Source: Mesotoga sp. BH458_6_3_2_1 (GTDB taxonomy: Bacteria; Thermotogota; Thermotogae; Petrotogales; Kosmotogaceae). Taken from it: 64,000 nucleotides of DNA. Position 1 is the first letter of the stretch; every line of letters starts with the position of its first letter. The stretch is taken from the NCBI RefSeq assembly GCF_003664995.1, contig NZ_JFHL01000009.1, forward strand, positions 62,001-126,000. Reading direction: 5' to 3'. Below, piece after piece: positions 1 to 64,000 of this stretch. The notes below the pieces were generated by a model. That model saw only the letters and a program-made list of their open reading frames with translations, did no database searches and had not been told where the DNA came from. The position numbers were made by a program, and so were the translations under genes.

Positions 1-393
1 AAACTCGAACGTGACTCTCCCTGGAAGAAGCCCACTGGTGTATTCCTCGTACTTCCACAGTGCCGTACTTTCGAGAGTCTCTCTATCAAGGGAAGAAGCG
101 TCGACTGTCACATTAGGCGTTTCCACCTCGGTCAGATTGCCCGTGCTTGCCGGAGTGGGAGGAATTGGTAGAGAAGGCGTGATTTCTTCTGCGGGATTCT
201 CATCGAAGAAGCCGTCAAGATTGAAGAGATCGTCAAAAGAATCCATAGCAAGAATCTCTAGTGCCATATCTTCGAAAGAATTCGTGACAGTAGCATCAGA
301 AGAGTCTGAATTATCGCTGTTCCCCGCCAGACTTGTAATTGTTATAAGGACGAACATCATAAAAGATAAATAGTGAAATAAATGCCTTCTCAT
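1..393 (-). CDS. Secreted protein of unknown function (N-terminal part; continues beyond the window)
   Basis: This reading frame on the minus strand starts at an ATG at 393 and stays open for 131 codons to the window edge. The N-terminus MRRHLFHYLSFMMFVLITIT is a typical signal peptide (basic start, then a hydrophobic stretch). It is followed by an acidic, Ser/Thr/Pro-rich segment with phrases such as DNSDSSDATVTN and a proline stretch near residues 70-80, the composition of a flexible linker. The visible C-terminal part (LWKYEEYTSG) begins to look folded. I do not recognise a family. No strong ribosome binding site is obvious upstream, so the start rests mainly on the signal peptide. Confidence 0.6.
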   Translation of the reverse strand, partial: MRRHLFHYLSFMMFVLITITSLAGNSDNSDSSDATVTNSFEDMALEILAMDSFDDLFNLDGFFDENPAEEITPSLPIPPTPASTGNLTEVETPNVTVDASSLDRETLESTALWKYEEYTSGLLPGRVTFEF

Positions 394-764
394 ACTGTCC
401 AATCACCCACATGGCAATTATACGCTATTTTCAGAAACACGAAGCTCATGTTTTGGGGCAGCAAAGACTGGAAGTCCTTCGTTCCAAAGCAAAATCGGTT
501 CATCGTTTCCAGTTAAGATCAAGAACCAATAGCAAGACGTCGAATCACGGCCCAAAGTGACGGGTAGTAACTCTCCTCGGATAGCCTAACATCGTCATTC
601 CGGGCTTGACCAGGAATCTCTCATTAAAGCTGTGGAGATTGTATATGATAACGCTTCTGAAGGGAAAGAGTATCTTCTTTCAAGAACGAAAAACTGCTCT
701 TCATTATCGGTTACCATTAAGAACCAAGAGTAAGATGCCGCATAGATCGTTATGGATCATAGAC
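394..764. other. Intergenic stretch with no gene seen
   Basis: The 370 bases between the secreted-protein gene and the promoter upstream of the leader ORF hold no convincing gene. A 60-codon open frame at 606-788 has no ribosome binding site and low-complexity content. A short hairpin (ATTCC...GGAAT) lies near 596-616. Nothing else is supported. Confidence 0.5.
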
Positions 765-794
765 TTTTCAAAAGACCCCAATGTGTAGTATGAT
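765..794 (+). promoter_or_regulatory. Possible sigma-A promoter for the leader ORF and rsgA
   Basis: A TATGAT -10-like hexamer lies at 789-794, with a TTTTCA -35-like hexamer at 765-770 (18-base spacer). Transcription would begin near 801, just before the strong ribosome binding site of the 24-codon ORF. The -35 match is only 4/6, so this is tentative. Confidence 0.35.
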
Positions 795-822
795 TAGTTG
801 TTCTATGAAGGAGGTGGTGTTC

Positions 823-897
823 ATGGTAGATAACTTCGATGATTTCTTTAACCCCATGGGTTCTTACACCGCGCTTCTTCTGGAATCTAATTGCTGA
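823..897 (+). CDS. 24-codon leader peptide upstream of rsgA
   Basis: A short frame begins with ATG at 823, nine bases after a strong GGAGG (810-814), and encodes MVDNFDDFFNPMGSYTALLL followed by ESNC and TGA. It is too short for usual gene callers. Codons 11-17 contain the 5' arm of a terminator hairpin whose 3' arm lies at 928-944 and which ends in a T-tract. That arrangement is what transcription attenuation by a translated leader requires: a ribosome on codons 11-24 would prevent the terminator from folding and let RNA polymerase read into rsgA. The regulatory role is inference; the ORF, ribosome binding site and hairpin are visible. Confidence 0.5.
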   Translation: MVDNFDDFFNPMGSYTALLLESNC

Positions 898-955
898 AAG
901 GCAATTTATTCCGATTATTCGACCACGGCGGTAAGAACCCGTGGTTTTTTTCTTT
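854..955 (+). terminator. Attenuator-like terminator between the leader ORF and rsgA
   Basis: The 5' arm CCATGGGTTCTTACACCGC (854-872) pairs with GCGGTAAGAACCCGTGG (928-944), interrupted by one or two mismatches and followed by seven Ts. Inside lies a second perfect stem, AATTGC-TGAAAG-GCAATT (889-906), extended by GGAAT/ATTCC, so the whole 90-base stretch folds as nested hairpins. The outer 5' arm is within the leader ORF. It sits 38 bases upstream of the rsgA start. Confidence 0.65.
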
Positions 956-988
956 CTTTAAACCAACTCGAATAATTGGAGGTAAATC

Positions 989-1882
989 ATGAATGGTGAG
1001 GTAACTAATGTTCAGAAAGGCATGATAGAAGTAAGATCTGAGTCAGGCGAATTCTTTCGCTGTCTTCTAAGAGGAAAGCTTCTTCAAAAGGAAAGAACAG
1101 AAAAGAACGTTGTTGCCGTTGGCGACAGGGTGTTTTTCGAAAAGCTTCAGAAGGACCAGGGAATAATTACCGAGGTTCTTCCCCGTGACAAATGTCTTGT
1201 CAGGAAAGGGGCAGGCAAAAAAGGGAGACATCTCCATCAGGTTATCGCCGCAAACGTCGATCAGGTTATTATTGTCGTGGCGATAAAGGATCCCCCTTAC
1301 CATAAGAGCTTGATCGAAAGGTACATTACTGCAGCGAGAGGTTCGGATCTTGACGTCATAATTGTTTTCAACAAAGATGACCTGGGCCTATCTGAAGAAA
1401 CGAAAGCAGACATCCAGAAATATCGTGATCTTGGATACCGGGTCTTTCTTACGAGTACCTTCTCCGGAACTGGCATAGAAGAGGTCAACTCGGCTCTTCA
1501 GGGGAGGTCTTCGGTGCTGGCAGGAAGTTCCGGTGTCGGAAAATCCTCTCTAGTGAACGCGATTTGCAGTTCAAACGTTAAAACCGGCGAAGTAAGTGAC
1601 TCCACACACAAGGGGAAGCATACAACCACTTCCTCTCAGGTGCATCTTCTTCCTTATGGAGGGAGAATTATTGATGTTCCCGGAATGAGAGAGTTTGCAA
1701 TAAGTGGAACGGAAGGTCTTGACGAAGCATTTGATGATATAGTGGAACTTTCCGCAAAGTGCAGGTTCAGAGACTGCACCCACACCGTCGAGCCGGGATG
1801 CGCGGTTCGCGAGGCTGTAGCCAACGGAATTCTCGACAAAAGAAGACTTCGAAACTACCTGAAAATTAAGACTGAAGAGTAA
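989..1882 (+). CDS. rsgA: Ribosome small subunit-dependent GTPase RsgA (YjeQ)
   Basis: RsgA is a circularly permuted GTPase that works in late 30S maturation, checking the decoding centre and releasing RbfA. The 297-residue product has the expected order: an N-terminal OB-fold (about 1-75), then the G4 motif NKDD near residue 128 preceding the P-loop GSSGVGKSS near 178, G3 DVPGM near 228, and a C-terminal zinc-knuckle region CRFRDCTHTVEPGC near 257-270. Length and motif order match the family well. The ATG at 989 follows GGAGG by seven bases. Upstream is a leader ORF with a terminator, which suggests that expression is coupled to translation; downstream is a clear terminator, so the transcript ends here. 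Confidence 0.95.
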   Translation: MNGEVTNVQKGMIEVRSESGEFFRCLLRGKLLQKERTEKNVVAVGDRVFFEKLQKDQGIITEVLPRDKCLVRKGAGKKGRHLHQVIAANVDQVIIVVAIKDPPYHKSLIERYITAARGSDLDVIIVFNKDDLGLSEETKADIQKYRDLGYRVFLTSTFSGTGIEEVNSALQGRSSVLAGSSGVGKSSLVNAICSSNVKTGEVSDSTHKGKHTTTSSQVHLLPYGGRIIDVPGMREFAISGTEGLDEAFDDIVELSAKCRFRDCTHTVEPGCAVREAVANGILDKRRLRNYLKIKTEE

Positions 1883-1883
1883 G

Positions 1884-1908
1884 GCCCCGGTTCTCCGGGG
1901 CTTTTCTT
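1884..1908 (+). terminator. Rho-independent terminator of rsgA
   Basis: The stem GCCCCGG-TTCT-CCGGGGC (1884-1901), immediately after the rsgA stop codon, is followed by TTTTCTTT. This is a classic intrinsic terminator. Confidence 0.85.
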
Positions 1909-1924
1909 TCGTTCTATGTAATAC

Positions 1925-2330
1925 CGTAAACAGCGGTCACTTTGTCATCTCGGCAGATGCTTTAGGAAGTTACTCGCTTTGCTCTCCCCAAAAGAAGCAT
2001 TCTTGAAACCTCACAATATCATTCGTAGAACCTGCCCTTAATACAACCTGTTCAGCGCTCCCAAATTGTAATCCCGTGATGTATTTGCACGGGATCTCGG
2101 CTTCTGAAGGGCCTCGTAAGGCCGTGGCCGGGGATAGCGGGTAGGGGGTTGGAGAGAGCAAGTAAAACTCGTCCACCGTTGACGGTCCACCGTCCTCGGA
2201 GAAGACCGCAGAGCGAGGAACTGTTCCTAGTTCTTGGCTAAGGTCAGAAATCAAGACCTAGATGCTGAAACAAGTTCAGCATGACGAAATAGGACGTTTC
2301 CGTGTTGACCAGGCGCTTTCATACCGCTGT
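1925..2330. repeat. Repeat island I (non-coding mosaic of palindromic elements)
   Basis: No gene is seen in this 400-base stretch. It holds pieces that recur elsewhere in the window. GTCCACCGTTGACGGTCCAC at 2171-2190 belongs to the element found at 20393, 20571 and 51952. TCCCGTGATGTATTTGCACG near 2072-2091, a hairpin with CCCGTG/CACGGG arms, is an inverted relative of the sequence near 10130-10160. The 94-codon open frame on the minus strand here runs through these repeats and has no coding features. Confidence 0.6.
2171..2202 (-). repeat. Dispersed 32-bp repeat, divergent copy
   Basis: Read on the minus strand this is a variant of the 32-bp element seen at 20393-20424 and 20571-20602, with core ACCGT-NN-ACGGT. 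It differs at several positions from the other three copies. Confidence 0.55.
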
Positions 2331-2335
2331 GGCAT

Positions 2336-2364
2336 TAAAAAACAAGACCCGGCTAATGCCGGGC
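2336..2364 (-). terminator. Intrinsic terminator downstream of tmRNA
   Basis: On the minus strand the stem CCCGGC-ATTA-GCCGGG is followed by TCTTGTTTTTT. It lies about 70 bases past the tmRNA CCA end, in the right orientation to end that transcript. Confidence 0.7.
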
Positions 2365-2433
2365 CTTTACATAGAAAATACTAAGTATTGCTTCCTCGCT
2401 TCACAGCTTCGGTGCAATTAGCTCTAACAGAAT

Positions 2434-2784
2434 TGGTGGAGGCGGCGAGAGTCGAACTCGCGTCCGAAACCAAATTCCTTGCAGGCTCTCCGAGCGCATC
2501 CTGTGATCATCGTCAACAGTCAAGACTTCACAGGCAGAGTCCGACTGTCCTAGCCCCTAAGTTTCCCCGAGAATTCGGGGCACATCCACGGGTAAGGTCT
2601 GATTTTCTGACGCCCTTCATAGCCCACCAGACCAAAAAGCTATTCGGACGGCTACTTATTAATTATTAAGCAGCAAGTGCAAATTCGTTATTGGCATTTC
2701 TGCTTTTCCGGTTTTTTAACGCGGCTCCGGGACCTCGGCTCGCTCCTTCAAGTTCATTGACCCCGTCGAAACCGTTTCGCCCCC
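2434..2784 (-). ncRNA. ssrA: Transfer-messenger RNA (tmRNA)
   Basis: tmRNA with SmpB rescues stalled ribosomes and tags the nascent chain for proteolysis. On the minus strand the 351-nt RNA begins GGGGGCGAAACGGTTTCGAC, the hallmark tmRNA 5' end, and ends with a T-arm (GAGTTCGACTC) and encoded CCA. The acceptor arms GGGGGCG and CGCCTCC pair over seven positions with one G-U. The mRNA-like part has an open frame ending NANNEFALAA then TAA (stop at 2666-2668); the hydrophobic ALAA ending is the conserved degradation signal. The exact resume codon cannot be fixed by eye. Pseudoknot-rich segments occupy the remainder. A strong promoter lies directly upstream and a terminator downstream. Confidence 0.95.
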
Positions 2785-2791
2785 AATGATA

Positions 2792-2820
2792 ATTATATCA
2801 TCGGTCTGTATGGTTGTCAG
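2792..2820 (-). promoter_or_regulatory. Sigma-A promoter of tmRNA
   Basis: On the minus strand, CTGACA (2815-2820), a 17-base spacer and a perfect TATAAT (2792-2797) lie eight bases before the tmRNA 5' end. The -35 box overlaps the last codons of the neighbouring activator gene. Confidence 0.8.
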
Positions 2821-4507
2821 CGAGACCGTACTTTTCAAGCTTATAGTATAGACTCCTTATGCTTATCCCGAGTTCGTTTGAAGTCTTTGTCTTATTCCAG
2901 TCGTTTCTTTCGAGGGCTTCGCTGATGATCTCTTTTTCATAGTCTTCCATCAACACTGTCAGGTTTCCCACCGGCAGTTCGCCGCGCTTCTCCGGTCTTT
3001 CAATGACTCCCTTTATGTGAGAAGGCATTATTGTTTTCTCTTCGAGTTCCATACTGATCATTGCCCTACCGATGATGTTTTCGAGCTCCCTAACGTTGCC
3101 AGGCCAATCGTGTTTTTTGAACAGTGTTAAGACGGCCGGATCGATTCCCGCGACCATCCTGCCATACTCCTGATTGAGCCTCATTACTACCAGTCTTGCA
3201 ATCTCGGGAATATCTTCTGGTCGCTCCCTCAACGAGGGGATAACTATTGGAACTACGTTCAAACGGTAGTACAAATCAGGAAGAAACTCTCCGGCTGCAA
3301 CTAGCTTTTCCAAACTGACATTCGTTGCAGCGATCACCCGTACATCCAGTTTGACTGTCTCATTTCCTCCAACGGGCTTTATCTCTTTATCCTGAAGGAA
3401 TTTAAGGAATTTCGACTGGACTGAAAGACTCATCTTCGCGACTTCATCCAGGAATACCGTTCCTCCGTTTGCTTCCTGAAGAAGTCCCTTCTTTCCTCCG
3501 CGGCGCGCTCCAGTGAAGGCTCCTTCAACATAACCGAAGAGCTCTGACTCAAGCAGAGTTTCGGGCAGCGCGGCGCAGTTCACACTAATAAAGCTCGCAT
3601 CTCGCCTATCACTTGAATGGTGTATTGCATGGGCAAAGAGCTCTTTTCCCGTACCGCTCTGACCGTTAAGCAAGACCGTCGCCTTTGTAGTCGAGACCTT
3701 TCTCGCCTGATCTATTGCGACCTGCATCAATTTAGACGATCCGGCAATGTCATCGAAGGTGTACTTTGCCCTCATGTACCTCAGGAGTCTCTTGGTATCT
3801 TCAAGTTCCCTCGCAAGTCTTTCGATTTCTGATATGTCGTGGATAACGCCGACACTTCCTTTGAATGAGCCTTTCACGAAGAGCGGTGTAACATTTACCA
3901 ATACTTCTTTCTTGTTTGGACCAACCTTGAGCCTTGCGTTATATATAGGCTTCCTTGTCCTCGCCACTTCAAGATGAAGCGAGGAACCCTCCGCTATGTC
4001 CACAGTTGCCATCTTTCCAATCACGTAATCTGGGCTCATTCCAGTGATTCTCGTATAAGCTTTGTTTACGAGAACGATCTTCCCCTTTTCATCGGCAACG
4101 GAAATCGCATCATAAGTGCTGTCAATAATCGAAGTCAAGAGCCCTTCCATCTCTTTGTGATTAATGACTTCTTCGGCCATTTTCTCGACGTTTGTGATAT
4201 CTCGAAAGACGGCCATTGCAGCGTGAACTAAACCGTTCGAGTTCACTATCGGAAATCTCGAAGTAACAATGGTCTTCTCTTTCAGGTACTGAATTCTATT
4301 CAGCTCAGCTTCGCCGCTTTTCAAGACAATGTGGAGCCTTGTGTTTGGGATAATTTCTCTCACGGGCGCACCAACCGCTTCTTCCCCGTCTACTCCCAGT
4401 ATGTTGAGTGCCTCGTCATTTATGAACGCTATTGTCTCGTCTGAATCGACGACGATGATCCCCTCGATAAGAGAATTCAGGATCTTTTCGAAAAGCTCTC
4501 TTTCCAT
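2798..4507 (-). CDS. Sigma-54-dependent type transcriptional activator with two PAS domains
   Basis: A 569-residue bacterial enhancer-binding protein. It has two PAS sensor domains (about 1-110 and 120-235; the second carries the typical GMSPDYVIG phrase), an AAA+ ATPase domain (about 255-480) with Walker A GQSGTGKE near 282, the sigma-54 contact loop GAFTGA near 327 and Walker B FLDEVAKM near 350, and a C-terminal Fis-type HTH (about 525-565). Intact GAFTGA implies action on sigma-54 holoenzyme; the ligand is not evident. The start ATG overlaps the ksgA stop as TAATG, so the two are translationally coupled. Whether this genome encodes RpoN cannot be seen here. Confidence 0.9.
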   Translation of the reverse strand: MERELFEKILNSLIEGIIVVDSDETIAFINDEALNILGVDGEEAVGAPVREIIPNTRLHIVLKSGEAELNRIQYLKEKTIVTSRFPIVNSNGLVHAAMAVFRDITNVEKMAEEVINHKEMEGLLTSIIDSTYDAISVADEKGKIVLVNKAYTRITGMSPDYVIGKMATVDIAEGSSLHLEVARTRKPIYNARLKVGPNKKEVLVNVTPLFVKGSFKGSVGVIHDISEIERLARELEDTKRLLRYMRAKYTFDDIAGSSKLMQVAIDQARKVSTTKATVLLNGQSGTGKELFAHAIHHSSDRRDASFISVNCAALPETLLESELFGYVEGAFTGARRGGKKGLLQEANGGTVFLDEVAKMSLSVQSKFLKFLQDKEIKPVGGNETVKLDVRVIAATNVSLEKLVAAGEFLPDLYYRLNVVPIVIPSLRERPEDIPEIARLVVMRLNQEYGRMVAGIDPAVLTLFKKHDWPGNVRELENIIGRAMISMELEEKTIMPSHIKGVIERPEKRGELPVGNLTVLMEDYEKEIISEALERNDWNKTKTSNELGISIRSLYYKLEKYGLADNHTDR

Positions 4508-5322
4508 TACTCACCCGTTTTCGGGTTTACACCACCTTCGGGATACATATTTCTGAACAGCCTAACAAAATCCTCTTTATTCAGCTCTTCGGCTCTCACA
4601 TCTGCCTCGATTCCGGACAACTGCAACAGACTCTCGGGAAACTCGACCAGACCCTTCAGGTTGTTCTTTAGCTTCTTGCGTCTCTGAGAGAAACATTGCC
4701 TGACAAATCTCCTGTAAGCGGTTCTTTCCTCTCTTTCAATCGGAGCATTTCCGAGCAGCGAAAGCTGAATTACCATGGAATCTACCTCGGGCTGAGGAAT
4801 AAACTCCTTCCTAGAGACATGGAAGAGCTCGGTTACTTCCGCAAACGTGTTGACATTCACCGTCAGTATACCGTATTCCTTCGTTCGAGGTGTTGCGGTC
4901 AATCTGTCTGCATACTCCTTCTGAACCATCAAGACTGCCTTATCAAAGGTCGGTCCATCAAACATGATTTTTTCAATGATTGGAGAGGTGATGTAGTAGG
5001 GAATGTTGGCAACATAGGTTACGGGTTCGGGCAGCGAGCTTAGATCTGCTTTTAGAAAATCCTCGTACAAGAGTTTGCATCTTTCGCCTTCAAGCCTTTT
5101 GTTACCCTCTTCGAATCTTCCGTCAATCTCGAAGCCAATTACTTTGAAGCCTCTCTCCAGCAACACAGCCGTAAGTGAACCTGAACCAACGCCAATTTCG
5201 ACAACAGTTGAAGAAGTATCCATTTCAGCTGAGTCTACTATCCTTCTAGAAATCTTGTCGGACTTCAGGAAGTTCTGACCCAAAGCTCTATTGAGTCTTA
5301 TGTTTATCGATCTTTCTGCCAT
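4507..5322 (-). CDS. rsmA: 16S rRNA dimethyladenosine transferase (KsgA/RsmA)
   Basis: KsgA dimethylates the two adjacent adenosines near the 3' end of 16S rRNA during 30S maturation. The protein shows GQNFL near the N-terminus, SAM-binding VVEIGVGSGSLT, the catalytic NIPYYITSP motif, and the helical C-terminal domain with QCFSQRRKKL. Two in-frame ATGs are adjacent; the first (5325) abuts the GGAGGG ribosome binding site, so the second at 5322 has better spacing and is chosen (271 residues). The stop overlaps the start of the downstream activator gene. Pairing with rsgA and tmRNA in the same few kilobases makes this a ribosome-maintenance neighbourhood. Confidence 0.95.
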   Translation of the reverse strand: MAERSINIRLNRALGQNFLKSDKISRRIVDSAEMDTSSTVVEIGVGSGSLTAVLLERGFKVIGFEIDGRFEEGNKRLEGERCKLLYEDFLKADLSSLPEPVTYVANIPYYITSPIIEKIMFDGPTFDKAVLMVQKEYADRLTATPRTKEYGILTVNVNTFAEVTELFHVSRKEFIPQPEVDSMVIQLSLLGNAPIEREERTAYRRFVRQCFSQRRKKLKNNLKGLVEFPESLLQLSGIEADVRAEELNKEDFVRLFRNMYPEGGVNPKTGE

Positions 5323-5370
5323 CATCCCTCCGTTTCAGAAAGGGTTCTGTAGGAGCTACCCAATCTAAGC

Positions 5371-5393
5371 AAAAACCCGTCAGAAAGACGGGT
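5371..5393 (-). terminator. Terminator of tRNA-Ser(GGA)
   Basis: On the minus strand ACCCGTC-TTTCT-GACGGGT is followed by TTTTT, just downstream of the tRNA 3' end and before ksgA. Confidence 0.8.
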
Positions 5394-5400
5394 GGTTTTC

Positions 5401-5491
5401 TGGCGGAGAGAGTGGGATTTGAACCCACGGACGAGTTGTGCTCGTCATACGCTCTCCAGGCGTACGCCTTCGACCGCTCGGCCATCTCTCC
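5401..5491 (-). tRNA. tRNA-Ser(GGA)
   Basis: A 91-nt class II tRNA with a long variable arm. The acceptor stem is GGAGAGA/TCTCTCC with discriminator G and encoded CCA. The anticodon stem TACGC/GCGTA encloses loop CTGGAGA, giving anticodon GGA (serine UCC/UCU). The T-arm GGGTTCAAATCCC is intact. Confidence 0.95.
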
Positions 5492-5501
5492 AACAGTGAC
5501 A

Positions 5502-5530
5502 ATTATATAGTCCATACTTTGAGTTGTCAA
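5502..5530 (-). promoter_or_regulatory. Consensus sigma-A promoter of tRNA-Ser(GGA)
   Basis: On the minus strand a perfect TTGACA (5525-5530), a 17-base spacer and a perfect TATAAT (5502-5507) end ten bases before the tRNA 5' end. Confidence 0.9.
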
Positions 5531-5590
5531 CGAGATTCTATGGTAAACTAAATGATAGGTATAGAAATGTTTATATTCAGGGGTGATTTG

Positions 5591-6907
5591 ATGAAGAAGC
5601 TATTCGGAACAGACGGCATCAGGGGAGTTATTAACGAAGAGCTAACGCCCGAACTTGCCATGAAGCTTGGCAACGCAATTGGAAGATACTACCTGGGAAA
5701 GTACAACAGGTTTATCATAGCAAAGGATACGAGAAACTCCGGTGACCTTCTAGAAAGTGCAATGGCTGCCGGTGCGGCCTCAGCTGGTATGAACGTTGAA
5801 TTTGTCGGAGTAATTCCCACTCCGGCTCTTGCATACATTACCAAGAGCGAAAACACTCTGGGAGCAGTTATTTCAGCCTCTCACAATCCGGCTGTCTACA
5901 ACGGGATCAAGGTGCTGGCTAAAGGGATGAAGATTTCAGACGAAGACGAAGTGGAAATTGAGAACCTGATAATAGACAACCCTTACCATTACACGGTCTT
6001 CTCAGGAGTTGGGAAGATCAGACAAGTAGACCATTACAGAGATGAGTATATTGATTACATAGTGGGTCTCTACGGGACTGAAAAGCTTCCTTCAGAAGGG
6101 ATCGTAGTTGACGGTGCAAACGGGGCAATATCGACCGTGATATCAATGGTATACGAAAGCCTAGGCATTGAGGCCGACCTACGCGGTATCAGACCAAACG
6201 GAATAAACATAAACGACGGCTGTGGTTCGCTTTTTCCGGAATACCTGGGAAATTCTCTCCAGCAAGGGCAAATTGGGGTGCTCTTTGACGGTGATGCCGA
6301 CAGATGTCTCTTTGTTTTACCCGGCTCGAGGTTGATAGATGGAGACATGTTGATGGCTCTAAACTCCATAAAGATGGTTAGTCAGGGAAGACTGAAGGGC
6401 AACAGAGTTGTTGCAACTGTTATGTCGAATCTCGGCTTCGAGAAATACCTGACTTCCAGAAATCTTCTCCTGGACAGGACGAAGGTCGGTGACAAGTACG
6501 TACTTGAGAGAATGCTGCAGACAGGAGGCGTTCTTGGTGGAGAACAGTCAGGCCATATCATTTTCCTTGACAGAAGCTCAACCGGCGACGGACTGATCAC
6601 TTCTCTCGAAACTCTCAATACTCTTGAAGAGCTTGGGGAGACTCTTGAACAATTTGTAGACTCTTTTCCCGTTTATCCTCAGTTGTTGAAGAATGTCCCC
6701 GTCTCAGACAAAAAGGGTGTAATGGAAGACAGAAAGCTCAAAGATAGGCTTGAAGAGCTCAAGAAAAGAGAGGATTTGCGTGTTGTTCTCAGGCCTTCTG
6801 GAACTGAACCCTTCGTAAGAGTAATGGTTGAAGGAATAGAATCATCGCAGGTCGAAACTGTCTGCCAGGAGTTGGTCGAACTGGTCGAGGAGTGCAGTAA
6901 TGGATAG
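5591..6907 (+). CDS. glmM: Phosphoglucosamine mutase GlmM
   Basis: GlmM interconverts glucosamine-6-phosphate and glucosamine-1-phosphate for UDP-GlcNAc and peptidoglycan synthesis. The protein begins [12 protein letters not shown], the family hallmark, which fixes the start at ATG 5591 rather than an upstream ATG at 5552; a GGGGTGA site precedes it. The active-site serine loop is ISASHNP near residue 97, the metal-binding loop DGDAD near 233 and the phosphate-binding loop RPSGTEP near 401. At 438 residues it has the usual length. Its last codons overlap the uvrA start by eight bases, so the two genes are probably co-transcribed. Confidence 0.95.
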
Positions 6908-9737
6908 GTATATATATGTTAAAGGTGCCAGAGTTCACAATCTCAAGAACGTAAGCGTAGCGATTCCGAAGAACTCATTGACAATCATAACGGGTCTTTC
7001 GGGCTCGGGAAAATCCTCCCTTGCTCTCGACACGATCTATGCTGAGGGCCAGAGGAGATACCTTGAATCGCTCTCCACTTATGCCAGACAGTTTCTGGGA
7101 GAGATGAAGAAGCCTGATGTAGAAAACATCGAGGGTCTTTCTCCGGCAATAGCCATAGAGCAGAAGACAGTGAGTCACAATCCGAGATCAACGGTGGGAA
7201 CGGTTACAGAGATTCACGACTACTTCAGAGTTCTTTTCGCAAGAGTGGGCGTCCCTCATTGTCCGACATGCGGTCGCGAGGTTCAGAAGCAGAGTCTGGA
7301 CGAGATCGTCGAAGGAGTTTTAAAGGAGCACGGTGAAGAGGAAAGAATAGCCATCTACGCACCAATTGCCAATGGAAAGAAGGGCGAATTCAAAAAGGAA
7401 CTCGAAGCGCTCAGAAAGAAGGGCTTTGTGAGAGTTGAAATCGATGGAGAGACATACGATCTCGAGGAGGAACTGAAACTTGACAAGAACAAGAGACATT
7501 CAATAAATCTCGTGGTAGATAGATTGAGAGCAGATTCAGACAACTCGTCGAGGCTTGCAGACAGTATAGAGATGGCCCTCCATGAAGGAGATGGTTTTGT
7601 AGAAGTCGGTCTAGTTGATTCTCAAGAGAGAAAGATCTACAGTGAGAACTTCGCCTGCCCTGACTGCGGAATTAGCCTTCCAGAAATATCTCCAAAGATC
7701 TTCTCCTTCAACAATCCCTTTGGCGCCTGTCCCAAGTGCCACGGATTAGGTTACACGATGGAGTTCTCAAAGGATCTCGTTGTCGATGAGAATCTCAGCG
7801 TCGTTAAGGGCGCTGTAAAGACAATGTCCAGCAATAGGGATAGCTTCAATCTAAAGATGATTTTTCGAGTGATCGAGTCTCTCGGGGAAGATCCGGCAAA
7901 GCCTTTCAAAGATCTTCGAGAAGATGTTAAGGATGCACTTCTCTTCGGCACTAATAGAGATATCTCGATGAAGTACCAATCTGACCGACTCACTTACGAA
8001 CTGAAACGTCCGTACGAAGGCATAATCAATAATCTCAACAGGAGATATCAGGAGACGCAGTCCGAAGACATGCGCTACTGGATGGAGAGCAACTTCATGG
8101 TTCAGCAAGGCTGCACGCAGTGCAATGGCCAGAGACTAAGACCTGAGGCTCTTGCAGTAACTCTTGGAGGACTGAACATAGCTCAGATATCTGAACTGAC
8201 GATTCAAGAGATTTACGACTTTATGAGAGAGATACGTTTTAGCGATTATCAGCGTGAGATTGTTGGAGAGCTTCTCAGTGAGATTGAAAAGCGGCTCAAG
8301 TTCTTGGTGGATGTAGGACTGGATTACATCACATTGTCCCGTTACGCGATGACGCTTTCAGGCGGGGAGTCACAAAGAATTAGGCTTGCAACGCAGATTG
8401 GTTCGGGCCTTACCGGAGTGACTTATGTCCTCGACGAGCCGACCATTGGATTGCATTCAAGAGACAATGACAGGCTTATAAAGACTCTAAAAAATCTCAG
8501 AGACCTTGGTAATACGGTTATCGTTGTAGAGCACGATGAAGAAGTAATAAGGAGCTCTGACTACATAGTAGATGTAGGCCCAGGTGCCGGTGTGCATGGA
8601 GGTGAGATAGTCTTCCAAGGGACAACACAGTCACTTCTAGACGCACCGCCGGAACGATCGCTGACTGGAAAGTATCTCAACGGAGAAATGTCGGTTCCGA
8701 GATTCGAAGTGACAAACAACTCCAACGGAAAGTCGTTGATCGTAAAGGGCGCGAGAAAGAACAACCTGAAGAATATTGATGTTTCATTTCCTCTCGGCAA
8801 ATTCATTACCGTTACAGGCGTCTCTGGAAGCGGAAAGAGTTCTCTAGTAATGGACACGGTATATCCGGCATTAAAGACAATGCTTGGCGGTCAGAATTCA
8901 GCTCCAGAAAAGTTGCCCGAGCTTATGGGTTGGGAGGAGATAGACAACGTAATCGTGATCGATCAGAATCCGATTGGTCGAACCCCAAGATCGAACCCCG
9001 CCACTTATACGGGACTGTTTAATCACGTGCGTGACCTCTTTGCGAAGACACAGGAGGCAAGAGCGCGGGGCTACAACAAGGGGCGTTTCTCCTTCAACGT
9101 GAAGGGTGGCAGATGCGAGGCCTGCCAGGGCCACGGTCTCATAAAGATCGAGATGCAGTTTCTCCCAGACGTTTACGTAGAGTGTGATGTCTGCAAAGGC
9201 AAACGCTACAACAAAGAGACACTGGAGATACGATACCGGGGCAAAACCATCTCCGATGTTCTAAACATGACGGTCGAGGAGGCTTCAGACTTCTTTGAAC
9301 GCATTCCAATGCTGAACAGAATACTTGTCCTCCTCAACGATGTAGGTCTCGGTTATATCCGCCTCGGTCAGCCGGCTACGACTCTTTCAGGAGGAGAGGC
9401 CCAAAGAATTAAGCTCGCCTCCGAGTTGAAGAAGACATCCACAGGAAGAACCTTCTACATCCTCGATGAACCAACCACAGGATTGCATTTCGACGACGTT
9501 GCAAAACTCGTGCGTGTCTTGAAACGCCTGGTCGAAATGGGCAACACTGTCGTTGTTGTCGAGCATAATATGGACGTCGTGAAGAACGCCGACCATATAA
9601 TCGATCTCGGACCCGAAGGCGGAGCAAACGGCGGCGAGATAGTTATTTCCGGAACGCCTGAGGAAGTGGCCGAATACCGCCACAGTCATACGGGATACTA
9701 TCTGAAGAAGCAGCTTTCACAGCTTGGAGCGTTTTGA
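6900..9737 (+). CDS. uvrA: Excinuclease ABC subunit A (UvrA)
   Basis: UvrA is the DNA damage-recognition ATPase of nucleotide excision repair. The 945-residue protein has the standard layout: a first P-loop [14 protein letters not shown] near 34, a CPTC zinc-binding pair near 121 with partner cysteines near 255-280, a first ABC signature [12 protein letters not shown] near 486, a second P-loop [10 protein letters not shown] near 643, the C-terminal zinc module CEACQGHG...CDVCKGKRY (about 739-766) and a second signature [12 protein letters not shown] near 831. All elements are intact. The ATG overlaps the end of glmM. Repeat island II follows its stop with no evident terminator. Confidence 0.97.
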
Positions 9738-10480
9738 TCCTGAATTCGGCAGCAGGAGATTAGAAAGCAAGTCTGCTTACGCAGGCCAGTCACCTTCGGT
9801 GGCCAGTCTCGCCTACGACGAGGCCAGTTCCGACTCCGTCGGGCAAACAAAGACCATTAAGAAAAAGCGTAGTGGAGAGGTTCGCTGCGCTCACGAGAGA
9901 AGAGAGAAGAAACCAGTAAGATTGGCGGTGAAACTTACGCCGGTACATGCATTTTTGATCTCTGCTTGACTAACGAAGAACAGATCCTTCCTCTGCTCTG
10001 GAACAAAGAGCAATGTTTTTTCTCTTTGACGGGTGCTCCCTTCTTAGAAAACGGGGGGCCTTTGATGGACAACCTTGTCTTCGCAGCGATCAGCGGGTCT
10101 TCGTTTTTAAGCGTAGAGCGGTTTCTAAGTGCGAGATCCCGTGCAGGTACATCACGGGATGACAAAGTGAGTGGATTCCAGGGGAGGCACTACGGGATGA
10201 CCCTGAATAGGAGCCCCAAACAGAAGCCCTGAACAGGAGCACATCAGGGCAGGCTTTACGTGATGATAGAGTGAGTGGATTGAAGGGCAGTCCCTGCGGA
10301 ATAACAAAGTTAGTCACTTGAGAAAGTCGCTTTGTGATAGAGATATAGGTTCTTTCGGAAAGGCTTCACCGGGATACGTCTTCATCAGCACTGAGAATGG
10401 TTAATGGGTCAATCGCTCTTCTTCGCAACACCCGAGGCCTTTTGCTCGATACTCCTTTTCCTCAGAATTCAGTTTGAGGC
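9738..10480. repeat. Repeat island II (non-coding)
   Basis: More than 700 bases without a convincing gene. It opens with the GCCAGT hairpin array (9773-9843), then has segments shared with island III. GCGATCAGCGGGTCTTCG near 10086 recurs as GCGACCAGCGGGTCCTCG near 19993 and again, diverged, near 20285. The hairpin CCCGTGCAGGTACATCACGGG near 10138-10158 resembles one near 2072 in inverted orientation. CCTGAACAGGAG...TCAGGGCAGG near 10229 recurs near 19763 and 20060. The modules occur in similar order in islands II and III. Short open frames here cross the hairpins and look spurious. Confidence 0.65.
9773..9843 (+). repeat. GCCAGT-spaced hairpin array, copy 1 (four hairpins)
   Basis: Four short hairpins separated by the constant spacer GCCAGT: CTGC-TTAC-GCAG (9773-9784), CACC-TTC-GGTG (9791-9801), CTCGCC-TAC-GACGAG (9808-9822, one mismatch) and TCCGAC-TCC-GTCGGG (9829-9843). 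Loops are three or four bases. Homologous arrays lie at 20328-20374 (minus) and 52002-52071 (plus), with different but still paired stems. Confidence 0.75.
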
Positions 10481-10574
10481 ATAATAGTGTAAGGAAGTTC
10501 TCTTAGCCGCTCATCGATGCTAAATAATGACTGTCAAGAGAACGGATTTGCTAAGGGTTTTTGGAGGGTCTTTT

Positions 10575-11606
10575 GTGAATATATCAATTGTGAAGGAAAG
10601 TGGAATCGAGCTGCTCGTGTCTTTGTTCAGGCTCAATAACCACGAAAGAATGATTCATAACGACCGCAAATCTTCTGATTTTCTATCGGACTGGGTCTCG
10701 AAGTCTCGCTTGTCTATGCCGGCAGTTTGCCGTGAATGGCTGGAAAGGTTTTTCAGCTGGGAAGCCTTCTTTGGTCTTAAAGTCGTTCCCTTTCTTTTTC
10801 TTGAGGACTCCCCTTCTTCTTCAGATCTGCTTGGCTTGATCAAGAGGACTTCGCCGGAGAGATTGCTTCACATGTTCTTGAGCAGCGATTTCAAAGAGCC
10901 GGATGAATTAGGCGACAAGATTATCGAGTCTTTCGAACGCGACGAAAAGGCCGCTCTGGAATTTGCCTTCTCAAACCCTACTCTCACCAATATGGGCAAA
11001 TGCGAAGCTATCGAGATGCTTAAGAATCAGTCAACAACGCGGGACTCTTTTGTGAAGCTCCTTGAATTCGGAAGTGAAAATTTGCTGCCATCACCGGATT
11101 TCACCCTTTCCATTCCCCACTCATCAAAGCTTTTCGAAGATAACTTCAACCATTTCGGAAGAGGTTTCTTGCGCTTTCTCCTTGATCTTGATGCTCCTGA
11201 CACATCGGTCAAAGAGATGAGGTTACTGTTTTCATTGTTTCTTGGTGGTTCCTCTATAACAATCGAGGTACCCGAAAAGGATTCGATTATCTCTGTTGTC
11301 GGCACCGACAGGATAAGCGATCGGAGTCTCATGATCGAAAAGCATGATGCTGCCGGCATAATGAGTACGATGGCTAAGAGAGAATCTATTGAGATCCTTC
11401 GCAAGGTTCTACACTCAGGTCAAACTCTCTCGAGTATCGTAGATTTGTCGTGTCTACATCGCCACAAAGCAGTTGAAATTCTCGCAGGATTGTCCAGAGA
11501 AGGATTGGTAATTCCTGAGACTCACGGTGGAGAATTGACTTTCCGATCTGAGATGAAGCTGCTTGACGAAGCTCTTGAAGAAATAAGGAAGCAAATATTA
11601 GGATAG
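10575..11606 (+). CDS. Protein with C-terminal ArsR-like winged helix; unknown N-terminal domain
   Basis: A protein of about 343 residues. The C-terminal 80 residues look like a winged helix-turn-helix of ArsR type (SIEILRKVLHSGQTLSSIVD, then HKAVEILAGLSREGLVIPE). The first 260 residues are mostly helical and resemble the effector part seen in some ArsR-like proteins, but I cannot name the family. The longest frame begins at ATG 10527 with no ribosome binding site; GTG 10575 lies six bases after GGAGGG and is preferred. The ligand and targets are unknown. It is convergent with the hydrolase gene downstream, and a hairpin spans both stops. It may be a DNA-binding regulator, judged from the HTH alone. 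Confidence 0.7.
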   Translation: MNISIVKESGIELLVSLFRLNNHERMIHNDRKSSDFLSDWVSKSRLSMPAVCREWLERFFSWEAFFGLKVVPFLFLEDSPSSSDLLGLIKRTSPERLLHMFLSSDFKEPDELGDKIIESFERDEKAALEFAFSNPTLTNMGKCEAIEMLKNQSTTRDSFVKLLEFGSENLLPSPDFTLSIPHSSKLFEDNFNHFGRGFLRFLLDLDAPDTSVKEMRLLFSLFLGGSSITIEVPEKDSIISVVGTDRISDRSLMIEKHDAAGIMSTMAKRESIEILRKVLHSGQTLSSIVDLSCLHRHKAVEILAGLSREGLVIPETHGGELTFRSEMKLLDEALEEIRKQILG

Positions 11607-11626
11607 CGGGCGCCTTGACGCCCGCT
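11605..11626. terminator. Hairpin between convergent genes
   Basis: AGCGGGCG-CCTTGA-CGCCCGCT forms a perfect 8-bp stem overlapping the stop codons of the wHTH gene (plus) and the hydrolase gene (minus). It lacks a T-tract on either strand, so it may act as a weak terminator or 3' stabiliser. Confidence 0.4.
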
Positions 11627-12374
11627 ACAAAAGGGTCTTACATAGAAAATCAGAGGAAACAGAAAATAGTTCTTCGATCCAGTCGATCCTCTGGTATTTA
11701 TGGTTCGCTTCTTCCACCGTATGTATATTGAGTCCCCTATGGTCGGCATATTCCTTAACGGGAAGATATGGAACGGATTCGTCTTCGGATCCGTGTATTA
11801 TTAGGAGATCACCAAGATAGTTCTTCAACTCCTCAGAAGCGTCTACTCTACAACCGTCTTCAAAGAAAATCGAACCCAGCTTCAAACCGAGAACATCCTT
11901 GTACTGCTCACCGCAATCGAAAGTATAATCCTCCCTATGGAAAAACTCTTGGTTCATGATAACGGGCGACCAGAGGAGTAGTGTACTAATCTCCGTATGT
12001 CTGCCCGCAAAGAGCGATGCTATCATTCCTCCGAGGCTGTACCCGATAACGCCAAATTTCCCAGAGCACCATTTCTGCTTCTGAACAAAGGAGAAGACAT
12101 CTTCAGCGTCTTGGAGCTCAGTAAGAGGCGACATTTCATTGAACTCACCTTCGCTGTCTCCCGATCCCCTGAAATCAAATCTCACTGTTGCTATTCCCCT
12201 TTCAACAAGCCTTCGTGATAGCCGCGGGAATTTGAACGTGGATACTATATGCTCACCCGTAAAGCCATGAAACATCAAGACGGTGGGAAAGCTTTTCCCT
12301 GAGGAAGGATACTCACATATTCCGAATATTCTTTTTCCTTCTTCACCAAGTGTGAAACTCTCTAATCTAGACAA
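11625..12374 (-). CDS. Alpha/beta hydrolase (esterase-like)
   Basis: A 249-residue cytoplasmic alpha/beta hydrolase. It shows the oxyanion-hole segment FHGFTGEH, the RFDFRGSGDSEGEF turn typical of the BAAT/cinnamoyl-esterase-like branch, the nucleophile elbow GYSLGG, an acid residue in HGSEDESVP and a histidine in EANHKY near the C-terminus. A carboxylesterase activity is likely; the substrate cannot be told. It follows the secreted PHP phosphoesterase gene by 15 bases on the same strand, so it is probably the last gene of the UgpABE-like transporter operon and may process imported material. Confidence 0.8.
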   Translation of the reverse strand: MSRLESFTLGEEGKRIFGICEYPSSGKSFPTVLMFHGFTGEHIVSTFKFPRLSRRLVERGIATVRFDFRGSGDSEGEFNEMSPLTELQDAEDVFSFVQKQKWCSGKFGVIGYSLGGMIASLFAGRHTEISTLLLWSPVIMNQEFFHREDYTFDCGEQYKDVLGLKLGSIFFEDGCRVDASEELKNYLGDLLIIHGSEDESVPYLPVKEYADHRGLNIHTVEEANHKYQRIDWIEELFSVSSDFLCKTLL

Positions 12375-12388
12375 ATAAATCCCTCACT

Positions 12389-14179
12389 TCATCTCAAACC
12401 TAGCTTCATTTCTATATAGCCCATTGTTCCTTCAGATATCAGCTCACTTCCCGTTGCTTCCTCCCAGGTAAGAATCACCACTCCGCCCCCATCTTCTATT
12501 TCAAGATTTCTGGTAATGCTCCCTGATACAGATCTTCCACCTTCTTCAATTCCAACCATCCAGGGGAGCTTCTCAAAGAGAAGCTTGTAACTCTCGATCG
12601 AAGGGTGAGTGATCTCCTTCTTTGCAAGCACAATAACCAGGAGCCCGCCGTTCTTAACATAATCAACGATGAAGTCAACCTGTTCTTCAGGAATTTCCAT
12701 GAAGTCCTTCATAAAAGTGTCGGCATCCGGTAAGGGAAGTATTAGGACTTGACCGCTGAAAGTCGTCTTCTCCGTCAGTTCTCCAATTACGGGCTTCACC
12801 TCACCACCAAGATCCACAAAAAGCTGAGTCAACGGCCTCAACTCTGCCAGAAAGTAGTTTTCATGAGAAGTGTCAAGATTGGCAGTGAAGCTAACGAAAT
12901 CTACGTTAACACTAAATGCCAGTTCATGATCTACAAAGAAGTCAAGAGAGTCTTCTTCAGTCTCAAAGGTCTCGACGATCTCCAGACAGGTCATAGATGT
13001 CATCTCATATTGCTTAGAAAATACGACAGTCTTTCCGCTCTTCACTTCAACTGAAATCATTTGATCTTCTCTCAGAGAGTTTATCAGGTCGAAACCGACA
13101 TCAAATGGGAGTCCCTTAACCGGTCTCGGATCGATCGTTCTTCCATTGAGAAGGTATTTGTTCGTACTGCTCTGAAACCAGATTGGAGAAGAGACCAGCT
13201 CATTTCCATCTATCTGATCGATCTTGACGAAGTACCAGTTATATGAAAGAGGATTTTCGACATCTATCTCGACCTCCCACACATCACCGGAGACATCCAG
13301 TTCGATTACTCCGTTGTTACTGTAGATCGCAGCTCTCCGAACTCGCTCACCGGGGTCGCTGTACTCAACTTTCAGAGTAGCCCTGGGAACGTCATACAGG
13401 GTATCGCCCATCTTTGCACCCTCAGTTGAGAATCCCATGAAAGCGTTACGGTCTTCAGTGGCGTATATATTCCTTGTCTTGAGAGCTTCATACACTTTCT
13501 CAGTTGTCAACTCATCAATAACGAAGGCCGTTCTCGCATCATTTACTGTCGCCCAGTTTTTCTGATGATTGTCTTGATTTGCGGATGCTCCTACATGCCA
13601 GCCGCGACTGAGAGCTCGCTGATACCTCTCGAAATACTCTTCCTTTATCACATTATTCGAATTCGATCCGGCACCATTTCCTACTTCAATTGTGTTTATA
13701 TAAAGATCAACTTCGGGAAAGTATTCAAAATCGAAGAAATCACCGTACTTCCTTCCAGGGTGGCAGAACTGAGCCGTTGCCTGTCTTTCCACAATCCACT
13801 TGTATATGTCGTAGAGATCCGTTGTGCTTCTATCAATCCATTCCGAAGTGTCGTATATCGTTATGTGTCCCCGACTGGTCAGCGTCCACTCGAAGCCAGA
13901 AATTGCTATGAATTCGCCCTCAACAGTGAATCGCTCGGCCATCTCGATTATTCTGTCAAGTTTCCATGAGCCGTCTGGAAGCGGATAGTTCAAATCGTGA
14001 TCATGATCGGTTATTGCCTGTATGTCAACGACACCTGAATTTCTCGCGTGCTCGAAGGCCTCCTCCGGGGTGCCAAGTCCGTCTGAATAAGAAGTATGGG
14101 CGTGAATGTTTCCAAAGAAAACCTGACCGAAAGAGAGAGATGAAGCAACTAATAGAACCACTATCAGAAATCTTTTCAT
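12389..14179 (-). CDS. Secreted PHP-domain phosphoesterase
   Basis: The product begins MKRFLIVVLLVASSLSFGQV, a clean signal peptide, and carries a PHP metallo-phosphoesterase domain in the first 250 residues: NIHAHTSYSDGLGTPEEA (metal-binding HxH and the downstream Asp), AITDHDHD, and a later QDNHQKNW. The remaining 340 residues are beta-rich, ending in a Rossmann-like segment, function unknown. The longest frame starts at 14209, but ATG 14179 follows GAGGTGATTTC and begins the signal peptide, so it is chosen (596 residues). Position directly behind a UgpB-like binding protein suggests it releases a substrate from phosphoesters outside the membrane for import. A terminator separates it from that gene. 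Confidence 0.85.
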   Translation of the reverse strand: MKRFLIVVLLVASSLSFGQVFFGNIHAHTSYSDGLGTPEEAFEHARNSGVVDIQAITDHDHDLNYPLPDGSWKLDRIIEMAERFTVEGEFIAISGFEWTLTSRGHITIYDTSEWIDRSTTDLYDIYKWIVERQATAQFCHPGRKYGDFFDFEYFPEVDLYINTIEVGNGAGSNSNNVIKEEYFERYQRALSRGWHVGASANQDNHQKNWATVNDARTAFVIDELTTEKVYEALKTRNIYATEDRNAFMGFSTEGAKMGDTLYDVPRATLKVEYSDPGERVRRAAIYSNNGVIELDVSGDVWEVEIDVENPLSYNWYFVKIDQIDGNELVSSPIWFQSSTNKYLLNGRTIDPRPVKGLPFDVGFDLINSLREDQMISVEVKSGKTVVFSKQYEMTSMTCLEIVETFETEEDSLDFFVDHELAFSVNVDFVSFTANLDTSHENYFLAELRPLTQLFVDLGGEVKPVIGELTEKTTFSGQVLILPLPDADTFMKDFMEIPEEQVDFIVDYVKNGGLLVIVLAKKEITHPSIESYKLLFEKLPWMVGIEEGGRSVSGSITRNLEIEDGGGVVILTWEEATGSELISEGTMGYIEMKLGLR

Positions 14180-14191
14180 GAAATCACCTCT

Positions 14192-14220
14192 AAAAAAGGG
14201 GGCAGCCAACGACTGCCCCC
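14192..14220 (-). terminator. Terminator between the solute-binding protein and PHP phosphoesterase genes
   Basis: On the minus strand GGGGGCAG-TCGTTGG-CTGCCCCC is followed by TTTTTT. It lies within the 58-base gap, so the two downstream enzyme genes are reached only by readthrough or from a promoter hidden in this gap. Confidence 0.85.
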
Positions 14221-14237
14221 ATATGTCTTTCTATCGA

Positions 14238-15488
14238 TCAAAAGTAGTAATCATCGAGAACGTACTGTGCTTCCTCATGCAGATTCTTCAGAATTGCATC
14301 AACGTCTTTTGTCGGGTTAGACATTGCATCTTCCCAGGCAGAAGTGATCATTGCATGGACTTCTGGATATGGTCCGTACCATGGTCTCCTCACAGCGCTG
14401 TCTTTCAGCTGCTGATAAGTGAGAGCGTATCTTGGGTCGTCTGTCATGATCTTCTGAATCTCTTGAGATTCGAAGGCAGAGATTCTACTTGTCATGTAAC
14501 CAGTTGCAAGTGACCATCTCTTCGTGTTCTCAGTAGAAGTCAGGAATTTCAAGAATTCCCATGCTGCTTCCTTCTCTGCTTGTGGTCTCGCAGAGAACAT
14601 GAAGACATTGGCTCCACCGATCGGAACGACTTCCTTAACCTGACCGGGCATAGTGGTTGCGCCAAGATCGTACTTCGCGTTCTGCTTCAAATAACCAATA
14701 CTCCCTGTAGAGCGGACAACCATTGCAATTCTTCCGGAGAGATCGAGTTCGTTTCCACCACTGACTCCGAATATGAAGATTCCTTCTCTAACACCCTTCT
14801 GGAAGAAATTCCATGCAGCCACTGTCTCAGGCGAGTAAATCAACATCTCTTCGCCGTCTTCCGAAATTATCTGCCCACCGAACTGCCAGATGTAGGCTTC
14901 GAGAAGCCAGTCATCGATACCGAATCTGTAACCGAAAATGTCTTCGCCTAACGTCTTGATTTGCTTTGCAGCGGCATAGACTTCGGTCCACGTCTTTGGA
15001 GGATTGTCGGGGTCAAGTCCGGCCTGTTTGAAGAGGTCCCTGTTGATGTACATCAAAGGGGTGCTGCAGTTAAGAGGGAATCCAAGCAGACCCTGCTCGT
15101 AGGTATTGGCCTGAATGAATCTGGGCCAGAAGTCGTCGAGTGTCGCCTTGAACTCGGGATCCTTGTCGATGAAGTAGTTCAGATCCTGGAACGCACCGCC
15201 GTCGACAAACTGACCTATCCTCGACTGCTCTATTTGGGCCAGCGTTGGAACGTCTCCGGCAACAAGAGCTGCAAGAAGCTTCTGCATCGTGTCTTGGTAG
15301 TTTCCGGTGTAGACGGCTTCCACTTCGATTTCTCCCTCATGCAGCTTGTTGAACTCCGCCGCAATGTCGAGAAGTGTCTGGGAGTATATGCCCGTCTGGG
15401 CATACCACATTGTTACCTTCACCGGCGCCGCGAATCCTATCGCCGCAACGGCTACTACTAGAAGTGTGATTAGAAATGTTCTTTTCAC
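14238..15488 (-). CDS. ABC transporter solute-binding protein, UgpB/sugar family
   Basis: A 416-residue extracytoplasmic binding protein with signal peptide MKRTFLITLLVVAVAAIGFA. The mature start KVTMWYAQTGIYSQTLLDIA and internal DPDNPPKTWTE are typical of family 1 binding proteins, and the overall pattern is close to UgpB (glycerol-3-phosphate and its diesters). Start GTG 15488 follows GGGGAGG. It is the third gene after two permeases with a 28-base gap, and a strong terminator follows it, as expected for the highly expressed member of such an operon. Substrate assignment to a phosphodiester or polyol phosphate is inference from UgpB likeness and the adjacent phosphoesterase. Confidence 0.88.
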   Translation of the reverse strand: MKRTFLITLLVVAVAAIGFAAPVKVTMWYAQTGIYSQTLLDIAAEFNKLHEGEIEVEAVYTGNYQDTMQKLLAALVAGDVPTLAQIEQSRIGQFVDGGAFQDLNYFIDKDPEFKATLDDFWPRFIQANTYEQGLLGFPLNCSTPLMYINRDLFKQAGLDPDNPPKTWTEVYAAAKQIKTLGEDIFGYRFGIDDWLLEAYIWQFGGQIISEDGEEMLIYSPETVAAWNFFQKGVREGIFIFGVSGGNELDLSGRIAMVVRSTGSIGYLKQNAKYDLGATTMPGQVKEVVPIGGANVFMFSARPQAEKEAAWEFLKFLTSTENTKRWSLATGYMTSRISAFESQEIQKIMTDDPRYALTYQQLKDSAVRRPWYGPYPEVHAMITSAWEDAMSNPTKDVDAILKNLHEEAQYVLDDYYF

Positions 15489-15516
15489 AAAAAAACCTCC
15501 CCTTTCAAAATTTGGG

Positions 15517-16347
15517 TCACTCTTTCAACCCTGAAATACTGATGCCTTCCACAAATTGTTTCTGAACAAAGAAGAAGAAGATTATTATTGGAATTACAGC
15601 CGTGGTTGAAGCGGCCATCCTAAGAGTCCATTGTGTCTCCCAGCCGCTAACGAACTGGGAGATACCAACTTGAATCATCTGCTTCTTTGCATCATTGATT
15701 ACAATCAACGGCCACATATACTCATTCCAGTGTGCGAGGAAAGTGTACAGGGCCATTGTGTATAATGCAGGTTTTGATAAAGGAAGAATTATTCTGAAGA
15801 AGATCTTCATTCTACTCGCACCATCTATTATTGCAGCTTCTTCAAGTTCTCTCGGAATCCCCATAAAGAACTGGCGGAGCAGGAAAATCCCGAAGGCGGA
15901 ACTCATGAATGGCACAATTAAAGCCCTATATTTATCTATAAACCCGAATTGTTTAACGATTACATAAAGCGGAACCATCGTCACTTCAGGTGGCACCATG
16001 AGTGTTCCAATAAGAATCAGAAAGACTACGTTAGCGCCCCTGAATCTGATCCTGGCCAGCCCGTAAGCGGCCAGCGAGTTGAAGATCAGTTGGAGCAGAG
16101 TCACCGTTAGCGCTACGAAGAGCGTGTTCCCAATGTATCTCGCAAGAGGAATTAGCTCAAAGGCCTTCACGAAATTCCTTAAGTCGAAAATCGTAGGAAG
16201 GAAGCTCGGGGGAATTGTGAAAGCAGCATCTTCCGTCTTGAAAGAGGTGACAAGCATCCAGAAAAATGGAAGATTGATAATTACTGCTACGAAAAGAATT
16301 GCCAGATAGACAAGTAGTCTAATAGGGAGGGCCGGTTTTCTTCTCAT
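15517..16347 (-). CDS. ABC transporter permease, UgpE/MalG family
   Basis: A 276-residue inner-membrane permease with six predicted membrane segments, the first LLVYLAILFVAVIINLPFFW. The EAA loop is EEAAIIDGASRMKIFFRIIL (about 190-210), where the ATPase docks. It starts with MLVTSFK-type periplasmic sequence typical of MalG/UgpE proteins. ATG 16347 follows GGAGGGTG and overlaps the stop of the upstream permease by four bases (ATGA). No ATPase gene is present in the operon, so a shared MsmK/UgpC-type ATPase from elsewhere must energise it. Confidence 0.9.
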   Translation of the reverse strand: MRRKPALPIRLLVYLAILFVAVIINLPFFWMLVTSFKTEDAAFTIPPSFLPTIFDLRNFVKAFELIPLARYIGNTLFVALTVTLLQLIFNSLAAYGLARIRFRGANVVFLILIGTLMVPPEVTMVPLYVIVKQFGFIDKYRALIVPFMSSAFGIFLLRQFFMGIPRELEEAAIIDGASRMKIFFRIILPLSKPALYTMALYTFLAHWNEYMWPLIVINDAKKQMIQVGISQFVSGWETQWTLRMAASTTAVIPIIIFFFFVQKQFVEGISISGLKE

Positions 16348-17243
16348 TGATAATGCACCCTCCTTTTGCTGAGTCTGAATTGAATCAGGGTGAATACAAT
16401 CATCATCGCAAACATAACAACTGCAATTGCTGATGCGTAACCGAATTTCAAGTACCTGAATGCGTTCTCATACAGATAATAGGTAATAACCTGAGTACTC
16501 TTCGCCGGCCCACCGCTCGTCATAACAGATACTGAAACGAAAACCCTGAACGATGCGATAAACTGCATAATGAAGACGAAAAGTGTCGTAGGTGAAAGTA
16601 GAGGAAGCGTTATACTTTTGAACTTGTTCCAGGGGGTTGCTCCATCTATTTCGGCCGCTTCATAATATGTCTTGGGAATAGTCTGGAGACCTGCCAGGAA
16701 GAGGACCATATTATATCCGATACGTTTCCATACTCCCACAATAATAAGCGCCAGAAGCGAGTAATTCGGATCACTCAACCACTTGATGTTGTTAATGCCG
16801 AATATCGAAAGAAAGTAATTGACCAATCCGAAATTCGGTTCATATAACCAACCCCAAATAACGGCAGCAGCCGCCATCGAAGTAATGACCGGAATGTAGA
16901 ACAGTGTTCTGAAGATCCCTCTACCCTTTATCCATTCAATATTGAGAAGAGCGGCGAGCAGAAGCCCAATGACAACTGAAGGAATTACCGTACCAAGAAT
17001 ATAGATGCCTGTTACACTCAGGGAATTCCAGAAATCCGCAGAACTGAAAAGTCTTTGGTAGTTCTGAAAGCCTACAAATCGCATAGGACGTATCATGTTC
17101 CAGCTATAAAAGGATACATAAAAAGCCCAAATGAGTGGCAAATAGATGAAGATCACCTGAACTATCAGAGCCGGTAAGACAGTTGCCCAACCGGTGAGAG
17201 CTTCCCTGGTTCGGCGCCGCAAACGTATCACCCCACTGTTCAC
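16344..17243 (-). CDS. ABC transporter permease, UgpA/MalF family
   Basis: A 299-residue permease with six membrane segments and an EAA loop (YEAAEIDGATPWNKFKSITL, about 205-225). First segment: TVLPALIVQVIFIYLPLIW. It is the first gene of the importer operon. The longest frame starts with GTG at 17243; another GTG lies four codons on, and neither has a clear ribosome binding site. It pairs with the downstream UgpE-like permease to make the membrane channel for the UgpB-like binding protein. Confidence 0.9.
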   Translation of the reverse strand: MNSGVIRLRRRTREALTGWATVLPALIVQVIFIYLPLIWAFYVSFYSWNMIRPMRFVGFQNYQRLFSSADFWNSLSVTGIYILGTVIPSVVIGLLLAALLNIEWIKGRGIFRTLFYIPVITSMAAAAVIWGWLYEPNFGLVNYFLSIFGINNIKWLSDPNYSLLALIIVGVWKRIGYNMVLFLAGLQTIPKTYYEAAEIDGATPWNKFKSITLPLLSPTTLFVFIMQFIASFRVFVSVSVMTSGGPAKSTQVITYYLYENAFRYLKFGYASAIAVVMFAMMIVFTLIQFRLSKRRVHYQ

Positions 17244-17303
17244 AAATGAAAGAATCTATATCACAGAAATTTGACTCACATGTGCTAACTAAAGATCATC
17301 TCA

Positions 17304-17341
17304 AAACAAAAAAAGCCGCCGCCTCATAACAGGCACGACTT
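17304..17341 (-). terminator. Terminator downstream of the GGDEF gene
   Basis: On the minus strand GTCGTGCCT-GTTATG-AGGCGGCGGC, with one bulge, is followed by seven Ts. It separates the GGDEF gene from the UgpABE-like operon. Confidence 0.65.
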
Positions 17342-17452
17342 TCTCATCATCTCTGTCACGCTTGATATAGTCTAGCATAATCGGAAATGCAAAATCAACC
17401 TAAATGCCATCTACTAAGCCGAAACTCTTCAAGTTCAACACAAATGGTGCAA

Positions 17453-19378
17453 TCAAACAAATGATGTAACCCTGTTCTTACCGTTCTTCTTTGACTCATA
17501 CAAAGCTTTGTCGACGCGGCGCAGCAAGGCATCGAAATCACTTTCATCCTTATGGAGAACGGAGACCCCGATGCTGATGCTCAGCTTTCCAAAGTTTTTA
17601 TGCTCCTTCACGCACAGTCCCGCTCTAAGCTTTTCCGCCACTTTGATTGCTCCATCGAAATCTGTATTCGTTACGATAAGTAGAAACTCATCCCCGCCCC
17701 ATCTCCCTAGATAATCGCAATTCCTGATGCTTGACTGAACGTAAGAACACGTAATTTTGAGAGCTTCATCACCGGCAAGGTGACCATAATTATCATTTAT
17801 CATCTTGAGATTGTCAAGATCAAACATAAGTAGTGAAAGCGGGCTTCCATAACGCCTTGATCTCTCCGTTTCGGCTCTCAATAACTCGCTCAGTGAGTAT
17901 CTATTCATTACACCGGTCAGCATGTCCGTAGTCGCTAGTTTCCTGTATTTCTCCTGGCTCTCGCGAAGAGCCTCTTCGATCTGTTTGGTTGGGGAAATAT
18001 CGATGTGGGTTCCAAGAATGCGAGTGGCTCTTCCATTCTTGTCTCTCTCTGCAGCCTCCCCCCTATCATGAACCCAAATCCAATCACCGCTCTTTGAGAG
18101 CATCCTGTATTCTATGTCGAAGTAATCTTTCTCTCCGTTGTAACATCTCTCCATCTCTTCAAGCGAAGGAAGAAGATCTTCTGGATGCACAAACTCTTTC
18201 CAGTTCTGAAAGGTTATGAGTAAATCACCGCCAGGATAGCCCATGATCTGATAATATCTTTCGTTGATCGAAAACTCTCCCTTGTCTATATTGAAGTCCC
18301 AAAGACCAACATTCCCGCCTTTCACGGCAAGCGCAAGCCTTTCCTCGCTCTGGCGCAGTGCATCTTCGACCTTCTTCCTTTCCGTAATCTCGGTCAGCAA
18401 AATGATGTGGCCTCTAATCTTACCTCTGGAGCTGTGGATAATTGTCTTTCTGGCATCGATTATCGCTTTCCCTACCTTCAGCTCAGAATTCGATTGATCA
18501 GAATTGAAGAAACTCAGAACAGTTTCTGAATCGCTGAAAGCGTCACTGAAATTTAGCCCGATCAATTTCGGGCATTCCACTCCAAACATCGAGCAAGCCA
18601 TTGGGTTGATGTCGACAACCGTTCCTCTATCGTCGGTAATAATGACGCCGTCAGGAAGTCTTTCGAAAACAGTCTCCTTAGCAACCGGTCGTATGTCAAA
18701 TAACCTGTACCTCATAACGCCTATCGCCATGAATACTGAAGCCAGAGTGAAGGCAAACGGAGTCATGTCGAGATAGCCAAAATCAACAAATCCAAAAAGG
18801 TAGTTAATATTCACAAGTACGGGAAAAAGAGTCCCAAACAGAATCATTTTCAGCTGACCCCTGTAGGGCCCTTTAGAAAGAACGTATTGATGAGCTATTG
18901 AAAATATACTCGAAAGAAGGAGTATATATGTGTAAAACATTCCCAACCAGAAAAGAGGCCCATGGACAAGTCTCTGCACCGGGAAAGATGAACTGAGATC
19001 CAGTTCGCTGACAGAGTAATAAAGCCAGTGAATTTCGTTTGTCCACATAGACAGAAGTACTGCAAGTGGGATGACGAAAAGAAATAAGATTCTTTTCCAG
19101 CTAAACCACTTTCTCTTGTCTAGAATTGCCATGGAGAAAAGAAAAAAGAGTACCGGCGTGCTTACAATTCCAGGATAAGAAATCTTGTTGAGCAGTCTCA
19201 TTGTCTCCAAATCATGTCCGAGTAGCTCAACTGCATAAAAGAATGCCCACCAGGCAATTGAGAACATCAAAAGGCTGAGAGTAATTGCCTCAAGCTGTTC
19301 TCTTCGGTTCGCAAGGCGTATAGCAATAGCTAAACACACAATCGCTGGGATAAACGTCAATAAAGCATAAATATTCAT
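17453..19378 (-). CDS. Membrane diguanylate cyclase: 7TM-PAS-PAS-GGDEF
   Basis: A 641-residue cyclic-di-GMP synthase candidate. Residues 1-215 hold about seven hydrophobic segments, the layout of the 7TM histidine-kinase N-terminal sensor. Then come two PAS domains (about 235-330 and 350-470; the second ends DITERKKVEDAL-like and DISPTKQIEEAL), and a GGDEF domain with the intact active site RWGGDEFLLI near residue 559. An RxxD inhibitory site (RNCD) lies five residues before GGDEF, so product feedback inhibition is expected. No EAL domain is present. It is transcribed alone, with a terminator downstream. ATG 19378 follows GGAGTG. Confidence 0.93.
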   Translation of the reverse strand: MNIYALLTFIPAIVCLAIAIRLANRREQLEAITLSLLMFSIAWWAFFYAVELLGHDLETMRLLNKISYPGIVSTPVLFFLFSMAILDKRKWFSWKRILFLFVIPLAVLLSMWTNEIHWLYYSVSELDLSSSFPVQRLVHGPLFWLGMFYTYILLLSSIFSIAHQYVLSKGPYRGQLKMILFGTLFPVLVNINYLFGFVDFGYLDMTPFAFTLASVFMAIGVMRYRLFDIRPVAKETVFERLPDGVIITDDRGTVVDINPMACSMFGVECPKLIGLNFSDAFSDSETVLSFFNSDQSNSELKVGKAIIDARKTIIHSSRGKIRGHIILLTEITERKKVEDALRQSEERLALAVKGGNVGLWDFNIDKGEFSINERYYQIMGYPGGDLLITFQNWKEFVHPEDLLPSLEEMERCYNGEKDYFDIEYRMLSKSGDWIWVHDRGEAAERDKNGRATRILGTHIDISPTKQIEEALRESQEKYRKLATTDMLTGVMNRYSLSELLRAETERSRRYGSPLSLLMFDLDNLKMINDNYGHLAGDEALKITCSYVQSSIRNCDYLGRWGGDEFLLIVTNTDFDGAIKVAEKLRAGLCVKEHKNFGKLSISIGVSVLHKDESDFDALLRRVDKALYESKKNGKNRVTSFV

Positions 19379-19821
19379 TTAAGACACTCCATAGTGATCT
19401 CTTCTCACAATTATATACTTTGCCCCTGTTCAAAAGCCATTGATCGTTTCACTGCAGCTTGTGTATAGTCAGTTGCAAGATCTTTAATAAGCCCTTCGCG
19501 CCTCGTCCTAAGAGCCGTTGTTGGTGGTACGTGGTTTGTCAAGAGCAAGGAGCTAGATCCCGTATCAAGTAAAGAATGATGAAATCCAGTTGTCAGAACC
19601 AACTCGGTTCATCATCTGAACTGTCAAATGCCAGAGATTACTTAGAGAGCAAAATGACGGTAGAAGGAGTAGTTGACAGTCACTGGAATGCTCTTGGCCA
19701 TGATCTAGATCCTTGGATCGTTCTAAATACCAGATCCTGTGCAGAAGCCCTTAACAGGATCCCTGAACAGGAGATTTTCAGGGCAGCCTCTACTGGATGA
19801 CATTGTCAGACGATTATGCGA

Positions 19822-20032
19822 TTCTTTTGTAGGGGCGAACGGCTGTTCGCCCGAAAAAGGTCCTGGTAGGAATCTCTGCCTTTTACGCGAAAAATGGGAC
19901 AGACATGAGGAGAATTGTCAGTCCCTATTTTCGCTCTCATCTTCTCGTGAGCGAAGCGAACGTCTCCGACGTGCTCTTTCTCGGTTTTTACAGCGACCAG
20001 CGGGTCCTCGTTCATAAGCGTAGAGCGGATAT
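19822..20032 (+). repeat. Long duplicated segment, copy A
   Basis: Begins with the hairpin GGGCGAAC-GGCT-GTTCGCCC and runs through TTTTACGCGAAAAATGGGAC to CAGCGACCAGCGGGTCC. It is nearly identical to 20118-20320. Copy A has an extra GACA in the middle and a different loop in the first hairpin. Confidence 0.8.
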
Positions 20033-20117
20033 TTCATGCGAGATCCCGTGCAGACCCCCTGAACAGGAGCGCTTCAGGGCAGGCTCTACGCGATGACAAT
20101 TTAAGATGACTGTGCAG

Positions 20118-20320
20118 TTCTCTTGTAGGGGCGAACGGCCGTTCGCCCGAAAAAGGTCCTGGTTGGTATCTCTGCCTTTTACGCGAAAAATGGGACATGA
20201 GGAGAATTGTCAGTCCCTATTTTCGCTCTCATCTTCTCGTGAGCGAAGCGAACGTCTCCGACGTGCTCTTCCTAGGTTTTTACAGCGACCAGCGGGGTTA
20301 CGTTCTTAAGCGTTCAGCGG
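20118..20320 (+). repeat. Long duplicated segment, copy B
   Basis: Second copy of the 200-bp segment at 19822-20032, in direct orientation about 295 bp downstream. The leading hairpin is GGGCGAAC-GGCC-GTTCGCCC. Divergence concentrates at the 3' end. Confidence 0.8.
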
Positions 20321-20327
20321 CTCCTAG

Positions 20328-20374
20328 CCCGCGAAGCGGAACTGGCCACCGAAGGTGACTGGCCTGCGCAGCAG
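20328..20374 (-). repeat. GCCAGT-spaced hairpin array, copy 2 (three hairpins)
   Basis: Read on the minus strand: CTGC-TGC-GCAG, spacer GCCAGT, CACC-TTC-GGTG, spacer GCCAGT, TCCGC-TTC-GCGGG. It lacks the CTCGCC hairpin present in the other two copies, so unit number varies. Confidence 0.75.
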
Positions 20375-20392
20375 CATCACTTCTGTTCTTGA

Positions 20393-20424
20393 TCTCGGAG
20401 GACGGAGAACCGTTGACGGTGGAC
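20393..20424 (+). repeat. Dispersed 32-bp repeat, copy 1
   Basis: Contains CGGAGAACCGTTGACGGTGG; the core ACCGT-TG-ACGGT is a near-palindrome. It is identical to 20571-20602, and recurs with one change, on the other strand, at 51952-51983. Confidence 0.8.
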
Positions 20425-20436
20425 GTGATAAGGCCT

Positions 20437-20542
20437 CCTGCCGAAGGCAGCCTTGCGACCTGGCGTGGTCTTCGCCAGCCTTGCGTCCACTGATGCTCTT
20501 CAGTGCCTTGCGTCCCGGCATGATCTTTGCCGGCATTGCGTC
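20437..20542 (+). repeat. TTGCG hairpin array, copy 1
   Basis: Tandem units of 28 bases. After an opening hairpin CTGCC-GAA-GGCAG, three units have a near-constant spacer GCCTTGCGWCC, a near-constant loop TGNTCTT and a variable paired stem: TGGCG/CGCCA (20461-20477), ACTG/CAGT (20489-20504) and CGGCA/TGCCG (20516-20532). The tail is ATTGCGTC. Confidence 0.75.
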
Positions 20543-20570
20543 TTATGTTCTACAGAAGAATCACTCTTAA

Positions 20571-20602
20571 TCTCGGAGGACGGAGAACCGTTGACGGTGG
20601 AC
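20571..20602 (+). repeat. Dispersed 32-bp repeat, copy 2
   Basis: Second identical copy of the element at 20393-20424, 178 bp further on, at the right edge of island III. Confidence 0.8.
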
Positions 20603-20725
20603 CATTTTCAAAGGCAATGGCGGAGGGTGTGAATGCTTGGAGAAATAGTGGAATAAATAGGGAGGCCGAAAGAAAAATGAAGACTTCTTCAAACCTCCCT
20701 TGTATTACCTCACTCCAGGAAAAGC

Positions 20726-20938
20726 TCACTCTTTTACTGGCGCCGAATCCTTCTCCTTATTGAGGGCATCGATCAGTTCATCCACAAGTTTGGGATTAAT
20801 TGTAATTCCCTTTTTCGTTGGTTTATAGTCTCCTTCATCATCCTGATAGTAGATCCTGAGATCAAGGAATTCGTGGCCCTTAAACTCTCTCTTCGAGACT
20901 CGAACGATTTCAGTGTCATTCCTCTTTATGTCTGTCAA
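20726..20938 (-). CDS. PC4/YdbC-like single-strand nucleic acid-binding protein
   Basis: A small basic/acidic protein of about 70 residues matching the PC4 (YdbC) fold: a beta-strand core EIVRVSKREFKGHEFLDLRI, then YYQDDEGDYKPTKKGITI and the C-terminal helix PKLVDELIDAL. Bacterial PC4-like proteins bind single-stranded DNA or RNA. The longest frame starts with TTG at 20956, but that start sits on the ribosome binding site AAGGGAG; the TTG at 20938 (giving MTDIKRND) has eight-base spacing and is preferred. It stands alone, between repeat island III and a divergently read oxidoreductase gene. Confidence 0.8.
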   Translation of the reverse strand: MTDIKRNDTEIVRVSKREFKGHEFLDLRIYYQDDEGDYKPTKKGITINPKLVDELIDALNKEKDSAPVKE

Positions 20939-21059
20939 GCTCTTCACTCCCTTCAATTTTGATCTTTCCTTTTATATCACACTGGAGCAACTTAGGCTAT
21001 CTCGCTTTTGAAAGTCAGTGTTAGAATTAATTTACAAATGCTGAGGGTGGTAGGTTTTC

Positions 21060-22292
21060 GTGGTCGATATAATTATGATTGGCGCCGGCAATAGAGGGTA
21101 CTTTGCGTACGGGGAGGCACTTAAAACGGTTGAGGAATCCCGAGTCGTCGCAATTGCCGAACCGGATAAACTGAGAAGAGAACGTTTTGCAGAGAGGCAT
21201 GGAATACGTACTGAAGATTCTGTTGCAGATTGGAAAGTCCTTCTTTCGAGGCCTAAATTCGCCGATGGAGTGATAGTTGCCACTCCAGAAACAGTTCATG
21301 TTGAACCCACTATAGAGGCCCTTGCACGTGGTTACTCCGTTCTTTTGGAGAAACCAATTTCTGTGGGGCTTAGCGGCGTAGCGGCTTTGACAGAATCGGG
21401 TGTGGATATCTCCCGGTTATTTGTCGCTCACGTGCTGAGGTATTCTAGCTTTTTCAAACAGCTTAAGTCCCTTCTCGACTCAGATTCTGTCGGAAGGATC
21501 CAGGCAGTTGAGTACACAGAGCAGGTCTCCTTCTATCACTTCGCTCATTCCTACGTAAGGGGAAATTGGAGAGATTCAACACAAACCGGTCCTTCCATCC
21601 TCTCAAAGAGCTGTCATGACATGGACATTCTAACCTGGCTTCTTTCTTCGAGGGCTCTCTCCGTAGCATCCAGAGGCGGACTCAAGTATTTCAAAAGAGA
21701 TAACGCACCAAAAAACTCTACTGAACGTTGCCTGGACTGTCCTCTGAAAGAAAACTGTCCCTATTCTGCTGTGACGCAGTACTTATCAGACAATATTGAC
21801 TGGCCTGTGAATACGATCGGCAACGACATGTCTCTTGAAGGGCGTAGAGAGATTCTGCGTACGAGCAGTTACGGAAGATGTGTTTTCAGAAGCGACAACA
21901 ACGTCGCTGATTATCAAAATGTGCTTATCTCGTTTGATAATGCGGTTGAGGCTTGTTTCTCAATGAATGCGTTCACAACTTCAAAGACTAGGAAGATACG
22001 TATCAGTGGCAGCCATGGAGAGATAACCGGCGATTTTGAAAAGGACAGTTTAGAAGTTGAACTCTTTTCCGGCGACCACAAGGCTTATCTGACAACAAAC
22101 GATGGCTCGAGGCACGGAGGCGGCGATAGAGAAATCGTAAGAGATTTCGTGAGATACTTGCAAGGGAAAACGGGGTCGCTATCCACTACATTTGAAAACT
22201 CTATTCAGAGCCATCTGATGTGCTGGGCCGCGGAAAAATCCAGGCTCACGGGAGGTATGCCCGTCGATCCCTGGAGTCTTGTGGATCTATGA
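21060..22292 (+). CDS. Gfo/Idh/MocA family oxidoreductase
   Basis: A 410-residue NAD(P)-dependent dehydrogenase of the Gfo/Idh/MocA group. It has the Rossmann motif IGAGNRGYFAYGEAL at residues 7-21 and the EKP(I) motif (LLEKPIS, near 97-103) characteristic of the family. Within the C-terminal half a cluster CLDCPLKENC (about 223-232) looks like a metal-binding or structural loop present in some subgroups. The substrate, probably a sugar or cyclitol, cannot be told. The start is GTG 21060, with GGGTGGTAGG upstream. The stop region overlaps the convergent ABC ATPase gene by six bases. Confidence 0.88.
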   Translation: MVDIIMIGAGNRGYFAYGEALKTVEESRVVAIAEPDKLRRERFAERHGIRTEDSVADWKVLLSRPKFADGVIVATPETVHVEPTIEALARGYSVLLEKPISVGLSGVAALTESGVDISRLFVAHVLRYSSFFKQLKSLLDSDSVGRIQAVEYTEQVSFYHFAHSYVRGNWRDSTQTGPSILSKSCHDMDILTWLLSSRALSVASRGGLKYFKRDNAPKNSTERCLDCPLKENCPYSAVTQYLSDNIDWPVNTIGNDMSLEGRREILRTSSYGRCVFRSDNNVADYQNVLISFDNAVEACFSMNAFTTSKTRKIRISGSHGEITGDFEKDSLEVELFSGDHKAYLTTNDGSRHGGGDREIVRDFVRYLQGKTGSLSTTFENSIQSHLMCWAAEKSRLTGGMPVDPWSLVDL

Positions 22293-23201
22293 ACTCTCGC
22301 CCGTCAACTTGACAAAGACATCTTCCAGAGAGGGTTTTTTTTGCTCAATGTCAATCACTTCAAGTTTCATCCGCAAGACCGCGGGAAGGATATTCTCGAT
22401 AGTCCATCCCGGCTGAAAGTCAATCTTCACTACCCCATCAACCCTGGTTTCGCTCTGATAACCCTCGATCTTTTCAAAGGAGAAAACAGATGAGTCCTTT
22501 ACCGTAACTGTGACTCGATCTTTCTTCAGCGAACCCCGAATATCTTCCAGTTTCCCACTAGAGATCAACTCTCCTCTGTGCATTATGCCAACTGACTTCG
22601 CAATGTTCTCAGCCTCACCCATCACGTGTGTAGTTAGGATTATTGTAATTCCCGATTCATTGAGCTCTCTCACCATGTTTCTAATAGTCCTCGTCGAATG
22701 GGGATCCAGTCCCAGGGTGGGTTCATCCAAAAATAGTATCTCCGGATCATGAAGCAAAGCCCTTATGAAATTCACTCTCTGCTTCATCCCGGTCGAAAAG
22801 ATTCTGACCGGCTTGTTTTTCCAGTCAAGCATATCCACCTTCTCGAGGAGATCGTAAATCCTCTTCAGAGCGGCCTTTCTACCAACACCGAGCATCGAAG
22901 CAAAGAAAAGCAAATTTTCGACCGGAGTGAGCCGATCATAAAGAATAACCCGCTCCGAAACAAGCCCTACCTTCTGCCTAATCTCTCTTACCTCACTGCT
23001 CAAATCCATTCCTGAGACTCTCACGTTGCCCGAAGTAGGCTTCATCAGTCCTGTAAGGATCCTTATTAAGGTTGACTTGCCGGCTCCGTTCGGTCCGAGA
23101 AGGCAGTAGAGATCGCCATTCCCTATTGAAAGGGAGATATTCTTAAGAGCTTCAAAAGAACCATACTTCTTTACGAGATTCGATGTAACAATCGCAGCCA
23201 A
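22287..23201 (-). CDS. ABC transporter ATP-binding protein (ABC-2/NatA-like), without adjacent permease
   Basis: A 304-residue ATPase with Walker A GPNGAGKST, the Q-loop region, a signature segment FSTGMKQRVNF (serine-glycine pair replaced by STG), Walker B LFLDEPTLGLDPHS and H-loop TTHVMGEAE. The C-terminal extension (about 215-304) is the regulatory tail common in ABC-2 type exporter ATPases. The start is TTG 23201, after GAGGTGG. No membrane partner lies on either side, which is unusual for this type; the partner must be encoded elsewhere. Confidence 0.9.
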   Translation of the reverse strand: MAAIVTSNLVKKYGSFEALKNISLSIGNGDLYCLLGPNGAGKSTLIRILTGLMKPTSGNVRVSGMDLSSEVREIRQKVGLVSERVILYDRLTPVENLLFFASMLGVGRKAALKRIYDLLEKVDMLDWKNKPVRIFSTGMKQRVNFIRALLHDPEILFLDEPTLGLDPHSTRTIRNMVRELNESGITIILTTHVMGEAENIAKSVGIMHRGELISSGKLEDIRGSLKKDRVTVTVKDSSVFSFEKIEGYQSETRVDGVVKIDFQPGWTIENILPAVLRMKLEVIDIEQKKPSLEDVFVKLTGESS

Positions 23202-23380
23202 CTATAACCACCTCAACGAATATTCTACTACATTTCCTGTAAATGGCTCTTGATGTTGTTCCATGTTGAACCACATGACTGCCGTTCAGTCTAAATGTTA
23301 GCCTAGATCTTTGACAAGCTACTGGGAGTGGATTTCTATATTTATATTCTCCGTTCATTCATAACTCTGATTGTGTACTA

Positions 23381-23409
23381 TTGACGGCATCCTCAAAATC
23401 TGATATATT
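23381..23409 (+). promoter_or_regulatory. Promoter of the tRNA cluster
   Basis: TTGACG (23381-23386), a 17-base spacer and TATATT (23404-23409) lie 12 bases before tRNA-Pro. Confidence 0.8.
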
Positions 23410-23421
23410 TAGATTCGTGAG

Positions 23422-23497
23422 CGGGGAGTAGCGCAGTTGGAAGCGCGCCTGTCTTGGGCACAGGAGGTCGCAGGTTCAAATCCTGTCTTCCCGACCA
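23422..23497 (+). tRNA. tRNA-Pro(TGG)
   Basis: The anticodon stem CCTGT/ACAGG with loop CTTGGGC gives anticodon TGG. The acceptor stem is CGGGGAG/CTTCCCG, with encoded ACCA. Confidence 0.95.
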
Positions 23498-23509
23498 AGG
23501 GTCATTTGT

Positions 23510-23585
23510 GCGGCTGTAGCTCAATTGGTAGAGTATCGCCCTTCCAAGGCGAATGTTGCGGGTTCGACTCCCGTCGGCCGCTCCA
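23510..23585 (+). tRNA. tRNA-Gly(TCC)
   Basis: The anticodon loop CTTCCAA between CGCC/GGCG arms gives anticodon TCC. Acceptor GCGGCTG/CGGCCGC; the T-arm GGGTTCGACTCCC and CCA are present. Its CCA end abuts the next tRNA with no spacer. Confidence 0.95.
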
Positions 23586-23661
23586 GCGCCCGTGGCTCAA
23601 TGGATAGAGCACTGGACTTCTAATCCGGGGGTTGCAGGTTCGAGTCCTGCCGGGCGCGCCA
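23586..23661 (+). tRNA. tRNA-Arg(TCT)
   Basis: The anticodon arm CTGGA-CTTCTAA-TCCGG gives anticodon TCT. Acceptor GCGCCCG/CGGGCGC with GCCA. It begins at the base following the CCA of tRNA-Gly. Confidence 0.95.
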
Positions 23662-23673
23662 TGTAACACACAT

Positions 23674-23750
23674 GGTGGTTGTAGCTCAGTTGGAAGAGCG
23701 CCTGACTGTGGATCAGGCGGCCGCGGGTTCGAACCCCGCCAGCCACCCCA
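23674..23750 (+). tRNA. tRNA-His(GTG)
   Basis: The anticodon arm CCTGA-CTGTGGA-TCAGG gives anticodon GTG. The extra 5' G (23674) faces discriminator C, the histidine identity pair. Acceptor GTGGTTG/CAGCCAC, CCA encoded. Confidence 0.95.
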
Positions 23751-23767
23751 CTTCTTCTTTGTTTTAT

Positions 23768-23843
23768 GCGCCCGTGGCTCAACGGATAGAGCATCGGATT
23801 TCGGCTCCGATGGTTGCGGGTTCAAATCCTGCCGGGCGCACCA
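23768..23843 (+). tRNA. tRNA-Arg(TCG)
   Basis: The anticodon arm TCGGA-TTTCGGC-TCCGA gives anticodon TCG. The acceptor GCGCCCG/CGGGCGC is the same as in the tRNA-Arg(TCT) gene upstream, suggesting duplication. ACCA is encoded. Confidence 0.93.
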
Positions 23844-23895
23844 TCCTATATCTCTCTCCCAGTAGCATGACAGATCTCAAGAGGAGGTAGCAGTC

Positions 23896-24159
23896 ATGGA
23901 AGTTCTGAAGGTAGCAACCCACTCAAAACCAAATGCAGTCGCTGGCGCACTTGCCGGAGTACTCAGAGAGAAGGGCAGCGCAGAGATTCAGGCTATCGGG
24001 GCAGGCGCAGTCAATCAGGCAATCAAAGCAATTGCAATTGCAAGAGGTTACGTTGCTCCCAGCGGCATGGATCTCGTATGCGTTCCAAGCTTTTCGGATG
24101 TAGAGATCGACGGGGAAGTGAGAACGGCAATACGGTTTTATGTAGAACCAAAGAAGTAA
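23896..24159 (+). CDS. spoVS: SpoVS-like protein
   Basis: The 87-residue product (VATHSKPNAVAGALAG..., AIGAGAVNQAIKAIAIARGY) is a near-perfect stage V sporulation protein S type, a small Alba-like fold protein thought to bind nucleic acid. In spore formers it affects septation and coat assembly; Thermotogota do not sporulate, so its role here is unknown. It has a strong site AGAGGAGG ahead of the ATG. It follows the tRNA cluster by 52 bases with no terminator seen between them, so it may share that transcript. A bidirectional terminator follows. Confidence 0.93.
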   Translation: MEVLKVATHSKPNAVAGALAGVLREKGSAEIQAIGAGAVNQAIKAIAIARGYVAPSGMDLVCVPSFSDVEIDGEVRTAIRFYVEPKK

Positions 24160-24172
24160 TTTGCAGATAAAA

Positions 24173-24202
24173 AGAAGGCCCCAGAAGGGGCCTTCTATTT
24201 TT
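24173..24202. terminator. Bidirectional terminator between spoVS and mmtA
   Basis: AGAAGGCCCC-AGAA-GGGGCCTTCT is flanked by ATTTTT on the right and a run of As on the left, so it can end transcripts from both convergent genes. Confidence 0.85.
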
Positions 24203-26201
24203 ACCTGACTTCAGCTACAGCAACCTCTCCGGGACCAAGAGAGAGATGGAAGTCTCCTCCTACATCCCATTCCGATTGCCCATCGAATCCCTTGAGTTTC
24301 CACTGAACCTTATGGTTTCCCCTCCACGTGTGAAAACCGAGGTCGATGTGGAACTCCTTCATTGCCTCGAAGTCTCCATTTGCAACCATCAAGAGTCCTT
24401 TGACTCCATTCCAGTAGAACAACCCTACAGATGTCTTATCTTCTTCCCAGAGTAGTTTGGGATTGTTGGAATTCAGCAAATCGAGATTACTTCTTCTAAT
24501 TGAAGAAAGAAGTGAAATCAGGTCGATCAGGTCATCATCTGCATTCCAGTGGAGAACGTAAGGGTCGAAGAAAGCTAGCTTCCCATAAAAAGGATCATTT
24601 GGGGGCAGAACATACCGACCCTCTTCATCGTTATCCAGTCCTAGGTTCATCGGTTGAATCTCAAAGATCTCCTGTCCGGAGTTGATATATGTAATGCCGT
24701 GGGGCAAGAAGTAATTAAGTATTGTCGCAAAACGGGAAAAACGCCTCCCGTTCTTTCTAGCAGCCGCTCTCGGTGTGTCGGGAGTTTCGATACCTGCCAG
24801 AGTCGGCAGTCTCATACTCGGCAGAACCTCATAGAGAAGCTCTTTTAGCTTTCCTTCATTGATTCTTGGTTCCATCCACCACGTATTCCCGAGAATACAG
24901 TCGTATCCTGACCGTCTGGCCTTTTCATCATTTCCCATTACTAGTTCTTCTGCGATGATCGCAAAGGAGGGGTCTCTCTCTTTGGCTTTACGGATTATTC
25001 TTAATTCCAGCTCCCTTGGAAGGGCATGTCCCATATCCAATCTTGCACCATCAACACCAAACTTCTCATTATAAAAAGGCATGATGTTTTCAATGGACTC
25101 CCAGAGATTGCTCATTGGCTCACTACCGGGAAAGAAAGAGGACTTCACTACATCGAATAGTACGTATGGTGGCTGACTCTCCGGAAGGAATCTGCGAGAT
25201 TCAGTCGGGTGATCCTTGTACAGTCTGAGGAAAGTTATGTCGTCCCATGTGGGCTGGTTGTCATTAATCCAGTCAGAGAATCCTGGAGGTGTTATTAGGC
25301 CAAACTCCTTGACAAGCTCGTCAAGAAAGTTCTCGTTACCCTCATGGTGGGAAACAAAGTTTCTCCACTTTTCCGGATTGAGTTTCTCCGGAGAGTCCCT
25401 GAACATCGACAGGTGCTTCCTAACGTTCTCATTCGAATAGATAAGAGGCAATGTCTCAACCCTGGCCTGATCAAAGCCTAGACCCTCGATTCTGGGTGGT
25501 TTGTAGTCCTTGAGACGAGATGCGTCTATCCAGTAGAACCACTCGGGATTTTTGAGAATCAAAGCCGAGTCACGTGCAGATGTTCTGGGAATGAAATCGA
25601 GCACGACTCTCATACCCATAATGTGGGCCGCTTCAACAAAAGCGGTAAATTCCTCTTCGACGTTCATGTCGCCTAGCAGACGATCATGATAACGTTCATC
25701 AATTGAAAAAAAGTCTTTTACTGAATAGGGAGAACCGAGCTCGCCCTTCTTGAACTTATCGCTATAACTAGTGACCGGGAGGAAGTAAAGAGTGTCGAAG
25801 CCCATCCTCTCGAGATAGGGCAACATAAATATCATTTTAAGGAATGTCCCCGATTCCGAGTACTGCTGAGAATCCAGATCGGAAAAGAATTCAGGATCAT
25901 GATGTGAATAAGCAGTGGTAGATCTGACGAATGAACCGTATATAATAGCCGAATTCACCCAGGTGCTGTCTTTCTCCATCCTCATTCTACCCAGTGATTT
26001 CGAGTAATCTCTTCCCTGATCGGCTCTTGATAAAATGCCTTCTACTATGGTCGAGCTGTACTCGTAAGGATCTACGAATATGTACCGGTCTCTCAGTTTC
26101 AGCGTGCCGGAATATCCTGCGGGAAGCCATTCTTTGGGAATAGAGTAATCCAGCTTTTCTTTCCTTCCTTTGAGAAGCCTTAGGACTCTATCGAGGATCA
26201 C
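24201..26201 (-). CDS. mmtA: Maltosyltransferase, GH13 family (MmtA-like)
   Basis: This enzyme moves maltosyl units between alpha-1,4-glucans. The sequence closely follows the Thermotoga maritima maltosyltransferase as I remember it, including VVLDFIPRTSARDSAL in place of the usual GH13 region I, FGLITPPGFSDWIND, and the nucleophile region DGARLDMGHALP near residue 385. Acid/base Glu lies in IIAEELVMGN (about 417) and the third carboxylate in GIETPDTPRAA (about 473). There is no signal peptide, so it is cytoplasmic. An open frame extends upstream to 26285, but it crosses the terminator and part of the tRNA; GTG 26201, four bases after GGAGGTGG, is the start (666 residues). Confidence 0.92.
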   Translation of the reverse strand: MILDRVLRLLKGRKEKLDYSIPKEWLPAGYSGTLKLRDRYIFVDPYEYSSTIVEGILSRADQGRDYSKSLGRMRMEKDSTWVNSAIIYGSFVRSTTAYSHHDPEFFSDLDSQQYSESGTFLKMIFMLPYLERMGFDTLYFLPVTSYSDKFKKGELGSPYSVKDFFSIDERYHDRLLGDMNVEEEFTAFVEAAHIMGMRVVLDFIPRTSARDSALILKNPEWFYWIDASRLKDYKPPRIEGLGFDQARVETLPLIYSNENVRKHLSMFRDSPEKLNPEKWRNFVSHHEGNENFLDELVKEFGLITPPGFSDWINDNQPTWDDITFLRLYKDHPTESRRFLPESQPPYVLFDVVKSSFFPGSEPMSNLWESIENIMPFYNEKFGVDGARLDMGHALPRELELRIIRKAKERDPSFAIIAEELVMGNDEKARRSGYDCILGNTWWMEPRINEGKLKELLYEVLPSMRLPTLAGIETPDTPRAAARKNGRRFSRFATILNYFLPHGITYINSGQEIFEIQPMNLGLDNDEEGRYVLPPNDPFYGKLAFFDPYVLHWNADDDLIDLISLLSSIRRSNLDLLNSNNPKLLWEEDKTSVGLFYWNGVKGLLMVANGDFEAMKEFHIDLGFHTWRGNHKVQWKLKGFDGQSEWDVGGDFHLSLGPGEVAVAEVR

Positions 26202-26213
26202 GCTACCACCTCC

Positions 26214-26238
26214 AAAAAAAATAGGGCGTAACCGCCCT
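26214..26238 (-). terminator. Terminator of tRNA-Ser(CGA), directly before mmtA
   Basis: On the minus strand AGGGCG-GTTA-CGCCCT is followed by ATTTTTTTT, and the mmtA ribosome binding site comes directly after the T-run. Confidence 0.8.
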
Positions 26239-26239
26239 C

Positions 26240-26328
26240 TGGCGGAGGCGGTGGGACTCGAACCCACAAGGGGCGTCAACCCCACCGATTTTCGAGACCG
26301 GCTCCTTAGCCAATTAGGATACGCCTCC
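26240..26328 (-). tRNA. tRNA-Ser(CGA)
   Basis: A class II tRNA with a long variable arm. Acceptor GGAGGCG/CGCCTCC, encoded GCCA. The anticodon arm CCGGT-CTCGAAA-ATCGG gives anticodon CGA (serine UCG). Confidence 0.95.
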
Positions 26329-26341
26329 GTCCTCGTTATTG

Positions 26342-26369
26342 ATTATATCATGGGCTGTAGTGCTGTCAA
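26342..26369 (-). promoter_or_regulatory. Promoter of tRNA-Ser(CGA)
   Basis: On the minus strand perfect TTGACA (26364-26369), a 16-base spacer and perfect TATAAT (26342-26347) lie 13 bases before the tRNA. Confidence 0.85.
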
Positions 26370-26575
26370 TATGGTAAACTTGTGCAACGTGAAGATCTCA
26401 ATAAAGTCAAAACCCTTTCCCGTTCGTAATACAAAAGTTACTCAGAAACTCTCCCCTCATTACTACTTATGATAGAATTTTGATCGCGAGCGGTTTTTTC
26501 GTGCTTGAAGCAGGTTTTAAATCCGTTAGGTACCTCGTTTCAGCACATTTCTATTGCATGAGGAGGTGGCTCTTA

Positions 26576-26899
26576 GTGTACGCCATCATTGAAGCCTCGG
26601 GAAGACAGTATAGAGTCGAGGAAGGCATGACTCTCTTCACCGAAAGGCAGAACGGAAAGGAAAACGGAGACGAAATAGTCTTTGACAGAGTTATTCTTGT
26701 CCACGATGGACAGGAAGCAACAGTAGGCAAACCTTATGTGGACGGCGCAAAAGTTGTAGGCAAGGTTGTTTCTCACGGTAGAGATAAGAAAGTGCTTGTC
26801 GTCAAGTTTGGAGCCCGAAAGAACTTCGACAGAGTCAACGGTCACCGACAGTGGTTCACTGAGGTCTCTATTGATAAAATTGAGACGGGGGTGAAATGA
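26576..26899 (+). CDS. rplU: 50S ribosomal protein L21
   Basis: A 107-residue L21, starting [17 protein letters not shown], with the conserved [21 protein letters not shown]-terminal RNA-binding segment. A longer frame runs from 26480, but GTG 26576 lies after AGGAGGTGG and begins at the conserved N-terminus. It heads an rplU-rpmA-rplM-rpsI run. A partly paired stretch upstream (GTGCTTGAA near 26500 with TTTCAGCAC near 26539) could form a leader stem, but I cannot match it to a known L21 leader. Confidence 0.95.
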
Positions 26900-26900
26900 G

Positions 26901-27146
26901 ATGGCCCGAAAAAGCGCTGGTAGAACAAACGGAAGAGATAGTAATCCCAAGTATCTGGGGGTTAAAAGAGGCGAATCTTCAGCCGTAAAGGCCGGATCGA
27001 TAATCGTCAGGCAGAGGGGAACAAAGATACACGCCGGAAACAATGTAGGGCTCGGCAGAGACCACACCCTCTTCGCTCTCATAGACGGTAAGGTTCACTT
27101 CGAAGAGAAGAACAACCGCAAGTACGTCAGTGTCTACAGCGAGTAA
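26901..27146 (+). CDS. rpmA: 50S ribosomal protein L27
   Basis: An 81-residue L27 with the conserved [15 protein letters not shown] core followed by [19 protein letters not shown]. The N-terminus MARKSAGRT reaches the peptidyl-transferase centre directly; there is no Firmicutes-style cleavable extension and no Prp protease gene between L21 and L27. One base separates it from the L21 stop. Confidence 0.96.
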
Positions 27147-27173
27147 GCTGTTCTGTTAAGGAGGATTGCATCT

Positions 27174-27698
27174 ATGAAGATTCAGAAAACACCTGTGTGC
27201 AGATGGGCAGTGACCCACTCCAAGGTGCAGACGAAAAGAAAGGGAGAAATCGAGAAAACTCTCGGTTATCTCGTTGATCACAATGGCAACAAAATAGAGA
27301 AGAAATGGTACGTAGTCGACGCGACGGACGTTCCCCTTGGAAGACTTGCTGGCCAAATTGCTATGGTACTGATGGGAAAGAACAAACCTTATTACACTCC
27401 CCATCTGGATACCGGCGATTTCGTCATTGTAGTCAATGCAGACAAAGTTAAGCTAACCGGCAATAAACTCGACCAGAAAAAATACTACAGATACTCGGGT
27501 TATCCGGGCGGCATTAAGGAAAGAACGGCAAGACAGATGATGGAGAAATTCCCGGACAGAGTCGTTAGACTTGCAGTGAAGAGAATGCTTCCCAAGAAGG
27601 CTCTTGGCGAACGAATGCTCAAGAAGCTCAAGGTATATGCGGGTCCCGAGCATGAACACGCTGCACAGAAACCCGAATTGATCGAACTGGTTAAATGA
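27174..27698 (+). CDS. rplM: 50S ribosomal protein L13 with N-terminal extension
   Basis: The L13 core begins at [19 protein letters not shown] (about residue 43) and continues through [18 protein letters not shown] to the usual C-terminus. Common bacterial L13 has only 12-15 residues before that point, so this protein carries some 28 extra, lysine-rich residues ([20 protein letters not shown]...). The extension is not a start-site artefact: ATG 27174 follows AAGGAGG with good spacing and no better internal start exists. The total is 174 residues instead of the usual 142-150. Role of the extra segment is unknown; it may contact rRNA at the subunit surface. Confidence 0.95.
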
Positions 27699-27710
27699 GG
27701 AGGTTGAGGC

Positions 27711-28115
27711 ATGGCTGACTTTGTAGATTATTATGGAACAGGCAGAAGGAAGACCTCTGTCGCCAGAGTTCACCTAAGACCTGGAACCGGTAAACTTCTA
27801 ATAAACGGAAAAGCATATTCGGACCTCAAGGAATATCTTTCAAATGACGCATGGGTAAGAAGCGCACTGAAACCCGCTGTCGTTACCAACACAATAGGAA
27901 GATTCGACATGTTGATAAGAGTCGATGGTGGTGGACTTGCTGGCCAGGCAGGAGCAATAAGCCTCGGAATAGCCAGAGCGCTTATTAAGTTCAATCCGGA
28001 TCTCAGGAAGCTTCTTAGACAGAACAGTCTCTTGACCAGAGACCCGAGAGAAGTCGAGAGAAAGAAGTACGGTCTAAAGAAGGCAAGAAGAGCACCCCAG
28101 TTCTCCAAGCGTTAA
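27711..28115 (+). CDS. rpsI: 30S ribosomal protein S9
   Basis: A 134-residue S9 with [19 protein letters not shown] at the start and the basic C-terminal tail [16 protein letters not shown] that reaches the P-site tRNA. It begins 12 bases after rplM, behind AGGAGG. A terminator follows it. Confidence 0.97.
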
Positions 28116-28133
28116 CACGTTTTACTATAATAC

Positions 28134-28165
28134 GGCCCGTACTCAGAGCGTATGGGCCTTTTTTT
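28134..28165 (+). terminator. Terminator between rpsI and dnaG
   Basis: GGCCCGTAC-TCAGAGC-GTATGGGCC, with one bulge, is followed by seven Ts. dnaG begins only 16 bases later, so dnaG-rpoD expression probably depends on partial readthrough. Confidence 0.8.
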
Positions 28166-28180
28166 GCCGGTGGTGATTCA

Positions 28181-29890
28181 GTGTTCACTAAAGAGGAACT
28201 CGACGAGATTAAAAAGTCTATAAATATCGTCGAATTCATAGGTCGTTACGTGAACCTGCAGAAGGCCGGAAGCTCTTACAGGGGACTATGCCCATTTCAC
28301 AGTGACAACGATCCTTCATTCTATGTTCACCCTCAAAGGGGCTTCTTTCATTGCTTTGGCTGCGGTGAAAAAGGTGATATTATCACTTTCTACCAAAAGA
28401 TTGAGAATCTTTCATTCTCCGAAGCCGTGAAGCGACTCGCAGACTATGCAGGTATCCCCGTTGAAGTCGATACGGCCGAGTCGGAATACGACAGATACAC
28501 GGCTATTTTGTCTCGTCTTGCGACCATATATAACAGGGAACTGAGAGAAAACAATCATGATATCCTGAAGTATCTCGAGGAGAAGAGAAAGATTACGCCA
28601 AACACAATAAGCGAATTTCAGCTGGGTTACTCGCCAGACGAAAGAACTTTTCCCCAGTCATTACAGTCGAAACTAAGGGCTGATGAAAAGTCTCTTCTTC
28701 AGTTTGGAGTGTTGTTGAGAAGAGGGACTTCGTTTAAGGACAGATTTGCGGGCAGATTGATGATTCCCATTGACAACGAATCGGGAAGAGTAGTTGGATT
28801 CGGTGGAAGAATAATGGTTGCCGATCAGGGGCCTAAGTATATGAATTCCTCCGAATCAAAATACTTTCAGAAGAACAGGCTCTTATTCAATCTTTCACGT
28901 GCCAAAGCGGCAATCAAGCAGTTGAACTACGTGGTAATCGCTGAAGGCTATTTCGACGTCATTTCACTTTTCGAAGCAGGCGTTAGTAACGCTGTCGGTT
29001 TGCTCGGAACAGCGTTGACGGAAAATCATCTTCGGGTTTTGGGAAATTACACAAGGAATCTGTTGTTCTTTCTCGACTCAGATGCAGCCGGTCAGGCGGC
29101 AACACTAAGATCAGTAGACATAGCAGAGAAAATGGACTTCACAACTGCTGTGGTGATGATGCGAGATTACAAGGACCCTGCAGATCTCTTCGTCATGGAA
29201 GGGGCAAAGGCAATTAAGGAAGTTCTGGCGGTCGCTATACCAGGGGCTGCCTTCAGGGTCGAGTTCTATTCCAGAAAGCTTGATTTGTCCGTTCCTCAGG
29301 GAAGAAAACATCTTATAGAATATCTGAGGCCATATGTTGTGAGTTTCCGGAACTCGGGAAACCTTGCGACTGTTGAGTCAACAATGGCTGCGCTTTCAGA
29401 AAAAACGGGTTATTCAGAGCGGGAGCTCCAGTCGGCTCTTCGCAGTGTTGGCTCCAGAAATACTGCAAAGGAGCTCACAAACGGCGTTATCTTGAAACTG
29501 AAAGATCATATTAGAATATATCTTCAGCATTCGGCGCTTCGAGAAACAGTTGTGAAGCAGCTCGAGCTTATGGAAGAAAGCAGAGATTTGAAGGAACTTC
29601 TCAAGGGAATGAAAAGGGGGTTGGAACTTGAGGAGCTACTCGATCTTGTGGAAGAAAGCATTGGCAGAGAACTGATAGATCTGGCATCCATTTGCATCGA
29701 TTATGAGACGGCTCAGAGAATACTCCGGACAACCGGTGAGTACGCGAACAGAAGACTCGTAGAAGAAGAAATGGCCGAGATCGATAGAAAGCTGCCAAAT
29801 GTGAAGGACGAGGGGGCGAAAAGAGCTTTGCTGGTCAGGAGGATCGAGCTCAGAAGACTGCTCGATAGAAAGATGAAGGGTGGCGATTAA
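28181..29890 (+). CDS. dnaG: DNA primase DnaG
   Basis: DnaG makes RNA primers for replication. The 569-residue protein has a CHC2 zinc finger (CPFH...CFGC, about residues 37-63), the catalytic core with the TOPRIM elements [10 protein letters not shown] near 253 and FFLDSDAAG near 298, and a helical C-terminal helicase-interaction region. Start GTG 28181 follows GGTGGTGA. It is followed by rpoD, the classic macromolecular-synthesis pairing, with overlapping or touching coding ends. Confidence 0.96.
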
Positions 29891-29891
29891 T

Positions 29892-31145
29892 TTGGAAAAA
29901 CAGAAAAGGAAAACAAGGACAAAGGCGAAGGTCATTGAAGAGAACATCAAATCACTCGCCGAAAAAATAGTTGTTGAAGAAACAGATTCCGATGATAACG
30001 GTGAAAACAATGTTCTGATTACCAAAGAAGAGATAGATAAGCGAATCAAGAAACTTCTCAGGCAGGGAAAGAAGAAGGGCTTCATTACGTACGAAGATAT
30101 CGACAGCGCTTTCCCACCAGATTATGAAGGTTTTGATTCAACTCTTGTTGAATCAATCTATGAGGAATTCGAGAAGAACAAAATTAATATCGTTGAAAAA
30201 GAACCCGTAGAGGAAGACGATGACATAGAGAACGAAGGCGGCGAAGAACTCGTTTCGATACTAGAGACAACACCGGAAATGTATGACAACATCTCTCTCA
30301 AAGACCCGATAAAGATGTATCTGAAGGAGATCGGCAAAATCTCTCTCCTTACTCCAAGTAGAGAAAGAGAGCTTGCACGTCGTGCTCAGAAAGGCGAACC
30401 GAAAGCAAAGGAAGAGCTAATCACAGCTAACCTGAGACTTGTAGTTTCTATTGCTAAGAGATATATCGGACGCGGTCTCACATTCCTTGACCTTATTCAG
30501 GAAGGAAACATAGGGCTGATCAAGGCCGTCGAGAAATTCGACTGGAAGAAGGGCTACAAGTTCAGCACGTATGCTACCTGGTGGATCAGGCAGGCCATCA
30601 CAAGAGCTATTGCAGACCAGGCAAGAACGATAAGAGTTCCCGTCCACATGGTTGAAACGATAAACAAGCTGAATAAAGTTATCAGGGAGCACTTACAGGA
30701 TTTCGGAGAGTATCCGACGATCGAAGAACTGGGCAAGCTTACTGGCAAAACACCTGAGAAGATCGAAGAGATTTTGGCTGCATCGAAGGAGACGGTTTCA
30801 CTTGAGTCACCAATAAGTGGCGATGAAGAGTCGACAATGGGTGACTTTATTCATGACGATTCTATGGAGCAGCCGGAGGAAGCTGCCATGAAAATGCTGT
30901 TGAGAGAACAGATAGATCAGATTCTCGACACTCTTTCCCCTAGAGAAGCAATGGTGTTGAAGATGAGATATGGTCTTCTAGATGGAAAGACAAAGACTCT
31001 TGAAGAAGTGGGACAGTTTTTCAACGTGACTAGAGAGAGAATCCGGCAGATCGAAGTAAAGGCTCTCAGAAAATTGAGACATCCTTCTAGAAGCAAACAG
31101 TTGAAGGCATTGCTCGGCATGTTAAACACGTCCAAGCGTGACTAA
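29892..31145 (+). CDS. rpoD: Primary sigma factor RpoD (SigA)
   Basis: The housekeeping sigma-70 factor. Region 1.1 lies at about 45-90, region 1.2 has [17 protein letters not shown], region 2.3-2.4 has [20 protein letters not shown], region 3 follows, and region 4.2 ends with the [24 protein letters not shown] at 29880 opens the frame but sits on the ribosome binding site GAAGGGTGG; the TTG at 29892 has eight-base spacing and is preferred (417 residues). An acidic linker follows region 1.1 ([19 protein letters not shown]). It reads the TTGACA/TATAAT promoters seen at the tRNA genes in this window. Confidence 0.95.
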
Positions 31146-31183
31146 CTTAGCGATTTAATTACAGGCTCTTAATTTACGTATCA

Positions 31184-31212
31184 TTTTCGAGCAAAGAGTC
31201 TGTGTGTATAAT
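31184..31212 (+). promoter_or_regulatory. Possible promoter for the small ORF, ABC ATPase and PfkB genes
   Basis: A perfect TATAAT (31207-31212) has only a weak -35 (TTTTCG, 31184-31189, 17-base spacer). It lies 30 bases before the small ORF start. Confidence 0.4.
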
Positions 31213-31241
31213 AGTAAACACACGCGAAGGGACGTGAAAAC

Positions 31242-31403
31242 TTGGCCGAAAAAAAGAGAGCAAGACCAGTTGAAACAAGTCCCAGAATTCTTTCCCAAAT
31301 TGAATTATTGAAAAAAGCAAAGAATGGCGATTTGCTCGCCAACAGGGAGATTTTTAGTCGTTTAAACGATAAGAACGGTAAAGAGGAGCAGTCTCGTGAT
31401 TGA
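31242..31403 (+). CDS. Small hypothetical protein, 53 residues
   Basis: A frame starting with TTG at 31242 encodes MAEKKRARPVETSPRILSQI, continuing ELLKKAKNGDLLANREIFSR and ending with TGA. It is basic and predicted helical, and its stop overlaps the GTG of the next gene by eight bases, the tight overlap seen throughout this operon. AAGGGACG upstream may serve as ribosome binding site. It fills what would otherwise be an empty 250-base gap behind a TATAAT. I do not recognise a family. Start codon and expression are uncertain. Confidence 0.5.
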   Translation: MAEKKRARPVETSPRILSQIELLKKAKNGDLLANREIFSRLNDKNGKEEQSRD

Positions 31404-32112
31404 GGCTGCTCTTTCTCTTGAAGCTTTCTCTCTAATAGTCGAAGGCAAGAAGATGCTCGACAGTATTTCGCTTGATGTACCAAGGGGAAGTATCGCTCTT
31501 CTTCAGGGAGCAAGAGGATCCGGAAAGTCAGCTCTTCTGCGGAGTTTCATTCATTTGAATGAAGAACTCTTCGATAAAGTGAGTTATACCGGCTCAATAA
31601 AACTCTTCGGTGCGGATATTGACAATCTAGATAGAAAGAGCGTGAGAAAGCGGGTAGCATACGTCGATACAACCTTCCTAGAAGCAATGTCTAACTTCTC
31701 GTTGATCGAATTCTTCAGGTTTTTGAAAGGCAAGACCTTTGAGTTCGAGGATTTTGAGGAGAGTGAACTGGATCTGTTTCACGAACTCGACTTGCTCGAC
31801 CTCCTCTCGGTGAAAGCAGAGACTTCCCTAAAGAGTATTCCGCTCTTTAAGAGGCTTTCATTACTGGTCTTTTCGACTCTGGTTCGCCATCCGGAAATAA
31901 TCATCCTTGACAACATTCTCGATCACCTTGACGACGATGCATGCACCGAGGTGAAAAACATACTTCTGGAGACAAGAAACAATGTGACTATGATTATCTC
32001 TTCCAGGTTTGTTTTGAGACTTCTAGACATTTCTGATTTGTTGATTGTTCTGAAAAATGGTAAAATTTCATATGTCGGAAGTCCAGAGGTTTTCGTTCTG
32101 AACAACCGATAA
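31396..32112 (+). CDS. Degenerate ABC-type ATPase
   Basis: A 238-residue ABC-fold protein. Walker A is intact (QGARGSGKSALL, about 37-48), but the signature LSGGQ is replaced by IPLFKRLSLLVF (about 150), and Walker B IIILDNILDHLDDD has Asn where the catalytic Glu belongs. A P-loop that can bind ATP with poor hydrolysis suggests a structural or regulatory role, or a diverged transporter subunit. It has no permease neighbour, sits between rpoD and a sugar kinase, and starts at GTG 31396 after GAGGAG. It could also be an eroding gene, though the frame is intact and the overlaps with neighbours are clean. Confidence 0.75.
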   Translation: MIEAALSLEAFSLIVEGKKMLDSISLDVPRGSIALLQGARGSGKSALLRSFIHLNEELFDKVSYTGSIKLFGADIDNLDRKSVRKRVAYVDTTFLEAMSNFSLIEFFRFLKGKTFEFEDFEESELDLFHELDLLDLLSVKAETSLKSIPLFKRLSLLVFSTLVRHPEIIILDNILDHLDDDACTEVKNILLETRNNVTMIISSRFVLRLLDISDLLIVLKNGKISYVGSPEVFVLNNR

Positions 32113-32132
32113 TTCCTCTCCATCGGAGGTGA

Positions 32133-33095
32133 GTGGTGAACGTCCTTACCGTTACTCTCAACCCTGCTCTCGACAGGGAAATTGTTGTTGAGAATTTCAG
32201 TATAAACGAATTCCACAGGGTGAAGAATCCCAGTTACTCGGTGATGGATCCTGGGGGTAAGGGTGTAAACGTATCAGTAATTCTCGCCGGCCTTGGAGTT
32301 CGAAACGTTGCAATGGGCTTCCTCGGCGGGAATATTGGCAAAGTAGTCGAAGAGAGAATGCGTCTGATAAGTGACCTGATAACCACCGGCTTCGTACATG
32401 TGGAGGAAGAAACCAGGGAGAATATTGCAATAGTCGATCCGTTAGGCGACACGATAACCGAGATAAACTCATCCGGCCCCTTGATAAAGCCGGATGACTT
32501 ACGGATGTTTCTCCGGAGATTCGAAGTGGCTCTTTCACGAGTCAGGCATGTCGTGATTTCCGGCAGCATTCCGAGAGGTGTGGACAACGATATTTGCAAA
32601 ACACTATGCAAAAAGGTCACTGATGCGGGTAAGTTGGCATTTGCCGAAGGTATCGGTCCTGCCTTCGAAATGGCCGTAGACGCTGGAGTGATAACTGTGG
32701 CTCGGCCTGATCTGAGAAGCAGAAAGCTGATTTTCGGAGAGAGTCTAGTCGATCTCAATGATTATATCAAAGCGGCGAAGAAGATCATAGAAAAAGGCGC
32801 CAAACTGGCAATACTCTCATACGCCATAGAAGGCGACGTCATAGCAACCAAAGATGGAGTCTGGCTGTTCAAGACCAGGGGTCATATCGACAGATCCCAT
32901 TTGCTGGGAACCGGCGATGCTTTCATGGCTGGGGTGGTCCACTCCATGATCGAGGATGAAAAGGATTGCTTCTTGGCAGCAAAGAGGGGTATGTCGGCGG
33001 CCGTTGCGGAAGCAGAATACATAAGCAAAGAACTAATATCTATTAAGGACATAGATGAGCATATAGATTCTTTCGATGTGCGGGAACTGGAGTGA
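32133..33095 (+). CDS. PfkB-family sugar kinase (1-phosphofructokinase/LacC-like)
   Basis: A 320-residue ribokinase-fold kinase. It starts VLTVTLNPALDREIVVENF, typical of FruK/LacC, with the substrate-binding GGKGVNVSVILAGLG segment and the catalytic GTGDAFMAGVV near the C-terminus (Asp as base). FruK (fructose-1-phosphate) or LacC (tagatose-6-phosphate) are the nearest types; which sugar is used cannot be told, and no PTS gene is adjacent. Two GTGs (32133, 32136) follow GGAGGTGA; either may be used. The next gene begins five bases after its stop. Confidence 0.85.
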   Translation: MVNVLTVTLNPALDREIVVENFSINEFHRVKNPSYSVMDPGGKGVNVSVILAGLGVRNVAMGFLGGNIGKVVEERMRLISDLITTGFVHVEEETRENIAIVDPLGDTITEINSSGPLIKPDDLRMFLRRFEVALSRVRHVVISGSIPRGVDNDICKTLCKKVTDAGKLAFAEGIGPAFEMAVDAGVITVARPDLRSRKLIFGESLVDLNDYIKAAKKIIEKGAKLAILSYAIEGDVIATKDGVWLFKTRGHIDRSHLLGTGDAFMAGVVHSMIEDEKDCFLAAKRGMSAAVAEAEYISKELISIKDIDEHIDSFDVRELE

Positions 33096-33100
33096 TCTGA

Positions 33101-33553
33101 ATGAAAGTAAGCGAAGCAATGATAAGAGATGTTTCGACAATTTTCGAAGATGAGACAATCGAGGATTTCATCGTCTTCTGTTTGAGGCAGAACAAATCAG
33201 GTCTTCCAGTTGTCGACGAGGAGTTCAGAGTTGTAGGGTTTCTGAGTGAAAGCGATGTAATCAAGAGTGCTCTTCCGAGCTACTTCAGTCTTCTTCAATC
33301 GGCATCATTCATTCCCGATACGCATCAGTTCGTTATACGATTGGGGAAGATTAAGGACGACCAGGTCTCACAGCACATGGTAAAACCGCCAGTGCTAATC
33401 AGGCCCGATGATACTGTAATTTATGCCGCTGACCTTCTCATCAAGAATGGACTCAAGATAATGCCTGTAGTCGATGCCGAGGGGAAACTGATGGGAGTAG
33501 TCAACAGGATCCATCTCATTCATGCAGCGACGCAAGGCAAGATCGATAGATGA
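33101..33553 (+). CDS. CBS-domain pair protein
   Basis: A 150-residue protein made of two CBS motifs: the first about 1-60 (VSEAMIRDVSTIFEDETIED..., SGLPVVDEEFRVVGFLSESD), the second about 90-145 (MVKPPVLIRPDDTVIYAAD..., IMPVVDAEGKLMGVVNRIH). Such pairs bind adenine nucleotides and act as energy sensors, usually for a partner protein; no enzyme domain is fused here. Its stop overlaps the mtaB start by four bases (ATGA). Confidence 0.9.
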   Translation: MKVSEAMIRDVSTIFEDETIEDFIVFCLRQNKSGLPVVDEEFRVVGFLSESDVIKSALPSYFSLLQSASFIPDTHQFVIRLGKIKDDQVSQHMVKPPVLIRPDDTVIYAADLLIKNGLKIMPVVDAEGKLMGVVNRIHLIHAATQGKIDR

Positions 33554-34824
33554 GGAAAACCGTTTCAATCTATACTTTCGGCTGCAAGATGAACCAGTAT
33601 GAATCTCAGGCAATGGCCGAGAGATTGGAAGATTACGAAGTGAGTTTTTCTAAGGAACATGCGGATCTCTTCATTCTAAATTCATGCACAGTAACCTCCG
33701 AAGCGGAACGAAAACTAAGACAGCTTTTCAGGAGGCTGAAGGGTCTCAACCCGAATTCAAAGATTATAGTTGCAGGCTGTTACTCCGAGCTTTCACCAAA
33801 TCAATTACGAAAGCTCGGAGCTGATGAAGTGATTGGAGTCAAAGAGAAAACGGCCATACATAGATTCGTCTCAAAGCAGTTGAATCGCCCTGATGGAGTC
33901 GAGAAAGGAAGTTTTCTGACTGTTACTTCCAGTATTGAAGGGAGAACTAGGGCCTTCTTGGGAATTGAAGACGGGTGTTTGAACCACTGCTCTTATTGCA
34001 GAATAAGATTGGCAAGGGGCAATAAGATTATCAGTAAGCCAGTTGATCTAGTGAAGAGAGAGTTTAGCGGTTTAGTAGAGAGAGGTTATAGAGAGGTAGT
34101 ATTGACGGGAATCAACATTGGATATTACGGCTTTGACCTAGATACGTCTCTCGCTGAACTCCTTTACGAGCTTGAGAAGATTCGTGGAGATTGGAGAATT
34201 CGGCTAGGTTCGATCGACCCGGACACAATGAATGAAAGTTTTCTCGAACTGATAGCTAACTCGTCGAGGCTTGCCAGACATCTCCATCTTTCTCTTCAGA
34301 GCGGGTCAGACGCGGTTCTACGATCAATGAGAAGGAACTACACAGTTAGCGAGTATCTTAGAGCCGTAGAGAGAGCCAGAAGTATTGATTCAAGGTTTGC
34401 GTTTACTACAGATCTGATAACCGGTTTTCCTGAAGAGAGTGATGATGATCATAGAAGGACATTGAGAATCATAGAAGAGGTGAACTTCTTGAAAGTACAC
34501 GTTTTTAGATTCTCGAAGAGACCAGGAACTGAAGCGGCGGAAATGACTGGCCAGATAGATTCGGGCGTCAAGAAATCCAGATCTGTGGAACTCATGGAAG
34601 AGGCAGTTCGATCAAGAGCGAGCTATCTTGTGAAACAGATTGGCAGGATGAATAGAGTTTTGATCGAGAGATCAGATTCTTTCTGCAGTCACGGATTCGA
34701 TGAGTACTACATACCTCACAGAATTGCGGGAAAACACGAAGGCTTTGTGGATGCGAAAATAATCGAGTTACAGAGTGATGAGGAGGGTTCCGATGCAGAA
34801 CTATATTGCCGATCAGTGGTGTGA
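33550..34824 (+). CDS. mtaB: tRNA t6A37 methylthiotransferase MtaB
   Basis: A radical-SAM methylthiotransferase that converts t6A to ms2t6A at position 37 of ANN-reading tRNAs. The N-terminal UPF0004 domain has the cluster cysteines in TFGCKMNQYES, NSCTVT and AGCYSEL; the SAM [4Fe-4S] motif is CLNHCSYC (about 142-149); a C-terminal TRAM-like domain follows. The CKMNQYES and CRIRLARG variants point to MtaB rather than MiaB or RimO. 424 residues. Its final 32 bases overlap the next gene. Confidence 0.88.
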   Translation: MRKTVSIYTFGCKMNQYESQAMAERLEDYEVSFSKEHADLFILNSCTVTSEAERKLRQLFRRLKGLNPNSKIIVAGCYSELSPNQLRKLGADEVIGVKEKTAIHRFVSKQLNRPDGVEKGSFLTVTSSIEGRTRAFLGIEDGCLNHCSYCRIRLARGNKIISKPVDLVKREFSGLVERGYREVVLTGINIGYYGFDLDTSLAELLYELEKIRGDWRIRLGSIDPDTMNESFLELIANSSRLARHLHLSLQSGSDAVLRSMRRNYTVSEYLRAVERARSIDSRFAFTTDLITGFPEESDDDHRRTLRIIEEVNFLKVHVFRFSKRPGTEAAEMTGQIDSGVKKSRSVELMEEAVRSRASYLVKQIGRMNRVLIERSDSFCSHGFDEYYIPHRIAGKHEGFVDAKIIELQSDEEGSDAELYCRSVV

Positions 34825-35677
34825 CGAAGGCGCTTCCCGGATTAGCATCCTCATACCGGGAGTAATGAACAGCGAATCGGTCTATGAAGTAGTTCGAACG
34901 TATAATGGATTACCTTTTGCGTTCAGAAAGCATTTTGATAGACTGAAGCAATCCGCGAATCTGTTGGGACTCGACTTGCCGTTCACATGCAAGGAGCTGA
35001 ACTCGCTAATTATTGAAGGGTTGGAGAGAAACAAGGCTGTTCAAACCGAGGATTTCAGAATTCGCATCTCATTGATGAACGACGTTTCTGGAAGCATAAT
35101 CGCAGTGGTTTTCAGCCGACTTCCTTCAGCTTCGAAGGATATCTATGAATTGGGTGTAAAGATCTCGATCTCACCTTTTTTAAAGCCTTCGGGCGAAATA
35201 GTCGATCCTCATTTGAAGATGCCTGGTGCAAGCTGGAATATTAGAACAAGAAAGGCCCTTGGAGATAATTACGACATGATCATTCTAAATGAAAAGGGCA
35301 GTCTTTGTGAGGGTTCTTTTTCTAACATTTTCCTTGTTCTCGATGGATCTGTTGCGACACCGGATATTCAGTCCGGGGTGCTGCCGGGAATAACTAGAGA
35401 CAATGTCATTGGGTTATGTGAGTCACTGGAAATCCCCGTTGAGAAGAGACCAATTCCGGCCTGGGAACTTTTCTGTGCCGATGAAGTCTTCATCACCCAT
35501 ACCAGCGTGGGAATCGTTCCGGTCAGAAGACTGGAGGATAGAGTCCTTATTGAAGACTTCACCGATGGAATGACTCGGCTCTTACTGGACAATTTTGAAG
35601 GATACATAATGACAGAAGACAGTAATTGGAGCGGATTAGATGAAGTGGAACCATCGGACTATAGGGCAGATATTTGA
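34793..35677 (+). CDS. Class IV aminotransferase (IlvE/PabC family)
   Basis: A PLP-dependent fold-type IV enzyme of 294 residues. Signature segments are FRKHFDRLKQSANLLGLDLP, EKGSLCEGSFSNIFLVLDGS and GVLPGITRDNVIGLCESL, ending EVFITHTSVGIVPV. Branched-chain aminotransferase, D-amino acid aminotransferase and aminodeoxychorismate lyase share these motifs and cannot be separated by eye. The longest frame starts at 34775, but ATG 34793 lies after GAGGAGGG. It overlaps both neighbours (32 and 38 bases), so it is part of a tight operon that leads into gyrB. Confidence 0.85.
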   Translation: MQNYIADQWCDEGASRISILIPGVMNSESVYEVVRTYNGLPFAFRKHFDRLKQSANLLGLDLPFTCKELNSLIIEGLERNKAVQTEDFRIRISLMNDVSGSIIAVVFSRLPSASKDIYELGVKISISPFLKPSGEIVDPHLKMPGASWNIRTRKALGDNYDMIILNEKGSLCEGSFSNIFLVLDGSVATPDIQSGVLPGITRDNVIGLCESLEIPVEKRPIPAWELFCADEVFITHTSVGIVPVRRLEDRVLIEDFTDGMTRLLLDNFEGYIMTEDSNWSGLDEVEPSDYRADI

Positions 35678-35936
35678 TGATCTGGTAAGGAGTTCGGGAC
35701 TGTTCAGAAAGATTAGAGTCTTCGAACTAAACAAAGATTGGGAAGAAATAGTTGGAGAACCAATTGCAAATCATTCCTCTATAGTCGATTTCACCGACGG
35801 AACTCTAATTATCAGAGTTGACGACGGTATGTGGCTTAATGAAATGAAACTTAGAGAGAATATTTTTCTGGAGAGAATGAACTCCGTGATAGGAGTAGAA
35901 GCAATCAAGAGAATCAGATTCAGAATTGGACGATAG
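35640..35936 (+). CDS. dciA: DciA-like protein (DUF721)
   Basis: A 98-residue protein that matches DciA/DUF721: IGQIFDDLVRSSGLFRKIRV, then NKDWEEIVGEPIANHS and TLIIRVDDGMWLNEM. DciA helps load the replicative helicase DnaB in bacteria lacking DnaC/DnaI. It sits directly before gyrB, a position often seen for dciA, 15 bases upstream. ATG 35640 lies inside the end of the aminotransferase gene after TTGGAGCG. Confidence 0.85.
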   Translation: MKWNHRTIGQIFDDLVRSSGLFRKIRVFELNKDWEEIVGEPIANHSSIVDFTDGTLIIRVDDGMWLNEMKLRENIFLERMNSVIGVEAIKRIRFRIGR

Positions 35937-35951
35937 ACCTGGAGGTGCTCA

Positions 35952-37847
35952 ATGTCTGATTTATACAACGCTCAAAATATAAAGATCCTTAAGGGGCTCG
36001 ATCCCGTCAGAAAGCGACCTGGAATGTATATTGGGTCGACGGGAAAGTCCGGTCTTCACCATCTCGTTTATGAAATCGTCGACAATAGCATAGACGAGGC
36101 AATGGGCGGTTACTGCGACAATATAAGTATCGTAATAACGGAGGACGGTTCCGTCGTTGTCAGCGACAACGGAAGGGGAATACCGATAGATATCCATCCC
36201 GATACAGGGACGAGCGCTCTTGAAGTGGTAATGACGACACTCCACGCCGGAGGGAAGTTCTCGAAAGACTCTTACAAGATAAGTGGAGGCCTCCACGGTG
36301 TCGGCGCTTCTGTGGTAAACGCTTTGTCTGAGTGGATGATAGTCGAAGTAATGGTAGATGGCAAAGTCTATCGACAGAAGTATGAACGAGGAAAGGCTCT
36401 TGCTCCAGTCGAAATCGTTGGAGAGACAAAAGAAAAGGGAACAATAACGAGCTTCAAGCCGGACCCTCTTATATTCAACATTACCGACTTTGACTTCGAC
36501 ATCCTTGAGGCGAGATTCAAAGAACTTGCCTACCTCAATGGAGGAATAAAAATCACCTTTGAAGACAGAAGAAATGAAGAGAAGAGGAGCTATCACTTCG
36601 AAGGTGGAATTGTTGAGTTCGTAAAGGCTCTGACCAAAAACAAGAAATCAATTCATAAAGATCCTATCTACTTAGAAGGTTCATACAATGATGTGAAGAT
36701 TCAGCTCGCCATGCAGTACACCACTTCATACGACGAGGATGTACTCACCTTCGTGAACAACATAAAGACTATCGAAGGGGGAACTCATCTCACCGGGTTC
36801 AAGACGGTCCTCACAAAGACAATGAATGATCTGGGCAGAAAGCACAACATTTTGAAGGAAAAAGATCTGAATCTCCAGGGTGAAGACCTGAGGGAAGGGC
36901 TTTCCGCGATTCTGAGCGTTTTTGTAAAGGAACCGCAATTTGAGGGTCAGACTAAAGCTAAACTCGGGAACGATGAGGCCTTCGAAGCAGTGATGAAGGT
37001 AGTGAAAGAGAAACTTGAAGAGCACTTCGACTACAATCAGAAGGATCTAAAGTCAATACTTAGTAAGGCCCTTGAAGCTTCCAGAGCAAGGCTTGCAGCT
37101 AAAAAAGCAAGAGAGATGATTCGAAGAAAGAACGCTCTCGAGAATACAACTCTTCCTGGCAAACTTGCAGATTGTATCTCCGGGAATCTAGATGAAACCG
37201 AGATATTCATTGTCGAGGGAGATTCTGCCGGCGGTTCGGCGAAAATGGCACGCTCTAGAGAGATGCAGGCTATTCTTCCGCTGAGAGGCAAGATACTGAA
37301 CGTGGAAAAGGCCGGACTGGACAGAATGTTGAAGAGCGAAACAATAAGCAATATTATCGTCGCTCTCGGGACAGGTATGGGCGAGGATTTTAATATGGAA
37401 TCACTGAGATACGGAAGGATCATAATCATGACCGATGCCGATGTCGACGGCGCACACATAACCACATTGCTTCTTACGCTCTTCTATCGGTATATGACAC
37501 CGCTGATAACCACTGGAAAAGTCTACATTGCTCAAGCTCCACTTTATAAGATTGAAATGAATCGCCAGAAATTCTATTTTTATAGCGATGAGGAACTTAC
37601 TACTTTTCTGAAAGAGCATTCTGACCGAAAGCTGAATTACTCGAGATTCAAAGGGCTCGGTGAGATGAATCCCGAGCAGCTTTGGGAGACGACAATGAAC
37701 CCCAACGACAGGAAATTAGTGCAGATTAGTATTGAAGATGCACAGGAAGCTGATCGTGTGTTCACCATTCTAATGGGTAGCGAGGTGGAGGAAAGAAGGT
37801 CGTTTATACAACGACATGCACTAAGTATTTCCAATCTTGACGTATGA
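35952..37847 (+). CDS. gyrB: DNA gyrase subunit B
   Basis: The ATPase subunit of gyrase, 631 residues. GHKL ATP site: LVYEIVDNSIDEAMGG and DNGRGIPIDIHP, with GLHGVGASVVNALSEW. TOPRIM: EIFIVEGDSAGGSAKMAR near 420 and MTDADVDGAHI near 494. C-terminal SRFKGLGEMNPEQLWETTM is conserved. GGAGGTG precedes the ATG. Its stop overlaps the next start by ATGA. Confidence 0.96.
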   Translation: MSDLYNAQNIKILKGLDPVRKRPGMYIGSTGKSGLHHLVYEIVDNSIDEAMGGYCDNISIVITEDGSVVVSDNGRGIPIDIHPDTGTSALEVVMTTLHAGGKFSKDSYKISGGLHGVGASVVNALSEWMIVEVMVDGKVYRQKYERGKALAPVEIVGETKEKGTITSFKPDPLIFNITDFDFDILEARFKELAYLNGGIKITFEDRRNEEKRSYHFEGGIVEFVKALTKNKKSIHKDPIYLEGSYNDVKIQLAMQYTTSYDEDVLTFVNNIKTIEGGTHLTGFKTVLTKTMNDLGRKHNILKEKDLNLQGEDLREGLSAILSVFVKEPQFEGQTKAKLGNDEAFEAVMKVVKEKLEEHFDYNQKDLKSILSKALEASRARLAAKKAREMIRRKNALENTTLPGKLADCISGNLDETEIFIVEGDSAGGSAKMARSREMQAILPLRGKILNVEKAGLDRMLKSETISNIIVALGTGMGEDFNMESLRYGRIIIMTDADVDGAHITTLLLTLFYRYMTPLITTGKVYIAQAPLYKIEMNRQKFYFYSDEELTTFLKEHSDRKLNYSRFKGLGEMNPEQLWETTMNPNDRKLVQISIEDAQEADRVFTILMGSEVEERRSFIQRHALSISNLDV

Positions 37848-38482
37848 GTCTTTCACTTAGAGCCGGGATTTGCGTGGTGGTCCTTTTTACCATTTGGATG
37901 TTTTGCATAGCGAATTTCGTACTGGAGTCATTCTTCACGGCTCCCGTTGAGCAGTTGACCAGGATAGTCAATTCGGGAGAGATTCTAGTTGAATTTCCGC
38001 TGGCCTTTAGAAGAACATGGAAAACTGATATAATTTACCCACCGGGAAGTATTGATGTTTCCGGAGGTAGGGTCTATTTGAAACCGGGAAAGTTTGTTGT
38101 TAGCTATGAAGACAAATACTACTGGGTATCGGAGGATTTTGTTATAGTTGATTACGCCGATCTTACCGAGATTTTCAATCACCCGGTTATTGGCGGGGTA
38201 AGATTTCTTCTTACTAATGGAGTTTATGTAGCTAGCGAAAGAGACATAGACATTTTTGCCGGAGCGGTAGAGGGCATTCTTGCTGACAGAAGCGTACTGG
38301 CACTGGTATCATACTTTGACTTTGAGAACAACGTACTACTTCTCAGACGCGGGATTCGAGTTAAAGTTATGGACTGGGAGAGCTTAGAAGCAAACAGGGA
38401 CCTTCTTCTTCAGCTAGAAAACGCCTCCGACAGAAGCGAATATATTTTCTTGAGTGATGGTAAACTGTTGAGAGCGAGGTGA
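37844..38482 (+). CDS. FtsQ/DivIB-position membrane protein
   Basis: A 212-residue bitopic protein: a very short cytoplasmic tail, one membrane segment (AGICVVVLFTIWMFCIANFV, residues 7-26), and an extracytoplasmic domain rich in beta strands. The C-terminal pattern (NNVLLLRRGIRVKVMDWESL, then SEYIFLSDGKLLR) recalls the end of FtsQ, where the chain reports a strand before FtsB/FtsL contact. It lies between gyrB and ftsA-ftsZ with overlaps on both sides, the exact place FtsQ holds in many dcw clusters. Sequence identity with FtsQ is not recognisable by eye, so the function is inferred from topology and position. Confidence 0.6.
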   Translation: MSLSLRAGICVVVLFTIWMFCIANFVLESFFTAPVEQLTRIVNSGEILVEFPLAFRRTWKTDIIYPPGSIDVSGGRVYLKPGKFVVSYEDKYYWVSEDFVIVDYADLTEIFNHPVIGGVRFLLTNGVYVASERDIDIFAGAVEGILADRSVLALVSYFDFENNVLLLRRGIRVKVMDWESLEANRDLLLQLENASDRSEYIFLSDGKLLRAR

Positions 38483-38487
38483 CATTG

Positions 38488-39780
38488 ATGGCCAGGGGGA
38501 AGGATTATACAGTTTCTCTCGATGTTGGCACGAACACCCTCAAGGGTGTGGTGGTAAGTAGAGAACAGACAGGTCAGATGACTCTTGAGGCTTATGGAAG
38601 TGTCAAGACTGTTGGACTTGACAAGGGCGAAGTTAAAGACGCGGTCGCTCTTAAGCAGTCGATTCAGAAGCTGATCGAGGACCTAACGGGTCAGATGGGT
38701 AAGAAAGATGTTGAAGCGGACTTCAAGATAAGTTTCACGGACGGAGATTATTCAGTATTTTCCGAAAACATTGAAGAGGTTCTCTCCGAAGACAAACAGG
38801 TAATGGTTAGAGAGCAGACGATAATGACCATTATGAGCCGTTTAAAGGCCGAGAAGATGAAGACGGGTAACACTAACATACACAGAAGTTATATACGCAA
38901 GTATATTCTTGATGATGACAAAGTCGTCTTCAACCCCGTCGAGATGTATGCTAAGAAACTTAACGTGGAGATGGTCTTTGTTTCCAGCGAAGGAAAGTCA
39001 GTCGAAATATTCCGAAGGCTTTTCGAAGAGCTTTTCGGAAGGGGCGACTTTTTCATTTCTCCGGCGTTGATCTCTGCCTCGGAAGCGGTACTCACCGACA
39101 CCGAAAAGCAGCACGGAGTGGTAAGCGTAGTTTTGGGTCACAGTTTTTCGGAGATTGTTATCTACAGAGAGAATCTTCCTGTTTACATCTCAAGAATTCC
39201 TCTTGGAATAAGACACATAGTCCTTGATGTTGCCAGAGTACTGGGCACATCTGTAGATGAAGCCGAGAGACTTCTCGTAAACTATGGTCACTGCAGCATG
39301 TTCCCACCGGATTCCGAAGACGTTGTGGAATACTTCGGCCTAGATGAGAGAACAAGAAAGAACGTCTCTGTCAGGAGGCTGTCCACTGTGATATACGCAA
39401 GAGTTAAGGAACTCCTGAACAAGATAAGGAAAGAGATTCAACTCTTCGTGATAAACAATCCCGAGTATTCGGAAGAGAGAATTCCCGGCGGAGTGGTCTT
39501 TAGTGGTGGGGGTTCAAAGCTGAGAGGATTGACAGATGTGGGAGTAGAATCTCTGAAAATGCCAGTAAGAATTGGAACATACGAAACCAGTTTCAACAAG
39601 CGTATTGAGAACAGCCATGATGTTGCTAATGATCCCGTATTCAGTTCGTGTTTGGGCAATCTGGTCTCCCCCGAGGAAGTACAGGGAGAAGCTGTAGAGA
39701 GCGTGGTAGAAAGACCTAAAAAAGGTTTCGGATCCTTTATTAAATCCCTCTTCTTTGGAGGTGTAGATGATGAGCTTTGA
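38488..39780 (+). CDS. ftsA: Cell division protein FtsA
   Basis: The actin-like membrane tether of FtsZ. Phosphate-1 motif YTVSLDVGTNTLKGVVVSRE opens the protein, and a later adenosine motif GVVFSGGGSKLRGLTDVG (about 340) is intact. The C-terminal tail KKGFGSFIKSLFFGG is an amphipathic membrane-targeting helix. Two starts are possible; ATG 38488 is five bases from GAGGTGA and is preferred over GTG 38479. 430 residues. It overlaps ftsZ by 14 bases. Confidence 0.95.
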   Translation: MARGKDYTVSLDVGTNTLKGVVVSREQTGQMTLEAYGSVKTVGLDKGEVKDAVALKQSIQKLIEDLTGQMGKKDVEADFKISFTDGDYSVFSENIEEVLSEDKQVMVREQTIMTIMSRLKAEKMKTGNTNIHRSYIRKYILDDDKVVFNPVEMYAKKLNVEMVFVSSEGKSVEIFRRLFEELFGRGDFFISPALISASEAVLTDTEKQHGVVSVVLGHSFSEIVIYRENLPVYISRIPLGIRHIVLDVARVLGTSVDEAERLLVNYGHCSMFPPDSEDVVEYFGLDERTRKNVSVRRLSTVIYARVKELLNKIRKEIQLFVINNPEYSEERIPGGVVFSGGGSKLRGLTDVGVESLKMPVRIGTYETSFNKRIENSHDVANDPVFSSCLGNLVSPEEVQGEAVESVVERPKKGFGSFIKSLFFGGVDDEL

Positions 39781-40816
39781 GATTGACACTGGTAAGAAGA
39801 ATGCTGAAATCAGATTGCCATCAATAAAAGTAATTGGCGTCGGTGGAGCCGGAGGAAATGCTGTTAACAGAATGATCTCTGAGGGAATACACGGAGTGAC
39901 ATTCATTGCGGCCAATACGGATATTCAGGTCCTCGAAAGCAACAAGGCCGAACTGAAGATTCAGCTTGGAACGGAGCTGACACGAGGTCTTGGAGCCGGC
40001 GGAAACCCCAACGTTGGCGAAAGAGCCGCCGAGGAGTCCGTCGACGAGATCGGAACATTTCTTGAGGATACCGATCTTCTTTTCATCACTGCAGGCATGG
40101 GGGGCGGTACAGGAACGGGTGCGGCTCCAATAGTAGCTTCGATAGCTAGAGAGATGGGAATTCTTACTGTTGCCGTAGTGACGACCCCCTTCTTCTTTGA
40201 AGGAAACACCCGCTTGAAGACTGCCCATGAAGGATTGAGAAGACTAAAGAATTCGGTGGACACACTAATAAGAATCTCGAATAACAAGCTTCTGCAAGAG
40301 TTACCGCCGAACACTTCAATCGTAGATGCCTTTGCAAAGGCCGACGAGACTCTTCATCACGGAATAAAGGGTATTTCCGAGCTCATAACAAAGCGCGGGT
40401 ATATCAACCTTGATTTTGCCGATGTCGAGTCGGTTTTGAGAAATGCCGGAACGGCGATGCTGGGCATTGGAGTAGGCTCCGGTGAGAGACGCGCCGAAGA
40501 AGCTGCGCGAAGAGCCCTTGAAAGCCGCTTACTGGAAAAGCCTATCGATAATGCGACGGGAATAATTCTCAACGTCTCCGCCAAGAACATTACGCTCAGA
40601 GAGATGAATATTGCTGCCGCAATTGTGAGACAGAACTGCAGTGAGGATGCAGATGTCAAACTCGGACTTATTGTTGATCCTGACATGAACGATGATGAGC
40701 TTGATATAACCTTGATAGCGGCAGGCTTGGAACTCGATGAAGGCGAATTGATGGGCGACGCTTCAGACATTCCCGCGATCTACAGATTCGGATTGGATAT
40801 AAACGAGGAGGAATAG
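39767..40816 (+). CDS. ftsZ: Cell division protein FtsZ
   Basis: The tubulin-like GTPase of the division ring, 349 residues. It shows the tubulin signature GGGTGTGAAP near residue 112, the nucleotide-contact GVGGAGGNAVNRMI near 25 and the T7-loop region (NLDFADVESVL). The tail ends with DIPAIYRFGLDI, the conserved peptide that binds FtsA. GGAGGTG precedes the ATG. Confidence 0.97.
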   Translation: MMSFEIDTGKKNAEIRLPSIKVIGVGGAGGNAVNRMISEGIHGVTFIAANTDIQVLESNKAELKIQLGTELTRGLGAGGNPNVGERAAEESVDEIGTFLEDTDLLFITAGMGGGTGTGAAPIVASIAREMGILTVAVVTTPFFFEGNTRLKTAHEGLRRLKNSVDTLIRISNNKLLQELPPNTSIVDAFAKADETLHHGIKGISELITKRGYINLDFADVESVLRNAGTAMLGIGVGSGERRAEEAARRALESRLLEKPIDNATGIILNVSAKNITLREMNIAAAIVRQNCSEDADVKLGLIVDPDMNDDELDITLIAAGLELDEGELMGDASDIPAIYRFGLDINEEE

Positions 40817-40819
40817 TAT

Positions 40820-42514
40820 TTGAGAGTCTATAAAAGACTCGGAGAGCTACTCATTGATCAAGGTCTCATCAGTGAAGATGCTCTCCAGCAGGCCGTAGCG
40901 CTGCAAAAAAAAGTAGGAAAGCCGATTGGAGAAGTTCTTGTCGGAATGGGCGTCATCTCTTGGGAGGACATTTACGATTCTCTTTCCAAACAGTACGGCC
41001 TCAAAGTACTGGATGAAGTCCCTAACTTGCTTTCACCAGAAGTCCTAAGAATGATTCCCAAGCCTGTTGCGGATAGGCTGAACGTAATTCCAATCGATTT
41101 TTCCCCAGAGGGCAACGTTTTGAAAGTGGTAACAACCGATGTCCTTAAGGTTCCACAAATAGACAGAGAGCTCTCGTTCCTGACTGGGGATAAGATACAC
41201 ACTCTTCTCGTACCTCCTCCCATGTTTGATGCACTTTATAAATCCTCTTACGAGGAGTCTGCTTCTAGTGAGATAATCGATAATACTTTCAGTATAGAAC
41301 AGCACACGGAAATTGATCTTGAGGATGACAGACAGGACGAAACCGATGATACTCCCGTCGCGAAGTTCATTAACTCCCTTCTAGACAACGGCATCAGAAG
41401 CGATGCCAGTGACGTCCATCTAGAGCCCTACGAGAAAATGGCAGTTGCAAGACTGAGAGTCGACGGGGTCTTGAGAAAGGTTCTGAGTTATCCTAGAAAG
41501 GCTCACAACTCTGTTGTATCCAGAATCAAGGTCATGTGCAATCTGGATATTTCAGAGAAGAGAATGCCTCAGGATGGAAAGTTCTATATTAGGAGAGGCA
41601 ATGAGCAGTTCGACATGAGGGTTTCGACGATGCCAACAATTTTCGGTGAGAAAGTTGTTATGAGAATTCTACGGGTCTCAAATGCTAAGAAGAAGCTTGA
41701 AGATCTGGGCCTCTCCGACTACAACAGGGAGCGTTTCGAGAGTATTATTAGCTCTCCTTATGGGATCATACTTGTTTCAGGACCTACGGGGAGCGGAAAA
41801 TCAACAACTTTGGTCGCCGTTCTTAACCAGGTTACTTCCGATAAAGTCAATGTCTTGACCGCTGAGGACCCAGTCGAATACACCATAGAAGGTATTTCTC
41901 AATGTCAAGTAAATACGGACATCGGATTGACTTTCGCGAGATACCTTCGATCTTTCTTGCGGCAGGACCCCGACATAATTATGGTTGGCGAAATACGAGA
42001 TAGAGAGACTGCCCAGCTTGCCATTGAAGCATCTCTCACCGGGCATCTTGTTTTCTCAACGATTCACACGAATAGCGCCGCAGGCGCGGTGGCCCGACTA
42101 GTAAATATGGGGGTGGATCCCTTCTTGCTCGGGACCTCACTGATTGGTGTCATGGGACAGCGACTGGTAAGAAAGTTGTGCAACAACTGCAAAGTGAAGA
42201 TTCCCGTGAGAGAAGAAGTGAGAAAGCTTGCATCTACCCTTTATCCGAACCGCGAGGACTTCACCGAATATATACCGGGAAATGGCTGCCCCGAATGTAG
42301 AGGGATGGGATATAGAGGCAGAACAAGCATCAGCGAAATCCTTGTGGTGAACAACAGTCTTCGACAGCTTATCGGCAATAACGCTTCAGAAAGAGAGCTC
42401 GCAGCGGCTGCGGTCTCCTCGGGAATGCGAACTCTCTACAATGATGGAGTTCAAAGAGTTCTTGACGGAGTAACATCACTTGAAGAGATCAAGAGAGTGG
42501 CAATAGAGTACTGA
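40820..42514 (+). CDS. pilB: Type II/IV secretion system ATPase (PilB/GspE family)
   Basis: A 564-residue pilus-assembly or secretion ATPase. MshEN-type N-terminal domain (about 1-150), Walker A GPTGSGKSTTL near 322, Asp-box and Walker B region (IIMVGEIRDRETAQLA), His-box FSTIHTNSA, and a tetracysteine zinc element CNNC...CPEC (about 453-497). TTG 40820 follows GAGGAGG. No other pilus or secretion genes lie nearby, although this gene follows ftsZ four bases later; Thermotoga has a similar arrangement. PilB and GspE cannot be separated by sequence alone here. Confidence 0.88.
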   Translation: MRVYKRLGELLIDQGLISEDALQQAVALQKKVGKPIGEVLVGMGVISWEDIYDSLSKQYGLKVLDEVPNLLSPEVLRMIPKPVADRLNVIPIDFSPEGNVLKVVTTDVLKVPQIDRELSFLTGDKIHTLLVPPPMFDALYKSSYEESASSEIIDNTFSIEQHTEIDLEDDRQDETDDTPVAKFINSLLDNGIRSDASDVHLEPYEKMAVARLRVDGVLRKVLSYPRKAHNSVVSRIKVMCNLDISEKRMPQDGKFYIRRGNEQFDMRVSTMPTIFGEKVVMRILRVSNAKKKLEDLGLSDYNRERFESIISSPYGIILVSGPTGSGKSTTLVAVLNQVTSDKVNVLTAEDPVEYTIEGISQCQVNTDIGLTFARYLRSFLRQDPDIIMVGEIRDRETAQLAIEASLTGHLVFSTIHTNSAAGAVARLVNMGVDPFLLGTSLIGVMGQRLVRKLCNNCKVKIPVREEVRKLASTLYPNREDFTEYIPGNGCPECRGMGYRGRTSISEILVVNNSLRQLIGNNASERELAAAAVSSGMRTLYNDGVQRVLDGVTSLEEIKRVAIEY

Positions 42515-42540
42515 CGAGTCTTCTTTCAGCTGTTAATATC

Positions 42541-42570
42541 CATACTTGCGCATACTCAAACATACTTGCA
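42541..42570 (+). promoter_or_regulatory. Three phased 10-bp direct repeats upstream of the ornithine operon
   Basis: CATACTTGCG, CATACTCAAA and CATACTTGCA follow each other exactly 10 bp apart, one helical turn. They end 64 bases before the -35 box of the ord promoter, a position fit for an activator. Confidence 0.5.
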
Positions 42571-42633
42571 TAAGGTGTGATTAGTCGTCTTTTATCGCGA
42601 ATAGCCGCAAATTGCCCAAATAGCCTGCCTTTT

Positions 42634-42662
42634 TCGACAGTGATAGTATTGGATTGAATAAT
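42634..42662 (+). promoter_or_regulatory. Promoter of the ord-ortA-ortB-oraS-oraE operon
   Basis: TCGACA (42634-42639), a 17-base spacer and AATAAT (42657-42662) precede ord by about 25 bases. Each box matches consensus at 5 of 6 positions. Confidence 0.65.
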
Positions 42663-42688
42663 CTAAACATCGGATTGGAGGTTTCTTT

Positions 42689-43714
42689 ATGGCTTACAGA
42701 GTTTTGGTGTGGGGCCTGGGAGCAATGGGAAGCGGAGTGGCTAGAAATATTGTGAAGAAAGAAGAACTCAGGCTGGTAGGTGCAGTTGAAAAGGATCCAG
42801 AAAGAATCGGAAAGGACCTCGGAGAGTATCTTGGCGGAGAAAAAACGGGAAGACTTGTTTACTCAGACATCGAGAAAGCTATAGTGGAAACGAGACCGGA
42901 CATTGTAGTAATCGCCACCAATTCCTTCGTCGAAGAAGTCCTTCCGAAGATAGAAGCAGCTGCCAGACACCATGTTGACATTCTTACGATAGCCGAAGAA
43001 ATGGCCTTCCCATTCGTCTCGCATCCCGAAGAATCGGAAATACTCGAGAATATAGCCTGGCGTTATGGGGTATCCATCCTCGGCACGGGAATAAATCCCG
43101 GATTCGTGCTGGACCTCCTCATCATAGCTATGACTGGGGCGTGTCTCAAAGTTGACAGAATCGAGGCTAGAAGAATCAACGATCTTTCTCCGTTTGGAAA
43201 GACTGTGATGGAGACTCAAGGAGTGGGGACCTCTCCTGAAGAGTTCAGAAAGGGTATCGAAAAGGGAGATATCGTCGGTCACATTGGATTTCAGCAATCG
43301 ATAGCGATGATTGGCAATGCACTGGGCTGGGAGATAGACAGAATTGAAGAGAGTCGTGAGCCAATCATTTCAAATACAGAGAGAAAGACGAGCGTTGCGC
43401 ATGTGAAGCCTGGAATGGTAGCTGGTTGTAAACATGTAGGACGTGGTTACTGCGGCGAGAAGCTCATGATAGAGTTGGTTCATCCTCAGCAAATTCTACC
43501 AGAAACTGAAGGAGTGGACACTGGAGATTACATAGATATCTACGGCGACCCGGAAATCCATCTTTCAATAAAACCGGAAATTCCCGGCGGAAAGGGAACG
43601 ATTGCTCTTGCGACAAATATGATTCCTGCAGTTATCGAAGCGGCTCCAGGACTTATCGAAATGAGCGAACTCCCTATTCCAAGGTGCCTGTTGGACGAAA
43701 TAAAGGAGATGTAA
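42689..43714 (+). CDS. ord: 2,4-diaminopentanoate dehydrogenase
   Basis: This NAD(P)-linked enzyme oxidatively deaminates (2R,4S)-2,4-diaminopentanoate to 2-amino-4-oxopentanoate in clostridial-type ornithine breakdown. The 341-residue protein has an N-terminal Rossmann motif [16 protein letters not shown], related to dihydrodipicolinate reductase, and internal sequences [13 protein letters not shown] and [12 protein letters not shown]. Assignment rests on the following genes ortA, ortB, oraS and oraE, the rest of that pathway in order. It starts at ATG 42689, after TTGGAGG. It is the first gene behind a good promoter. Confidence 0.9.
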
Positions 43715-43716
43715 GT

Positions 43717-44028
43717 ATGAGTGCAATAAAGGGGCAGTGGGTGCAAATACACCGGATTCTTCTTGATCCTGGAGAGAGGGCTCCCTCAGTACCCGAAGAC
43801 ACTAGAAATCTTCCTCTCGAACTCAGGATAAGAGGTTTTCTGCTGGAAGAAAAGGCCGAAGTCGGTGAATTGGTGACAATAGAGACGGCCGCAGGAAGAA
43901 AGGTATACGGAAAAATTGAGTCTGTCGAACCCTCACATGAGCACAATTTCGGAGACTATATCCCGGAGCTGGCTGAAGCTGGAATGGAGCTTACAAAATG
44001 GCTAACTGGCGGCGATGAAGATGAATGA
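43717..44028 (+). CDS. ortA: 2-amino-4-oxopentanoate thiolase subunit OrtA
   Basis: The small subunit of the PLP-dependent thiolase that cleaves 2-amino-4-oxopentanoate with CoA to alanine and acetyl-CoA. 103 residues, beginning MSAIKGQWVQIHRILLDPGE with the typical AGRKVYGKIESVEPSHEHNF middle. The longest frame begins at 43684, but ATG 43717 follows AAAGGAG. It overlaps ortB by 14 bases. Confidence 0.9.
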   Translation: MSAIKGQWVQIHRILLDPGERAPSVPEDTRNLPLELRIRGFLLEEKAEVGELVTIETAAGRKVYGKIESVEPSHEHNFGDYIPELAEAGMELTKWLTGGDEDE

Positions 44029-45445
44029 CAAATCCTATAAGTCGGTTATGTCCAGGAGAAAAGAGATAATGAAGGCCTCTGTGGGAGTCGATTACGACAG
44101 GTATGAGCTCGATGGAATCGCTTTTGATTATGAAGGACTTATGAAAGATACATCTTATCCCATTGAAGAGATAAGAAACATTCAGGCAGAGACTGGGGTC
44201 GGATGCACTCCTCTCATTGAACTGAAGAACATTACAAGACTCGTCAGATCGATTAGCGAACCGGGTAAGGGAGCCAGAATCTTCCTCAAAGATGAAGCGA
44301 CAAACCCGTCTGGAAGCTTCAAAGACCGACGAGCCTCGATTAGTGTTGCGAGGGCAAGAGAGTTTGGCTACAAAGGCGTTATTGCAGCAACAAGTGGTAA
44401 CTACGGAGCCGCAGTAGCTTCTCAATCAATGAAGAGAGCTCTCAAGTGCATAATAGTTCAAGAGTGTTACGATAGCAAAGGGAGAGGCCAGCCGGAGATT
44501 CTCGAGAAGGCACGCGCCTGCGAAGCATATGGCGCCGAAGTAGCTCAATTGACAGTAGGCCCCGAACTCTTCTATTACTTTCTGTTGCTGCTCGAAGAGA
44601 CTGGATTCTTTAATGCCTCGCTCTATACTCCGTACGCGATTGCTGGAATCGAAACGCTGGGTTACGAGATCGTGGAGCAGGCACAAAGTGTTATAGGCAA
44701 GAATCCCGATTACGTACTTGCAACGCATGCGGGGGGAGGCAACCTCACGGGAACGGCCAGAGGTCTTCTTAAGGCTGGAGCAGACACCACTGAGATCATA
44801 GGCGTGAGTGTCGATCTTTCGGGTCTTCATATGGCAAGCGACTCTGATTTCAATCTAAAGTCCTTCACAACAGGGCATACGGGATTCGGTATTCCCTTCG
44901 CCGTTCTTCCCGACAGATCAGATGTTCCAAGAAATGCCGCAAGGGCCTTGAGATATATGGACAGATATCTTCTTGTTACGCAGGGCGAGGTTTTCTATGT
45001 CACCGAGATGCTTGCAAGACTCGAGGGGTTGCAGCGCGGTCCGGCCGGCAACACAAGTTTGACTGCTGCAATAGCGCTCGCTAAAGAGTTGCCCGAAGAA
45101 AAGACGATAGTTGTTCAGGAGACCGAGTACACAGGAGCGGGCAAATTGCCAAGCGCCCAACTTACATTTGCCAGAAACAATGGAATCGAGATCGTCCGTG
45201 GTGATCCGATTGTCGAAGACTATCCTGGTAAGACGATATCTATTCCTGAAGGATACTCACAGATCGCCTACAAAGAAGTAAATATGACCGAACTGAAAGA
45301 ATCTTATATAAAGCAGCTTCTGAAACAGGGAGTTACGCTGATCGAGAGCGACTATGATTACCTTTCCGCAGAACTGAAGATCAGTGTGGCCGAAGCCAAG
45401 CAGTTGGTTAAGGAGGTAAGCGGCAATGTCGATCCAAAGAATTGA
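44015..45445 (+). CDS. ortB: 2-amino-4-oxopentanoate thiolase subunit OrtB
   Basis: The large, PLP-binding subunit of the thiolase (476 residues), of the threonine-synthase fold. The PLP lysine is in NPSGSFKDRRAS (about 95-105); ATSGNYGAAVASQS binds the cofactor phosphate region and HAGGGNLTGTARG is the glycine-rich loop. Stop and start overlap with oraS by 20 bases. Together with OrtA it completes ornithine conversion to alanine and acetyl-CoA. Confidence 0.93.
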   Translation: MKMNDKSYKSVMSRRKEIMKASVGVDYDRYELDGIAFDYEGLMKDTSYPIEEIRNIQAETGVGCTPLIELKNITRLVRSISEPGKGARIFLKDEATNPSGSFKDRRASISVARAREFGYKGVIAATSGNYGAAVASQSMKRALKCIIVQECYDSKGRGQPEILEKARACEAYGAEVAQLTVGPELFYYFLLLLEETGFFNASLYTPYAIAGIETLGYEIVEQAQSVIGKNPDYVLATHAGGGNLTGTARGLLKAGADTTEIIGVSVDLSGLHMASDSDFNLKSFTTGHTGFGIPFAVLPDRSDVPRNAARALRYMDRYLLVTQGEVFYVTEMLARLEGLQRGPAGNTSLTAAIALAKELPEEKTIVVQETEYTGAGKLPSAQLTFARNNGIEIVRGDPIVEDYPGKTISIPEGYSQIAYKEVNMTELKESYIKQLLKQGVTLIESDYDYLSAELKISVAEAKQLVKEVSGNVDPKN

Positions 45446-45809
45446 TGATTTCGAAGAGAGAAGCTTACATCTGCAGAATCTTTCAGATGAAGAGCTTGAC
45501 AGACGATTCTGGGAACTTGCAGAAAGAATTGTGGAACCCCTGATAGACCTTGCAGAGACCAATACCAGCCCTTCGATCGAACGCTCCGTGCTCCTGAGAA
45601 TGGGACTGGACAGCTTCCAGGCCGGCTCAATTGTCACCAAGGCCAATGAACATGGCTTGCTGGGTAAGGGAGCCGGAAACCTTGTAATTACTTATGCCAA
45701 GAATAACTCGTTAACCTTCGAGAAGGCCGTTGAAGATCTCGTGACTGGAAAGGGCTGGGAACAGCTTGCCTCTTCTTTCAGAGGGGGTGGAAGAAATGCT
45801 GCCCGCTAA
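45426..45809 (+). CDS. oraS: D-ornithine 4,5-aminomutase subunit OraS
   Basis: The small subunit of the adenosylcobalamin- and PLP-dependent aminomutase that moves the 5-amino group of D-ornithine to C4. 127 residues: RIDDFEERSLHLQNLSDEEL..., VLLRMGLDSFQAGSIVTKAN, ending GKGWEQLASSFRGG. AGGAGG precedes the ATG. It overlaps oraE by 14 bases. Confidence 0.92.
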   Translation: MSIQRIDDFEERSLHLQNLSDEELDRRFWELAERIVEPLIDLAETNTSPSIERSVLLRMGLDSFQAGSIVTKANEHGLLGKGAGNLVITYAKNNSLTFEKAVEDLVTGKGWEQLASSFRGGGRNAAR

Positions 45810-47985
45810 TGAGAAGCTCAAAGTAGAAGAGATTTTGAAAGATCTGGAGCACTACTCTCCAAAGAGAAGAGGTTGGACCTGGAGGAAGAGACTTCCGAAA
45901 GGTGCGAAGGTCGACGGTTTCAATTACGACGAGATTTCAGAACCTCTCACGAATAGCATCGGTCTTCCAGCTTCTCACTATTTCGATAACATAGATCCGC
46001 AACCCGATTCTGTGATAACTTCCGAGATAGCTTCAGGGAGGTTCGAAGACGACATCAGAAGGATGAGAATGGCCGCATGGCATGGAGCAGACCACATTAT
46101 GGTTATCAGGACACTAGGCCAGAGTCACATCGATGGCCTGATAGAGGGAACTCCGGAGGGAATTGGTGGAATCCCGATAACCAGGAAGCAGCTAAGGGCT
46201 ACAAGAAAGGCTCTCGACATCATAGAAGAAGAAGTAGGCAGACCGATTAACTTTCATTCTTATGTGAGTGGAGTGGCGGGACCGGAGATTGCAGTTCTCT
46301 TTGCAGAAGAGGGCGTGAACGGTGCTCATCAGGATCCTCAGTACAACATACTATATAGAGGGATTAATCCTGTCAGATCCTTTGTAGATGCAGCCGTTGC
46401 GAAAAGAATCATGGCTAGCGTCGATATGCTTCAAATAGACGGTGCACACAACGCCAATGCCTCCGCGAAGAGAGCCTGGAAAGTCATGCCCGAACTTCTT
46501 GTTCAGCACGCAATCAATTGCGCTTTTTCCGTGAAGGCCGGCATGAAAAAGGGTTCAATAGCTCTTTCGACAGTTCCTCCCGTAGTTTCTCCGGCTCCGG
46601 AATTCAAACTGAATTTCGTTTATGCATTGACTCTTCGAGAACTTTTCAAAGAGTACAGGTTCAGGGCTCAAATGAATACGCGGTATATTGAATCCGATCT
46701 CATTGATGCGACCAGGATTCACGTTCTTGACACTCTGATTTCCAGATTGACAAGAGCAGACATCCAATCGACCATAACTCCCGATGAAGGCCGGAATGTT
46801 CCATGGCACATAAACTCGATAAGGGGAGTCGAGACTGCAAAGCACACCTTGCTAGCTCTCGATGGAATCAAGGATCTACTGAAGGTCAACGAGGAAGTTG
46901 TTAGGCCAAAGATTCGTGAGATGAAAATGAGGGCAATCCTCATGATGGAAGAAATTCTTGAAGTTGGCGGATACTTCGAGGCCGTAGAGAAGGGCTTCTT
47001 TGTCGACAACGGTCAGTATCCTGAGCGAAACGGAGACGGAATAGCAAGGCAAAAGAACGGCGGAATTGGTGCGGGCAGTGTCGTTCCAAGAGACCCCGAG
47101 TATTTTGCACCAGTATCTGAGCATTTCGGATACAACAACATTCCCGAAGGCTTCTCCTCCCCCGACGAACCGATAGGCGGCTGCACCCTCCAGGACAGAT
47201 CAAAGATAAAGTACATAGACGAATTGGATGAATCTGACAACGTCAATCTAAGGATTTCTCAGCAACTGCTGGACAGAGAAAAGGGTCTCATTAGTCCCGA
47301 GGTTGAATGGTGGGGTGACGGATGGATTCAACTAGATATGACAATCCCAGACGATCCCGATCATTCGGAAGCGGCAGCTTTAGAGATAGCAAAAAGAATG
47401 GGCTTCACCGACGCATCCGTTATAAGCAAGACGGTACTGCACCCTGTTGAAGGTACATATCTTGAATTGAAGGCAAAGGTGCCATTCAAGATCGAGAGAG
47501 ACTCTCTAAAACTGCCCGAAAAGCCAGATTTACTGAGTGAAGAGGAAATCACTTCTTTCGTCCAAGAACATCCTATGAGAGTCGTTGCGGGAACTGTAGG
47601 TAACGATGAACACTCGGTTGGAATCAGGGAGATTCTAGACATCAAACATGGCGGAATCGAGAAGTTCGGCTTCAAGTACACCTATCTAGGAACGAGCGTC
47701 AGTCCCGAAAAGTTCATTGACGCGGCCGTGGAGACCGGCGCAGAAGCGATTCTCGTATCAACGATTATCACTCACAACGAAGTTCATGTGAGCAATATGA
47801 CGAAAATTGCTCAACTCGCTGTTGAAAAAGGTGTACGGAACAAGGTCATCATTATTTCCGGAGGAACTCAGATTACAAATGACCTTGCAGTTGCTTGCGG
47901 AATGGACGCTGGATTTGGACGTGGTACGAAGGGGATTAACGTAGCTTCATTCCTTGTGAAGAAGAAACGAGCACTTCTAGGATAG
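45796..47985 (+). CDS. oraE: D-ornithine 4,5-aminomutase subunit OraE (B12-dependent)
   Basis: The catalytic subunit, 729 residues. The TIM-barrel part contains MAAWHGADHIMVIRTLGQSH and DGAHNANASAKRAWKVMPE (about 214); the C-terminal Rossmann-like part has the base-off cobalamin motif DEHSVG (about 603) with the downstream ISGGTQ. The longest frame starts at 45766, but ATG 45796 follows GGGGGTGG. A terminator-like hairpin follows, so the catabolic operon ends here. The organism must obtain adenosylcobalamin, and an ornithine racemase is needed upstream in the pathway but is not in this cluster. Confidence 0.93.
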   Translation: MLPANEKLKVEEILKDLEHYSPKRRGWTWRKRLPKGAKVDGFNYDEISEPLTNSIGLPASHYFDNIDPQPDSVITSEIASGRFEDDIRRMRMAAWHGADHIMVIRTLGQSHIDGLIEGTPEGIGGIPITRKQLRATRKALDIIEEEVGRPINFHSYVSGVAGPEIAVLFAEEGVNGAHQDPQYNILYRGINPVRSFVDAAVAKRIMASVDMLQIDGAHNANASAKRAWKVMPELLVQHAINCAFSVKAGMKKGSIALSTVPPVVSPAPEFKLNFVYALTLRELFKEYRFRAQMNTRYIESDLIDATRIHVLDTLISRLTRADIQSTITPDEGRNVPWHINSIRGVETAKHTLLALDGIKDLLKVNEEVVRPKIREMKMRAILMMEEILEVGGYFEAVEKGFFVDNGQYPERNGDGIARQKNGGIGAGSVVPRDPEYFAPVSEHFGYNNIPEGFSSPDEPIGGCTLQDRSKIKYIDELDESDNVNLRISQQLLDREKGLISPEVEWWGDGWIQLDMTIPDDPDHSEAAALEIAKRMGFTDASVISKTVLHPVEGTYLELKAKVPFKIERDSLKLPEKPDLLSEEEITSFVQEHPMRVVAGTVGNDEHSVGIREILDIKHGGIEKFGFKYTYLGTSVSPEKFIDAAVETGAEAILVSTIITHNEVHVSNMTKIAQLAVEKGVRNKVIIISGGTQITNDLAVACGMDAGFGRGTKGINVASFLVKKKRALLG

Positions 47986-47999
47986 GATCCATTAACATC

Positions 48000-48024
48000 G
48001 AAGGCGGCATATGCCGCCTTCTTT
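48000..48024 (+). terminator. Hairpin terminator after oraE
   Basis: GAAGGCGGCAT directly followed by ATGCCGCCTTC forms a perfect stem, with a short T-run (TTT) after it. Confidence 0.6.
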
Positions 48025-48041
48025 GCGTTATACTAGAAAAG

Positions 48042-49025
48042 ATGAGCGCACAGATAGAGAACCTAATAGATAGGACTATAGATGAGATCAGGGAATTGAC
48101 AGAGAACGGAAGGCTTACGGTTGCCTTTTCGGGAGGTCTCGATTCCACTCTTGTCGCCTTCCTAGCTTCAAAGGCTCTTGGAACCGATAATGTGAAACTT
48201 GTCAATGTCTGTTTCGGTCCTTACTCTTACAGCAAAGGTCTTGAAATAGTGACATCGCTGGCAGACGAGCTGGGTCTTCGACTCGAATTCACTCCGGGAT
48301 ACGAGGCTCAAGAAAGAGTCTGGAGGACTGGCCCCTCCTGCAACCGATGCACGCGCCTTGCGAAGCTGCCCGCAATAAGAAGCGGGGTTATTGGTCTTAT
48401 TGCGACAGGAGCAAATCAATCCGACAGCTGGGGAAAAACTGGAATAGTGATTAAAGACGGCTTCTATGCGCCACTGAGAGAGTGGACGAAGGATGAGATA
48501 AATCTGGCTTTGACACGTTTTGGAATCGATGTTCCGAGAATTGGAGAGGCTCCTGTAAGGGAAGGCTGTAAGCTGAAACATCTTTTGAAGATCATGGCAA
48601 ATCCCTCATACCACGGTTACTCGGTCGCGATCGCAAATGAAGTCCTCCTGGATGAAGTCGAGGACTTCCAGCATTTTCTGGCGAACGTGAAGATAATCGG
48701 TCCTCTCTCGAAAAACATCGCATTAGTCAATGTGTCACCTTTTCCGCCGGAAGAAAGTAGAACACGAATCACGAAATCTCTCGAAGGGATAGATTCGATT
48801 GATGAAGTAAGATGGGTAGGCGAAGCTACCGTTCTTAAGATAATGGCAAATCCCGGATTGTACAATAGCCCTGAAGCGAGGGAATGGGTTTTGAACGGAA
48901 GATTAGCCCCGGAGTTTGCCTTCCCGATTCAGGCCAGATGGGTGAACTCGAAGAATAATCGGCTCGAGACATTTCAGGTTATAGATTGCTGGAGGTTGGA
49001 AGATGATACGGCTAATAGTGATTGA
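48042..49025 (+). CDS. PP-loop ATPase related to LarE
   Basis: A 327-residue ATP-pyrophosphatase. The PP-loop is FSGGLDSTLVAFLA near residue 30. GPSCNRCTRLAKLPAI, ATGANQSDSW and YAPLREWTKDEINLAL align by pattern with LarE, the sulfur transferase for the nickel-pincer cofactor; cysteines in CNRC and in REGCKLKHL could be the sulfur donor. I cannot say whether it serves LarA-type cofactor synthesis or another thiolation. The start has no clear ribosome binding site and only eight bases separate a TATACT box from the ATG, so the message may be leaderless. It overlaps the HAD gene by 23 bases. Confidence 0.65.
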   Translation: MSAQIENLIDRTIDEIRELTENGRLTVAFSGGLDSTLVAFLASKALGTDNVKLVNVCFGPYSYSKGLEIVTSLADELGLRLEFTPGYEAQERVWRTGPSCNRCTRLAKLPAIRSGVIGLIATGANQSDSWGKTGIVIKDGFYAPLREWTKDEINLALTRFGIDVPRIGEAPVREGCKLKHLLKIMANPSYHGYSVAIANEVLLDEVEDFQHFLANVKIIGPLSKNIALVNVSPFPPEESRTRITKSLEGIDSIDEVRWVGEATVLKIMANPGLYNSPEAREWVLNGRLAPEFAFPIQARWVNSKNNRLETFQVIDCWRLEDDTANSD

Positions 49026-49845
49026 TCTAGATGGCACACTACTGGATAATGAGAAAAAGATATCTAAGGAAAATGAAGATGCAATAAGACTGGCCCTTAG
49101 TATGGGGGTGGCAGTTTCAATATCGACCGGTAGAAGCTATGTTTCTGGCCACGAGTACGTTGAACAGCTGGGAATAGATGTTCCCGTCTCCTACCAGAAC
49201 GGGGCACTAGTCACTTTCGGCCACGGAGAAGAGATTGAGATTATATCGAAATCTCTTCTGGAAGCGAGTCGTGCCAGATTAATCTATACCAGAGCAAAGG
49301 AGAAATCTTTGAACATCCTTGTCTTCTATGACTTCTTCAGACTGCCGGACATTTCCACAGTTGGTCCTTCCGACTCCCCTTACCGAGAATACTATAGACA
49401 CAACAAGTACAGAATGATCTTTGAAGATGATCCCCTGGCACGAATTTCAGATGAAGGTATTCCCGAGATCGCGCTTGAGGGAAAAGAGAGTATTATCAAG
49501 GAGTTTCTCTTTGAGTCAAACTCACATCTTGATAATGTTACCGTTGTCAAGAACGACAGCGTAGAGGAACATGCCTTCTACGAGTTTTTTGGACCGGGTG
49601 TCGGAAAGGAGAACGGACTTGAGCATGTTCTCGACCACCTGAATCTCGACTGGAGTAGCGTTGCCTACATCGGCGACAACTTCAATGACCTGGAGATACT
49701 TAAAAGGGCAGAACTTCCCGTAGTCATGGCAAACGGACCAGACGAGGTCAAGAGGCACGCGACGTTAGTGACCACCCGAGATAATAATAACTGTGGTGTT
49801 TCCGAAGCGATTAACAGTATTCTCAAGATCCGGGGTGAGAAATAG
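49003..49845 (+). CDS. HAD-superfamily hydrolase, Cof subfamily
   Basis: A 280-residue phosphatase of the HAD IIB group. Motif I VIDLDGTLLDNEKKI opens the protein, motif II is SISTGRS, the lysine in FGPGVGKENGLE serves motif III, and motif IV is YIGDNFNDLEIL. Such enzymes dephosphorylate sugar phosphates or flavin nucleotides; the substrate is not evident. GGAGG precedes the ATG, and the stop overlaps the lnt start. Confidence 0.9.
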   Translation: MIRLIVIDLDGTLLDNEKKISKENEDAIRLALSMGVAVSISTGRSYVSGHEYVEQLGIDVPVSYQNGALVTFGHGEEIEIISKSLLEASRARLIYTRAKEKSLNILVFYDFFRLPDISTVGPSDSPYREYYRHNKYRMIFEDDPLARISDEGIPEIALEGKESIIKEFLFESNSHLDNVTVVKNDSVEEHAFYEFFGPGVGKENGLEHVLDHLNLDWSSVAYIGDNFNDLEILKRAELPVVMANGPDEVKRHATLVTTRDNNNCGVSEAINSILKIRGEK

Positions 49846-51344
49846 TGGTCCTGATACTTTTTTCGGCGGTACTTACGGCTCTCGCAATGCCAGGGATGCT
49901 CTGGGGTTACCTGATCTGGGTCTCATTGATTCCATTCTTCATAGCGATGAAGGAAGTGACGCCTCTGAAAGGCGCTCTAAGGGCCTTTGTATGGGGCTTG
50001 GTCTATCTACTTATCACACACTACTGGGAACTACCCGTTCTCACAGTGAACGTTCCCGAGGTCTTGAACTCATTTCCTAATTTCATCGGAATAATCGTTT
50101 ACTTTTTGATGGGCCTGGTAATTGCCATTCCATTCCTGGCGTTTGGTTTTATTTACGGTCTCTACCAAAGATTCTTCGAGAGGTACCCTGTTCTTCTTGG
50201 CCTCTTTGCGGCTTCATTCTTCACAGTAATTGAATACCTGAGGGAGATCGGTCCGCTTGGATTTACGAATGGGAGGTTGTCCGACGCTCTACTAAATAAT
50301 CAGCTTGGAATTTCTCAACTATTCGTTCTGGGAGGACCCCTATTATTGGTCTTCATAATCGTTTTCATCAACCACTACTTATCGCATTTGTATCTGGAGA
50401 AAACGAGAGATAGAGCCGTTCTGATCATAGTATCTGTCTCATTAATTGCTCTTTTTAATTCCATAATGAGCAGTTTCATCCCGATTCCTCATTCCTCCAA
50501 CAAGTATGAGAGCACAATTTATGCTCTTCAAACCAACATTTCCATGCAGATGAAGTATTACCAGCCGCCTGAAGAGACTCTAAGGATTGTATCGAGAGCA
50601 TTGAGAGAAATACCTGAGGGTTCTTTAGTCGTTATGCCTGAGGCGACCTTCATGAGCGACATAAGAAGTAATTCGACTGGAAGCCAATTGCAGGAGATCG
50701 CTAGAGAGAGGGACTTGAAGATACTAGTCGGCTTCCCAACATATAACGATGACAATTTCAATCAGGTAAGATTCGTAGACAGTGAGGGCTTTTCTGAGGA
50801 GTTCTACGCGAAAGTTCAGTTAACTCCGTTTGTTGAATTTCTTCCCTGGCCCAGGGTATTCGGAGTGTTCAGTTTCTTGAAATTTCTTGACTACTTTGAT
50901 CCGGGCAAGCAATATACGATTTTTTCTGTGGACGAACACAGGATCGGTGCTCAAATCTGCTTTGACTCCCTTTACAGCAACGTTGCCAGAAGACTTACTC
51001 AAAACGGAGCAACTGTAATAGTTACATCAACTAACGATGGTTGGTTCAACTTCTCGACTGCCCTCCAACAACATCTTTCAAAAAGCATTGCAAGGGCGAT
51101 TGAAAACCGCCGATATGTGATTCAAGTATCTAACACGGGAATTTCCGCCGTAATCGATCCATATGGGAGAATAGTTAAACGTTTGCCATCATCTAAGGAG
51201 CTCTCAGCAGAATATGTCATTGGGGAATTCGAGTATCTTCCAAGGGTGACTACAACCCCTTACACTAAATTCGGGAACTGGTTTTTCTGGTTCTCTCTCC
51301 TGCTAGGAATAGCTTTGATAATACTTGGAGGTGTTGTTCTTTGA
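49845..51344 (+). CDS. lnt: Apolipoprotein N-acyltransferase Lnt
   Basis: Lnt adds the third acyl chain to lipoproteins at the membrane. 499 residues: about six hydrophobic segments in the first 210 residues, then a nitrilase domain with catalytic Glu in VVMPEATF (about 266), Lys in YAKVQLTPFVEFLPW (about 324) and Cys in GAQICFDSLYS (about 371). The last segment (FWFSLLLGIALIILGGVV) is again membrane-spanning. GTG 49845 follows GGGGTGAG. It is tightly overlapped with genes on both sides. Confidence 0.93.
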   Translation: MVLILFSAVLTALAMPGMLWGYLIWVSLIPFFIAMKEVTPLKGALRAFVWGLVYLLITHYWELPVLTVNVPEVLNSFPNFIGIIVYFLMGLVIAIPFLAFGFIYGLYQRFFERYPVLLGLFAASFFTVIEYLREIGPLGFTNGRLSDALLNNQLGISQLFVLGGPLLLVFIIVFINHYLSHLYLEKTRDRAVLIIVSVSLIALFNSIMSSFIPIPHSSNKYESTIYALQTNISMQMKYYQPPEETLRIVSRALREIPEGSLVVMPEATFMSDIRSNSTGSQLQEIARERDLKILVGFPTYNDDNFNQVRFVDSEGFSEEFYAKVQLTPFVEFLPWPRVFGVFSFLKFLDYFDPGKQYTIFSVDEHRIGAQICFDSLYSNVARRLTQNGATVIVTSTNDGWFNFSTALQQHLSKSIARAIENRRYVIQVSNTGISAVIDPYGRIVKRLPSSKELSAEYVIGEFEYLPRVTTTPYTKFGNWFFWFSLLLGIALIILGGVVL

Positions 51345-51754
51345 ATTACACTGAAAACGCGAAAAAGATCCTCGAAAGCTTCAACAGAGTGATAGTCGTA
51401 GGCTTTTCAAAGAATGTCGAAAAGGCAGCCAACTACGTTCCGACTTATCTGATCGAAAAAGGCTATCGCGTCGTCCCCGTAAATCCAAGTATGGAAGAGT
51501 ACAGCGGCCTCAAAGTATACCCAGACCTCGAAGCAGTGGTATCAGACGGTGTTGAACTCCAAATTGTAGATATATTCAGACCCTCAGAAGAGGCCGAAAT
51601 CATTGCTTTGAAGGCGATAGAACTGGGAGCGAAGGCTGTTTGGTTGCAGAAAGGCATAACCAGCGAAAAGGCCGCTAAGGTTGCGGCGGAAAAGGGAGTT
51701 CTTTACGTAGAAGACCTGTGCATGTTCGAAGAACATAGGAGAATATCGGTTTGA
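51341..51754 (+). CDS. CoA-binding domain protein (YccU-like)
   Basis: A 137-residue Rossmann-type protein with ESFNRVIVVGFSKNVEKAAN, YRVVPVNPSMEEYSGLKVYP and the terminal ENLCMFEEH-like segment (EDLCMFEEHRRI), the pattern of the CoA_binding_2 family. Bacterial members bind CoA; function is unknown. The TTG start overlaps the lnt stop, so it is co-translated. Repeat island IV follows. Confidence 0.85.
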   Translation: MNYTENAKKILESFNRVIVVGFSKNVEKAANYVPTYLIEKGYRVVPVNPSMEEYSGLKVYPDLEAVVSDGVELQIVDIFRPSEEAEIIALKAIELGAKAVWLQKGITSEKAAKVAAEKGVLYVEDLCMFEEHRRISV

Positions 51755-51870
51755 ACGCGCTGAGAACCGTCATTGGTGGTACGTGGTTGGTGGTTGGCAA
51801 GTGCTTATAAACAAATAAGTGAACAATCACGATCAGAATGATTCGGGAAAACCATCCGGAGACCCAAGGT

Positions 51871-51930
51871 TGGGCAAGAACGGCCCAGGTCGCAATGCCG
51901 GTGAAGAACATGCCGGGACGCAAGGCTGCC
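51871..51930 (-). repeat. TTGCG hairpin array, copy 2
   Basis: On the minus strand: spacer CTTGCGTCC, arm CCGGCA, loop TGTTCTT, imperfect arm CACCGG; then spacer ATTGCGACC, perfect stem TGGGC/GCCCA with loop CGTTCTT. The second stem has no counterpart in the island III copy. Confidence 0.65.
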
Positions 51931-51951
51931 TTCGGCAGGAGGCCTTATCAG

Positions 51952-51983
51952 GTCCACCGTCAACGGTTCCCCGTCCTCCGAGA
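51952..51983 (-). repeat. Dispersed 32-bp repeat, copy 3
   Basis: On the minus strand this is the 20393/20571 element with one visible change (GGGGAACC for GGAGAACC). Confidence 0.8.
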
Positions 51984-52001
51984 TTAAGAGCAGAAGTGAT
52001 G

Positions 52002-52071
52002 CTGCTGCGCAGGCCAGTCAGGCTGCGCCTGGCCAGTCTCGCCTTTGGCGAGGCCAGCTCCGCTTCGCGGG
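52002..52071 (+). repeat. GCCAGT-spaced hairpin array, copy 3 (four hairpins)
   Basis: CTGC-TGC-GCAG (52002-52012), CAGGC-TGC-GCCTG (52019-52031), CTCGCC-TTT-GGCGAG (52038-52052) and TCCGC-TTC-GCGGG (52059-52071), separated by GCCAGT or GCCAGC. Compared with copy 1, the second, third and fourth stems differ, yet all pair perfectly. Confidence 0.75.
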
Positions 52072-52399
52072 GAAAGATCCGCTGAAGGCTGTACGCTGGG
52101 AAGACCAAAATCTGTTGGGCTTCATCCGTTCTTCGAAAAGATCGAGAGAGCGGGTTGACTGGGGCGGGTTATCAGAACCGGGTTATGATGATCGGGTGTG
52201 GTAAGATAAAAGCCCAGGCTCTACGGGACAACAATTCCTGCCTGTCTGCGATTTTCGATTCTATCCTTGTTCTTGCCAACGACTAACAACGGGCTACCAA
52301 GAATCTTTCTACTAGAGCATTTCGGGATAGGCTATCAGTGGATGGTGTTGGCAGGTTGTTCGTCCAATGTGAGTTATTCTAATTGAATCGGCACGTCAA

Positions 52400-53185
52400 T
52401 CAGTCGTATAAGACTTTCTCTCGAAATTCCTTTACCAATTCTGGTGAGTTGTTGGCAACGAGAACATTAGGACTGAATAGGTCGAAAGATTCTTCGACAC
52501 AGCTGCCTACATATCCTCCGGCTTCTTTTACTAGCAGAACACCGCTTGCGACATCCCAGGGTTTGAGAGTCTCTTCCCAAAAAATATCTGCTCGGCCCGA
52601 CGCGACATATGCAAAATCGAGACAGGCACTTCCGGTTATTCGTAGTCCCCTGCATATCTTTATTGCTCTATTTATTCTTCTGGTTATCCGCTCAAAGGCC
52701 GTTTCAGAAGAGTACTGCATACCCACATGACTAGTAGCTTCACGGAGATCTCCAGTCTTGCTTACCCATATCCTTTTGTTGTTCAGGTAAGCGCCCTGGC
52801 CTTTAATTGCGTGAAAGGTCTCTTTTCGGTTGTGGTCATAAGTAACTGCCAACACAACTCGATTCTCCGAATATAAAGCAATCTGCGTAGAATAATGGGG
52901 ATTAGACTTCGAAAAGTTTGTTGTTCCATCAACGGGATCTACTATCCACATGGTTGACGACCTCACGTCCGAACCTGACTCTTCACCCAGATAATCTGCC
53001 TCTGGAAAGAGATCATGAAGAAATACTCGAAGTCTGTCCTCGATCTCGAGATCGACCGAGGTGACAATGTCCTTATATCCTGTTTTCCGTTCCACTGAAA
53101 ACTCTTCCTTTGAAACCTTTCGCCAGAGTTCGGGAAGATACGCCCTTATTTTCCTGCTGAAGGTATTGAGAAGAAGGTTATCCAC
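52400..53185 (-). CDS. Inositol monophosphatase family protein
   Basis: A 261-residue magnesium-dependent phosphatase. The metal site has LGEESG and WIVDPVDGTTNFS (DPxDGT) near 80-95, and the C-terminal WDVASG motif (KPWDVASGVLLVKEAGG) near 205. It may hydrolyse inositol-1-phosphate or fructose-1,6-bisphosphate; thermophile homologues often do both. The GTG start overlaps the pheT stop by eight bases, so it belongs to the fur-pheS-pheT transcript. Confidence 0.9.
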   Translation of the reverse strand: MDNLLLNTFSRKIRAYLPELWRKVSKEEFSVERKTGYKDIVTSVDLEIEDRLRVFLHDLFPEADYLGEESGSDVRSSTMWIVDPVDGTTNFSKSNPHYSTQIALYSENRVVLAVTYDHNRKETFHAIKGQGAYLNNKRIWVSKTGDLREATSHVGMQYSSETAFERITRRINRAIKICRGLRITGSACLDFAYVASGRADIFWEETLKPWDVASGVLLVKEAGGYVGSCVEESFDLFSPNVLVANNSPELVKEFREKVLYD

Positions 53186-55547
53186 GCAACTTCACACCAA
53201 TCTTCTCCGTTTCTCTCAAGACAAGATCAACAAGATAGTTTATTTCTTCATCAGTTAGGGTTCTGTCGAAAGTCTCAAAGGCCAGAGTAACGGTGATGCT
53301 CTTGTATCCAGGCTCTATTCCCTTTCCCTTGTAGAGATCGGAGACTCTGATTTCTCCAAAGGAAGTTCCTTCAAGAGTCTTGCTTATGAGACTCTCCAAA
53401 TCCCCATACTTAACGGAATGCGGCACCAGGAAGGAGAGATCCCTGAAGACTCTCGGGAAAGGGGAGATCTTGTTTGCACCGGCAAACTTTTTCATCATGC
53501 TTTCGACCAAGCTCACATTGAGCTCTGCAATGTACACTTCACCACTCTTGATCTCGTAGAGAGAATCGGCAATAGAAATGTCAACAGCGCCAAAGAACCC
53601 AACTTTCACTCCTTCGATCTCGACCGAGACTGCCTTACCCTTTTCTAACCAGGGAATCGAGAAACTACTGAAAGAGGGGGTCAAACCGTACAACGAGAAA
53701 AACTCGTCAACTATCCCCTTGAAGGTAAAGAAATCGACTACTCTCTTGTCAGAATAATCCAGAGGGTTTTCACGACCTGTGGAAACGAAACCGAGAGCGA
53801 CTGTTTCCCCTTGCTCCTTCTTTGGATCAAAAACCGAAGCTACTTCGAAAAGTTTGATATCTCTATTCTGCCTTCTGTAATTATAAGAAGTCGCAGACAA
53901 GAGATTATAGATCAGAGAGGGCCTCATCACGGCCATGTCCATCGAAAGTGGATTCGCAAGGTCAACATGATCGACGCCTTCATCGATTCTCGAAATTTCC
54001 TCGGGATTTATGAAGCTGTAAGTCACAATCTCATCAAATCCATATGCAACCATAAGGTCCTTCAATTTCTTCTGTCTCTTCAGAGATTCAGGAACGCCAC
54101 CAGAAATGGGGAGGATCCTGGGAAGTTCATTTTCTATATTCTCGTAGCCGTAGATCCTTCCAATCTCTTCAACAAGATCGATCTCCTGCTTCGTATCGTA
54201 TGCTCTGAATGGAGGTGGTGTAACCGTCCAGCCTTTGTCTGTCTTCTCAGGTTTGAATCCAAGATTCTTCAATATGCTGGACGCCTTCTCTGTCGGCACC
54301 GACCCTCCCAGTCTTTCGGTTATGAATGACTCTCTCAAATTTATTGGCTCTGCCTCTATCACTCCACCGGCATCAACGATTTTCGAGCCAACTGAGGCGC
54401 CGGCCAACTGTTTCATTAAGTCTGCCAGCCGTTTCATGACGTACAGAGAGTCTTCATAATCTATTCCTCTCTCAAATCTGTATGAGCTATCTGTCGAAAT
54501 CCCAAGCTTCCTAGCGGTTTTACGAATTCTTACGGGATCGAAAACGGCAACCTCAAGCAGTACACTTTTCGTCGTCAAATAGATCCCCGAATCCTCTCCA
54601 CCCATAACTCCGGCCAAAGCTAACGGTGTCTCACCATTAGTTATAAGCATGTCGTTTCTATCGAGCTCGACAATCTTGCCATCCAGAAGTTCAAGCTTCT
54701 CACCGTCTCTCGCTTCACGAACTACTATTTCAGTCGATCCGATCTTCTCGACATCAAAAGCATGAATTGGATGTCCTGTCTCAAGCATCACATAGTTTGT
54801 TATATCCACAACGTTGTTTATCGGTCTCAAGCCGGCCGCGACCAATCTCTTCTTCATCCAGAGAGGAGAATCACAGATCTTCACATCATTCATAAGGAGC
54901 GCCGTGTACCTGGAGCAACCACTGTCTTTCAATACCACCTTCAGTAACGGATCCTCTCCAGACTCGATCGATTCGTGTACACGGGGTTTCTCTACTTTTC
55001 TCTCATAGATCGCGCCAAGCTCCCTTGCCATTCCAACAGTTGAAAGGCAGTCGCCGCGATTGGCAGTTAATTCAACTTCAATTACCGCCGAGTTAAGTCC
55101 GAGCAATTCAACAACAGATTCTCCCGGTCGGCCCTCTTCCAATCGCATTATTGAGAGAGATTTTTCTTCAAACCTGAGTTCTTCAAGAGACAGAAACATG
55201 CCTTCCGAGTCGACACCCTGGAACTCTTTCTTCCCAATTTTCTCATCGGAAAGGGCGGCGCCTTCGGGTAGAACAGCCACTATCTCTCCACTCTTGACAG
55301 TCATATCTGCTGTAACAATCGTTGCTTCACGTGAACCGATATCAACTTCAGTTATTAAGAGTCGTTCGCTCTCCGGGTGAGGCCTCGTCGACTGAATTCT
55401 TCCAACGACAGCTCCCTGGACGTATTCCCAGGGATAGTCGATTCCGGCAACTTCGGTACCGCTCAGTGAAAGGCTATTACTGATTTCTTCGGGAGTCTTG
55501 TCGGTTATGTCAATGAATTCATCAAGCCATTCTAGATATAGCTTCAT
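53178..55547 (-). CDS. pheT: Phenylalanyl-tRNA synthetase beta subunit
   Basis: A 789-residue PheT. N-terminal tRNA-binding (EMAP-like) domain about 40-150 (VVGRIQSTRPHPESERLLIT), B3/B4 editing module about 200-380 (PINNVVDITNYVMLETGHPI), B5 (RPINLRESFITERLGG region) and a catalytic-like core, and a C-terminal anticodon-binding FDX-ACB domain (PRVFRDLSFLVP). The start overlaps the pheS stop by ATGA. Confidence 0.95.
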   Translation of the reverse strand: MKLYLEWLDEFIDITDKTPEEISNSLSLSGTEVAGIDYPWEYVQGAVVGRIQSTRPHPESERLLITEVDIGSREATIVTADMTVKSGEIVAVLPEGAALSDEKIGKKEFQGVDSEGMFLSLEELRFEEKSLSIMRLEEGRPGESVVELLGLNSAVIEVELTANRGDCLSTVGMARELGAIYERKVEKPRVHESIESGEDPLLKVVLKDSGCSRYTALLMNDVKICDSPLWMKKRLVAAGLRPINNVVDITNYVMLETGHPIHAFDVEKIGSTEIVVREARDGEKLELLDGKIVELDRNDMLITNGETPLALAGVMGGEDSGIYLTTKSVLLEVAVFDPVRIRKTARKLGISTDSSYRFERGIDYEDSLYVMKRLADLMKQLAGASVGSKIVDAGGVIEAEPINLRESFITERLGGSVPTEKASSILKNLGFKPEKTDKGWTVTPPPFRAYDTKQEIDLVEEIGRIYGYENIENELPRILPISGGVPESLKRQKKLKDLMVAYGFDEIVTYSFINPEEISRIDEGVDHVDLANPLSMDMAVMRPSLIYNLLSATSYNYRRQNRDIKLFEVASVFDPKKEQGETVALGFVSTGRENPLDYSDKRVVDFFTFKGIVDEFFSLYGLTPSFSSFSIPWLEKGKAVSVEIEGVKVGFFGAVDISIADSLYEIKSGEVYIAELNVSLVESMMKKFAGANKISPFPRVFRDLSFLVPHSVKYGDLESLISKTLEGTSFGEIRVSDLYKGKGIEPGYKSITVTLAFETFDRTLTDEEINYLVDLVLRETEKIGVKLRG

Positions 55548-56575
55548 ATTACGGCCCTCCTGTAACCCCTGAGGAAACGTCTATCGTTCCGGAGAAGATC
55601 TCTAATATCTTCAAGGTCATATTTAAGCATTGCAATTCTCTCGAGACCGGTCCCAGCTGCAAAACCAGTCCATACTTCCGGATCTAAACCGACATTGCTG
55701 AACACGTTTGGGTGAACCATCCCAGCTCCCAAAATCTCAAGCCATCCGCTCCCACCGCAACTCCTGCATCCCAATCCTCCGCATATTCCACAGCTTACAT
55801 CGACTTCGAAACTGGGCTCGGTAAAGGGGAAGAAGCTAGGCCGCAAACGTATCTTTCTGCCCTCACCAAAAAGCCTCTTTGCGAAATGATCAAGAGCACC
55901 CTTCAAATGGCTAACAGCCACGCCCTTATCGACGAAAAGAATCTCAAACTGGTGAAACATCGGAAGGTGAGTCGCATCGGGAGTATCCTTTCTGTAACAG
56001 GTTCCTGGCGCGAAAATTGCAAGAGGCGGCTTTCTAGACTCCATTGTCCTAATCTGCACGGGCGAAGTGTGAGTTCTTAAAAGTCTGCCGTCTCGGAGAT
56101 AGAAGGTATCCTGCATGTCCCTTGCCGGATGCCACTCGGGAGTATTCAGTGCTTCAAAGTTATAATATGCCGTCTCTATTTCGGGGCCCGTAGTCACTTC
56201 GAAACCCATGCTCACCCAGATGCTTTGAACTTCCTCCATTATCTGAGTTATCAGATGTAGAGAGCCCATGTCCCTCTTTTTACCTGGAATCGTATAGTCA
56301 AGTCTCTCGGATTCCTCTCGCTCTCTCTTAGCCTGCACTTCAAGCTCGTCTCTCCGAGAGTTCAAAGCCTCCTCAATGGAGTTCTTGTAATCATTTACGA
56401 TTTTTCCGAATTCTCTTCTATTTTCGGGAGGAATTTCTTTCAGCTTCTTCATAAGAGAGGTTATCAGTCCCTGCTTTCCAATTAGCCGTGATTTCTCCTC
56501 CTGAAGATCATTCAGGTCGGAAATCTTCATTACTCTACTTAGGACTTCTTCCAGATTAATATCGAGTCCTTCCAT
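55544..56575 (-). CDS. pheS: Phenylalanyl-tRNA synthetase alpha subunit
   Basis: The catalytic subunit, 343 residues. N-terminal coiled coil (about 1-85), motif 2 region APGTCYRKDTPDATHLPMFH, a cysteine-rich insertion CGICGGLGCRSCGGSGW (about 270-288), and motif 3 FAAGTGLERIAMLKY. Start ATG 56575 follows GGGGGTG, 30 bases after fur. No T-box or attenuator is seen upstream. Confidence 0.95.
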   Translation of the reverse strand: MEGLDINLEEVLSRVMKISDLNDLQEEKSRLIGKQGLITSLMKKLKEIPPENRREFGKIVNDYKNSIEEALNSRRDELEVQAKREREESERLDYTIPGKKRDMGSLHLITQIMEEVQSIWVSMGFEVTTGPEIETAYYNFEALNTPEWHPARDMQDTFYLRDGRLLRTHTSPVQIRTMESRKPPLAIFAPGTCYRKDTPDATHLPMFHQFEILFVDKGVAVSHLKGALDHFAKRLFGEGRKIRLRPSFFPFTEPSFEVDVSCGICGGLGCRSCGGSGWLEILGAGMVHPNVFSNVGLDPEVWTGFAAGTGLERIAMLKYDLEDIRDLLRNDRRFLRGYRRAVI

Positions 56576-56605
56576 TGAGGCACCCCCAAGAAACGTAAGA
56601 AGTGA

Positions 56606-57031
56606 TTACTTAATATGCTTGCAGTCTGAACATAGCCCCTTGTAGATAAGCTCAAGAGAGGTTACCTCAAATTCAGCCAGTTCAGGAGGAAGTTCTTTCA
56701 TGCAGGCTTCGTAGTAATTCGTGGGAATATCGAAGACTCTCCCGCAAGAATCACAGATGAAGTGACCGTGTGGTTTGATATTGGGATCATATCGCCTCGA
56801 GTTCTTTGAAACTGCAATAGCCCTAATAATTCCTTCCTTTTCGAGAACTTCCATTACGTTGTAAACTGTCGCCATAGATATATTTGGATATAGCTGTATT
56901 GCAGACCTAAAAACCTCCTCAGCTCCCGGATGACCTTCATGATCCCTGAGAATCCTGATAATCGCAACTCGTTGAGGAGTGATTCTGTATCCCCTGCTTT
57001 TAAGAAGAGCTATCGTGTCTTTGATTTCCAT
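56606..57031 (-). CDS. Fur-family metal- or peroxide-responsive regulator
   Basis: A 141-residue Fur/PerR/Zur-type repressor. Winged helix in residues 1-80 (YRITPQRVAIIRILRDHEGH..., ISMATVYNVMEVLEKEGI), dimerisation domain with HGHFICDSCG and CSDCKH structural zinc pairs. Which metal or oxidant it senses cannot be told, although the two CxxC pairs resemble PerR. It leads an unusual run with pheS-pheT. GGAGG precedes the ATG, and a TATAAT box lies at 57064-57069. Confidence 0.88.
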   Translation of the reverse strand: MEIKDTIALLKSRGYRITPQRVAIIRILRDHEGHPGAEEVFRSAIQLYPNISMATVYNVMEVLEKEGIIRAIAVSKNSRRYDPNIKPHGHFICDSCGRVFDIPTNYYEACMKELPPELAEFEVTSLELIYKGLCSDCKHIK

Positions 57032-57147
57032 ACAATTAAAGCCTCCACAAAAGGTTTGAACTGATTATACAACAGAATTCATTCAGTTTAGAAAAAGATT
57101 TATGAAAACCTCAATAAGACTTATTTTTTGAGTGAAAGGCTTAACCA

Positions 57148-58029
57148 CTAGTAAAGGTCTTCAAGAAGTGACTTCAAAGTCTTTGTATCAACCATTCCCA
57201 GAAGACTTACTGCAGAAGAGACAGATAGTCTTTCTATTGCGTAGCTGAAGCTGTTTGCCTCAGCCATCTGAGCGGAAAACTTCTGAAGATAGTCGGGCTC
57301 CGTGTTGAATGAGAAATACAGAACCATCCGCCCATATTCCGTCGAATACATAAGAAGAGTGTATAGATAAGTCTTTCCATCAGTGGCGAAGTCCATGGAA
57401 GACCAGGCGAAATGCTTTTCAAACATTGACTCCGAAAAATACACTGGAGGACGGATTATTATCATGCCTTCAGTCGCATTTGAAAGCTTGGTCAAAGACT
57501 CATGCGACATCTCCGAGTAATTGCGGTAGCTCGCGCTTATTGTGTGAAAAGGATAAGACTTCACAAGCTTAAGCAGTTTGAAGTTGTCATCATATGTAAC
57601 ATCGAAAGAGAGGGTGCCGGAGGAAATAGTAATCTTTCTACTGTTAGGAAGGTCGAGAAAGAGATCGACCGTATATGACTTACTGTTGACAAGATCCACG
57701 AAGTTGTCTTCAAAGTCCTTGATATTAATGAGCGGTTCAAAGGCGACGCTTCTAGTTCGGAAGATGGCAAAATTACCTGAGCTGTTTCTAACCCAGCCGA
57801 ACTCCCCCTTCGCAGAGGAGAAAGATGTAACCAGTTTGTAAGGACCGGATTTTATTACTCGCTCGTTCTTCGCAGTAGTAACTATTCCGCTCTCTTGTAC
57901 ATATCTGTCTACTTCATACGAAGAGTTCTTCAAGGTATTTACTAGTGTCGTCAACTCTTCGACAGCATCCTTTCCAACCGCCAGCCCGACAATAATCAAC
58001 AGGACAACGAGTACGGACAGCTTTTTCAC
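57148..58029 (-). CDS. Secreted RseB/LolA-like protein downstream of an ECF sigma/anti-sigma pair
   Basis: A 293-residue protein with signal peptide MKKLSVLVVLLIIVGLAVG. The body is beta-rich with a pattern resembling the LolA-like N-terminal domain of RseB/MucB (VNTLKNSSYEVDRYVQESG..., DVTYDDNFKLLKLVKSYP). It lies 40 bases after an anti-sigma-like gene, which itself overlaps an ECF sigma gene, the order sigma-antisigma-RseB seen in proteobacteria. The role as an envelope stress modulator is inference from position and fold pattern; a lipoprotein-carrier role is an alternative. Confidence 0.65.
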   Translation of the reverse strand: MKKLSVLVVLLIIVGLAVGKDAVEELTTLVNTLKNSSYEVDRYVQESGIVTTAKNERVIKSGPYKLVTSFSSAKGEFGWVRNSSGNFAIFRTRSVAFEPLINIKDFEDNFVDLVNSKSYTVDLFLDLPNSRKITISSGTLSFDVTYDDNFKLLKLVKSYPFHTISASYRNYSEMSHESLTKLSNATEGMIIIRPPVYFSESMFEKHFAWSSMDFATDGKTYLYTLLMYSTEYGRMVLYFSFNTEPDYLQKFSAQMAEANSFSYAIERLSVSSAVSLLGMVDTKTLKSLLEDLY

Positions 58030-58068
58030 GGCGATTTCACTCCTTCTGTGTCTTAGAGCGTGTATGGA

Positions 58069-58563
58069 TCAATAAGTCGTGTTAATTCCTGAAATCTCAA
58101 AGTCATTCTGATCATCCGGTTGACTGAGAAAGCCAAGAGAGCGCTCCATTTCCTGCTCCATCATCGCAACGTCGTTTCTCTCAGTTTCCTCTTGGGGAAA
58201 GGCAGTAAGATTGACCCTGAGCCTTTCGTCAAGAGTCGAGCTGTAACCGAGAACGTTTGCCAGCTGATAGAGGTCTCCCTTCTTCTTGATCAAAATGGTG
58301 TTGCCTGTGAAGAACGAAACAGAGAACAAACCTAGCACCAAGCACGCCGCTACCGTTCCCAGCATTCTGTAAGGTTTATTCTTCAGCTTTCTAATCTTGC
58401 TGACTGTCCTTTTCTTCAAGTCATCCGAAGGTCTGTAGCAGCAACTCTCTTTCAATGCTCCCAGAACCTTCACATAGCTCTTCAGGTTTTTCTTTTCATC
58501 TACCCTCAGTTCCTCATAAGGGATCTCTCGATCCAAAATGTGGACAAATCTTTCTTCATCCAA
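58069..58563 (-). CDS. Membrane anti-sigma-factor-like protein
   Basis: A 164-residue single-span protein. Residues 1-85 are cytoplasmic, helical and charged; a membrane segment MLGTVAACLVLGLFSVSFFT lies at about 87-106; the rest faces outside. It shows no zinc-binding HxxxCxxC motif, only CC at about 43. Overlap with the sigma gene by eight bases and the topology fit an anti-sigma factor; I did not identify a family domain. Confidence 0.65.
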   Translation of the reverse strand: MDEERFVHILDREIPYEELRVDEKKNLKSYVKVLGALKESCCYRPSDDLKKRTVSKIRKLKNKPYRMLGTVAACLVLGLFSVSFFTGNTILIKKKGDLYQLANVLGYSSTLDERLRVNLTAFPQEETERNDVAMMEQEMERSLGFLSQPDDQNDFEISGINTTY

Positions 58564-59116
58564 TGTAACCTACCTCCTCGAGAAGCTCCTTAAGTCTCTT
58601 TCGAGCATAGTGCAACCGGCTCTTCACCGTTCCAACCGGTTTATCGAGTATGTCGGCAATCTCCTCGTACGACAGATCATCTATGTCTCTTAACTTAATA
58701 AGCAAACGGTCATCCTCAGAAAGCTTTCCAACTACGGACATCAACTCTTCAAAAGAAATCTCGTCCATTACTTCTCTAAATACATTAGTTGTTGCTGGCG
58801 GCTCAAAAGTTGCTTTATCCTCGTTCTCTCTGAAATCAGTCAGAAACTCGTTATTCCGTTTTCTTTTTGCAAGTGTGTCCTTACAGACATTAACTGCGAT
58901 TCTGTACAGCCACGTCGATAACTTCGCATCACCTCGGAACTTCCTGACGTTCTTAAAGACCTTTATAAAGACCTCTTGAATCACATCTTCAACGTCATCA
59001 AAACCAAGGTACGATTTGATGACACTACCCAATCTCGGGGCGTAATCATCATACAAGACTTCGTAGGCCCAGACTTTCTTCTTCTTCAGTCCATCTATTA
59101 ACTTCTTCTCGTCCAA
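58556..59116 (-). CDS. ECF sigma factor (RpoE-like)
   Basis: A sigma-70 family extracytoplasmic-function factor of 186-189 residues. Region 2: YDDYAPRLGSVIKSYLGFDD, then DVIQEVFIKVFKNVRKFRGD and STWLYRIAVNVCKD (2.3-2.4). Region 4: LSYEEIADILDKPVGTVKSR with the HTH. GTG 59125 is also in frame, but TTG 59116 lies five bases after AGGGTGG and suits the predicted transcript start better. An ECF-type promoter directly upstream suggests autoregulation. Confidence 0.92.
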   Translation of the reverse strand: MDEKKLIDGLKKKKVWAYEVLYDDYAPRLGSVIKSYLGFDDVEDVIQEVFIKVFKNVRKFRGDAKLSTWLYRIAVNVCKDTLAKRKRNNEFLTDFRENEDKATFEPPATTNVFREVMDEISFEELMSVVGKLSEDDRLLIKLRDIDDLSYEEIADILDKPVGTVKSRLHYARKRLKELLEEVGYIG

Positions 59117-59142
59117 CCATACCACCCTAATCTGTTTTATAT

Positions 59143-59168
59143 GACGATGGATAAGCGAACAGGGTTCA
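59143..59168 (-). promoter_or_regulatory. ECF-type promoter upstream of the sigma factor gene
   Basis: On the minus strand TGAACC (59163-59168) is followed after 16 bases by CGTC (59143-59146), the spacing and motif type known for ECF sigma promoters such as sigma-W (TGAAAC-N16-CGTA). It lies about 27 bases from the start codon. Confidence 0.6.
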
Positions 59169-59383
59169 ACTTTGCAAGTTAATTATACTAATTAATCCAG
59201 ATTAATCATATCATTCAATTATAGACTGAAATTCTTTTTACATGCGAATCATCAAAAGAGAACAGCAAAACACAGAACCTCGACTTATGTAAGAAAAGCA
59301 AATCAATGCAGGTCGAAAAAAACAAACAAATCCGATAAAATTAAAGAAGTTGGAACGAAACAGACTTTCATGGAGGTGAAGTA

Positions 59384-60802
59384 TTGAAAAAGGAAGAAGT
59401 CAAGAAGCTCGGTGAAAAGCTTACTTTGAAGAAAAAGAACGCCTGGTTCACACTCGACAGAGATGCGGTCTTTGCCTATTCAAAAGATTATATGAACTTC
59501 ATCGGCAAATCCGTAACAGAACGTCTGGCCGTCAGGCATCTTGTGGACCTTCTCCGGGAAAATGGGTTCAAACCACTCTCTTCATTTGAGGAAGGCGGCG
59601 TTAAAAAGGGTGATCGTATATACATCACAAAGGGCGGCAAGGCCCTAATCGCAGCAGTCATCGGTGAAGACCTGAAGGATGGCATCGACATGGTAGCAGC
59701 TCACCTAGATGCTCCTAGATTGGATCTCAAGCCAAGTCCTCTAGTAGAAGATTCGGGGCTCGCAATGCTCAAGACACACTACTACGGCGGAGTCAAGAAG
59801 TATCAGTGGCTCAATATCCCTTTAGCCTTCGTAGGAACCGTAGTCAGGAGCAATGGAGAATCGGTAGATGTCTCAATTGGAATGAGCAGCGATGATCCCG
59901 TTTTCGTGATTTCTGATCTTCTACCTCATTTGGACAACAGGGAAGGAGATTTCAGAAAGGTCTTTCAAGGGAAGGATCTCAACGCTATGTCCGGATCTAT
60001 TCCGATAACGGATGTCAAGGACTTTGAGAATCCAGTGAAGCTGATGTTCCTTAATCTGTTATATGAAAAGTACGGACTTGTCGAAGAAGACTTCTTCTCT
60101 GCGGACATCCAGCTTGTGCCGGCTATCGAACCGAGGGAAGTCGGACTTGATCGATCTATGATCGGTGCTTACGCTCATGATGACAGGGTCTGTTCATACA
60201 CTGCTATTACAGCGCTTAAGGACATGTCTACAATAAATAAACCAAAGCGAACGGCAATGGTCCTTCTCTTCGACAGGGAGGAAATAGGAAGTGAAGGCGT
60301 TACTGGAGCAAAGGGGCGGTTTTGGGTCGCGTTTATCGAGAAGCTTCTCAACCTTTCAGGAGAGAAGGGACTTTATGAGATAGACTTCCTTCTCGAGAAA
60401 TCCAGAATGATATCGGGAGATGTTGCTGCAGGATTTGACCCGACCTTCAAGGATGCTCACGACCAGGCAAATGCTGCAAGACTCGGATACGGAATCGCAA
60501 TATTGAAATACACCGGTTCCAGAGGAAAATCTGGAACCAGCGAAGCCAGCGCGGAGTTCATGGGCTATGTGAGAAACCTTCTTAACGAGAAGGGAGTTCA
60601 CTGGCAGAGTACTATCTTAGGAGAAGTCGACAGGGGAGGCGGAGGAACAGTTGCGAAATTCTTCGCCGAAAGAGGTGTCACTGTAGTGGATGCTGGAACG
60701 GCCGTCTTCGGTATGCATTCACCTTTCGAACTTCTCTCTAAGGCGGACCTTTATGAGACCTACAGAGCATACAAGACCTTCCTGGAGGGAGGCAATGTCT
60801 AA
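59384..60802 (+). CDS. M18 family aminopeptidase
   Basis: A 472-residue metallo-aminopeptidase. Zinc/cobalt ligands and catalytic motifs: AAHLDAPRLDLKPS near 106, AHDDRVCSYTA near 266, DREEIGSEGVTGAKG near 305 (catalytic Glu pair) and the terminal GMHSPFELLSKADLYETYRA. Such enzymes release acidic or neutral N-terminal residues in the cytosol. TTG 59384 follows GGAGGTGAAG. The following nth gene overlaps by eight bases. Confidence 0.92.
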   Translation: MKKEEVKKLGEKLTLKKKNAWFTLDRDAVFAYSKDYMNFIGKSVTERLAVRHLVDLLRENGFKPLSSFEEGGVKKGDRIYITKGGKALIAAVIGEDLKDGIDMVAAHLDAPRLDLKPSPLVEDSGLAMLKTHYYGGVKKYQWLNIPLAFVGTVVRSNGESVDVSIGMSSDDPVFVISDLLPHLDNREGDFRKVFQGKDLNAMSGSIPITDVKDFENPVKLMFLNLLYEKYGLVEEDFFSADIQLVPAIEPREVGLDRSMIGAYAHDDRVCSYTAITALKDMSTINKPKRTAMVLLFDREEIGSEGVTGAKGRFWVAFIEKLLNLSGEKGLYEIDFLLEKSRMISGDVAAGFDPTFKDAHDQANAARLGYGIAILKYTGSRGKSGTSEASAEFMGYVRNLLNEKGVHWQSTILGEVDRGGGGTVAKFFAERGVTVVDAGTAVFGMHSPFELLSKADLYETYRAYKTFLEGGNV

Positions 60803-61442
60803 GTCTGACTGCTCGCCTGCGGCAGTATCGGAATGGATAGTAGAAAACTTTCCAAGAGGTCGCGACTATGAAGAACCCTTCAAGGTTTTGGTGAGCACAA
60901 TATTGAGTCAGCGAACGAGAGATGAGAATACCGAGGAGGCCTCTCGCAGGCTCTTCTCGGTTTATCCCGATCCGCAGTCTCTGATGAAGGCAGAACCCGA
61001 AGATCTTTACGAGCTGATCAAAGCTTCGGGAATGTATAGACAGAAAGCGGCAAGAATAATAAACTGCGCGAAGATAATCATGGATAGCTTCGACGGTTCG
61101 GTGCCTGACACTCTTGAAGGATTAGTCACAATCCCCGGAGTTGGCAGAAAGACGGCGAACATCGTCCTAAACGTTTCATTCGGAAGGGATGCCCTTGCCG
61201 TTGATACTCATGTTCACAGAATCGCAAACAGGCTGGGATGGGTAAAGACGAAGAAGCCTGACGACACCGAGTTTGCTCTGATGAAGATCTTGCCACCCAA
61301 GATATGGGGTCCCGTTAACGGGTCGATGGTCGAGTTTGGCAGGGAAGTCTGCAGACCCATAGGCCCGAAGTGCGAAACTTGTGGAATCAGGGAGTGCTGC
61401 GAATACTTCTCTCAGGTCTTTGTGCAAACCACCGGGAAATAG
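60795..61442 (+). CDS. nth: Endonuclease III
   Basis: A base-excision glycosylase/AP lyase for oxidised pyrimidines. HhH segment LVTIPGVGRKTANIVLNV near 110-127 holds the catalytic Lys; Asp lies in AVDTHVHRIANRLGW near 136; the [4Fe-4S] cluster cysteines are spaced C-x6-C-x2-C-x5-C at about 187-203. The frame is open from 60690, but ATG 60795 follows GGAGGGAGG, giving 215 residues. Its 3' end overlaps the opposite-strand permease gene by 56 bases. Confidence 0.95.
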   Translation: MSKSDCSPAAVSEWIVENFPRGRDYEEPFKVLVSTILSQRTRDENTEEASRRLFSVYPDPQSLMKAEPEDLYELIKASGMYRQKAARIINCAKIIMDSFDGSVPDTLEGLVTIPGVGRKTANIVLNVSFGRDALAVDTHVHRIANRLGWVKTKKPDDTEFALMKILPPKIWGPVNGSMVEFGREVCRPIGPKCETCGIRECCEYFSQVFVQTTGK

Positions 61443-62916
61443 CGACAACAGAGATAATAATAATTCCAAGGGCCGAACTTAAGAACCTTGCCTCCAGTAG
61501 ATAGCGGCTTCCATTTAGTCTGTAGATGGCAACTGCAAAGGTAGGGAAGTCTTTGCTCCCGAGTATGAGCGACCCACCAAATTCGCCCATAGAAATGGCG
61601 AAGACTACAGTTACCGCGTAAATGATCGTGCTTCTAAAGAAAGGGATTATCATATACCATACGCGCGCAAGCTTAGAAGCTCCGTCGAGTTGTGCCGCCT
61701 CCAGGAAGGCAAGCTCTGCACCGATCACCTGACCACTTATGTAGTTCAAAGCAACGGGCAACGAGATAACTATGTAAAGCAGCGCCAACAGCAGTGGAAC
61801 AGGGAAACTTCCAAATGCTGTGAGATACGAAACGGCAAGAATCGAAGGCGTTACGGACAGAGCGATCAATGACACAATTCTTAGATATCTCGAGCCTCGA
61901 GAGGTGCCCCTTGCTTGCCACGAAAGAAAAAAGGCAATCGCTACGGTCACAACGGCTGCAAGAAACGAAAGCGTTATTGAATTGACCAATGTGTTTACCA
62001 ATCCCGTTCCGAGAAGCACAAGCTTTTCTGCAAACAGCTTCGTTATTCTCCCGAAGATGAATTCTTTTCTTGTCCAGTCGTAGAATGAACTGAAGAGAGC
62101 GCCAAGAATCGGTATCCATTCGAAGAGGACAAATAGCCATGAGTAGATGCCCGTGAATCTGTTCTTTTCCAGATACTGCTCACCCTGCTCAAAGGATGAG
62201 CTCTTCTCGCTCAGTGAAATGAGTAATCCGAACAGCATTATGAATATGAATTGAACTACTGCAAGAACGACTGCGTTCTGCGGTGCCGCCAACAGTCTGA
62301 AATTCATGTAGATTGAAACTTCCAGGGTAGCGAATTGCGCCCCACCCAATATCAGGACAACGGCAAAAGAGGTGAAACAATAGGTGAAGATTAGAAGCGC
62401 GGAATTGATAATTGCCGGAGTGACAAGAGGTAGTTCTACTCGCAGAAGTCTTCGCATTCTCCCTGATCCATCTATCTTGGAACTCTCTAGAACATCTGTG
62501 GGCAACCTTCTTAGTGCATTCCCAAGAACTAGTATGACAATAGGTGCGTTGTAGAAGACGTGTCCAAGTAAAACTGCCCCCATAGAATAAAGAATCTGTA
62601 CCCTCTCCAGACCGGCAAAAGACATCAGGTTGTTGAAGAGCCCATTCCTGCCGTAAACTGCCAGGAAACCTATTGCCATCGATATGCTGGGAAAGAAGAA
62701 CGGTATATAGGTTGTTATGCCCAATAGACGGGAAAGACGACCCTTGCTTCTGGCATAGTGCACTGCCGCTGGGAAACCGACAATCATTGCCAAAAATGTA
62801 CTGAGAAGCGCCTGCTTGAGCGTGAACCCGGCAATCGATTTGAACGAAGCTGATGAAATCACTGCAAAGATCGTATCTAGCTTCAGATTTCCGAAGGCAA
62901 AGAATAACGGCAGCAA
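61387..62916 (-). CDS. thiP: Thiamine ABC transporter permease (ThiP-like)
   Basis: A 509-residue fused permease with about twelve membrane segments and two EAA loops (DVLESSKIDGSGRMRRLLRVEL near 150 and ELAFLEAAQLDGASKLARVW near 400), the two-in-one layout of ThiP and iron permeases. The assignment to thiamine follows from the ThiB-like gene and TPP riboswitch upstream. The first ATG/GTG/TTG in frame is TTG 62916, but it would cut the first membrane helix; the frame is open to 62970, and CTG 62952, eight bases from AAAGG, would give a complete helix. No ThiQ ATPase follows. Confidence 0.85.
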   Translation of the reverse strand: MLPLFFAFGNLKLDTIFAVISSASFKSIAGFTLKQALLSTFLAMIVGFPAAVHYARSKGRLSRLLGITTYIPFFFPSISMAIGFLAVYGRNGLFNNLMSFAGLERVQILYSMGAVLLGHVFYNAPIVILVLGNALRRLPTDVLESSKIDGSGRMRRLLRVELPLVTPAIINSALLIFTYCFTSFAVVLILGGAQFATLEVSIYMNFRLLAAPQNAVVLAVVQFIFIMLFGLLISLSEKSSSFEQGEQYLEKNRFTGIYSWLFVLFEWIPILGALFSSFYDWTRKEFIFGRITKLFAEKLVLLGTGLVNTLVNSITLSFLAAVVTVAIAFFLSWQARGTSRGSRYLRIVSLIALSVTPSILAVSYLTAFGSFPVPLLLALLYIVISLPVALNYISGQVIGAELAFLEAAQLDGASKLARVWYMIIPFFRSTIIYAVTVVFAISMGEFGGSLILGSKDFPTFAVAIYRLNGSRYLLEARFLSSALGIIIISVVAISRWFAQRPERSIRSTP

Positions 62917-62956
62917 AACAACGGCCGCGATGCCGACTGCAGATATTGTCAGGGAT

Positions 62957-63934
62957 TTACCTTTCGTAAATTACCTCTTCCCACTTGGAGATGAGTTCGG
63001 AAAGATCCACCCCGGCAGATAATTTCAAGATCTTCTCCGGCTTTACGGCATAATCGAAGGCCGGGGGCATTTCGACGTCAATTACGGGAAACATCCACTG
63101 GTTAAGGGGAATATGACGCTGAAAGTCCTCACTTAGAAGAAAGTCCATGAACATTTCAGCATCGTGCAAATTCTGCGTCAATCTTATGATTCCCGCTCCC
63201 TCAATCTGGACGTAACCCCTGCCTTCCGGAATTACTGTCATGTATATCGATTCTCCATAATAATGCATTGAATATGCTCCATCTGTGGCATAGGAAACCA
63301 TTATTGGAGCCTCGCCGGACTCGAATTTCTGGAAAGAGTCATCCCACCCCAGAGAGACTGTGAGTATTGAAGGCTTGAAGGCCTGCCAGAATTCCTCGAA
63401 TCGCTCGCCAAAAAGCAGGTAAGTCCAGGCGAGGAAAGATAGACCGGTACTCGAGGTTCTGGGATCTTGAATAATCACGCTCCTTCGATACTCCGGCCCG
63501 GTTAGATCCCAAATCGTTTCAATAGGCTCTTTTATCTGGCTAGTATCACATATTAGCGCGATCCCTCCGAAATCATACGGGGTTAGTCTCCACTGACTAT
63601 CGAGCAGAAGATCCTGATCGATGATCTTCTCATAGCCCTGGGGTCTGTAAGAAAGAAAGATACCTTCTTCGAAGGCTCGTCTCGAAAGAAGGTTGTCAAT
63701 TCCAATCACGACATCTCCATCGAAATTCTCACGCTCGGAGATAATCAAGCTCAGCAGAGAACCCGAATCTCCAACAGCGCGAAACTCCACGGCAATTCCC
63801 GTCTTTTCTGTAAATTTCGCAAAAGTCTCCTGGGCCAGCGGTTGAAGGGAATCGTATGAATAAATCTTGAGCGGCAACAATGTCGAAAATGGAATGAAGA
63901 GGATCAATGATAAGACCAAAAATGTTCTTCTCAT
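62957..63934 (-). CDS. thiB: Thiamine ABC transporter binding protein (ThiB/TbpA-like)
   Basis: A 325-residue extracytoplasmic binding protein with signal peptide MRRTFLVLSLILFIPFSTLL. The mature start LKIYSYDSLQPLAQETFAKF and NFDGDVVIGIDN follow the ThiB/TbpA pattern. TTG 63949 opens the frame, but ATG 63934 lies after GGAGGTG and begins the signal peptide. The gene follows a TPP riboswitch whose expression platform can mask that ribosome binding site, which supports thiamine (or a phosphate ester) as substrate. Related iron-binding proteins share the fold, so the riboswitch is the main evidence. Confidence 0.88.
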   Translation of the reverse strand: MRRTFLVLSLILFIPFSTLLPLKIYSYDSLQPLAQETFAKFTEKTGIAVEFRAVGDSGSLLSLIISERENFDGDVVIGIDNLLSRRAFEEGIFLSYRPQGYEKIIDQDLLLDSQWRLTPYDFGGIALICDTSQIKEPIETIWDLTGPEYRRSVIIQDPRTSSTGLSFLAWTYLLFGERFEEFWQAFKPSILTVSLGWDDSFQKFESGEAPIMVSYATDGAYSMHYYGESIYMTVIPEGRGYVQIEGAGIIRLTQNLHDAEMFMDFLLSEDFQRHIPLNQWMFPVIDVEMPPAFDYAVKPEKILKLSAGVDLSELISKWEEVIYER

Positions 63935-63939
63935 AAAAA

Positions 63940-64000
63940 ACACCTCCAAAAGAGATTACCGGAGGCGCTATCCATGGCCGTCCCTACGCCGGTGCTAACC
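63940..64000 (-). promoter_or_regulatory. TPP riboswitch (THI element), 3' part and expression platform
   Basis: On the minus strand GCACCGGCGTAGGGAC (63984-63996) matches the conserved 3' half of the TPP aptamer; the 5' part lies beyond the window. Behind it CGCCTCC (63960-63968 region) can pair with the thiB ribosome binding site GGAGGTG over seven bases, indicating control of translation start. Confidence 0.8.

Follow-up and report, generated by a model that had tools for sequence, protein, structure and literature searches.

Short palindromic repeats fill many bacterial genomes, which raises the questions of why they persist and how their units diversify. Among transcripts, RNAs of the CsrB/RsmZ type are multi-hairpin chains in which a fixed loop motif (the GGA rule) is carried on interchangeable stems. 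Among DNA repeats, REP elements are found chiefly in gaps whose flanking genes are unidirectional or convergent, and published REP families combine units with different stems; in most families unlike pairs are favoured, for which there is "no obvious explanation" (PMC3733652). A REP family named CGTC-3 is reported for both M. prima and Kosmotoga olearia (PMC3733652). BOX elements are over-represented between convergent genes (PMC3049150). For Mesotoga, PMC12306157 gives a count of generic palindromes, and we found no description in open papers on Mesotoga repeats of arrays such as those reported here.

The window, a stretch of 64,000 nucleotides from Mesotoga sp. BH458_6_3_2_1, contains three arrays of short hairpins joined by the spacer GCCAGT. 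An earlier note on this DNA had matched them to no known repeat family. Its interpretation is partly supported. REP/BIME and BOX elements come closest among known kinds, and the note's claim that REP stems stay constant was too strong. The array unit consists of a constant tag or spacer, a short palindromic variable stem and a tightly constrained loop. We read the arrays as intergenic multi-hairpin DNA repeats that run head-to-tail in one direction and form a family specific to this lineage, a reading to which we give about even weight.

Three arrays in the window and their relatives

The GCCAGT arrays, here called F1, are chains of the layout hairpin-GCCAGT-hairpin-GCCAGT, usually with 3 to 5 hairpins. 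Two sibling families of the same build, F2 (spacer G[AT]CGCAA[GT]G) and F3 (spacer GAAGTGA[TG]G), occur in the same islands. The features in the window are as follows.

9773-9843, plus strand: GCCAGT array 1, four hairpins
9785-9790, 9802-9807 and 9823-9828, plus strand: spacers of array 1
20328-20374, minus strand: GCCAGT array 2, three hairpins
20341-20346 and 20358-20363, minus strand: spacers of array 2
20375-20383, minus strand: F3-type spacer GAAGTGATG, immediately preceding the first hairpin of array 2
20450-20545, minus strand: F2-type array sharing both island and strand with array 2
51870-51944, plus strand: F2-type array (hairpins TGGGC.., CCGG.., CTGCC..) sharing both island and strand with array 3
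51993-52001, plus strand: F3-type spacer GAAGTGATG, immediately preceding the first hairpin of array 3
52002-52073, plus strand: GCCAGT array 3, four hairpins
52013-52018, 52032-52037 and (variant GCCAGC) 52053-52058, plus strand: spacers of array 3

When we re-read the sequence, the places, stems and unit numbers of the three GCCAGT arrays were all as the earlier note had given them. Array 1, which has a uvrA-like ORF (6900-9737) upstream, consists of CTGC-TTAC-GCAG, CACC-TTC-GGTG, CTCGCC-TAC-GACGAG and TCCGAC-TCC-GTCGGG. Array 2 (CTGC-TGC-GCAG, CACC-TTC-GGTG and TCCGC-TTC-GCGGG) lies in a gap flanked by divergent ORFs, 17453-19378 (minus) and 21060-22292 (plus), and array 3 (CTGC-TGC-GCAG, CAGGC-TGC-GCCTG, CTCGCC-TTT-GGCGAG and TCCGC-TTC-GCGGG) has convergent ORFs, 49845-51344 (plus) and 52400-53185 (minus), on either side. 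In arrays 2 and 3 the first hairpin lies between a GAAGTGATG spacer and GCCAGT, so that combinations of hairpin and spacer are not confined to one family. The F2-type array at 20450-20545 has the hairpins CCGGC..GCCGG, CACTGA..TCAGTG, CTGGCG..CGCCAG and CTGCC..GGCAG.

Islands 2 (20375-20545) and 3 (51870-52001) have a composite frame in common (F2 array, CTGCCTTCGGCAGGAGGCCTTATCA, CCACCGTCAACGGTTC.CCGTCCTCCGAGAT, F3 spacer, F1 array), which looks like a longer repeat unit. At 19761-20320, the array 2 island also holds a 292-bp unit in almost two tandem copies (88% match) that contains CCCTGAACAGGA, a TTCGCT.CGCTCACGAG motif and Y1/REP-like GGGACA..AGTCCC pieces. The palindromic repeat GGGGCGAACGGCCGTTCGCCC at 20128-20148 has a near copy in the island of a relative (L310), and a repeat type GATCCCG..CGGGATGAC, at 10135-10160 and 2071-2096, is possibly the CGTC-3 REP type known from M. 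prima.

The bare hexamer GCCAGT is not enriched in the window (27 vs 18.7 ± 4.2). Searching for three spacers at hairpin distance, we found 74 F1 matches (46 + 28) in the bacterium's own 3.23-Mb genome and 1 match (0 + 1) with a reversed-pattern control; the corresponding triple matches numbered 47 for F2 and 75 for F3, with controls of zero. Further copies therefore exist, and they recur across the genus. F1 is frequent in 7 of its 10 genomes, namely G000 (its own), G001 (a complete genome, 41 matches), G002 (22 matches) and G004 to G007, and marginal in the partial genome G009 (2 matches). The same pattern search found it absent from G003 and essentially absent from G008 (0 to 1 match, chance-like). 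It is also present in one sister genus, g2 (G010 and G014), and is at control level elsewhere among the 103 genomes of the phylum. F2 and F3 gave no triple-spacer match in G003, G007, G008 or G010. A wide distribution was rejected: the matches listed were single and scattered except in Kosmotogaceae Zod_maxbin.0257_1, and the controlled phylum search settled the matter. Carriage by phages or plasmids was also rejected, a scan of viral contigs having returned 7 scattered single matches that we judged to be chance.

Beyond the window, our sequence basis consisted of the stretches surrounding arrays and of spaced samples. Short hairpin chains occur by the hundred in intergenic gaps of this bacterium and of its relatives. 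ORFs of at least 150 aa contain 26 of 239 arrays, and a 100-aa cutoff puts many modules inside ORFs; the long ORFs called over a minority of arrays in islands are probably spurious. In equal samples from two genomes of nearly equal size, the bases outside ORFs of at least 150 aa made up 29% in array-bearing G001 (L325-L344) and 18% in array-free G008 (L345-L364), and the arrays may add a good deal of noncoding DNA.

Covarying stems, constrained loops and unlike neighbours

The earlier note held that pairing persists while stem sequence changes and proposed a covariation test, which bore it out. In 35 distinct 5-bp modules, the covariation score was 0.819, compared with 0.255 ± 0.034 after shuffling (0/500); 92.6% of cells were paired (59.9% shuffled), and 61 were double changed (23.5 shuffled). 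Sliding the partner by 1 to 3 bases, a control that corrects for relatedness among modules as shuffling does not, gave a score of at most 0.11. Furthermore, 34 of the 140 two-base differences in F1 were compensatory double differences, where chance would place about 1 in 9 on a pair; an example is CCGGCGAAGAACATGCCGG and CTGGCGAAGAACATGCCAG, which have the loop in common.

True compensatory pairs of the kind the note described are therefore present, but most of the difference between arrays is the exchange, gain or loss of whole modules (CACC, CAGGC, CGCAC, CTCGCC, CTTTGC and CTCTGCC among them) and not the gradual drift of one stem. Several orthologous arrays of G000 and G001 are identical over 70 bp, one has lost modules and one differs in its left part. 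At one site, six species have different module sets or island sequence behind one and the same gene; G000 and G002 apparently differ there by the insertion or deletion of two hairpins at spacers, and G003, G007 and G008 have no island, the genes nearly abutting. Neither random, unpaired stem substitutions nor a lack of further copies, the two outcomes that the note had named as contrary to its view, was found. The constancy of joints and loops, together with stems that change on both sides together, suggests that the folded shape, rather than its letters, is selected or maintained.

Loops of the form T-N-C or T-N-N-C were found in 282 of 311 F1 hairpins, 268 of them with a C-G closing pair, and inverted G..A loops in none of the 311; in ordinary intergenic hairpins of the same genus, T..C or G..A loops occur in about 15%. 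The middle loop base of F1 hairpins is free; in most module classes it varies strongly, near saturation, beside stem columns that hardly change. The complementary-strand forms of these loops are c(GNA)g and c(GNNA)g, exceptionally stable as DNA loops, and most of the four-base loops are not of the RNA-type GNRA form. The short loops of F2 and F3 mostly obey the F1 rule, and their 6- to 7-nt loops are RRANCR, outside the GNA rule. Folding energies were nearly equal for the two strands under a model that has no special GNA-loop term and is hence uninformative on strand, so that the argument for a DNA loop rests on the motif and on the literature.

The F1 stems fall into about 15 discrete types (CTGC, CACC, CGCC, CAGGC, CGCAC, CACAC/CACGC, CTCGCC, CTTTGC, CTCTGCC, CTCAGC, GAAGGC, ACCAC, ATCGC, ACGAC and, at the ends, TCCGC/TCCGAC/TCCGGC), the order of which varies from array to array and from species to species. 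Similar stems were adjacent 4 times in F1 (20.0 ± 4.2 expected), 0 times in F3 (16.1 ± 3.4 expected) and 13 times in F2 (21.3 expected), and among the classified modules of the chains there were no like neighbours. Simple tandem duplication would not be expected to yield this pattern; the difference between neighbours could be partly inherited from a few mixed ancestral four-hairpin arrays.

All arrays are head-to-tail, and in 59 of 61 islands every array, of any family, lies on one strand; among multi-family islands this is so in 21 of 22 (p about 1e-5). In G001, where dnaA is at 47-1402 and the terminus is assumed to lie opposite, 28 of 41 array clusters are directed away from the origin (p = 0.03), most clearly between 2.16 and 2.86 Mb, where all are on one strand. 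Because the terminus was assumed and the GC skew of G001 was too noisy to place it, the link between array polarity and replication in this genome is only suggestive.

Hairpins in DNA, in RNA or under a transposase

Fixed loops and spacers with covarying stems are what protein-binding arrays in RNA look like, and published REPs are thought partly to act as RNA (PMC3733652). The strong covariation would therefore suit a transcribed multi-hairpin RNA, such as a UTR stabiliser, an attenuator or a CsrB-like protein sponge whose loops are constant and whose stems can be swapped. However, a selected RNA hairpin should tolerate G-U above A-C on the transcribed strand, and we found no such excess on either strand: the mismatch counts, which are small, were 14 G-T and 14 A-C in distinct modules and 14 and 19 over the three families (p = 0.49). 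Nor was there an orientation preference toward the upstream gene (same 96, opposite 81, p = 0.29) or the downstream gene (same 74, opposite 80), and islands were equally common in divergent gaps (21/52) and convergent gaps (17/43). No known Rfam RNA reached the gathering score over the arrays, the search of the window giving only tmRNA and tRNAs, and no T-run follows the hairpins of the three window arrays. Since mismatches are balanced and gene direction is a matter of indifference, nothing speaks in favour of an RNA role, which we consider unlikely. An intrinsic terminator or 3' UTR stabiliser was rejected on the lack of a T-run in the three arrays and of a fixed orientation to the upstream gene. 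Probably, the arrays are selfish or tolerated repeats and not gene-control elements.

The earlier note offered two explanations of the kept pairing, that the hairpin itself matters or that it mutates by templating. In the latter, a mutational artefact, one arm would template repair of the other at replication, with no selection or recognition; the balanced G-T and A-C mismatches and the mostly perfect stems (66/84, 63/80 and 64/78 distinct modules) are consistent with it. Within a class, however, variation at the middle loop base is near saturation whereas the stems barely vary, and this speaks against unconstrained drift by templating. Nor does templating predict the T..C loop ends, the spacers, the island polarity or the difference between neighbours. 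Free templated drift is an unlikely source of the pairing.

The note also suggested looking for a Y1/RAYT transposase, with a divided outcome. The bacterium's own genome contains two Y1 genes, and a GCCAGT array lies about 0.1 kb from one of them, but Y1_Tnp (PF01797) had no match in array-rich G001 or G002. TnpA-REP enzymes recognise the loop and the foot of a hairpin and accept changes in its stem (PMC8266576), which resembles the pattern here and would suit REP/BIME-type elements mobilised, now or formerly, by a Y1 (RAYT/TnpA-REP-like) single-strand transposase. Such mobilisation is nevertheless unlikely: G008 has two Y1_Tnp genes yet only one chance-like F1 match, the units are head-to-tail, an arrangement that REPs avoid (PMC3733652), and the GTAG tag is absent. 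Because G001 and G002 are array-rich without Y1 and G008 is the reverse, a resident Y1 enzyme is not required, and we rejected a resident RAYT as a necessary driver; a Y1 enzyme may have been involved in the past. A search for empty sites returned only self-matches with the array as the gap, tandem duplications and mosaic flanks, with no clean empty site and no target duplication.

One Y1_Tnp ORF (L031 1039-1902, G000:C7) lies between the inverted pieces GGGTACAGAC..GTCAGTCCCCATTTT. The same half-motif often sits before GCCAGT arrays; its form in some relatives is CCAGTCAGTCCC, which overlaps the CCAGTCAG of array starts and is a possible origin of the GCCAGT spacer.

A conserved foot and loop with free stems would be the expected substrate pattern of a putative enzyme reading loop and foot on a single strand (PMC8266576). 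One doubtful and rather improbable version is a DNA hairpin code, in which a putative non-RAYT enzyme would read loop and spacer on single-stranded DNA and copy or exchange hairpins from island to island in one polarity, mutually non-pairing stems being actively kept so that each hairpin folds alone.

Under our preferred reading, that of lineage-specific DNA repeats, the maintained or functional form would be a DNA hairpin, as a cruciform or on a single strand, recognised or stabilised via loop and foot and not via the letters of the stem. The main source of change in arrays would be recombination at the spacers and flanks that dispersed islands have in common, by which whole hairpins could be exchanged or removed. 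Identical neighbours may be lost by slippage or deletion, or may be disfavoured since their arms would cross-pair, and either course would let different self-complementary stems accumulate.

Comparison with known repeat systems

Like REP/BIME elements (PMC3733652), the arrays are short, intergenic, high-copy palindromes with an unpaired tag beside the stem, and they show stem and loop variants in one genome and mosaic clusters. Unlike REPs, of which HT dimers are absent or negligible (PMC3733652), they are strictly head-to-tail, with one strand per island and no HH/TT pairing, and F1 (GCCAGT) and F3 (GAAGTGATG) have no GTAG/CGTC tag. The GACGC of F2 is GCGTC on the other strand, yet it alternates with GTCGC, and F2 stems begin with C/G, whereas those of CGTC REPs begin with A-T pairs. 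Divergent gaps are not avoided, and there is no dependence on a resident RAYT: the Y1 gene of a RAYT-mobilised REP is found in G000 and not in array-rich G001 and G002. Since neither the tag nor HH/TT pairing was found, we have not filed the arrays as a REP family.

Like BOX of Streptococcus (PMC3049150), the arrays are modular and folded, the number of their internal modules varies, and they have no known transposase. BOX, however, has fixed boxA/boxB/boxC sequences with repeated boxB units, whereas here neighbours mostly differ and end modules are not fixed. A BOX element was rejected as a candidate because fixed ends around identical internal modules were not found: CTGC opens only 53 of 126 chains, and there are no like neighbours. 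With CsrB/RsmZ the arrays share a constant loop motif on interchangeable, chained stems, but their loops do not follow the GGA rule, the copies are dispersed by the dozen and G-U is not tolerated. If loop and foot were recognised and stem sequence tolerated, as for IS200/IS605 and TnpA-REP substrates (PMC8266576), the array pattern would result, but some array-rich genomes have no Y1; neither cleavage sites nor left and right ends were identified in the arrays.

With three spacer families in parallel, hundreds of hairpins, a strict rule for loops, another for unlike neighbours, and sister species that either have or lack arrays, the system lets DNA and RNA explanations be separated by counting and by simple experiments. 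On these comparisons, we class the arrays with the palindromic repeat systems of bacteria as a new variant, REP/BOX-like but head-to-tail and multi-hairpin.

Follow-up and report, generated by a model that had tools for sequence, protein, structure and literature searches.

Tandem short-stem hairpin arrays with constant loop and linker in Mesotoga, a probable branch of REP/BIME-type repeats

The hairpin arrays of the window

The window, a stretch of 64,000 nucleotides from Mesotoga sp. BH458_6_3_2_1, carries a tandem array of short hairpins on its forward strand and a pair of units of the same kind on its reverse strand (Table 1). The initial annotation described them as units with a constant linker and loop and a variable palindromic stem, and this description holds over many copies and in several Mesotoga genomes. 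The tandem units on the forward strand and the pair on the reverse strand are as it reported, but the stems that it gave as 4-5 bp are 5-6 bp long, because the final C of the spacer it defined pairs with a G, and a hairpin with a GAA loop stands at the head of the array. On the reverse strand one unit is imperfect, as had been stated, while the other, to which a TGNTCTT loop had been assigned, has the loop CGTTCTT and is followed by a decayed linker.

As DNA, the forward-strand array folds into four separate hairpins (z -2.1); as RNA it also gives a stable fold (-40.1 kcal/mol, z -1.7). Shortly before it, at positions 19761-20320, several palindromic repeats (GGGCGAACGGCCGTTCGCCC, GTCAGTCCC, CCCTGAACAGGAG) are combined into a composite of 292 bp, which is present in two tandem copies. 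ACTGGC-linked hairpins with GNA loops, such as those listed first in Table 1, are seen again beside other arrays.

Table 1. Parts of the forward-strand array, of the short-hairpin array that precedes it and of the reverse-strand pair (window positions).
Feature	Position	Strand	Remark
GNA-loop short-hairpin array (CCGC-GAA-GCGG, ACC-GAA-GGT, CTGC-GCA-GCAG), linker (A/G)ACTGGCC	20329-20374	+	direct sequence reading
GAA-triloop hairpin CTGCC-GAA-GGCAG heading the array	20438-20450	+	CTGCC is one GNA-loop allele
Linker CCTTGCGAC	20451-20459	+	9 bases
Hairpin unit 1, CTGGCG-TGGTCTT-CGCCAG	20460-20478	+	
Linker CCTTGCGTC	20479-20487	+	9 bases
Hairpin unit 2, CACTGA-TGCTCT-TCAGTG	20488-20505	+	
Linker CCTTGCGTC	20506-20514	+	9 bases
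Hairpin unit 3, CCGGCA-TGATCTT-TGCCGG	20515-20533	+	
Terminal linker CATTGCGTC	20534-20542	+	9 bases
Linker CCTTGCGTC, second array	51917-51925	-	
Imperfect hairpin unit CCGGCATGTTCTTCACCGG	51898-51916	-	
Linker CATTGCGAC	51889-51897	-	
Hairpin unit CTGGGC-CGTTCTT-GCCCA	51870-51888	-	decayed linker CCTTGGGTC after the unit

Copy number, unit anatomy and stem alleles

The strict motif TTGCGNCCN{3,9}TGNTCTT has 77 exact matches in the genome of the window, compared with one for the reversed pattern. Four Mesotoga relatives carry 64, 29, 14 and 12 matches; of the other five, two are without a match, a third has one match, and the remaining two, whose genomes are incomplete, have 2 and 3. Outside the genus there are at most two matches per genome, the named matches in public genomes belong to Mesotoga and to Kosmotogaceae MAGs, and a search of viral contigs for arrays found none. 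A match on a contig labelled Bacteroidales was rejected as an occurrence outside Mesotoga, since the contig is 94-98% identical to Mesotoga DNA over most of its length and is most likely mis-binned. The arrays are largely extragenic, as REP/BIME elements are, with 151 of 174 clusters lying outside ORFs of at least 150 aa, and several of the 23 clusters "inside" ORFs fall in ORFs of 153-230 aa that are possibly spurious. With 28-base units in 77 strict copies, they also have the size and abundance of such elements (imperfect palindromes of 20-40 bp in many copies).

We defined units as every body bounded by CMTYRCNWC linkers in about 1.1 Mb of stretches from three Mesotoga genomes; these stretches were picked around strict matches, so that the counts cover part of each genome. 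This yielded 472 units, 223 of them from the sampled parts of the genome of the window, with body lengths that peak at 13-14 and at 18-19 bases. Long bodies consist of a 5-6 bp stem and a loop AYGNTYYT (usually TGNTCYT), whose G is nearly invariant (188/194 and 114/117). Short bodies have stems closed by C-G, and their loops are nearly all GNA (GAA, GGA, GCA, GTA) or GNNA (GCCA, GGCA and others). The 9-base linkers are mostly CMTTGCGWC or CMTCACTTC, starting with CMT after the stem, and the bases before the stem in 417 units are TTGCGTC (153), TTGCGAC (62) or TCACTTC (177). In DNA, GNA and GNNA loops closed by C-G are particularly stable, and the tetraloops preferred by RNA are GNRA; the loops of the short bodies weakly back folding as single-stranded DNA, the copies not being independent of one another.

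In the main length classes, five full Watson-Crick pairs are formed by 154 of 194, 94 of 117 and 66 of 75 units (80-90%), and the same pairing is reached by 41, 31 and 17 after the 3' arms are re-dealt. For the long-loop units the corresponding figures are 248 of 311 with five perfect pairs and about 72 with re-dealt arms. Counting each distinct arm pair a single time still leaves an excess of paired cells. Given this pairing and the 77 matches against one for the reversed motif, chance does not explain the pattern. The hairpins are real and are members of a large dispersed family; neither of the two outcomes that the initial annotation had named as fatal to its reading, a handful of copies or mostly unpaired stems, occurred.

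The stems are not hypervariable, as about 13 discrete alleles, mostly common to several species, cover nearly all copies. In 244 of the 311 long-loop units the stem matches one of six alleles exactly (CTGGC, CCGGC, CGCCG, CCCGG, CTGGG, CACTG), and in 92 of the 106 GNA units it is one of seven. The six long-loop alleles all occur in each of the three genomes, as do three of the seven GNA alleles; the alleles CCACC and CCGCC are, among these three, present in G004 only. The type of stem correlates with the type of linker and with position in the array. Deviations in the long-loop units include 43 single changes (14 G-T, 13 A-C and 16 transversion mismatches) and, among all 311 units, 4 compensatory double changes. 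The similar numbers of G-T and A-C mismatches indicate no detectable tolerance at the RNA level, and the few compensatory doubles indicate that the stems are not under renewal. Allele sharing, the mismatch pattern and the association with linker and position together indicate that the stem variety is a small, old set of alleles that has been copied in blocks.

Array turnover and alternative explanations

When array neighbourhoods are compared, the ends of homology blocks concentrate at linkers and at the junction of TCTT with TCCCCGCG, part of which any modular repeat would show. Where G000 and G001 were aligned over 100 kb, they differ in that array segments have been swapped for others, with the switches at hairpins or linkers, and one further aligned array is the same in both, stems included; between these two genomes we found only replacements and complex gaps, and no clean insertion or empty site with a target duplication. 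The intergenic site orthologous to that of the window array, located through the neighbouring gene, carries different arrays on the opposite strand in G004 and G005, and different repeats in G001 and G006 (a comparison that leaves out G002 and G009). At this site the species differ by replacement of the whole array, not in the stems.

Neighbouring arrays agree in strand 63 times and disagree 14 times (p 7e-9, with pairs taken as independent, which they perhaps are not). Such agreement would follow from local spread as well as from a replication-direction bias, and in G001 the 4-fold-site skew is too weak to separate the two. At 1204-1325 kb of G001 and on contig C8 of G000 there are islands in which nearly all arrays point in the same direction regardless of the genes. 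In array cores, TCYT is 2.3 times commoner than its complement on the array strand; it was rejected as a universal boundary motif, much of this excess being the loop itself. Upstream of many arrays (L034, L062 and others) there are direct repeats of AACCCG every 15-17 bases, with spacers that contain TCYT.

The initial annotation proposed hairpin copying or template switching, or else selection for structure, as the source of the variable stems. Fold-back or quasi-palindrome correction would perfect stems round a constant loop and so diversify them, and this could account for stem differences of whole pairs under one loop (CTGGC, CCGGC, CTGGG and others) and for the occurrence of the TGNTCYT loop on at least nine stems, both long and short. 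However, the alleles are few and mostly common to several species, private variation consists mostly of single uncorrected mismatches, and the stems are identical at the aligned G000/G001 site. We therefore regard hairpin copying as very unlikely; it is unsupported for the present variation, and the alleles may originally have arisen in this way. The mismatch counts given above show no sign of this activity, nor of ongoing pair-by-pair selection for structure, so that the earlier interpretation stands in its description of the modules and is not supported in its stem-diversifying mechanism. A role as RNA, in which the arrays would be transcribed and selected as hairpins (terminators, 3' UTR stabilisers or small RNAs), would fit their intergenic location and the stable RNA fold of the window array, although the DNA fold is stable too. 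This explanation is quite improbable, because array strand is nearly evenly divided with respect to flanking tandem genes (35 same, 31 opposite), the nearest gene end is the 3' end 58 times and the 5' end 60 times, G-T mismatches are not in excess over A-C, the tetraloops are GCCA and GGCA and not GNRA, and Rfam gave no match at the window site.

The arrays could also be the REP partners of RAYT/TnpA-REP-like proteins encoded in the same genome and be mobilised by them directly. The genome of the window has two genes for PF01797 HUH transposases related to REP_Tyr_transpos (NF047646), both below the model cut-off, and one of these lies about 600 bp from an array. We consider this partnership unlikely: G001, which lacks PF01797 matches, has abundant linkers in two contigs (94 and 168), arrays are absent from G007 and G008, where PF01797 does match, and the palindrome near RAYT-type genes in Mesotoga and other Kosmotogaceae is GGGACAGAC...GTCAGTCCC, not the array units. 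Direct mobilisation of the arrays by RAYT is thus not supported by the distribution of the genes or by their flanks; an enzyme for the arrays that has since been lost is possible. The RAYT-adjacent palindromes recall a published TIR-associated class. In the form GGGACAGAC...GTCAGTCCC(T/A)ATTTT they are found in the flanks at L087, L098, L100, L106 and L108 and, outside the genus, at L097, L099 and L109, and they recur many times in intergenic mosaics. In G001, two copies of an element that encodes an IS110-like transposase (recognised by eye from the translation; L062, 10420-11967, reverse strand, and L063, 5366-6913, forward strand) are inserted at the same point of this palindrome, between GTCWGT and CCC, which amounts to site-specific insertion into a REP-like repeat.

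Relation to known repeats and proposed interpretation

The closest known repeats with which we compared the arrays are the CGTC-tagged REPs, among which the CGTC-3 family is described from Kosmotoga olearia and, with unusual loops, from Mesotoga prima (Di Nocera et al. 2013, PMC3733652). In that survey, their stems are 8-9 bp long and start with AT, CGTC is unpaired at one stem end, a short unpaired tail fits CCA, tandem arrays are negligible and no dedicated transposase is reported. The genome of the window contains CGTC-3-shaped palindromes (ATCCCGTA, ATCCTGAC and other stems after TGTC or CGTC) whose loops are often ATGATCCTG, GTGCTCCTG or AATGCTCCTG; these long-stem repeats are likened to the published CGTC-3 consensus by description only. 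The pattern ATCCYG..TGNTCYT..CRGGAT is found in 9 of 10 Mesotoga genomes (that of the window and 8 of 9 relatives) and in 0 of 31 others, with 0 matches for the reversed control. It is present in two relatives that have no arrays (34 matches in G007, 112 in G008), and the incomplete genome G009 gave no match. This distribution indicates that families with stems of different length and sequence, including the 8-bp stems of the CGTC-3-like repeats, have the TGNTCYT loop in common.

Like the CGTC REPs, the arrays consist of short, mostly intergenic palindromes in many copies with several stem types and no dedicated transposase reported, and they share the TGNTCYT loop with the CGTC-3-like repeats of Mesotoga. 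Unlike them, they have stems of 5-6 bp that start with C, loops of 7-9 or 3-4 bases and units in tandem head to tail. The tag directly before the stem is CGTC in many units but only in part of them, and is often CGAC or CTTC. With the BIMEs and GTAG REPs that accompany RAYT in gamma-proteobacteria they have in common an intergenic mosaic of palindromes and linkers, turnover of whole blocks and a presumed recognition as folded single strands; in contrast, they lack the GTAG (GYAG) tag, use the linkers CMTTGCGWC and CMTCACTTC and form tandem arrays and not inverted dimers, and the RAYT genes here adjoin other palindromes. The likening to an inverse CRISPR array in the initial annotation is apt in that constant flanks alternate regularly with a palindromic variable part in units of about 28 bases. 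It misleads in that the variable part is drawn from about 13 recurrent alleles, mostly shared between species, and not from acquired unique spacers, and the Mesotoga arrays are short and dispersed. A CRISPR-like array, whose repeat GTTTCCATACCACTATGGTTCTTACGCAAC recurs every 65-68 bases, is found at L046 (9588-11889) and at L064.

We think it likely that the arrays are a new branch of the REP/BIME-type repeats, one that is Mesotoga-specific, modular, tandem and short-stemmed; our confidence in any named enzyme for them is much lower. They consist of short stem-loops set head to tail with 9-base linkers, together with a second type of unit with a GNA triloop or GNNA tetraloop, and would function and propagate as DNA. 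The recognition signal for an agent that mobilises or processes folded single strands is probably made up of loop and linker, and the stem may need self-complementarity only. If so, several alleles could have arisen early and then been copied as blocks, and the present diversity would have come about as dispersed arrays duplicated and recombined with one another and then decayed neutrally. Mobility was not observed in these comparisons, and none of the RAYT-type candidates was identified as a dedicated enzyme. A more specific proposal, which we hold to be doubtful, is that a Mesotoga-specific factor (HUH-type or other) reads the loop TGNTCYT of single-stranded hairpins whatever their stem; every hairpin family of Mesotoga would then serve as its substrate, stems would be free to vary if paired, and new alleles would arise by copying back across the loop.

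REP-type repeats are usually classed by stem and tag. In Mesotoga, loop and linker are constant across several stem families of one genus, and the tandem units form a readable grammar of modules. The 2013 survey (PMC3733652) left open what the machinery that mobilises or binds the CGTC repeats targets, because no dedicated enzyme was found; with a constant loop and linker and such a grammar, what this machinery reads becomes testable.
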